A stretch of DNA of 22,290 bases, from positions 1-22,290 of IMG/VR virus record IMGVR_UViG_3300018428_003479, one strand, 5' to 3'. The notes beneath the pieces were generated by a model. It did no database searches. It saw nothing but the letters and a program-made list of their open reading frames with translations, and was not told where the DNA came from. Every line of letters begins with the position of its first letter. Within the stretch, counting starts at the first letter, position 1. The DNA is from a virus. Positions 1 through 22,290 of this stretch are shown piece by piece. The position numbers were made by a program, and so were the translations under genes.

Positions 1-1229
1 ATTATTTTGAAAAATTAGCAGATAAATGGAATACATCAGAAGAAGCAGCTAAAAAATCTTTGTGTGGAAATTGTGTTGCATTTGATATTTCTTCACAAAT
101 GAAAGAGTGTATGCCGGGAGAAGTCTCTGATGATAGCGGTCAGCTTGGCTACTGCTGGATGCATCATTTCAAGTGCCACAGCAAAAGGACTTGTGATACT
201 TGGGCTAAAGGTGGTCCAATTACAAAAGATAAAGTTTCTGACGATTGGGCTGAAAAATCTAAAGCAGAAGAAGTTGCGAGTTATGCGGATCACGCAGAGG
301 CTCTACAGAGGGGTAGACCGGGACCAAATGATCCTAGAAAAACTCCTGCGCCAAAAAAAGATCAGAAAAAAGGATCTAAGAAAAACAAGCCAGACAGTGC
401 AAAAGATGATAAGGGAAAAATTACATTCAGTAAATCCACTATCGAAAAATTAAGCAAGGCTGTAAGAGAGCATAACGCAAAAGGAAAAGGTCCAAAGGCA
501 ACTCTTGGTCAACTGAAAGCTGTTTACAGAAGGGGTGCTGGTGCTTTCTCAACCAGTCATGCACCAAAAATGTCTCGCGATGGATGGGCTATGGCAAGAG
601 TCAGAGCTTACTTGTATCTCTTGAGAAATGGCAGACCAAGTAATCCAAATTATAAGCAGGACAATGACTTGTTGCCATCATCTCACCCGCGATCTTCTAA
701 AGCATCTGCTGGAGCAGGCCGGATGGAAGACTATATTTTCATCTCAAAAGAAAAAGCTATGGAGATGGCTAAAAAGCTCGGAATGAAAGGTGTTCATAGC
801 TCTAAGACTGCGGATGGAAAAGTGTTCTATTTCCCAGGAGCTACAGAAAGAGAGTTTTTTGATTGGTATAGAAAAAACGATGGCGTAGATGCTGCTATGA
901 CAGAAAAGCAGAAAGAAGCTCTTGATAAAGATAAAGACGGCAAGATTACCAAAAAAGATTTTGAATTACTTCGTAAAAGTAAAGGTGCTGAGTATAAGGG
1001 CAGAAAAGTTACTTTAAATAAGCCGTTTAGGACTCCTGATGGACCTAAGAAAAGCGCTGTTTATACTAAAAACGAAAAAGGAAATGTTGTTCTTGTTAGA
1101 TTTGGAGATACAAACATGAAGATCAAGAAAAGTAATCCAGAAAGAAGAAAAAGTTTTAGAGCCAGACATAATTGTGATAATCCTGGCCCAAAATGGAAAG
1201 CACGATATTGGTCTTGTAGGGCATGGTAA
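1..1229 (+). CDS. Modular phage protein with Cys-rich, RGAGA-type, EF-hand and C-terminal WSC motifs (5' partial)
   Basis: The frame is open from the first complete codon at 3, so the start lies outside the window and the TTG at 60 is not needed. Domains in order: a Cys-rich segment (about 63-195) with a CGNC pair and further cysteines in GYC, FKC and RTCDTW, which could bind a metal or an iron-sulfur cluster; a low-complexity Lys/Pro linker; a domain at about 498-705 with LKAVYRRGAGAF, GWAMARV and DNDLLPSSHP, a pattern I associate with phage head-region proteins of unknown function; a textbook EF-hand loop at 924-959 (D at loop positions 1, 3, 5 and 12, G at 6); and a C-terminal block at 1158-1226 ending KARYWSCRAW. 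The role is probably virion or assembly related, but that rests on resemblance and position. The next gene starts 4 bases after the stop. Confidence 0.75.
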   Translation, partial: YFEKLADKWNTSEEAAKKSLCGNCVAFDISSQMKECMPGEVSDDSGQLGYCWMHHFKCHSKRTCDTWAKGGPITKDKVSDDWAEKSKAEEVASYADHAEALQRGRPGPNDPRKTPAPKKDQKKGSKKNKPDSAKDDKGKITFSKSTIEKLSKAVREHNAKGKGPKATLGQLKAVYRRGAGAFSTSHAPKMSRDGWAMARVRAYLYLLRNGRPSNPNYKQDNDLLPSSHPRSSKASAGAGRMEDYIFISKEKAMEMAKKLGMKGVHSSKTADGKVFYFPGATEREFFDWYRKNDGVDAAMTEKQKEALDKDKDGKITKKDFELLRKSKGAEYKGRKVTLNKPFRTPDGPKKSAVYTKNEKGNVVLVRFGDTNMKIKKSNPERRKSFRARHNCDNPGPKWKARYWSCRAW

Positions 1230-1233
1230 AATT

Positions 1234-2463
1234 ATGAAAAGAAGAAATTTTATTAAGTTAGGTGCTACAACATTAGCTTTTGGTAATGTAACGGCTACAT
1301 ATGCAGATGATAAGCAAAAAGACGATCCAGCAGTTTTGTTCTTATTTCTTAGTGGTGGTGCTTCTCATATTGAGACTTTTAATCCTATACCTTATGCTCC
1401 TGCTGATCGCAGAAGTGTAACAGGGGCAAGAAAAACAAATGTCGCTGGTATAGAACTAGGAGGATTGTTTGAAAATTTAGCTAGTAGAACTGACAAAATA
1501 GCTATACCTAGAGCATTCGGTCATAGAGATCAAAATCACGCATCTGCTGTTCATTGGGTAATCACCGGAGAGGCTAATTTTGGTGCTGGGACTAGTTCAA
1601 AATGGCCCAGCTATGGTAGTTGTATGGCAAAATATCATGGTCCAAATACAGACAATGGACTGCCAACATATATTAAAATGGGTGAAATCCAGCATGATGA
1701 TGCAGCTTGGCTAGGCGGTAAGTATATGGGCTTTGATGCTACTAGGGAAGGTAGAAAAGACCTGCAACTTCTTGGCAAGAGTGATGATTTTAGAAAAAGA
1801 TTATATGCATTAAATGTAATTGATAATGGATTTATTGGAAGAAACCAACAAATGTCAAAAGACTGGAGAGATTTGAGAGAGCAGTCTGTTGATATTATAT
1901 TAGGAAGTACCTCAAAGGCATTTAAAGTAGAAGAAGACAGTCATTATGACCGTTTTAAGGCTACAAGTTTTGGAACTGATTGTTTAACTGCGATCCGTCT
2001 ATTGGAAGCAGGTTCTAAATTTGTAACGCTTAATATGGGTGGCTGGGACATGCATCAAAATATAGGTGCTTCATTAGAAACTAGACAAAAAGAATTAGAT
2101 GCCTATCTTTGTAAAGTTATGGATTTATTAGAACATAGAGGTATGTACGAGCGTGTAATGCTTATCGTGACTTCTGAGTTTGGAAGAACTCCAAAAGTAA
2201 ATCAAAACCAAGGTAGAGATCATTTTGGAAAACTTGCACCACTAATGATTAGTTGTGGTAGTTACGAAATGGGTAGAACTATTGGTGCTTCAAATGGAAA
2301 TGCAGATGAGGCAGAAAGTGGTCGTTGTACACCAGAGGATTTAGCCTGGACAATATTTGACCATTTAGATATGGAAAAGAAAACAAGATGGACTGGCGTT
2401 GATGGTCGTCCGCATGATATAGTCAAGGAAGATTCTAAAAACATTTTAAAGGAGATTGTATGA
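1234..2463 (+). CDS. DUF1501 family secreted protein with twin-arginine signal
   Basis: 409 residues from ATG 1234; the longer frame from 1174 runs into the previous gene and would hide the signal peptide. The N-terminus (KRRNFIKLG, residues 2-10, then a hydrophobic stretch to about residue 24) is a twin-arginine export signal, so the product is probably exported folded. DUF1501 hallmarks follow: LFLSGGASHIETFNP (36-50), HASAVHWVITG (102-112), GGWDMHQN (269-276), SEFGRTPKVNQ (314-324) and GRDHFGKLAP (327-336). The length is normal and all blocks are present, so it looks functional. The family belongs to the alkaline phosphatase/sulfatase-like superfamily and is abundant in Planctomycetes; its reaction is not established. 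The stop overlaps the next start as ATGA. An AGGG at 1218-1221 is the only ribosome-binding candidate and is poorly spaced. Probably an accessory gene taken from the host, with AT content now matching the phage. Confidence 0.93.
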   Translation: MKRRNFIKLGATTLAFGNVTATYADDKQKDDPAVLFLFLSGGASHIETFNPIPYAPADRRSVTGARKTNVAGIELGGLFENLASRTDKIAIPRAFGHRDQNHASAVHWVITGEANFGAGTSSKWPSYGSCMAKYHGPNTDNGLPTYIKMGEIQHDDAAWLGGKYMGFDATREGRKDLQLLGKSDDFRKRLYALNVIDNGFIGRNQQMSKDWRDLREQSVDIILGSTSKAFKVEEDSHYDRFKATSFGTDCLTAIRLLEAGSKFVTLNMGGWDMHQNIGASLETRQKELDAYLCKVMDLLEHRGMYERVMLIVTSEFGRTPKVNQNQGRDHFGKLAPLMISCGSYEMGRTIGASNGNADEAESGRCTPEDLAWTIFDHLDMEKKTRWTGVDGRPHDIVKEDSKNILKEIV

Positions 2464-2750
2464 GAAATTTAATTATTGGTTTATTAGGCGTTTTATTATT
2501 TGCTGCTACAGCAGAGGCTCATTGGCCTTGGCAAAATCATCAACATCCCCATGACTACAGATATAATCCTCCCAGGGTTTATTATCAGCCTTATGTTGTT
2601 TGGTTGCCTCAAGGAACAGCTTTAAATGTTGGTCCTGTGTATACAGATCCATATAGAAGGCATGTTACAGTGGGAATTAATTACGGTTTTTATCACATTC
2701 CTCAAGTTCAAACATTTAATTTTTATAATGGTCAACAAAGCCCAAGATAA
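2460..2750 (+). CDS. Small secreted His/Tyr/Pro-rich protein
   Basis: 96 residues. Residues 1-20 form a classic Sec signal peptide (MRNLIIGLLGVLLFAATAEA) with a likely cut after AEA, before HWPW. The mature part is rich in His, Tyr, Pro and aromatics (HQHPHDYRYNPP, VYYQPYVVW), with no cysteine or transmembrane segment. The start codon overlaps the DUF1501 stop (ATGA at 2460-2463), so translation is probably coupled and both proteins are likely exported in step. I recognise no family. The composition suggests a periplasmic or surface protein that might bind metal through its N-terminal histidines; that is inference only. Confidence 0.8.
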   Translation: MRNLIIGLLGVLLFAATAEAHWPWQNHQHPHDYRYNPPRVYYQPYVVWLPQGTALNVGPVYTDPYRRHVTVGINYGFYHIPQVQTFNFYNGQQSPR

Positions 2751-2880
2751 TAAAAAACTTATTGAAAATGTAGATTACTATATAATAGATAATAAAGTTA
2801 TATTTACAGAAAAGTTCTTGAAGTCAAGAGGAAGATGTTGTCATAATAACTGTAAACATTGTCCTTATAAGAGCAAGTAA
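2728..2880 (+). CDS. DUF5522-like small Cys-rich protein
   Basis: 50 residues from ATG 2728, starting inside the end of the previous gene in another frame (23-base overlap). The frame is open back to 2626, but that extension reads as non-protein sequence in the shadow of the secreted-protein gene. The signature is DYYIIDNKVIFTEKFLKSRG followed by RCCHNNCKHCPY, matching DUF5522, a family of roughly this size in bacteria with a conserved RGxCCxxxCxHCPY end. Four cysteines and two histidines suggest metal binding; the function is unknown. It is the last gene before the terminator at 2953. Confidence 0.8.
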   Translation: MVNKAQDNKKLIENVDYYIIDNKVIFTEKFLKSRGRCCHNNCKHCPYKSK

Positions 2881-2952
2881 AATTTCAAACAATATTTATT
2901 TTATGCAAGAATGGCTTAAAAATTAAGTCCATAACTGAAAATTTTAACGTAT

Positions 2953-2990
2953 AATTCCATGTGGGCTAATGTTCACATGGAATTTTTTTT
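2953..2990 (+). terminator. Intrinsic terminator after the DUF1501 cassette
   Basis: Perfect 11-bp stem: AATTCCATGTG at 2953-2963 pairs with CACATGGAATT at 2974-2984 around a 10-base loop, and a T run continues to 2990. GGAG for the next ORF follows at once (2991-2994). A TATAAT at 2950-2955 overlaps the stem base but has no clear -35 partner. The 72 bases between the DUF5522 stop and the stem hold nothing else recognisable. Confidence 0.85.
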
Positions 2991-2999
2991 GGAGTAACT

Positions 3000-3056
3000 A
3001 TGATTGAATTAGCGATAGCAGTTTTTATTGCATCTTTTTTATTAGGAAATAAATGA
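3000..3056 (+). CDS. 18-residue hydrophobic micro-ORF (leader or membrane peptide)
   Basis: The ORF encodes MIELAIAVFIASFLLGNK. It has a GGAG ribosome binding site (2991-2994) five bases before ATG 3000, directly after the terminator T run. Its stop overlaps the glycosyltransferase start as ATGA (3053-3056). Residues 2-16 are hydrophobic enough for one membrane helix. The glycosyltransferase has no other ribosome binding site, so this ORF probably delivers ribosomes to it by coupling; the peptide may also act in the membrane. No database family is known to me. Confidence 0.6.
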   Translation: MIELAIAVFIASFLLGNK

Positions 3057-4135
3057 ATAGATTAAATTTGAATGCCCCAATAAATAGTTTAGGATATGGT
3101 GTCGTAGGATACAATGTATGGAAAAGCTTTAATTCAGATCCAGATGTTGATGTAACATTATTTCCAATATCCAATCAGATTTCACCTCCATGTTTAATGA
3201 AAGATGGTGAAAAACTGTCATTGCAAAACTCAGTACAAATGCAAAACATTTTCGATCCTACGTTACCAACATTGAAAATATGGCATGAAAATCAATTGGC
3301 AGACAGAATTGGAAAAGGTAAGTTTGTTGCTTGGTCTTTTTTTGAAGTAAATAAATTTGATAATAGAAGAAGAAGTCATTTGCAATCTGCCGATGAAATT
3401 ATTGTATCATCAAAATGGGCTAAAGAAATAGTTAATAAATATGTAGGTTCTTATGTACATGTTGTTCCTTGTGGTGTTGATAGGAATATCTTCAATGAAC
3501 AATCAAATAAGCCAAATACTTCTAAATGTATTTTCTTTAATTGTGGCAAATGGGAAGTAAGAAAAGGTCATGATGTTTTATACAAGGCTTTTAAAGATGC
3601 TTTTCCAATGAATTATGATGTTGAGTTATGGATGATGACAGAAAATCAATTTCTAAATAAAGAAGAAAAAGGCTATTGGGAGTCTAGATATAAAGAAGAT
3701 AGAATTAAATTAATCCCGAGAGTCCAATGGCAAGAAGAATTAGCTAATATAATATCTAATGTTCATTGCGGTGTGTTTCCAGCAAGATCAGAGGGTTGGA
3801 ATTTAGAAATTTTAGAAATGATGGCAATGGGAAAACAAATAATTACAACGAATTATTCTGCTCATACTGAATTTTGTAACAATGAAAATTGTAATCTTAT
3901 AGATATAGAACAGGAAGAATCTATTTATGATGGAAAATGGTTTATAGGAGATAACGGAACATGGGCATCCTTAGAAGGAAATGCTTATGAGCAATTAGTT
4001 AATGCATTTAAAACAGAGTATAATTCTTGGAAAGACAACCCTTTTAAAGTAAATCAACATGGAATAGAAACTTCCAAAGAATTGTCTTGGAAAAATTCTA
4101 GCGATAAAGTTAAAAAAATAATTTTTGGAGAATAA
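3053..4135 (+). CDS. GT4-type (GT-B fold) glycosyltransferase
   Basis: 360 residues. The N-terminal half has the acceptor-side features of GT-B enzymes (NSLGYGVVGYNV near 11-22, ADEIIVSSKWAKE near 113-125, VVPCGVDRNIF at 137-147). The C-terminal nucleotide-sugar domain has a GKWEVRKGHDVL block (165-176) and the ExxxxxxxE motif, E247 to E255 (SEGWNLEILEMMAMG), diagnostic of GT4 retaining transferases. No membrane segment is evident, so it is likely cytoplasmic. The start overlaps the stop of the micro-ORF. In a phage such an enzyme could modify host surface glycans, virion proteins or modified DNA bases; the sequence does not show which. No DNA-base-modifying partner is visible in the window. 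Confidence 0.9.
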   Translation: MNRLNLNAPINSLGYGVVGYNVWKSFNSDPDVDVTLFPISNQISPPCLMKDGEKLSLQNSVQMQNIFDPTLPTLKIWHENQLADRIGKGKFVAWSFFEVNKFDNRRRSHLQSADEIIVSSKWAKEIVNKYVGSYVHVVPCGVDRNIFNEQSNKPNTSKCIFFNCGKWEVRKGHDVLYKAFKDAFPMNYDVELWMMTENQFLNKEEKGYWESRYKEDRIKLIPRVQWQEELANIISNVHCGVFPARSEGWNLEILEMMAMGKQIITTNYSAHTEFCNNENCNLIDIEQEESIYDGKWFIGDNGTWASLEGNAYEQLVNAFKTEYNSWKDNPFKVNQHGIETSKELSWKNSSDKVKKIIFGE

Positions 4136-4138
4136 TAT

Positions 4139-4693
4139 ATGAATCATCCAGATAATGACGCGAGACTAAAACAATTGAATGAAAGCATTAAAATGCTTAA
4201 TAAATTAAAAAGAATAGATAGTGGTGCTAATGAATTTTCTAGAAAAGTTAGGGTAAAACTTCTTTCAGAAGAAGCTAAAATGCCAACCAGATCAAATTTA
4301 TCTGATGCAGGATGGGATCTATATTCCACAGAAGATGTAGTTATTACTGGAGGTCAAAGAAAAATAGTTAAGACTGGAATATCGTTACAAATACCAGACG
4401 AATGGGTTGGTTTGATTTGGCCTAGATCTGGACTTTCTGTAAAAAAGGGTCTTGATGTACTAGCAGGAGTTGTTGACTCTGGGTATAGAGGCGAAATAAT
4501 GGTATGCCTATACAACACAAATATGCAATTAAAATTATTTGCTGATGATGACGATCCAATCGTGACAATAAAAAAAGGAGATAGGATAGGTCAAATTTTA
4601 TTTCAAAGAGTCCCAGACGTTCATTTAGTTGAGGTTGATTATCTTTCTGACAGCGATAGAGGTGAAAAAGGATTTGGGAGTTCTGGAAAATAA
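4139..4693 (+). CDS. dut: dUTP diphosphatase (trimeric dUTPase)
   Basis: 184 residues. Hydrolyses dUTP to dUMP and pyrophosphate, keeping uracil out of DNA and supplying the dTMP precursor. All five trimeric-dUTPase motifs are present: SDAGWDLYS (55-63), PRSGLSVKKG (95-104), GVVDSGYRGEI (110-120, with the catalytic Asp), GDRIGQILF (147-155) and RGEKGFGSSGK (174-184), the last being the P-loop-like tail that closes the active site. The first 35 or so residues are an extra charged, probably helical extension not found in most dUTPases. TTTTTGGAG lies 9 bases before the start. Its stop overlaps the GMP reductase start (TAATG), placing the two in one purine/pyrimidine pool module. Confidence 0.96.
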   Translation: MNHPDNDARLKQLNESIKMLNKLKRIDSGANEFSRKVRVKLLSEEAKMPTRSNLSDAGWDLYSTEDVVITGGQRKIVKTGISLQIPDEWVGLIWPRSGLSVKKGLDVLAGVVDSGYRGEIMVCLYNTNMQLKLFADDDDPIVTIKKGDRIGQILFQRVPDVHLVEVDYLSDSDRGEKGFGSSGK

Positions 4694-5802
4694 TGAAAAT
4701 TTCAAATGATGTAAAATTAGATTTTGATGATATCTTGTTGGTTCCTAGCAGAAGTCCTAATGCCTCTAGAAAAGATGTAAAACTCGATAGAACATATAAA
4801 TTTTTTCATTCAAACAAAGAATGGAATGGCTTGCCAATTATGGCGGCGAATATGGATACTACTGGAACTTTTGCAATGGGTTCCCAGTTGTTGAATTTTA
4901 ATGCAATAACCTGTTTGCATAAACATTATACTGCTGAAAAAATACTTTCTTTTTATGAATATTCTGATTGCTGTTCAAATGTTTGGATGAGTATAGGAAT
5001 GAAAAAAGAAGATATAATTAAAGTTCATGAAGTAACTTGTAAGCTGGGATGGTGTCCAAATATTTGCATTGATATTGCCAACGGATATACAGAAAAATTT
5101 GTTGAATGGTGTTCAGATGTAAGAAATTTATTTGACTATGGTCCTAAACCGATTATTATGGCTGGAAATGTTTGTACTCCAGAAATGGTTTCGGAATTAA
5201 TTCTACATGGAGGCGTTGATATTGTTAAAGTTGGAATTGGGCCGGGATCAGCCTGTACCACTAGACTAAAAACGGGTGTAGGATATCCTCAATTGTCTGC
5301 TATAATAGAGTGTAGTCATGCTGCTCATGGATTAAAGAGCGATGAAAAAAGGATGGGTTTGATATGTGCGGATGGAGGATGTAGGCTACCAGCAGATGTT
5401 TGCAAGGCTTTCGCGGCTAACGCTGACTTTGTTATGCTGGGAGGAATGCTGGCGGGAACAGACGAGTGTGAGGGCGAGTGGGAATACGCATTACGTGTAG
5501 AAGAAGAAGTCAAAGTTACAGGAGCTATGCGTACTGAAAAAGTTAAAAAGAACTTGCTCTTTTATGGCATGTCCTCAGAAAAAGCTCAAGACAAACATAA
5601 TGGTGGTATGGCTAATTATAAAGCAAGCGAGGGGAGGGTTAAAAAAATTGCATATAAAGGACCAGTTAAAAATATAATGAATGAAATATGTGGTGGACTT
5701 AGAAGTTGTTGCGCCTACCTTGGAGCAACATCGCTAAAAGATTTGTCAAAATGCTCTAAAGCAGTTATGGTAAATCGTACTCATTTTGATGGTTCAATTT
5801 AA
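4693..5802 (+). CDS. guaC: GMP reductase
   Basis: 369 residues. NADPH-dependent conversion of GMP to IMP plus ammonia. The TIM-barrel IMPDH/GMPR signature runs throughout: DFDDILLVPSRS (10-21), MAANMDTTGTFAM (50-62), CLHKHYT (74-80), GIGPGSACTTRLKTGVGYPQ (181-200) with catalytic Cys188 and Thr190, ADGGCRLPADVCKAF (226-240), MLGGMLAGTDE (248-258) and FYGMSSE (290-296). TRLKTGVGYPQLSA and the lack of CBS domains point to GMP reductase rather than IMP dehydrogenase. Residues 258-288 hold a longer charged loop than in enterobacterial GuaC. It follows dUTPase with a 1-base overlap and is followed immediately by an unknown gene. The likely role is to reopen the guanine pool toward IMP and dATP synthesis. 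GC content is visibly higher around 5370-5500. Confidence 0.94.
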   Translation: MKISNDVKLDFDDILLVPSRSPNASRKDVKLDRTYKFFHSNKEWNGLPIMAANMDTTGTFAMGSQLLNFNAITCLHKHYTAEKILSFYEYSDCCSNVWMSIGMKKEDIIKVHEVTCKLGWCPNICIDIANGYTEKFVEWCSDVRNLFDYGPKPIIMAGNVCTPEMVSELILHGGVDIVKVGIGPGSACTTRLKTGVGYPQLSAIIECSHAAHGLKSDEKRMGLICADGGCRLPADVCKAFAANADFVMLGGMLAGTDECEGEWEYALRVEEEVKVTGAMRTEKVKKNLLFYGMSSEKAQDKHNGGMANYKASEGRVKKIAYKGPVKNIMNEICGGLRSCCAYLGATSLKDLSKCSKAVMVNRTHFDGSI

Positions 5803-6198
5803 ATGAAAAATATTATTAATAGAATCTTTAATATATCTTTGCTTAAAGATAAAGATTCAAATATAGATATTGAAAAACAACCTTCCTACAAAAGCGGCGA
5901 AATATCAATAAAATTTAATGGAGAAGATGGTAACTTTATCATTGAATCTAATATAAAAGATCTTTCTGATAAATCTGCGGAAATTTTATCTCTTATTATT
6001 CTACATATGAGAGAAGGAAATTTAAATTATTTTTTATCAAACTCTATCGAAGAATGGGCTGGAGAAGATGAAGAAAAACTTATTTATACTCAAAAAGTTG
6101 CTTTAAATTTAGAAAATTTAAATGAAATTTCTAAAGAAAATCAAAATATAGTGGCTGTGAGTGCTTCTAAAGTTTTTAACTTTAAAGACATGCAATAA
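5803..6198 (+). CDS. Conserved-looking phage protein, unknown function
   Basis: 131 residues, ATG immediately after the GMP reductase stop. No family recognised. The N-terminus is Lys/Ile-rich. The middle (about 32-75) reads as beta strands followed by a helix with SAEILSLIILHMREGN. The C-terminal third is acidic then polar (EEWAGEDEEKLIYTQKVALN). No cysteines, signal peptide or convincing membrane helix. Its place in a tightly packed unit argues for a real cytoplasmic protein. Confidence 0.65.
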   Translation: MKNIINRIFNISLLKDKDSNIDIEKQPSYKSGEISIKFNGEDGNFIIESNIKDLSDKSAEILSLIILHMREGNLNYFLSNSIEEWAGEDEEKLIYTQKVALNLENLNEISKENQNIVAVSASKVFNFKDMQ

Positions 6199-6259
6199 AA
6201 ATTTTAGTGTATTTATATTAGTAATAACTTATTATTAAATTAAAATTGGAGACAGTCTC

Positions 6260-6715
6260 ATGGCAAAAAACGATTTTTCTTCATTGCCAGAACCTAATAC
6301 ATATGATGTGTATTGGCATGTATGGACAGATGTGTATAATAATGAAGAAGTAGAAAAAGTAAAAAATAGATATATGGAGACTGTTGAAGAATTAAAAGAA
6401 GAAGAATATTCAGATGAAGAATTTATTGAAAATTTTTATGAACAACCATACAAAACAATAATGACGCCTTTTGGAATATTGCCTTTAACAGAACAGTCTT
6501 TAGCAAGCAATCATTTTAAATTATGGGTGGGACATTGTAATTTTAAATTACTACAGTCGCATTATGAAATAATAGAAAATTGTAGAGGTGTAGAATCTAT
6601 TGATATATTAACGCCTTACAGATTTAGATTAGGAATTGGAATGATGTTTGAAGACAGAGAAGTAATGAACGATGTAAAAAAAGCTTTAATAGATTCTGTT
6701 TCAGATAACAGGTAA
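6260..6715 (+). CDS. Unknown acidic phage protein
   Basis: 151 residues with GGAG at 6248-6251, 8 bases before the ATG. Acidic N-terminal half (EEVEKVKNRYMETVEELKEEE, probably helical), then a more conserved-looking core with TIMTPFGILPLTEQS and HFKLWVGHCNF, and a C-terminal alpha/beta part ending DVKKALIDSV. The core reminds me of small conserved proteins in T4-like genomes, but I can name no function. The 61 bases before it are AT-rich and contain TATTTATA but no clear terminator; a promoter is possible here and unproven. Confidence 0.65.
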   Translation: MAKNDFSSLPEPNTYDVYWHVWTDVYNNEEVEKVKNRYMETVEELKEEEYSDEEFIENFYEQPYKTIMTPFGILPLTEQSLASNHFKLWVGHCNFKLLQSHYEIIENCRGVESIDILTPYRFRLGIGMMFEDREVMNDVKKALIDSVSDNR

Positions 6716-6720
6716 TAAAA

Positions 6721-7329
6721 ATGAACCAAAGAGACATAATAAGTGAAATACACATTTATGGAATTGATGTTAAGCAAAGAGAAATTTACTTAAATGAATT
6801 TGATGATTCTGGTGAGTCTGGAGGTGTAGACCATAGAATGCTTCAAAATTTTGTTAAGAATATTAATTTTCTTAAAAATCAAAACAAAGAACCAATAACG
6901 ATACATCTACAAACAGTTGGTGGTTGTTGGTACTCTGGTATGGGAATTTACGATGCAATTAAAAATTGTAAGTGCAAAACTACTATAATTGGTTATTCTC
7001 AAGTTTGTTCTATGGGTACAGTAATTATGCAAGCTGCTAATAAAAGACTTTTAACTCCAAATGCTGCATTTATGGTTCATTGGGGGAACAGTGATATAAG
7101 TGGTCATTATCTAAGCTCTTTAAATTTAGCATCCTTTGAGAAAAATCTTGGGTCAAGAATGATAAATATTTATTCAGAAAAATGCCAAAAGGGAAACTTC
7201 TTTAAAGAAAAACAATATACTTTATCTAAAGTAAAAGCATATATAAAAAGAAAAATGTCCTGTGGTGATTGGTATATGAATGCAGAAGATGCTATAGATT
7301 ATGGCTTTATTGATGGTGTTTTAAAATAA
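6721..7329 (+). CDS. ClpP-type serine protease (S14/crotonase fold)
   Basis: 202 residues. The fold and catalytic triad of ClpP can be followed: strand and oxyanion loop ITIHLQTVGGCWYSG (59-73), nucleophile Ser97 in GYSQVCSMGTV, His120 in FMVHWG, and Asp183 in CGDWYMNAEDAIDYGFID, which aligns with the RDRFLSAPEAVEYGLVD block of bacterial ClpP. All three residues are present, so it should be active. Bacterial ClpP needs an AAA partner and phage relatives often mature proheads, but neither a Clp ATPase nor head genes flank it here. TAATG overlap with the next gene. Possible roles are host-protein turnover or capsid maturation acting from a distance. Confidence 0.87.
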   Translation: MNQRDIISEIHIYGIDVKQREIYLNEFDDSGESGGVDHRMLQNFVKNINFLKNQNKEPITIHLQTVGGCWYSGMGIYDAIKNCKCKTTIIGYSQVCSMGTVIMQAANKRLLTPNAAFMVHWGNSDISGHYLSSLNLASFEKNLGSRMINIYSEKCQKGNFFKEKQYTLSKVKAYIKRKMSCGDWYMNAEDAIDYGFIDGVLK

Positions 7330-7961
7330 TGTATGTTGAATACTGCATATACAATAAGAATATACAAGACTATAGCAAAGAACTTTCTTATGTTTTTAAG
7401 GCTATTGATAATGATATTAATGGTATATGTATACCTATACATATGTATCATGAAATTAAAAATTTTATACCAGAAGGAGTCGTTTGTTCTGTCCCAATTG
7501 ATTATCCTTCTGGATACTCATCAACAAAAACAAAAAACCACTCTATACTGAATGCAGTCAAAGGGGGTATAAAATCTATTGATTTTGTTATGAATAATTA
7601 TCTTTTTCAATCAAAGCATAAAGAATTAGAAAAAGAACTAAAATCAGCAATAAATATATGTAGAGATTATAATACAACTTTAAGAGTATTTATAGATAAT
7701 ACACTAAGTAAAGATTTAATTGGAACTGCAAAATATTTAAAAAGCTTAGGAGTTGAATTTTGTTATCCGACTATTGGATATCATCACGATAATTTCGTAG
7801 ATACCTTAATAAATTGCAAGTTAATTGAAAAAGAAGTTAATATTAACACTATTTTTAATGGTTATTTTTGGACAGAACAGCAGACCAATATCATAAAAAG
7901 AAGTAATATATTTGGTATTAGAATATATAATATTGACTTTTGGTGTAAATATAATTATTAG
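7329..7961 (+). CDS. DeoC-like TIM-barrel protein, catalytic lysine apparently lost
   Basis: 210 residues. The N-terminal two thirds follow deoxyribose-phosphate aldolase: GICIPIHMYHEIKNF (32-46), VVCSVPIDYPSGYSSTKTKN (51-70), AVKGGIKSIDFVMN (76-89) with Asp85 at the place of the catalytic Asp102 of E. coli DeoC, and LRVFIDNTLS (118-127). Where DeoC has the Schiff-base lysine (KTSTG), this protein reads FCYPTIGY (144-151), without lysine. The C-terminus is also short compared with DeoC (about 250). It is either a non-aldolase relative or a regulator or binding protein for a sugar phosphate. Starts on the ClpP-like stop (TAATG). Assignment by pattern only. Confidence 0.6.
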   Translation: MYVEYCIYNKNIQDYSKELSYVFKAIDNDINGICIPIHMYHEIKNFIPEGVVCSVPIDYPSGYSSTKTKNHSILNAVKGGIKSIDFVMNNYLFQSKHKELEKELKSAINICRDYNTTLRVFIDNTLSKDLIGTAKYLKSLGVEFCYPTIGYHHDNFVDTLINCKLIEKEVNINTIFNGYFWTEQQTNIIKRSNIFGIRIYNIDFWCKYNY

Positions 7962-8024
7962 GGATAGGACTTTTATTTGTTGGATATTTAGGAATTTAAA
8001 ATCAATTTGATAAAGGGTTTTATT

Positions 8025-8618
8025 ATGTCAAATTGGAATATTTCAACTGGCGCAGATGATGTGTTGGTTAATGGTTTGCCGTCTAGCGGCAATAATGATC
8101 TTGGAACAATTAGGGCGGCTGGTACAGTTGCAGACCCGAGATTTATTTCAGACGCTGTTAATTTAGGTACTTCAACTTATATTACTGTTGTTTCTGGTCT
8201 TTCAGATGTTGACTCTCCACTTGCTGGCGGTGCTTTTAATGGTGGTGATCAAGTTATTGTAAGAGTAACTAACGATCTTGCTGGTGTTAGTAATAATGTA
8301 TTACTTGCAGGCGCTTCTAATTCAGCAAATGCAGGACAGTCTATTAACCAAGTGCAAAATATTAGTACTTTCTATTATAAGACTGCTGTTAGAACAGGTG
8401 GTTGGAATGAATACTCAGGGGTATTTAGTCCTGCTGTTACTGTAGGCAATGCGGGCGGATGGGATATCTCACTTACTGGGGATACATCAGCAACGCTTGC
8501 TACTTCTGGAACGGACAATGCAGCTAATCCATCACAGGCTATTCCAGGCGAATTAGTCTATAGAGATGGTAGCCCAGATCCGGTTCAGGATGAGTATAAA
8601 GCAAAAACCAACTGGTAA
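8025..8618 (+). CDS. Probable virion structural protein, Ala/Gly/Ser/Asn-rich
   Basis: 197 residues from ATG 8025, with AAAGGG at 8012-8017; an upstream TTG at 8007 is less likely. No cysteines, no signal, low charge, rich in Gly, Ala, Ser, Thr, Asn and Val, reading as beta strands and loops. The start (NWNISTGADD) and a later segment (GWDISLTGDT, 146-155) look alike, suggesting two related beta units. Codons favour GGT, GCT, CTT and GTT and the base mix is less AT-rich than the neighbours, as expected for a highly expressed protein. I read it as a virion decoration, tail or fibre component; no family recognised. The 63 bases before it contain no recognisable element besides the ribosome binding site. 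Confidence 0.7.
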   Translation: MSNWNISTGADDVLVNGLPSSGNNDLGTIRAAGTVADPRFISDAVNLGTSTYITVVSGLSDVDSPLAGGAFNGGDQVIVRVTNDLAGVSNNVLLAGASNSANAGQSINQVQNISTFYYKTAVRTGGWNEYSGVFSPAVTVGNAGGWDISLTGDTSATLATSGTDNAANPSQAIPGELVYRDGSPDPVQDEYKAKTNW

Positions 8619-8655
8619 TCAATTCTCTTATAGCAATAATAGGAGATGAGATATT

Positions 8656-8976
8656 ATGCTAGACGACAGCTTTTTAGATACTATTAAAATACTACTAGAA
8701 ATTGCTGCGCTTCTTTTTTTGCCTGTAATAGTATGGTTATTAAAAACAGTGGTTCATCATAATAAGCAGCTTACTATTTTAGAAGAAAAGGTTAACGCTG
8801 AAATAAACAGAAGATTGGATGTTATGGAAAGAAAATTAGATACTTTTGATAACAAAATAGAGCATAAAATTGATAGATTAGAATCAAACTTGAATTCTAA
8901 AATTGATATTATGACAAGCGTTGTAACTACATTAACAAACACTATGGGTAATAGTAAAAAAGAAAAAGAAAAATAA
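8656..8976 (+). CDS. Membrane-anchored coiled-coil protein
   Basis: 106 residues with AGGAG at 8641-8645. An acidic start (MLDDSFLD) precedes one strong membrane helix (about 10-32: ILLEIAALLFLPVIVWLLKTVV), then a long heptad-rich coiled coil (about 38-85: KVNAEINRRLDVMERKLD, KIEHKIDRLESNLNSKID) and a Lys/Glu tail. The layout resembles small phage membrane proteins of the haemolysin/XhlA or spanin type, but the helix is N-terminal, so this is analogy only. The tail is charged and probably cytoplasmic. Last gene before the terminator at 9000; may form oligomers at the inner membrane. Confidence 0.7.
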   Translation: MLDDSFLDTIKILLEIAALLFLPVIVWLLKTVVHHNKQLTILEEKVNAEINRRLDVMERKLDTFDNKIEHKIDRLESNLNSKIDIMTSVVTTLTNTMGNSKKEKEK

Positions 8977-8983
8977 TTTTTCT

Positions 8984-8989
8984 TATAAT
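8984..8989 (+). promoter_or_regulatory. TATAAT, possible -10 element
   Basis: Consensus TATAAT lies 10 bases before the hairpin at 9000 and about 60 bases before the next gene. No -35 match is seen at 16-18 bases, so sigma-70 use is uncertain in this AT-rich background. If real, the transcript would begin with the hairpin. Confidence 0.2.
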
Positions 8990-8999
8990 TTAGCTAATG

Positions 9000-9035
9000 G
9001 CGAGGTACAATTAATAGTTGCACCTCGCTTTTTTT
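9000..9035 (+). terminator. Hairpin with T run (terminator or 5' mRNA stabiliser)
   Basis: GCGAGGT at 9000-9006 pairs with ACCTCGC at 9022-9028. An inner CAA/TTG pairing can extend the stem past one mismatch. Seven T follow (9029-9035), then GTGGAG and the next ATG at 9048. The stem is GC-rich against the AT-rich background. Because it abuts the next ribosome binding site, it could serve either as terminator or as a stable 5' end. Confidence 0.75.
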
Positions 9036-9047
9036 GTGGAGATATAA

Positions 9048-9260
9048 ATGAAAAATAAATCAAAAGGCTTTACATATACAACTACAATAGATTATGATGT
9101 TGCAGATATGTATGCTTCTTCTAAATGTAAAAAATGTTTAGGTAGAGGAATAAATAAAGTATATACAAGTTTAAATGGTACAATTAGAAAAAATGAAAAT
9201 TTAATTGAAAGTGCTACATATTGTGAATGCGTTCACAAGAACGTAAAAAAATACGGATAA
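9048..9260 (+). CDS. Small CxxCxGxG protein, unknown function
   Basis: 70 residues, GTGGAG ribosome binding site. Contains CKKCLGRG (a half DnaJ-type CxxCxGxG zinc motif) and a second pair in YCECVHKN, so four cysteines and one histidine could hold one zinc ion. The rest is basic and polar. Small zinc-binding proteins of this style are common in large phages and usually have no assigned role. It stands alone between a terminator and a non-coding stretch. Confidence 0.65.
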   Translation: MKNKSKGFTYTTTIDYDVADMYASSKCKKCLGRGINKVYTSLNGTIRKNENLIESATYCECVHKNVKKYG

Positions 9261-9295
9261 TAAAATTTAAATAATCTATTACAAATTTCAAGGTG

Positions 9296-9301
9296 TATAA
9301 T
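9296..9301 (+). promoter_or_regulatory. TATAAT, possible -10 element of a small RNA
   Basis: Consensus TATAAT whose expected start site, about 7 bases downstream, coincides with the first G of the stem at 9308. No good -35 is visible at normal spacing. Promoter status is inferred from position only. Confidence 0.25.
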
Positions 9302-9307
9302 AATAAT

Positions 9308-9366
9308 GGTCGAGAAATTAAGCTTAGTTGTAAATTTACATTAGGTTAAAGCAGCACATCTCGACT
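9308..9366 (+). ncRNA. Candidate structured RNA in the region before the ribonucleotide reductase gene
   Basis: A perfect 7-bp closing stem (GTCGAGA 9309-9315 with TCTCGAC 9359-9365) encloses 43 bases with a further GCTT/AAGC pairing and a TGTAAATTTACA palindrome. It sits in about 290 bases without a gene (9261-9552), unusual for this packed genome. It is too short for a tRNA and lacks a T-arm. No cobalamin box was found. The rest of the region (9367-9490) is AT-rich, with a second palindrome AGTAAAAATTTACT at 9392-9405, and no ORF. Confidence 0.3.
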
Positions 9367-9491
9367 AAATATATATAAATTAAATATTAGAAGTAAAAAT
9401 TTACTAAATAATTATTAACTCAATATTAAAAAATTATGAATTGCTTGTATATTTAATTAACCCCATGTGTTGCTTTTTACAAAACAATTAC

Positions 9492-9529
9492 GACCCATTT
9501 CGCAAAAACGGAATGGGTCTTTAATTTTA
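9492..9529 (+). terminator. Intrinsic terminator/attenuator before the ribonucleotide reductase gene
   Basis: GACCCATTTCG (9492-9502) pairs with CGGAATGGGTC (9509-9519), 11 bp with one T-G wobble, around the loop CAAAAA. TTTAATTTTA follows. It ends 23 bases before the reductase start. An upstream CCCAT (9462-9466) could compete for ATGGG of the right arm, a weak hint of attenuation. Confidence 0.8.
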
Positions 9530-9552
9530 TGTGCAATAGGAGTAGGATTTTA

Positions 9553-12081
9553 ATGTCAAGATTTACAAATTCATTTTCAGAAGAAACGTGGTATCAAAAA
9601 TATAAATTTGGAAATGATAGCAGTGTTGAGGATACTTGGAAAAGAGTAGCAAAAGATTTAGCATCTGTTGAAGAAGATAAAGAAAAGTACGAAAAAAGAT
9701 TTTATGAAATATTAGAAGATTTTAAATTTGTTCCTGGCGGAAGAATTACAAGCAACGCTGGTACTGGATTAAAAGGAACGACTTATATTAACTGCTTTGT
9801 TGATGGATTTGAAGGGGCAGATCTGGATTCTATCGAAGGTATTTATTCTACCTTAACCAAACAAGCGCAAATTTTAAAAAGCGAAGGAGGCTATGGTTTT
9901 TGTGCAGATGTAATGCGTCCTTGTGGTTCGCACATTGGAGGTATTGCAAATCAATCTCCCGGTTCTGTAAAGTTCTTAGAACTCTGGGATAAATCATCTG
10001 AAATCATAACAGCAGGCTCTAGCAAAAAATCCAGAAAAGACCAGAAGAATTTCATTCGTAAAGGCGCTCAAATGGTAACTATGTCTTGTTGGCATCCAGA
10101 CATAGAAGAATATATTGAAGCAAAGAAAACTCCCGGTCGCCTATCTAAATTTAATATGTCTGTTTTATGCACAGATGATTTTATGGAAGCTGTTAAAAAC
10201 GACAAAGCATGGCATTTATGGTTTCCAAACTACGAGGATTATCCAAAGCTTTATAAGAAAGAATGGGATGGCGATCTTAAAAGATGGTGTGAAGTAGCAG
10301 AAGCTAGTGATGAAAGCGACAGATCTCCATGTATGCCGTACAAAACCTTTGATTCCGCAAGAGAGTTGTGGAATCTAATTATGGATAATACTTACAATAG
10401 AAATGAGCCAGGAGTTCTTTTTATTGACAATATGAACAAGATGAATAATCTACATTATTGTGAAAATATTAATGCTACAAACCCATGTGGTGAACAAGTA
10501 TTACCTATTGGTGGTGTTTGTTTGCTAGGGTCTGTAAATTTAGTACATTTTATTGATGCAGAAAATAAAGACTGGAAATATGATGAATTACAAACATGTA
10601 TTCATACTGCCGTAAGATTTATGGATAATGTTAATGATAAAACAAATGTACCTCTAAAATCCCAAAAGAAAAACCTAGTTGATAAAAGAAGAATAGGTCT
10701 TGGTGTTATGGGTTACGGGTCAGCATTATTGATGGCTAGAGTTAAGTACGGTAGTAAAAAAGCGTTAGAAATGACAGAAAATCTTATGAGGTTTTTTACA
10801 AATGAAGCGTATAAAGCTTCTGCATTTTTAGCTAAAGAAAAAGGAGCTTTCCAATTATTTGACAAAGAAAAATATCTTAGTGGAGAATTTGTTAAGAACT
10901 TAAATGTTGATACAATTGGACTAATAAAAAAATATGGAATAAGAAATTCACACGTTACTTCTATTCAGCCAACTGGAAATAGTTCTTGCTATGCAAATTT
11001 AGTTAGTGGGGGTCTTGAGCCGCTATTCATGCATGGATACTTTAGAACATCTATTCAACCATCAGTTCCAGATAATATGTGGTTGCCAATAAATATTAAT
11101 TGGGAAAATAAAAAATATGATGTGAAAGCACCATCTTTAGAAAATTGGGATGGAAAGTCAAAAGATTCAAATTGGAAATGGGTAAAAGAGGGCGACGAAA
11201 ACCTTTTGGCAACTGAGTTTGAGGGAAAGGTATGGAAATTTGATAGAACAAGAGGTCTTTTAAAAGAAGAATGGATAGAAGATTATGGTGTATCTTATTT
11301 AAGGGAGAATCAAAAATGGGTCGAAGATGCTAGTTGGGCATCATGTACTATGGATCTTGATGTTGATTCACATGTAAATACAATGTCAATATTTGCCAAA
11401 TGGGTTGATTCTGCTATTTCTAAAACAATCAATCTTCCAAATGATTATCCATATGAAGATTTTAAGCAAGTATACAATAAGGCTTGGCAAAAAGGAATAA
11501 AAGGGTTTACCACTTATAGAGCAGGAACAATGACTGCTGTTCTTTCTGCTAATTCTTCTATTGACAATAAAGAAGATAAACTTCCAGAAGAAAGACCTAA
11601 AGAATTGTCTTGTGATGTTTATCATATTAAAGTTAAAGGTGAAGAATACTTTGTACTGGTAGGACTTTGTGAGAATAAAGTATATGAAGTATTTGCTGGA
11701 AAAAATGGATTCATTGATAAAAAAGTAAAAGGCGGAACAATTATAAAGCTAGGTCGTCCAAAAGGTGTGTATAAAGCAATTTTAGAAGACGGTCTTGAGC
11801 TTTCTCCAATAAATCAAACTTGTAGTGAAGAAGAAGACGCTTTAACTAGAATGACTTCTACTGCACTCAGAAGTGGTGCTGATATTCAAATGATCGTTCA
11901 GCAATTAGAAAAAGTAAAAGGAGATATGAATTCTTTTGCAAAAAGTATGGCAAGGGCATTAAAAAAATATATACCAGACGGATCAGAAGAAGAAGGATAT
12001 TGCCCAGAATGTGAACAAGATTCACTAATTAGACAGGAAGGCTGTGTTACTTGTACAAAATGTGGTTGGTCTAAATGTTAA
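9553..12081 (+). CDS. nrdJ: Class II (adenosylcobalamin-dependent) ribonucleoside reductase
   Basis: 842 residues from ATG 9553; the ATG at 9529 lies in the terminator T tract and is rejected, while AGGAG (9538-9542) and AGGA (9544-9547) serve 9553. Reduces ribonucleotides to deoxyribonucleotides using a B12-generated thiyl radical, without oxygen or a small subunit. Visible: redox pair Cys81 (TYINCFV) and Cys323 (GGVCLLGSVNL); the radical loop NPCGE with Asn310, Cys312 and Glu314; and a C-terminal tail (817-842) with CPEC, CVTC and a terminal CGWSKC that re-reduces the active site. A NrdJ-type C-terminal beta domain lies near 620-700. No NrdB or NrdG gene is nearby, consistent with class II. 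It begins a unit that continues into the protease and membrane genes. The host must make or import cobalamin. Confidence 0.95.
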   Translation: MSRFTNSFSEETWYQKYKFGNDSSVEDTWKRVAKDLASVEEDKEKYEKRFYEILEDFKFVPGGRITSNAGTGLKGTTYINCFVDGFEGADLDSIEGIYSTLTKQAQILKSEGGYGFCADVMRPCGSHIGGIANQSPGSVKFLELWDKSSEIITAGSSKKSRKDQKNFIRKGAQMVTMSCWHPDIEEYIEAKKTPGRLSKFNMSVLCTDDFMEAVKNDKAWHLWFPNYEDYPKLYKKEWDGDLKRWCEVAEASDESDRSPCMPYKTFDSARELWNLIMDNTYNRNEPGVLFIDNMNKMNNLHYCENINATNPCGEQVLPIGGVCLLGSVNLVHFIDAENKDWKYDELQTCIHTAVRFMDNVNDKTNVPLKSQKKNLVDKRRIGLGVMGYGSALLMARVKYGSKKALEMTENLMRFFTNEAYKASAFLAKEKGAFQLFDKEKYLSGEFVKNLNVDTIGLIKKYGIRNSHVTSIQPTGNSSCYANLVSGGLEPLFMHGYFRTSIQPSVPDNMWLPININWENKKYDVKAPSLENWDGKSKDSNWKWVKEGDENLLATEFEGKVWKFDRTRGLLKEEWIEDYGVSYLRENQKWVEDASWASCTMDLDVDSHVNTMSIFAKWVDSAISKTINLPNDYPYEDFKQVYNKAWQKGIKGFTTYRAGTMTAVLSANSSIDNKEDKLPEERPKELSCDVYHIKVKGEEYFVLVGLCENKVYEVFAGKNGFIDKKVKGGTIIKLGRPKGVYKAILEDGLELSPINQTCSEEEDALTRMTSTALRSGADIQMIVQQLEKVKGDMNSFAKSMARALKKYIPDGSEEEGYCPECEQDSLIRQEGCVTCTKCGWSKC

Positions 12082-12096
12082 ATAGGTATTAATATT

Positions 12097-13032
12097 ATGG
12101 TTAGTAAAAACAAATTTAAAGATACTAAGGAATTAGTAGATGCATATGAAAATGGATTTGTTGGTGCAGAATGCGATCCAGAAGAAACAAAAAATTTATT
12201 AGCAGAATTAAAATCACCTTTGTTTGGTGCTGCTGCTTGGGAATTAGATCGTTCTGGAGAGGGCCAGCTTAGTCTTCCTTTTAAGTCTTTATTAAAATTT
12301 GATAAAGGTTTTGGTCCAGCGGAAAGGCAAACTACAGGAGACTGTGTAAGCCATGCAACTCGTAATGCTATTGATATTACAAGAGCAGTAGAAATTGATA
12401 TCAAAGGACAAGCAGAAAGCTTTGAGGCTAGAGGTGCTACAGAAGCTATATATCAATCTAGAAGTCATATGGGGCAAGGAATGACCTGTTCTGGTGCTGC
12501 TAAATATGTAAATCAATATGGCGGTGTTTTGATAAGAAAAGATTATGGAGAGGTTGATTTATCAGAATATAATTCATCTTTAGGAGCAAGAAAAAGAATT
12601 CCTGATGAAATTTATAAAACAGAAGCAAAAAAACATCAAGTTAAAACAATCTCTCTAGTTAGTACGGTAGAAGAAGCTAGAGATGCCTTAGCTAATGGAT
12701 ATGCTTTATCTTGTTGTAGTATGGTTGGATTTTCATCTTCTAGAGATAAAAATGGAATATCAGCAAGAAAAGGTTCCTGGGCGCACGCGATGGCATGGAT
12801 CGCTTGCGATGATACAAGAAAGATATATGATGAAACTTTATTTTTAATTCAAAACAGTTGGGGTAAATGGAATGGTGGACCCAAAAGACATGGGCAACCT
12901 GACGGAAGTTTTTGGGTTAGAGAAAAAGACGCCAGGGCTATTTTAAATGCTAGAGGATCTTTTGTATTTAGCGATGTAGATGGTTTCCCTGCTAAACAAC
13001 TTCCTGATTATGGTTTAGGAGATTGGTCATGA
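12097..13032 (+). CDS. Papain-like (C1A-type) cysteine protease
   Basis: 311 residues. Catalytic features in order: Gln78 and Cys83 in RQTTGDCVSHA (oxyanion Gln and nucleophile), His230 in GSWAHAMAW, and Asn253 in LIQNSWGKWNGG, followed by DGSFWV, the standard papain C-terminal strand. An N-terminal segment of about 75 residues could act as a short pro-region. No signal peptide, so it begins in the cytoplasm. The stop overlaps the next start (ATGA), coupling it to a membrane-anchored Cys-rich protein. Papain-type proteases are uncommon in phages; possible roles are virion maturation, host-protein cleavage or lysis support. It should be active as all key residues are kept. A GC-richer patch lies at about 12770-12815 around the His motif. 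Confidence 0.88.
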   Translation: MVSKNKFKDTKELVDAYENGFVGAECDPEETKNLLAELKSPLFGAAAWELDRSGEGQLSLPFKSLLKFDKGFGPAERQTTGDCVSHATRNAIDITRAVEIDIKGQAESFEARGATEAIYQSRSHMGQGMTCSGAAKYVNQYGGVLIRKDYGEVDLSEYNSSLGARKRIPDEIYKTEAKKHQVKTISLVSTVEEARDALANGYALSCCSMVGFSSSRDKNGISARKGSWAHAMAWIACDDTRKIYDETLFLIQNSWGKWNGGPKRHGQPDGSFWVREKDARAILNARGSFVFSDVDGFPAKQLPDYGLGDWS

Positions 13033-13811
13033 ATTTAAATTTTAAATTAATTTTAGGATTATTATTGCTTGGATTAGCTATATTCCTATCTTTCAATAAA
13101 GAAGATAATCCTATGCCAGACAAACTACAAAAACCTAGCGAAGAAATAATCAAATTAGTTTCTTCCTTATACGAAATAGATAATAGAGATTCTGCTGAAT
13201 ATGCAGGAATGTTTTATGCTATGTGGCAAGAGTATGAAAAATTAGATATAAAAACCAATTTACAACTGCAATACTATCTAAAATATTTGGGTGACGAAGT
13301 TCTTGAAGGAGAAAACACTGGTAAATATCCAGAATGGTCAGTTTCTGCTTCTGGAATTTTGTCTAATGTTGTTGGAAAGCAAGACGAAAATGAACCAATA
13401 ACAGATGAAGAAAGAAAAAATTTAAAAGATTTATTTTATGGTTTTGCATGGAAAATGTATAATCCAGAGTATGATTTAGTGTTTGAAGAATATAAAGAAA
13501 AAACATTAAAGGCAATTAAAGATTATAATAATGACGAAGAAGATGATCCTGTTCCTCCAAATCCAGTCGAAGATTGCATATGTGAGGGTAAAGGCTATGT
13601 TATACATGGTGACGGACACAGAAGCCCATGTCCATGCGTAGAGTCAGGACAAGAATGTAGCCATAACCCCAAGTGCGGATATTCTGAACCAATTAAAAGC
13701 GAGCCGGTTTATACTGAACGAATTTATATTCAAAATCAAAGCGGTTCCTGTTCTTCTGGTAATTGTATACCTGCAAGAAGAAGTATTTTCAGCAGAATTT
13801 TTGGTAGGTAG
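13029..13811 (+). CDS. Membrane-anchored Cys-rich protein coupled to the protease
   Basis: 260 residues from ATG 13029 (ATGA overlap). An N-terminal hydrophobic segment (5-22) without a lipobox is a signal anchor. A helical, acidic domain (about 35-165) with YAGMFYAMWQEYEKLD and DLFYGFAWKMY follows, then an acidic/Pro linker. The C-terminal Cys-rich tail has CICEGKGYVIHGDGHRSPCPC (183-203, reminiscent of a zinc-binding CxCxGxG unit), further cysteines at 210 and 216, and SCSSGNCIPARRSIFSRIFGR at the end. The small Cys/basic tail looks to me like exported planctomycete proteins, though that is an impression. Probably faces the periplasm; a partner or substrate of the upstream protease is plausible. 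No family recognised. Confidence 0.75.
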   Translation: MNLNFKLILGLLLLGLAIFLSFNKEDNPMPDKLQKPSEEIIKLVSSLYEIDNRDSAEYAGMFYAMWQEYEKLDIKTNLQLQYYLKYLGDEVLEGENTGKYPEWSVSASGILSNVVGKQDENEPITDEERKNLKDLFYGFAWKMYNPEYDLVFEEYKEKTLKAIKDYNNDEEDDPVPPNPVEDCICEGKGYVIHGDGHRSPCPCVESGQECSHNPKCGYSEPIKSEPVYTERIYIQNQSGSCSSGNCIPARRSIFSRIFGR

Positions 13812-13815
13812 GAAA

Positions 13816-14163
13816 ATGAATTTAGAAGATTTTAGTTTCTTAGTTTCTAAAAAAACTGCATCTAATGCAAAAAAAGAGAATTATTCATTAGATATTTTAA
13901 CTATTATAACTGTAACAAATATAATAATAAAAATAATCAAAATATTATATGTGATTTATGGCTCTACCAATGCGACAGCATCAGCATTAAATAAAATGGG
14001 GCCGATTACAAGATTTGTTTTGCGAAGATCTGTTAAAAAGAATGTAAAAGGAAAAAAAGAAAGAGAGTACTTACTTAATTCTTTACAAACATGTTTCAAA
14101 GAAACGAGCGAAGAAGATATTTTTATTTTAGTAAATGAACAAATTGGAGAAAAAAATGAGTAA
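13816..14163 (+). CDS. Small membrane protein, unknown function
   Basis: 115 residues from ATG 13816, served by GGTAGGAAA; a TTG at 13801 inside the previous gene is rejected. One membrane helix (about 27-48, DILTIITVTNIIIKIIKILYVIY) separates a short polar N-terminus from a basic region (RFVLRRSVKKNVKGKKERE) and an acidic C-terminus. The basic segment after the helix suggests that end stays in the cytoplasm. The stop overlaps the holin-like gene by 8 bases. No family recognised; part of a run of small membrane genes. Confidence 0.65.
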   Translation: MNLEDFSFLVSKKTASNAKKENYSLDILTIITVTNIIIKIIKILYVIYGSTNATASALNKMGPITRFVLRRSVKKNVKGKKEREYLLNSLQTCFKETSEEDIFILVNEQIGEKNE

Positions 14164-14332
14164 ATTTTTATCATTGTTAAAATCTAGACGATTTTGGGCT
14201 GCTGCTGTAGGCTTGGTTGCTGTTGTAGCATCAGAAGCTTTTGGAATATCATTAGATACAGAACAATTACTTGGTATTGTTAGTATTGTAATAGCATGGA
14301 TTGTCGGTGACACAGTTAGAGAAACAGTATAA
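14156..14332 (+). CDS. Holin-like small membrane protein
   Basis: 58 residues from ATG 14156, with GGAGA at 14146-14150; the in-frame ATG at 14135 lacks this site. Two hydrophobic helices (about 12-30 and 38-52) are joined by a short turn (GISLDTEQ), with a basic N-terminus (KSRRFW) and the ending IVGDTVRETV. This is the layout of class II phage holins: small, two helices, charged ends. A holin would open the inner membrane at lysis, but no endolysin is recognisable beside it, so the role is tentative. It shares overlaps with both neighbours. Confidence 0.65.
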   Translation: MSKFLSLLKSRRFWAAAVGLVAVVASEAFGISLDTEQLLGIVSIVIAWIVGDTVRETV

Positions 14333-14631
14333 TGAATGAAATTATTGACTATATTAGAGCTTTAGATCCAATAATAGCTTTTTTAATTGCTGGCGGATTA
14401 TTCTTGGTAGCGCCTTCATTAAAACCGTTGTTGGAAAATGGAGTTGGTTTATTTAAACAGTTTTTTAAAAAAGAAAAACCTGTTGTTCCTCCCGCAGTTG
14501 TAGAAGATCCTTCAATATTAGATTTAGTAAAAGAATGGGAAGAATTTTATACATTGTGTGAAAAAGCAGGATTAGAAAATGCTTGTGAAAAATTAGATGA
14601 AGTTTGGCATTTATTAAAAAAAAATGAATAA
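14332..14631 (+). CDS. Single-helix membrane protein, possible holin partner
   Basis: 99 residues starting on the holin-like stop (TAATG). A hydrophobic helix (about 10-29, LDPIIAFLIAGGLFLVAPSL) is followed by a basic stretch (FKQFFKKEK), a Pro linker and an acidic helical C-terminus with two cysteines (TLCEKAGLENACEKLDEVW). Topology suggests a cytoplasmic C-terminus. Ends in a nine-A run that contains the next start. It may act with the holin-like protein; no family recognised. Confidence 0.65.
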   Translation: MNEIIDYIRALDPIIAFLIAGGLFLVAPSLKPLLENGVGLFKQFFKKEKPVVPPAVVEDPSILDLVKEWEEFYTLCEKAGLENACEKLDEVWHLLKKNE

Positions 14632-14827
14632 AGAAGAATATGGAAATTCTTGGATTTCGGATATAATTGTTGAAAAAGTTTTAGAAAACATCAATATGTC
14701 AAGAGAAACTTTAGATAAAATTATCCCAATAGTTTCTTCTATAGCAGATTCAATTGAATTTTCTGAGGGAGAAAAAGGATGCTCAATTAAATTTAAAAAA
14801 GATATTTCAATTTACATAGACAAATAA
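14624..14827 (+). CDS. Small protein of unknown function
   Basis: 67 residues, ATG 14624 at the end of a nine-A run and overlapping the previous gene by 8 bases. Mixed charge and probably helical, then a beta hairpin at the C-terminus (CSIKFKKDISIYIDK). No membrane segment. No family recognised. Last gene of the unit before the GC-rich hairpin. Confidence 0.55.
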   Translation: MNKEEYGNSWISDIIVEKVLENINMSRETLDKIIPIVSSIADSIEFSEGEKGCSIKFKKDISIYIDK

Positions 14828-14830
14828 CAT

Positions 14831-14889
14831 ACGCGCCCAACCTCTCATTTACTTAGGTAGATTGACGTTGATAAAGGGCGCGTTTTTTT
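14831..14889 (+). terminator. GC-rich branched hairpin with T run
   Basis: ACGCGCCC (14831-14838) pairs with GGGCGCGT (14876-14883) and seven T follow from 14883. The 37-base interior holds its own small stem (ACCT 14840-14843 with AGGT 14855-14858). Seven GC bases in an 8-bp stem stand out in this AT-rich sequence. It could be a terminator with a long loop or a small structured RNA. Confidence 0.65.
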
Positions 14890-14900
14890 ATGGACACAAT

Positions 14901-15128
14901 ATGTACGAATATAAAAAATGTGATAATTGTAATAGAATGTTAAAAAATAGCGATAAGGTTACAGTTATAATACCTGATGTAGAAGTTGAAGGAAGGTATA
15001 GAAAAGACCAAGAAGGTTTTAGACTAAAGCTTTCAAAAGATGGAATTGAAATAAGAACAGCAAAAATCTATTGTAAAAAATGCTTAGATATAAAAAAATA
15101 TTTTTTAAATAAACAAGAGGAAGAATGA
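14901..15128 (+). CDS. Small zinc-ribbon protein
   Basis: 75 residues from ATG 14901 with GGA six bases upstream; the longer frame starting at TTG 14862 would lie within the hairpin. Two CxxC pairs (CDNC at residues 7-10 and CKKC near 58-61) about 50 residues apart would form one zinc ribbon. The middle is a beta-rich insert (VTVIIPDVEVEGRY). Likely binds nucleic acid or protein; no named family. ATGA overlap with the next gene. Confidence 0.65.
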   Translation: MYEYKKCDNCNRMLKNSDKVTVIIPDVEVEGRYRKDQEGFRLKLSKDGIEIRTAKIYCKKCLDIKKYFLNKQEEE

Positions 15129-15508
15129 TGCCAGAGTATAGTTTTAGGTGTGATAAATGCGATGAAACATTTGAAAGATTCTTTCATGTGACAGAGTATG
15201 AATCGGAATTAAAAAAATCAAAATGTCCGTCTTGCAAAAGTAAGAAAATTCATAGAGATTTTTTAGCAGATAATATAACTCCTAACTACATTAAAGGGGT
15301 TCATGAAGCAACAACATTAGGAGAACTAGCAGATAAGCGAAGTAAAAAATTAGGAAGTCGAACTGTAGAAAGTATGAAACAAAATTTTAAAACAAAGACA
15401 AAGAATACTCTTGAAGACAAGCTTCCAGAAGGAATGACTATGAGTGGTTATGAAAATTCACCAAGACTGTCAAAGAAAGAAATTGATAAAAAAAGGAAAA
15501 ATAAATGA
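15128..15508 (+). CDS. FmdB-type zinc-ribbon protein
   Basis: 126 residues from ATG 15128; an ATG at 15125 just before it would add one Met, but GAGG (15117-15120) is better spaced to 15128 and the family begins MPxYxF. MPEYSFRCDKCDETFE and CPSCKSKKIHRDF give the FmdB/zinc-ribbon pair of CxxC motifs in the first 45 residues. The remainder is basic and low-complexity. FmdB-like ribbons occur widely in phages with no firm role; a nucleic-acid or packaging function is a guess. The stop overlaps the next start. Confidence 0.7.
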   Translation: MPEYSFRCDKCDETFERFFHVTEYESELKKSKCPSCKSKKIHRDFLADNITPNYIKGVHEATTLGELADKRSKKLGSRTVESMKQNFKTKTKNTLEDKLPEGMTMSGYENSPRLSKKEIDKKRKNK

Positions 15509-15909
15509 GTGAGTTTAAAATTAATAAAGATAATAATAAAGTTAAAGATATTACTGTAAAAGCTTATACGTTTTGGGGTATGCATGAGACAGAAGATGAA
15601 TCAGGATTTCCTTTGCTTGAATTAGAAGAAGATGATGATCTAGATATTTTTATGATTCATAATGTATTTGCGGCGGAACTTGCAAGGGGAAAGAAAATAA
15701 CATACTATGTTAAAAGAGGAAAGTACGGAAAACTTTATGATCCTATTGGGATGTATAGTGAAGGAAGACAAAAATCTCAAATGAGACATGCCGGAAAACC
15801 TGAATGGGTATTAAAACCCACTACTAAAAAAGTCTTTGATCTATATAGAAATTATTTAAAAACCAAAAATTCAGCATGGCTTAATAACGCAGAAAGGGAA
15901 GTGGAATGA
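15505..15909 (+). CDS. Unknown phage protein
   Basis: 134 residues, ATGA overlap with the FmdB-like gene. A short Lys/Asn-rich start is followed by a compact alpha/beta region (AYTFWGMHETEDESGFPLLE, a stretch of acidic residues, then FMIHNVFAAELARGKKITYYVKR) and a C-terminal helix (KKVFDLYRNYLKTKN). No cysteines, signal or membrane helix. No family recognised; likely a cytoplasmic protein of the replication region. Confidence 0.6.
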   Translation: MSEFKINKDNNKVKDITVKAYTFWGMHETEDESGFPLLELEEDDDLDIFMIHNVFAAELARGKKITYYVKRGKYGKLYDPIGMYSEGRQKSQMRHAGKPEWVLKPTTKKVFDLYRNYLKTKNSAWLNNAEREVE

Positions 15910-16250
15910 GTAAAGGAAATAAAATTTCAGATGTGGAAATTTACTGTATTGAAAAGATGGTTATGGAAGGAAAATCTGTTGATGAAATATCTGAATTTCT
16001 AAAAAGAGATTCTAGAACAATAAAGAAATATTCTGATAATCTTGAAGTCCCAGAAGTTGAAAAAGAAGAAAAAAGATTTGCAAAATCAGATAAAAATAGC
16101 ACACATTTTGTTCATGAGACTGAGGGTAAGAAAAATAAAGGTGTCACTATCATGACTCCAAATGAATCTGCAAGATCAGATGAAATGCGTTCTCTCAGAT
16201 TATCTAAAGATGTAAAAAAGAATATTCATACTATTTCAGAAAATGAGTAA
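15906..16250 (+). CDS. Small helix-turn-helix protein
   Basis: 114 residues. Residues 7-45 read as a helix-turn-helix (SDVEIYCIEKMVMEGKSVDE then EISEFLKRDSRTIKKY), the pattern of resolvase or sigma-type HTH domains. The rest is charged and probably disordered (KNSTHFVHETEGKKNKG). Likely DNA-binding and possibly regulatory for this phage region, but the target is unknown. Overlaps both neighbours. Confidence 0.6.
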   Translation: MSKGNKISDVEIYCIEKMVMEGKSVDEISEFLKRDSRTIKKYSDNLEVPEVEKEEKRFAKSDKNSTHFVHETEGKKNKGVTIMTPNESARSDEMRSLRLSKDVKKNIHTISENE

Positions 16251-16677
16251 AAAACAAACTAAAAAAAGTAAGTACCCCTCTAGGTATTCTCCAGAAAAGT
16301 TTGTACACGCCGCTCAGTATATTACAGAAGTAATCTGTGAAAAGAAAGCACAAGTTGATAAAAAAGAACTCCCAATAAAATTTTGGGAGTTAGACGAATG
16401 GCGTAAATTCTATAAATATCAAATAACTTTAGCTAATAAGTTATTGAAAAAATATGGAGAGCATTCTATAATAGCAGCATTAAAAGATAAAAGGATGTGG
16501 AGAACTTATTCTTTAAGAAATCCATTTCTTGAAAATGTTGTTAAAGAATATAAAGCAAAGGAAGATATCGCTAGAGAGATTGCAAAAAAGATAGAGTATG
16601 ATTTCTCAGAGAAAGAGACATACGAAAGTAGTAATAAGAAAAAATCTATCATTTCAAAATTAGAGGATCTTGAATGA
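16243..16677 (+). CDS. Basic helical phage protein, unknown function
   Basis: 144 residues. Strongly basic N-terminus (SKKQTKKSKYPSRYSPEKF), then mainly helices rich in Lys and aromatic residues (ELDEWRKFYKYQITLANKLLKKYG, MWRTYSLRNPFLENVVKEY). No cysteines or membrane segment. The composition fits a nucleic-acid binding partner of the recombinase that follows with a 4-base overlap, but that is only position. No family recognised. Confidence 0.6.
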   Translation: MSKKQTKKSKYPSRYSPEKFVHAAQYITEVICEKKAQVDKKELPIKFWELDEWRKFYKYQITLANKLLKKYGEHSIIAALKDKRMWRTYSLRNPFLENVVKEYKAKEDIAREIAKKIEYDFSEKETYESSNKKKSIISKLEDLE

Positions 16678-17666
16678 CAAAAACAGATATTATTAAGGAA
16701 TATGGAGATGTTCTTCTGGATGCATCGCATATCGTTGAAAACCCTCCACCAATCATTTCTGTTAGCCCTAAGATTGATATTGCATTAGGAGGTGGCGTAC
16801 CAGAAGGTTGCCTTTTTATCATGACAGGTCCAGAGAAGATTGGTAAGACTGTACATGCATTACAGTTTTGCAGAAACGCTCAAAAAATTCAAACAGAAAA
16901 CAACAAAGATAGAAATATCTATTATGGAAATATTGAAGGCAGACTAAAAAAACGAGACTTGGAAGGAATAGCCAATCTGGATTATTCTAGTGATAACTTC
17001 AAAGTAGTAGGATCGACCAAAGGGAATATTCTTTCCGGTGAAAAGTATCTAGGCATTTTTGATAATATTATCCATAATGAGCCACATGCAGTATGTGTAA
17101 TTGATTCATTCTCTGCATTAGCAGCGGAAGCAGAACTGATTGGAGACATTACAGATACTCAGGTTGCTGCAATGAATCGCTATCTAAGTAAGTTCACCAG
17201 AAGATTTGCAAATGTTCTTCCAATCAACAGAGTTACACTTGTTGGTATTACTCATCTGATGGCGAACATCCAAAAGTTTGGAGCAGGTAAGAGTAAGGTA
17301 GAAAAATCAGGAAATGCATTGAAATATGCACAGGATGTAAAACTGTGGGCTACTCATAAACAACCTCTCATGCAGGGAGAAACGCAGATAGGACAAAAGG
17401 TAAACTGGATTGTAGAAAACTCCGCTATTGGCGCACCGGGACAAAAAGTTACGAGTATTATTAAATATGGAAGGGGTATTTGGAATGAATACGAACTTGC
17501 AGAACTGGCTAAAGACTTTGGTGTTGTTGAGGGTAAGACTTGGATAACACTTCCAAATGGAGAGAAAGTTCAGGGAATGTCTAACTTTGCGACATACTTA
17601 GAAGAAAACCCTTCATATTATGAAGATTTGAGACAGCAGGTTTTTGAAATGATAGGTATGGGATGA
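16674..17666 (+). CDS. RecA-like recombinase
   Basis: 330 residues. Walker A GPEKIGKT (52-59) and Walker B AVCVIDSFSAL with Asp144, plus Glu88 in GNIEGR at the place of the RecA catalytic Glu, fit the RecA core. The N-terminal substrate-type lead-in is IDIALGGGVPEGCLFIMTG. A glycine/lysine-rich loop (KFGAGKSKVEKSGN) lies where RecA has its DNA-binding loop 2. The length suits a phage RecA/UvsX-like strand-exchange protein rather than full bacterial RecA with its C-terminal domain. It would promote recombination-dependent replication with the helicase and nuclease downstream. Base composition is less AT-rich than the genes before it. Confidence 0.88.
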   Translation: MTKTDIIKEYGDVLLDASHIVENPPPIISVSPKIDIALGGGVPEGCLFIMTGPEKIGKTVHALQFCRNAQKIQTENNKDRNIYYGNIEGRLKKRDLEGIANLDYSSDNFKVVGSTKGNILSGEKYLGIFDNIIHNEPHAVCVIDSFSALAAEAELIGDITDTQVAAMNRYLSKFTRRFANVLPINRVTLVGITHLMANIQKFGAGKSKVEKSGNALKYAQDVKLWATHKQPLMQGETQIGQKVNWIVENSAIGAPGQKVTSIIKYGRGIWNEYELAELAKDFGVVEGKTWITLPNGEKVQGMSNFATYLEENPSYYEDLRQQVFEMIGMG

Positions 17667-18073
17667 GAGTAAAAGACTTACATGGCAATACTTCTAACTG
17701 GAAATTAAAAGGAGAGATAGTTAGTGCTTCTGACAGTAAAAGAAGATCAAAACTTCATGTGATGGCAAGAACAATACTATACGATCTTTTTCCTACTATT
17801 CAGATTTTAGAAGAAGTGCCAATTAATGCAAGACCGGGAAAGACACAGTTCTTAGACTTCTATATCAATAAGATCAAACTTGCAGTTGAAGTACATGGTC
17901 AGCAGCATTATAAATTTAACAGCATGTTTCATGCTTCTGCACAAGACTTCTTAAATCAAAAGAAGCTAGATGCAGATAAAAGAGAATGGTGTTTATACAA
18001 CAATATAACACTTATAGAACTACCTTACAATGAAAAGGAAGAAGAATGGCGGAACAGGATAATTCACCGTTAG
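17663..18073 (+). CDS. Probable PD-(D/E)XK-type nuclease
   Basis: 136 residues. Candidate active-site residues: Glu51, Asp65 in FLDFYINK, Glu76 and His78 in LAVEVHGQQHY, with Asp103 to Lys106 in KLDADKRE, then the buried strand NITLIELPY. This E...D...ExH arrangement fits the Vsr/EDxHD branch of the PD-(D/E)XK fold. A basic N-terminus (SDSKRRSKLHVMART) could touch DNA. It starts on the recombinase stop and may process recombination intermediates. A free-standing homing nuclease is an alternative, though no intron or inserted gene is seen. The next gene begins 28 bases before this stop. Confidence 0.65.
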   Translation: MRVKDLHGNTSNWKLKGEIVSASDSKRRSKLHVMARTILYDLFPTIQILEEVPINARPGKTQFLDFYINKIKLAVEVHGQQHYKFNSMFHASAQDFLNQKKLDADKREWCLYNNITLIELPYNEKEEEWRNRIIHR

Positions 18074-18531
18074 GAAGAATGAAAAGACTTGATGAAATTT
18101 TAGATGAATATGAATCTTCAATAGGTATTTCTAAATTTAAAGAACAGGCTATGGATGAAGAAGTTAAAAAATATTTATCTATGGACAGAAATCAAATAGA
18201 AAAATTAACTGTCCAAGAATGTGGTGAAGCAGCATTAATGCTTGGTGGACTTTCTTTTCATATTCAAAGATGTTATAATAGAGAGATATCTAGAGTTAAT
18301 TGGGCAGACAATTTACTTAAAAAAACAATAGCTGGTGAAGAACAACAGTATAGAGGGTCTTGGGAAAGCCAATATAATCAAGCTATTAAAAATAATGATT
18401 ATGCAAATGATTTATTAAAATTAAAAAGCTACGCTCAACAAAGAGCAGACAGATTAACATATATCGCATCTTCTGCAAAAAATATGAGCGATCTTTATAA
18501 GAACTTACAAATGGCAAAGGCTATGAAATGA
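18046..18531 (+). CDS. Unknown helical phage protein
   Basis: 161 residues. It overlaps the nuclease by 28 bases, so it uses its own ATG with GGAAGAAGAA upstream. Almost entirely helical: an acidic N-terminus (RMKRLDEILDEYES), a small hydrophobic helix (ECGEAALMLGGLSFHIQRCYNRE) and repeated polar helices. No enzymatic motif. The core pattern ECGEAALMLGGL with a following Trp (RVNWADNLL) is something I associate with small phage replication-region proteins, but I cannot name it. Confidence 0.6.
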   Translation: MAEQDNSPLGRMKRLDEILDEYESSIGISKFKEQAMDEEVKKYLSMDRNQIEKLTVQECGEAALMLGGLSFHIQRCYNREISRVNWADNLLKKTIAGEEQQYRGSWESQYNQAIKNNDYANDLLKLKSYAQQRADRLTYIASSAKNMSDLYKNLQMAKAMK

Positions 18532-19001
18532 ATAAAAAAGAATTGATTGCTAAAATATTAGAAAAATTAAGCGAAGAAGAATTAAAACAATTAATTGGAG
18601 AAGAAGAAGAAAAAGAACAACACACTCATGTAATAAAAAGAAGGGGTTCAGGCTATAACAAAAAGAAGAAGAAGAAATCTAAAAATAATCAAACTCAAAC
18701 AGTTAAACAAAATAAGTACTCAAAAAAAACACCTATGGAAATAGGCAACAGAAAAAACAAGTTTGAAGATTTTATGGAAAATATTTCTCTTGATCCTACA
18801 GAACAAAAAGAACTTGCAAAAGCCTCTAAAGATGATGAAATTTCAAGAAAAAACACAAAACCCAAAAGAAAAACTAAAAGACCAAGTACACTTATAGATA
18901 TAGCCTGTAGCGTATGCAGAAAAGATTTTAATGTTTCTAGAAATCTAGTATCGAGTGTAGAAAGATGGAAATGCAATTCTTGTTGCTGTCAAGGGAGATA
19001 A
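18528..19001 (+). CDS. Lys-rich protein with C-terminal zinc ribbon
   Basis: 157 residues. Helical start (MNKKELIAKILEKLSEEELKQ) then a long, mostly disordered Lys/Asn/Thr stretch (about 38-122) and a C-terminal zinc-ribbon-like segment: CSVC near 127-130, and CNSCCC about 20 residues later. It may bind DNA through the basic stretch and zinc through the end. Between nuclease, recombinase and helicase, a role in replication is plausible. ATGA overlap with the upstream gene. Confidence 0.6.
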   Translation: MNKKELIAKILEKLSEEELKQLIGEEEEKEQHTHVIKRRGSGYNKKKKKKSKNNQTQTVKQNKYSKKTPMEIGNRKNKFEDFMENISLDPTEQKELAKASKDDEISRKNTKPKRKTKRPSTLIDIACSVCRKDFNVSRNLVSSVERWKCNSCCCQGR

Positions 19002-19005
19002 ATTA

Positions 19006-20457
19006 ATGATTTTGTCAGATCCTGCTGCGGAACGTGCAGTTCTAGCTGGCGTGTGTAAATATGGCACAGAAGCTTACTATGACGTAGCAGACATAATAAA
19101 TGAAAATACATTTACTGTTGATTCTAATTCTGTTATTTATTCATGTGTAAAAAGATTAATAGAGCAAGACGATACAAGAGTTATAGATGTTGCATCTGTT
19201 CTTTCGTCTGCTAAAGAAATAGGTCTTGATACATTCTTTACAAATAATAACGAGCTATCTCATTTAGGCGCTGTTTTAAAGTTTCCTGTTGCGTTTCAAA
19301 ATATAAGAAAGTTTGGCGCAAAAATAAGAAAGCTTCAAATAGCTAGAATGATGTATGATCAGCTTGAAGAAACTAAAGAAAAGTATCTTGATATTAAAGG
19401 TGATGAGCCTATCTCTCATATTCTTGGAATGGCAGAAGAATCAATCTTTGATTTCACTTCTCTGCTAAACGACCAAGACGATGCTCCAGAGCTTTTGTTC
19501 GGAGACTTAGACGAATATCTAATTGACAGGGCTGAGAATAGGGTAGATCAGATTGGAATCCCAACTGGTTTCAATAAATATGATTTTGCAATCGGTGGAG
19601 GTCTTAGAAAAGGGACTGTTAATGTTATTGGAGCTAGAACAAAGGTTGGTAAAAGTCTTATTGGATTAAACATGGGATTCGATATTGCTAAACGTGGAGT
19701 TCCTGTTTTATATCTTGATACTGAAATGACTAAAAAAGACCAGCAGAATAGAGGTGGTGCAATGTCATCATTCAATAATCATGCTAAATCTAGTATCAAT
19801 GAAATTGAAACAGGTAAATTTGCAGACAACCCATTTCAGAAAAATTCTATATTAGAATTAGCAAAAGAGTTAAAGAACATTCCCTTCTACCATAAAAATA
19901 TTGGAGGCAGGGCATTTGAAGATCAAGTCTCTATCATGAGAAGGTGGCTTGCAAAAACAGTTGGTTTGAATGCAGAAGGAAAAGCAAATGATTGTGTCAT
20001 TGTATACGATTATCTGAAACTTATGGAAGCTTCTGAGTTAGCTAAGACAGACCTAAAAGAATTTCAGCTTCTGGGGTTCATGATGACCTCGCTACATAAC
20101 TTTGCTTTAAGATATGAGATTCCTATCCTCTCTTTTATTCAATTGAATAGAGATGGTATTACAAAGGAATCTACAGACGCAGCAAGTGGCTCAGATAGGA
20201 TCATGTGGCTATGTTCTAATTTTACTATTTATAAAGAAAAGTCAGATGAGGAAATAGCTCAAGATGGAATATCTAACGGTAATAGAAAACTTGTTCCTAT
20301 TATTTCTAGACATGGAGAAGGCTTGTCTGGAGGTGACTACATTAACGTAATGATGCAAGGAGCTTACGCTAAATTAATAGAAGGTCCAACTGCACAAGAA
20401 TTAGCCAACAGTAGAATCGAAGACGAAGTAAACGATGAAGAAGATATCGCATTTTAA
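19006..20457 (+). CDS. dnaB: DnaB-like replicative helicase
   Basis: 483 residues. The N-terminal domain (1-150) has the DnaB opening (LSDPAAERAVLAGVCKYG). The RecA-type motor follows: Walker A GARTKVGKS (209-217), catalytic Glu240 in YLDTEM, Walker B VIVYDYLKL with Asp335, and later IPILSFIQLNRDG and ASGSDRIMWLCSNF. It uses ATP to unwind the fork 5'-3' as a hexamer. The acidic tail (EDEVNDEEDIAF) overlaps the primase start by 23 bases, matching the usual phage helicase-primase pairing. Residues 240-262 have a phage-type polar insert. Complete, with all catalytic residues. Confidence 0.95.
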   Translation: MILSDPAAERAVLAGVCKYGTEAYYDVADIINENTFTVDSNSVIYSCVKRLIEQDDTRVIDVASVLSSAKEIGLDTFFTNNNELSHLGAVLKFPVAFQNIRKFGAKIRKLQIARMMYDQLEETKEKYLDIKGDEPISHILGMAEESIFDFTSLLNDQDDAPELLFGDLDEYLIDRAENRVDQIGIPTGFNKYDFAIGGGLRKGTVNVIGARTKVGKSLIGLNMGFDIAKRGVPVLYLDTEMTKKDQQNRGGAMSSFNNHAKSSINEIETGKFADNPFQKNSILELAKELKNIPFYHKNIGGRAFEDQVSIMRRWLAKTVGLNAEGKANDCVIVYDYLKLMEASELAKTDLKEFQLLGFMMTSLHNFALRYEIPILSFIQLNRDGITKESTDAASGSDRIMWLCSNFTIYKEKSDEEIAQDGISNGNRKLVPIISRHGEGLSGGDYINVMMQGAYAKLIEGPTAQELANSRIEDEVNDEEDIAF

Positions 20458-21577
20458 ATATAAAGACCAAGGAAAGTTAAATCAATTAACTGATATAGTT
20501 GTAGATAATATTGAAGATATTTACGAATATTTTGAAGCTGAATATCATAAAGGGCAAAAAGTATATTTTTCAAATTGTTTTATACATGGAGGTGATAATA
20601 AAACTGCTTTAAATTTATATTATGATGCAGACTATAGAGTGCATTTTAAATGCAGAACTCATGGTTGCGAAAAACATTTTGGAACTTCTCTTATTAGCAT
20701 GATAAGAGGTGCGCTTTCTAATGTAAAATACGGATGGAAAGTACCAGGGGATAAAACTGTTAGCTTTGATGAGACAATTGAATTTCTATTAGATAGATAC
20801 AAATTAGATTTTGGACAAATAAAAGGGCAATCTTTAAATGTAGGAAATCATGAATTTTGCAAAGTCGTAAATAGTTTATCTAAAAACAAATTAAGTGGAA
20901 CTATTGATAGAGAGTTTTATAGAAAGCGAGTTGAAATACCTTCAAAATATTTTCTTAATAGAGGATATACTATCGAAGTGTTAGACGACTATGACGTTGG
21001 AAATTGTAAAACTTATGGTAAAGAATTTTTTAACAGGGCAGTAGTTCCAATTTATGATGATGATGGCGAGATGATAGTAGGATTTACTGCTAGAAGCATT
21101 TTTGACCAATGTAAAGAGTGCAAGTCTTATCACGACCCAAATAAACAATGTTATCATTTTCCAAAATGGAGACATTCTAAAGGATTTCAAAAAGAGAAGT
21201 CATTATACAATTTTTGGAAAGCAAAAGACCACATATTAGAATCTGGAGTAATTGTTATAGTTGAATCGCCAGGGAATGTTTGGAGGCTAGAAGAAGCAGG
21301 TATACACAATTCTGTAGCTCTATTTGGAACAGTTTTAAACAGCCCCCAAAAACAATTAATAGACGAATCTGGAGCATTGTCTATTATAATTATAATGGAT
21401 AATGATGAAAATGAAGCTGGTCAAAAAGCGGCTCAAAAAATCAAAGAGCAATGTGAAAAATCATATCGTGTTTATACATTAGATATAAATAAACAGGATG
21501 TTGGAGAAATGAATACTAACGAAATAACCGAAGATATTAGACCTTGGATTAATAAGGCAAAGGAGATTTATAAATGA
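20435..21577 (+). CDS. DnaG-like primase
   Basis: 380 residues. An N-terminal CHC2-type zinc site is visible: Cys48 and His51 (SNCFIHGG), Cys73 and Cys78 (KCRTHGC). The TOPRIM domain follows with Glu277 (VIVIVESPGNVWRLEEAG) and the DxD pair Asp322/Asp324 in IIMDNDENEAG. It makes RNA primers on the lagging strand next to the helicase. Unusual: a second Cys cluster (CKECK at 226-230 with Cys239), which might bind another zinc in the catalytic core. Shorter than bacterial DnaG, lacking the helicase-binding C-terminal domain, as typical for phage primases. The stop overlaps the kinase start (ATGA). Confidence 0.92.
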   Translation: MKKISHFKYKDQGKLNQLTDIVVDNIEDIYEYFEAEYHKGQKVYFSNCFIHGGDNKTALNLYYDADYRVHFKCRTHGCEKHFGTSLISMIRGALSNVKYGWKVPGDKTVSFDETIEFLLDRYKLDFGQIKGQSLNVGNHEFCKVVNSLSKNKLSGTIDREFYRKRVEIPSKYFLNRGYTIEVLDDYDVGNCKTYGKEFFNRAVVPIYDDDGEMIVGFTARSIFDQCKECKSYHDPNKQCYHFPKWRHSKGFQKEKSLYNFWKAKDHILESGVIVIVESPGNVWRLEEAGIHNSVALFGTVLNSPQKQLIDESGALSIIIIMDNDENEAGQKAAQKIKEQCEKSYRVYTLDINKQDVGEMNTNEITEDIRPWINKAKEIYK

Positions 21578-22290
21578 CACAATTAATTGGTTTTGCAGGA
21601 AAAAAGCAAAGCGGAAAAGATACTTGCTGTAATTTTGTCTTGATGTTAAAACTGATAGAAAATGGTGTCTGTAAAAAGGCAAGACTAAATGATAAGGGTA
21701 TCATAGAAGTTTCAGATGTTTTTGGAGAAAACAATGGCAAAAAATGGATGGAATTTAAACAGCCAGATGTAAATGCTGCTGCTGTAATGAATAATTTTAG
21801 CGATGTAAAAATTTATTCTTTGGCAGGAGAACTTAAAAGAATATGTATAGATGTTTTTGGAATTAAACATTCTCAGGTATATGGAACAGATGAGCAAAAG
21901 AACCAAAAGGTTGAACATCTAAGATGGGAAAATATGCCTGGAAATAAATCTAAAACAGGAGCAATGACTGCTCGCGAATTTATGCAATATCTTGGTACAG
22001 ATATTATGCGTAAAATGTATAAAGATGTATGGATTAATTCTTTAATGAAAAAAATAGAAGAAGACAATCCAAAGATAGCCTTGATCTCAGATGTAAGATT
22101 TGATAATGAAATTAAAAAGATAAAAGATGAACTTGGGATTGTTATTGGTTTAAAAAGAGATATTTATAAATCAAAAGACAAACATGCTAGTGAAAAGATT
22201 AAATTCAATCTATGTAGCAAAATAATCAACAATAGTAAAATGGATATCCCCGAGCAAAATAAAGCTGTTTATGAAGCATTAACTTCATTA
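21574..22290 (+). CDS. Deoxynucleoside monophosphate kinase, T4 gp1-like (3' partial)
   Basis: 239 codons with no stop before the window ends. Begins MTQLIGFAGKKQSGKDT, a Walker A (GKKQSGKDT) P-loop. Later blocks are LRWENMPG, TAREFMQYLGTDIMRKMY followed by WINSLM, and ALISDVRFDNEI, the pattern of the phage dNMP kinase family typified by T4 gene 1. The enzyme phosphorylates dNMPs to dNDPs, completing the pool supply begun by ribonucleotide reductase, dUTPase and GMP reductase. Starts on the primase stop. Only the carboxyl end is missing. Confidence 0.88.
   Translation, partial: MTQLIGFAGKKQSGKDTCCNFVLMLKLIENGVCKKARLNDKGIIEVSDVFGENNGKKWMEFKQPDVNAAAVMNNFSDVKIYSLAGELKRICIDVFGIKHSQVYGTDEQKNQKVEHLRWENMPGNKSKTGAMTAREFMQYLGTDIMRKMYKDVWINSLMKKIEEDNPKIALISDVRFDNEIKKIKDELGIVIGLKRDIYKSKDKHASEKIKFNLCSKIINNSKMDIPEQNKAVYEALTSL

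Follow-up and report, generated by a model that had tools for sequence, protein, structure and literature searches.

The window, by which we mean the whole stretch of DNA that was analysed, is a single IMG/VR virus record of 22,290 bases whose main genes lie on the plus strand and include those for DnaB, primase, a UvsX-like recombinase, ribonucleotide reductase (RNR), dUTPase, ClpP and a dNMP kinase. At 1234..2463 (+) an open reading frame with an ATG start and zero internal stops encodes a DUF1501 protein of 409 amino acids, assigned from Pfam and from a predicted model with the alkaline-phosphatase-superfamily fold, and called phage type I below. The protein matches Pfam PF07394 with an E-value of 8.4e-56 and 190.2 bits (gathering cut-off 27), covering profile positions 3-387 of 390. 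A longer form from a GTG at 1174 is possible; the relatives nonetheless align from MKRR, the first residues here being MKRRNFIKLG and the start of the protein MKRRNFIKLGATTLAFGNVTATYADD. Residues G41, G42, H45, H102, D272, H274, F316, G317, R318, R328 and H330 are kept in all 18 phage and all 44 cellular rows compared, and in a 95-row set with all phage types H102, D272, H274, (D/E)315, R318, R328 and H330 are kept in every ungapped row, H45 not being universal across the family. The first-pass annotation of this DNA had described an intact DUF1501 gene with its conserved blocks, and the profile score, the near full coverage and the retention of the shared columns confirm it. A PHROG search with this protein returned zero families, and tblastn against 50,697 GenBank phages zero records at E <= 1e-3.

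The N-terminus encoded by 1234..1305 (+), MKRRNFIKLGATTLAFGNVTATYA, is of the twin-arginine type by motif reading, as MKRRNFIKLGATTLAFGNVTATYA-DD combines an RR motif, a hydrophobic stretch and an AxA-type end. R3, R4 and F6 do not vary among the 24 full-length phage copies, an RR N-terminus is present in all 37 phage rows of the tree alignment, whatever their type, and 88 of 90 phage DUF1501 ORFs have an RR start, the two exceptions (L300 and L309) missing their 5' part. An NCBIfam search with the window protein reported no family and no match to the Tat model TIGR01409; the same model matches a neighbour protein at another of the loci (L019:7579-8001; 18.3 bits, cut-off 16.7). The twin-arginine signal claimed earlier is thus present as a motif, from which we infer that the protein would be exported by the Tat route. 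PMC5122149 reports a twin-arginine motif for a DUF1501 protein next to bacterial chitin synthases.

The upstream neighbour (3..1229, +), whose 5' end lies off the contig, ends in a cysteine-containing ARYWSC tail and matches phrog_7595 (E 1.6e-13). Neighbours were counted across 40 DUF1501 loci, and all such counts are lower bounds, many loci being cut short and some being near copies. Relatives of the upstream neighbour occur in 24 of the 40; a group 1 glycosyltransferase (3053..4135, +; Pfam PF13692/PF00534, phrog_2170), the next conserved downstream gene in the phage clade of the window, in 14; a GMP reductase (4693..5802, +; NCBIfam NF003470, 427.7 bits, equivalog cut-off 397) in 23; a nearby PAP2-type phosphatase in 11; and a second RR-type protein and a thioredoxin lipoprotein in seven each. 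Two gene orders recur, with relatives of the upstream neighbour in both: SSB - upstream protein - DUF1501 - glycosyltransferase - dUTPase - GMP reductase, and DnaB - primase - kinase - exonuclease - DUF1501 - (PAP2) - upstream protein - DnaE. The relative of the upstream neighbour on a 126-kb contig discussed below (G001) has weak EF-hand/dockerin matches.

A gene for a 96-aa protein with a Sec-type N-terminus by motif reading (2460..2750, +) begins within the end of the DUF1501 gene, the two sharing an ATGA. Proteins of this kind, of 96-101 aa, are encoded in 14 of the 40 loci, some of them truncated, and a 4-nt overlap with the end of DUF1501 is seen in 10 of the 13 loci where this gene comes next, a count for which the stops of the 408-aa DUF1501 copies (e.g. 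L006) were placed 3 nt short; on the L006 contig itself (L227), with its 408-aa copy, the 4-nt overlap is present. The ATGA arrangement suggests that the two genes are translationally coupled. A profile of the small protein (A4) finds matches in 10 of 199 planctomycete genomes at E <= 0.01, nine at 6e-5 or better, and zero in 12 Verrucomicrobiota genomes in a search without a positive control. Of the eight planctomycete matches that were read, two lie inside secretins (L210 and L215; PF00263) and six are C-terminal parts of proteins of ~490-570 aa; hhalign of the partner against planctomycete segments, targets found with the same profile, gives a probability of 97.6 and an E-value of 3e-12. 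The coupling and the resemblance to a segment of planctomycete secretins would be expected if DUF1501 and its partner acted together on the secretin or pilus apparatus of the host, blocking superinfection that depends on pili or secretins. We regard such interference as improbable, as the partner is confined to those 14 loci and is truncated in some, six of the eight planctomycete matches read belong to other proteins than secretins, and the predicted model of the partner is poor (pLDDT 46).

A scan of IMG/VR with the window protein returned 35 further loci at 68-99% identity, and a profile scan added L117 (53%), L118 (57%) and L119 (a short piece); near-copy loci (L002/L003, L016/L017 and L015/L034) are included in the counts. 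The 24 full-length copies, that of the window among them, have a mean column identity of 88%, and with pairwise dN/dS values of 0.02-0.08 (eight pairs scored of nine tried) the phage DUF1501 is evidently under strong purifying selection. Since there are 35 further loci, the window gene is no assembly accident. Gene content and order in L002, L003 and L037 agree with those of the window, apart from two additional small genes missing from it, and the misassembled bacterial contig that the first-pass annotation had named as the finding that would speak against it did not appear. With gene and neighbours common to many contigs and a phage-like GC3, misassembly or a stray bacterial contig is scarcely credible as an explanation.

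The GC content of the DUF1501 gene is 0.374 against 0.326 for the window, and its GC3 of 0.215 lies inside the range of 0.14-0.30 covered by the other window genes; the DNA of the nearest planctomycete relatives has a GC content of 0.57-0.62, with GC3 values of 0.79 (L165) and 0.69 (L166). The earlier statement that the base composition resembles the phage holds because of this agreement in GC3 and the far higher values of the planctomycete kin. The placement among phage genes is likewise borne out, by the DnaB, primase, UvsX, RNR and dNMP kinase genes of the window and by G001, a contig partly syntenic with it that encodes a terminase large subunit (E 1.1e-17); these are therefore tailed phages. 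The closest tblastn matches among GenBank phages reach ~34% identity for a piece of the G001 DNA polymerase and ~30% for the window DnaB, and by this comparison the GenBank collection holds no close phage to the window/G001 group. The RNR gene has been exchanged between these otherwise syntenic phages (window 9529-12081; L121:12189-14417 in G001): the RNR of G001 shares 89% identity with its G002 counterpart and 24% with that of the window, while for DnaB and UvsX the identity between G001 and the window is 79% and 88%. The group also encodes giant proteins of 2818 and 3303 aa (L123:3083-11539 and G001 73129-83040, minus strand), the first of which had zero Pfam matches at E <= 0.01.

As a marker of phage kinship we used DnaB (19006..20457, +; phrog_19), which was found in 15 of 21 records. 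Its identity to the window protein is bimodal, at 79-99% in six records (G003, G008, G005, G001, G323 and the MAG G013) and 42-47% in nine (G011, G321, G004, G326, G325, G009, G002, G010 and G327), a split with which the DnaB tree agrees. The window DUF1501 is 95% identical to that of its close kin L002 and L003, 77-79% to members of its own DnaB group (L012, L015, L022 and L034) and 74-79% to members of the other (L005, L007, L009, L014, L016, L019, L020 and L023). Constraining the DUF1501 rows by gene order was rejected (AU test, p 1.6e-60; for the L015 type alone, p 0.022), the groups compared in the AU tests (gene order, DnaB kinship and phage origin) having been named after earlier trees had been seen. 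Because DUF1501 ignores the DnaB split and the gene-order grouping is rejected, the gene must have passed between phage lineages, moving between clades whose DnaB is 42-47% identical. Mean distances are 0.20-0.22 for DUF1501 against 0.40 for DnaB, 0.76 for primase and 0.58 for UvsX, and DUF1501 is more conserved than the dNMP kinase too. Its distances correlate weakly with those of DnaB, primase, exonuclease, UvsX and the upstream gene (rank correlation 0.16-0.35) and at 0.50 with those of the dNMP kinase and GMP reductase; the value for DnaB against primase is 0.73.

Cellular relatives were sought by profile in 294 planctomycete genomes (at most six candidates scored per genome), three of which have a near full-length relative at 282-295 bits, one of these, G014, being the centre of the search; the next best scored 155. 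The best score among 387 Verrucomicrobiota genomes (at most four candidates scored per genome) was 144 bits. These searches, which covered two phyla, are less biased than a pattern scan of genome contigs that used GGASHIET and FGHRDQNH, whose matches lean to that motif because of the patterns chosen. In a careful tree of 82 rows, with Alphaproteobacteria and Thermus as the outgroup, the phage copies form one clade (100/100) nested in a 56-row clade (100/100), the other rows of which are planctomycete and in part verrucomicrobial, with two rows from MAGs titled Actinomycetota; outside it lie plasmid copies of Gammaproteobacteria, Bacteroidota and one planctomycete. The rows are those of an 84-row set, whose tree puts the window copy in the same phage clade, minus L151 and L163 (wrong frames), L114 (long branch), L150, L154, L049, L009 and L013, plus six plasmid rows. 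The tree proposed in the first-pass annotation thus recovers viral homologues with common neighbours nested among PVC, mainly planctomycete, proteins, and the closest relatives outside Planctomycetes that would have spoken against its reading did not appear in the pattern scan or in the two phyla searched by profile (best 295 bits in Planctomycetota against 144 in Verrucomicrobiota). The trees show the window DUF1501 nested among planctomycete proteins and mark it as an apparently cell-derived auxiliary gene. The description of the family as planctomycete-associated stands for the nearest kin but not as a restriction, since plasmid genes of Gammaproteobacteria, Alphaproteobacteria, Bacteroidota and Thermus also bear the DUF1501 annotation. 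One 3.5-Mb planctomycete genome has 27 DUF1501 matches, some of them fragments.

The nearest planctomycete proteins (G281/L145, G231/L146, L039 and L040) match the phage copies over their full length at 36-37% identity and share the same invariant columns; the phage copies differ in their own long stem (1.16 changes per column), phage GC3 and phage neighbours. The same DUF1501 domain occurs in the bacterial gene pairs DUF1501-DUF1800 and DUF1501-DUF1549/DUF1553, and cellular DUF1501 genes adjoin DUF1549/DUF1553 or DUF1800 genes in five of six plasmid regions inspected; PMC5122149 likewise gives an association of DUF1501 with DUF1800 in bacteria. A phage copy might on these grounds replace its host counterpart, upholding an envelope or redox role that DUF1501 has alongside PSD1/DUF1549 cytochrome-type proteins. 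Unlike the bacterial pairs, however, none of the 11 phage records searched, which may be fragments, contains PSD1 (DUF1553). The relatives in G281, on a 227-kb contig, and in G231, on a 1.17-Mb contig some 6 kb from its end, resemble the phage copies in this respect, as among the matches listed there is no PSD1 on the G281 contig or within 45 kb in G231, with at least 70 and at least 57 PSD1 matches genome-wide in the same two genomes. Replacement of a host function is accordingly a reading that we give little weight, about as little as secretin interference.

The exonuclease gene upstream of DUF1501 served as the anchor for a survey of further loci, and its figures describe near relatives because the best 80 of 483 were used. 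DUF1501 lies downstream of the exonuclease in 49 of these best 80 of 483 (25 single, 20 double and 4 triple, pieces cut by contig ends being counted). The remaining 31 comprise 16 with less than 1.5 kb downstream of the exonuclease and 15 with at least 1.5 kb, and 13 of the 15 have a gene for a 283-300-aa protein directly after the exonuclease; the five of these proteins whose sequences were read resemble one another, and the one scanned (L267) is a family 2 glycosyltransferase (E 1.1e-7). Two or three DUF1501 genes are present in 24 of the best 80 of 483, and in 15 of these 24 loci adjacent copies share 1 or 4 nt. By sequence the phage proteins fall into types I (the window), I-b (~45% identical to it), II, III, IV, V and VI, to which a scan with the glycosyltransferase added type VII; one representative of each of the seven from I-b to VII scores above the Pfam cut-off, at 208.9-380 bits. 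The triple loci are L240, L256, L257 and L266, where the sequences indicate types IV, VI and V, and the first two copies of L240, L256 and L266 fall in different phage clades of a 95-row tree.

That careful tree, obtained from 121 rows by removing 23 row prefixes (for the most part near copies among the cellular rows, or long branches) plus three phage rows that were near copies, needs five changes between phage and cell labels, in 200 of 200 bootstrap trees and as forced by well-supported branches, and a single phage clade is rejected (AU test, p 8.7e-5). A quick tree of the 121 rows also needs five changes, at least four of them forced; the cellular rows of the trees are a sample. On the cellular side, the sister or near-sister rows of the other phage types have a GC content of 47-62% and lie on contigs of 8.3 Mb (L409), 154 kb (L395), 210 kb (L396), 36 kb (L411) and 4.2 kb (L402). 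The five changes are not five acquisitions, since the tree does not separate a gain from a return from phage to cell, as with the cellular L396, which sits between two phage types. The changes of label and the rejection of one phage clade together indicate that DUF1501 appears to have crossed between Planctomycetes and phages repeatedly, with no fixed number of acquisitions. In being cell-derived, kept and spread among phages the gene resembles other auxiliary genes that phages have taken from their hosts, and it is unlike the usual ones in that up to three members of one exported-looking family stand at one locus. The earlier reading as an auxiliary gene is supported; type I is one of several DUF1501 types, which stand in tandem in related phages, and it also moves from phage to phage.

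The host is likely to be a planctomycete, a reading based on the trees, on the start of a dockerin-type gene and on the planctomycete matches of the 96-aa partner. The dockerin-type gene lies three places upstream of DUF1501 in two records (L011:5206-5643 and L012:5867-6304), followed by a LamG gene, and the N-terminus of its product is Planc_extracel-like at 19.0 bits (curated cut-off 25.5; E 4.5e-5 and 1.1e-4 in the two records). In L013, a third contig with this gene, the start is missing and zero Planc_extracel signal is found; 5 of 14 control genomes likewise give matches, below the cut-off. A regular expression for the motif gave three hits (on two distinct contigs) in 3147 phage ORFs against a mean of 0.72 and a maximum of 3 in shuffled sequences, and was dropped as a host clue because it does not rise above the shuffles, the profile match being kept as a weak one. 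The L011 dockerin-type protein had zero matches in 149 planctomycete genomes in a search without a positive control. When 20,000 window bases were compared with 392 planctomycete genomes, matches at E <= 1 occurred in 179 (best 52.7 bits over 41 bases), and none was recognised as a CRISPR spacer, the flanks being unread; as these matches are short and scattered, a CRISPR-type link to the host was not accepted. A Lokiarchaeota MAG, Hel_238_bin13 (G013; C70, C197, C398 and C400; L037 and L038), holds contigs of these phages, with two DUF1501 genes at 92 and 80% and two DnaB genes at 97-98% identity to those of the window. We probably see here co-binned phage DNA, and Lokiarchaeota were not accepted as the host.

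The predicted model of the window protein, made from a 62-row alignment, has a mean pLDDT of 86.9. Its VIA-align comparison with the NPP-type chain 5gz5_A gives a Z of 20.7 (254 aligned, r.m.s.d. 3.4), and the best Foldseek match is a carrageenan sulfatase (E 2.9e-7, TM 0.44), the TM-scores of the listed PDB matches being low at 0.30-0.45 by query length. On this model the fold is that of the alkaline-phosphatase superfamily, which the phage DUF1501 shares with the S1 sulfatases, NPP/ENPP enzymes and LtaS. The metal-binding DHG of sulfatases, NPP enzymes and alkaline phosphatases is replaced by (D/E)FG in DUF1501: weak and short profile alignments to sulfatases pair the two, and F316 is present in 62 of 62 rows. 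A profile comparison with planctomycete NPP proteins aligns one short stretch (probability 8.9), where (D/E)FG is paired with an NPP-type EYA. Counted by the spacing of the nucleophile motif, which ends in TG, the invariant H102 would stand at the place of the Thr/Ser/Cys nucleophile, 10 residues before the G. Because DHG reads D/E-F-G, neither a phosphatase nor a sulfatase reaction can be taken for granted. We read the family as one in which a familiar fold carries a remodelled active site. The top viral fold match (E 1.9e-8) is A0A6J5M742 in BFVD, entitled 'DUF1501 domain-containing protein [uncultured Caudovirales phage]', with 12% identity to the window protein over the fold alignment, and a DUF1501 protein in a phage is thus already on record.

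Our preferred explanation, which we put forward tentatively and a little short of even confidence, is that the phage DUF1501 proteins are Tat-exported hydrolases that edit the envelope of a planctomycete host during infection. The protein would be made together with the replication genes, fold around its metal in the cytoplasm, leave through the Tat pore of the host and hydrolyse a phosphate or sulfate ester on a polymer of the host envelope. The altered surface might then no longer be bound by sibling phages or freshly released virions; alternatively, the envelope could be readied for release. Different DUF1501 types may serve different surface polymers, which would explain the stacking and swapping. 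Action at the envelope is suggested by the RR signals, the exported-looking partners, the location among replication genes and the glycosyltransferase-type gene that fills the slot in most loci with no DUF1501. Editing is supported by the fold of sulfatases, NPP phosphodiesterases and LtaS-type enzymes, by stacking in 24 of the best 80 of 483, by the low dN/dS and by a conservation better than that of DnaB, primase or UvsX, as well as by the planctomycete kinship in the trees and the dockerin-type gene of L011/L012. Against it we count (D/E)FG in place of DHG, with which the reaction may not be ester hydrolysis, the low TM-scores, the failure to match the NCBIfam Tat model, the sub-cut-off Planc_extracel score, the lack of a recognised spacer, the regular expression at chance and the contigs in the Lokiarchaeota MAG.

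The main rivals to envelope editing are secretin interference and the scavenging of phosphate. Cyanophage alkaline phosphatases offer a parallel for the latter, in which an exported enzyme would free phosphate (or sulfate) from periplasmic or surface esters for phage DNA synthesis. A phosphatase-type fold, the PAP2-type phosphatase gene in 11 of 40 loci and neighbours in nucleotide supply (RNR, dUTPase and GMP reductase) are consistent with scavenging; the altered active-site motif is not, and two or three types per phage fit different substrates better than one nutrient, so that we think it unlikely. The LamG/ConA-like genes that directly precede DUF1501 in L015/L034 are related to a virion protein family and bring to mind an enzyme borne on the tail or particle that acts as a depolymerase at entry. 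An RR-type signal in each copy with an intact 5' end and the position of the gene amid replication genes, with the terminase gene ~90 kb away on the 126-kb contig, make a virion enzyme very improbable. A fuller form of envelope editing, in which an exchangeable array of Tat-exported DUF1501 hydrolases from different planctomycete lineages is stacked and swapped to rewrite the envelope against competing phages, seems to us possible, if doubtful. Such a surface-conversion array would, if true, give DUF1501 its first functional setting and provide a sequence marker for planctomycete phages.

PMC4452313 described DUF1501 in 2015 as lacking any characterization. The open-licence literature in PubMed Central, a collection that leaves most subscription papers outside, gave in the excerpts available no account of phage DUF1501 arrays or of repeated exchange with Planctomycetes, and no description of DUF1501 in planctomycete phages was found in the available parts of PMC5418858, PMC5122149, PMC4452313, PMC4982196, PMC2754498 and PMC10945688. 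The first of these contains a 61-aa Pseudomonas phage protein with a weak DUF1501 hit; PMC10945688 presents a cultured planctomycete strain with a phage, and the term DUF is absent from its main text. DUF1501 is unmentioned in the main text of PMC5615132. New here is the presence of DUF1501 downstream of a related exonuclease gene (49 of the best 80 of 483), stacked two or three deep in 24 of these. In a large uncultured phage group, then, each of these loci has between one and three intact DUF1501 genes whose products look like exported enzymes, which points to its host and to a role at the host surface. To our knowledge, few phages of Planctomycetes have been described. If the link to the host is true, DUF1501 arrays would identify phages across a wide group as infecting planctomycetes and so assign a host where culture has failed to do so. 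The phage copies are compact, under strong selection and, in the records searched, free of a PSD1 partner, which makes them convenient for work on the DUF1501 reaction. That one phage group has recruited the same exported-looking family repeatedly amounts to a natural experiment on what phages need at the planctomycete surface. At two further loci (L292:2334-3317 and L294:2368-3351) a secreted-looking trypsin-type protease gene lies immediately ahead of the DUF1501 gene, and the L292 product, the one scanned, matches Pfam Trypsin_2 (E 1.3e-13).
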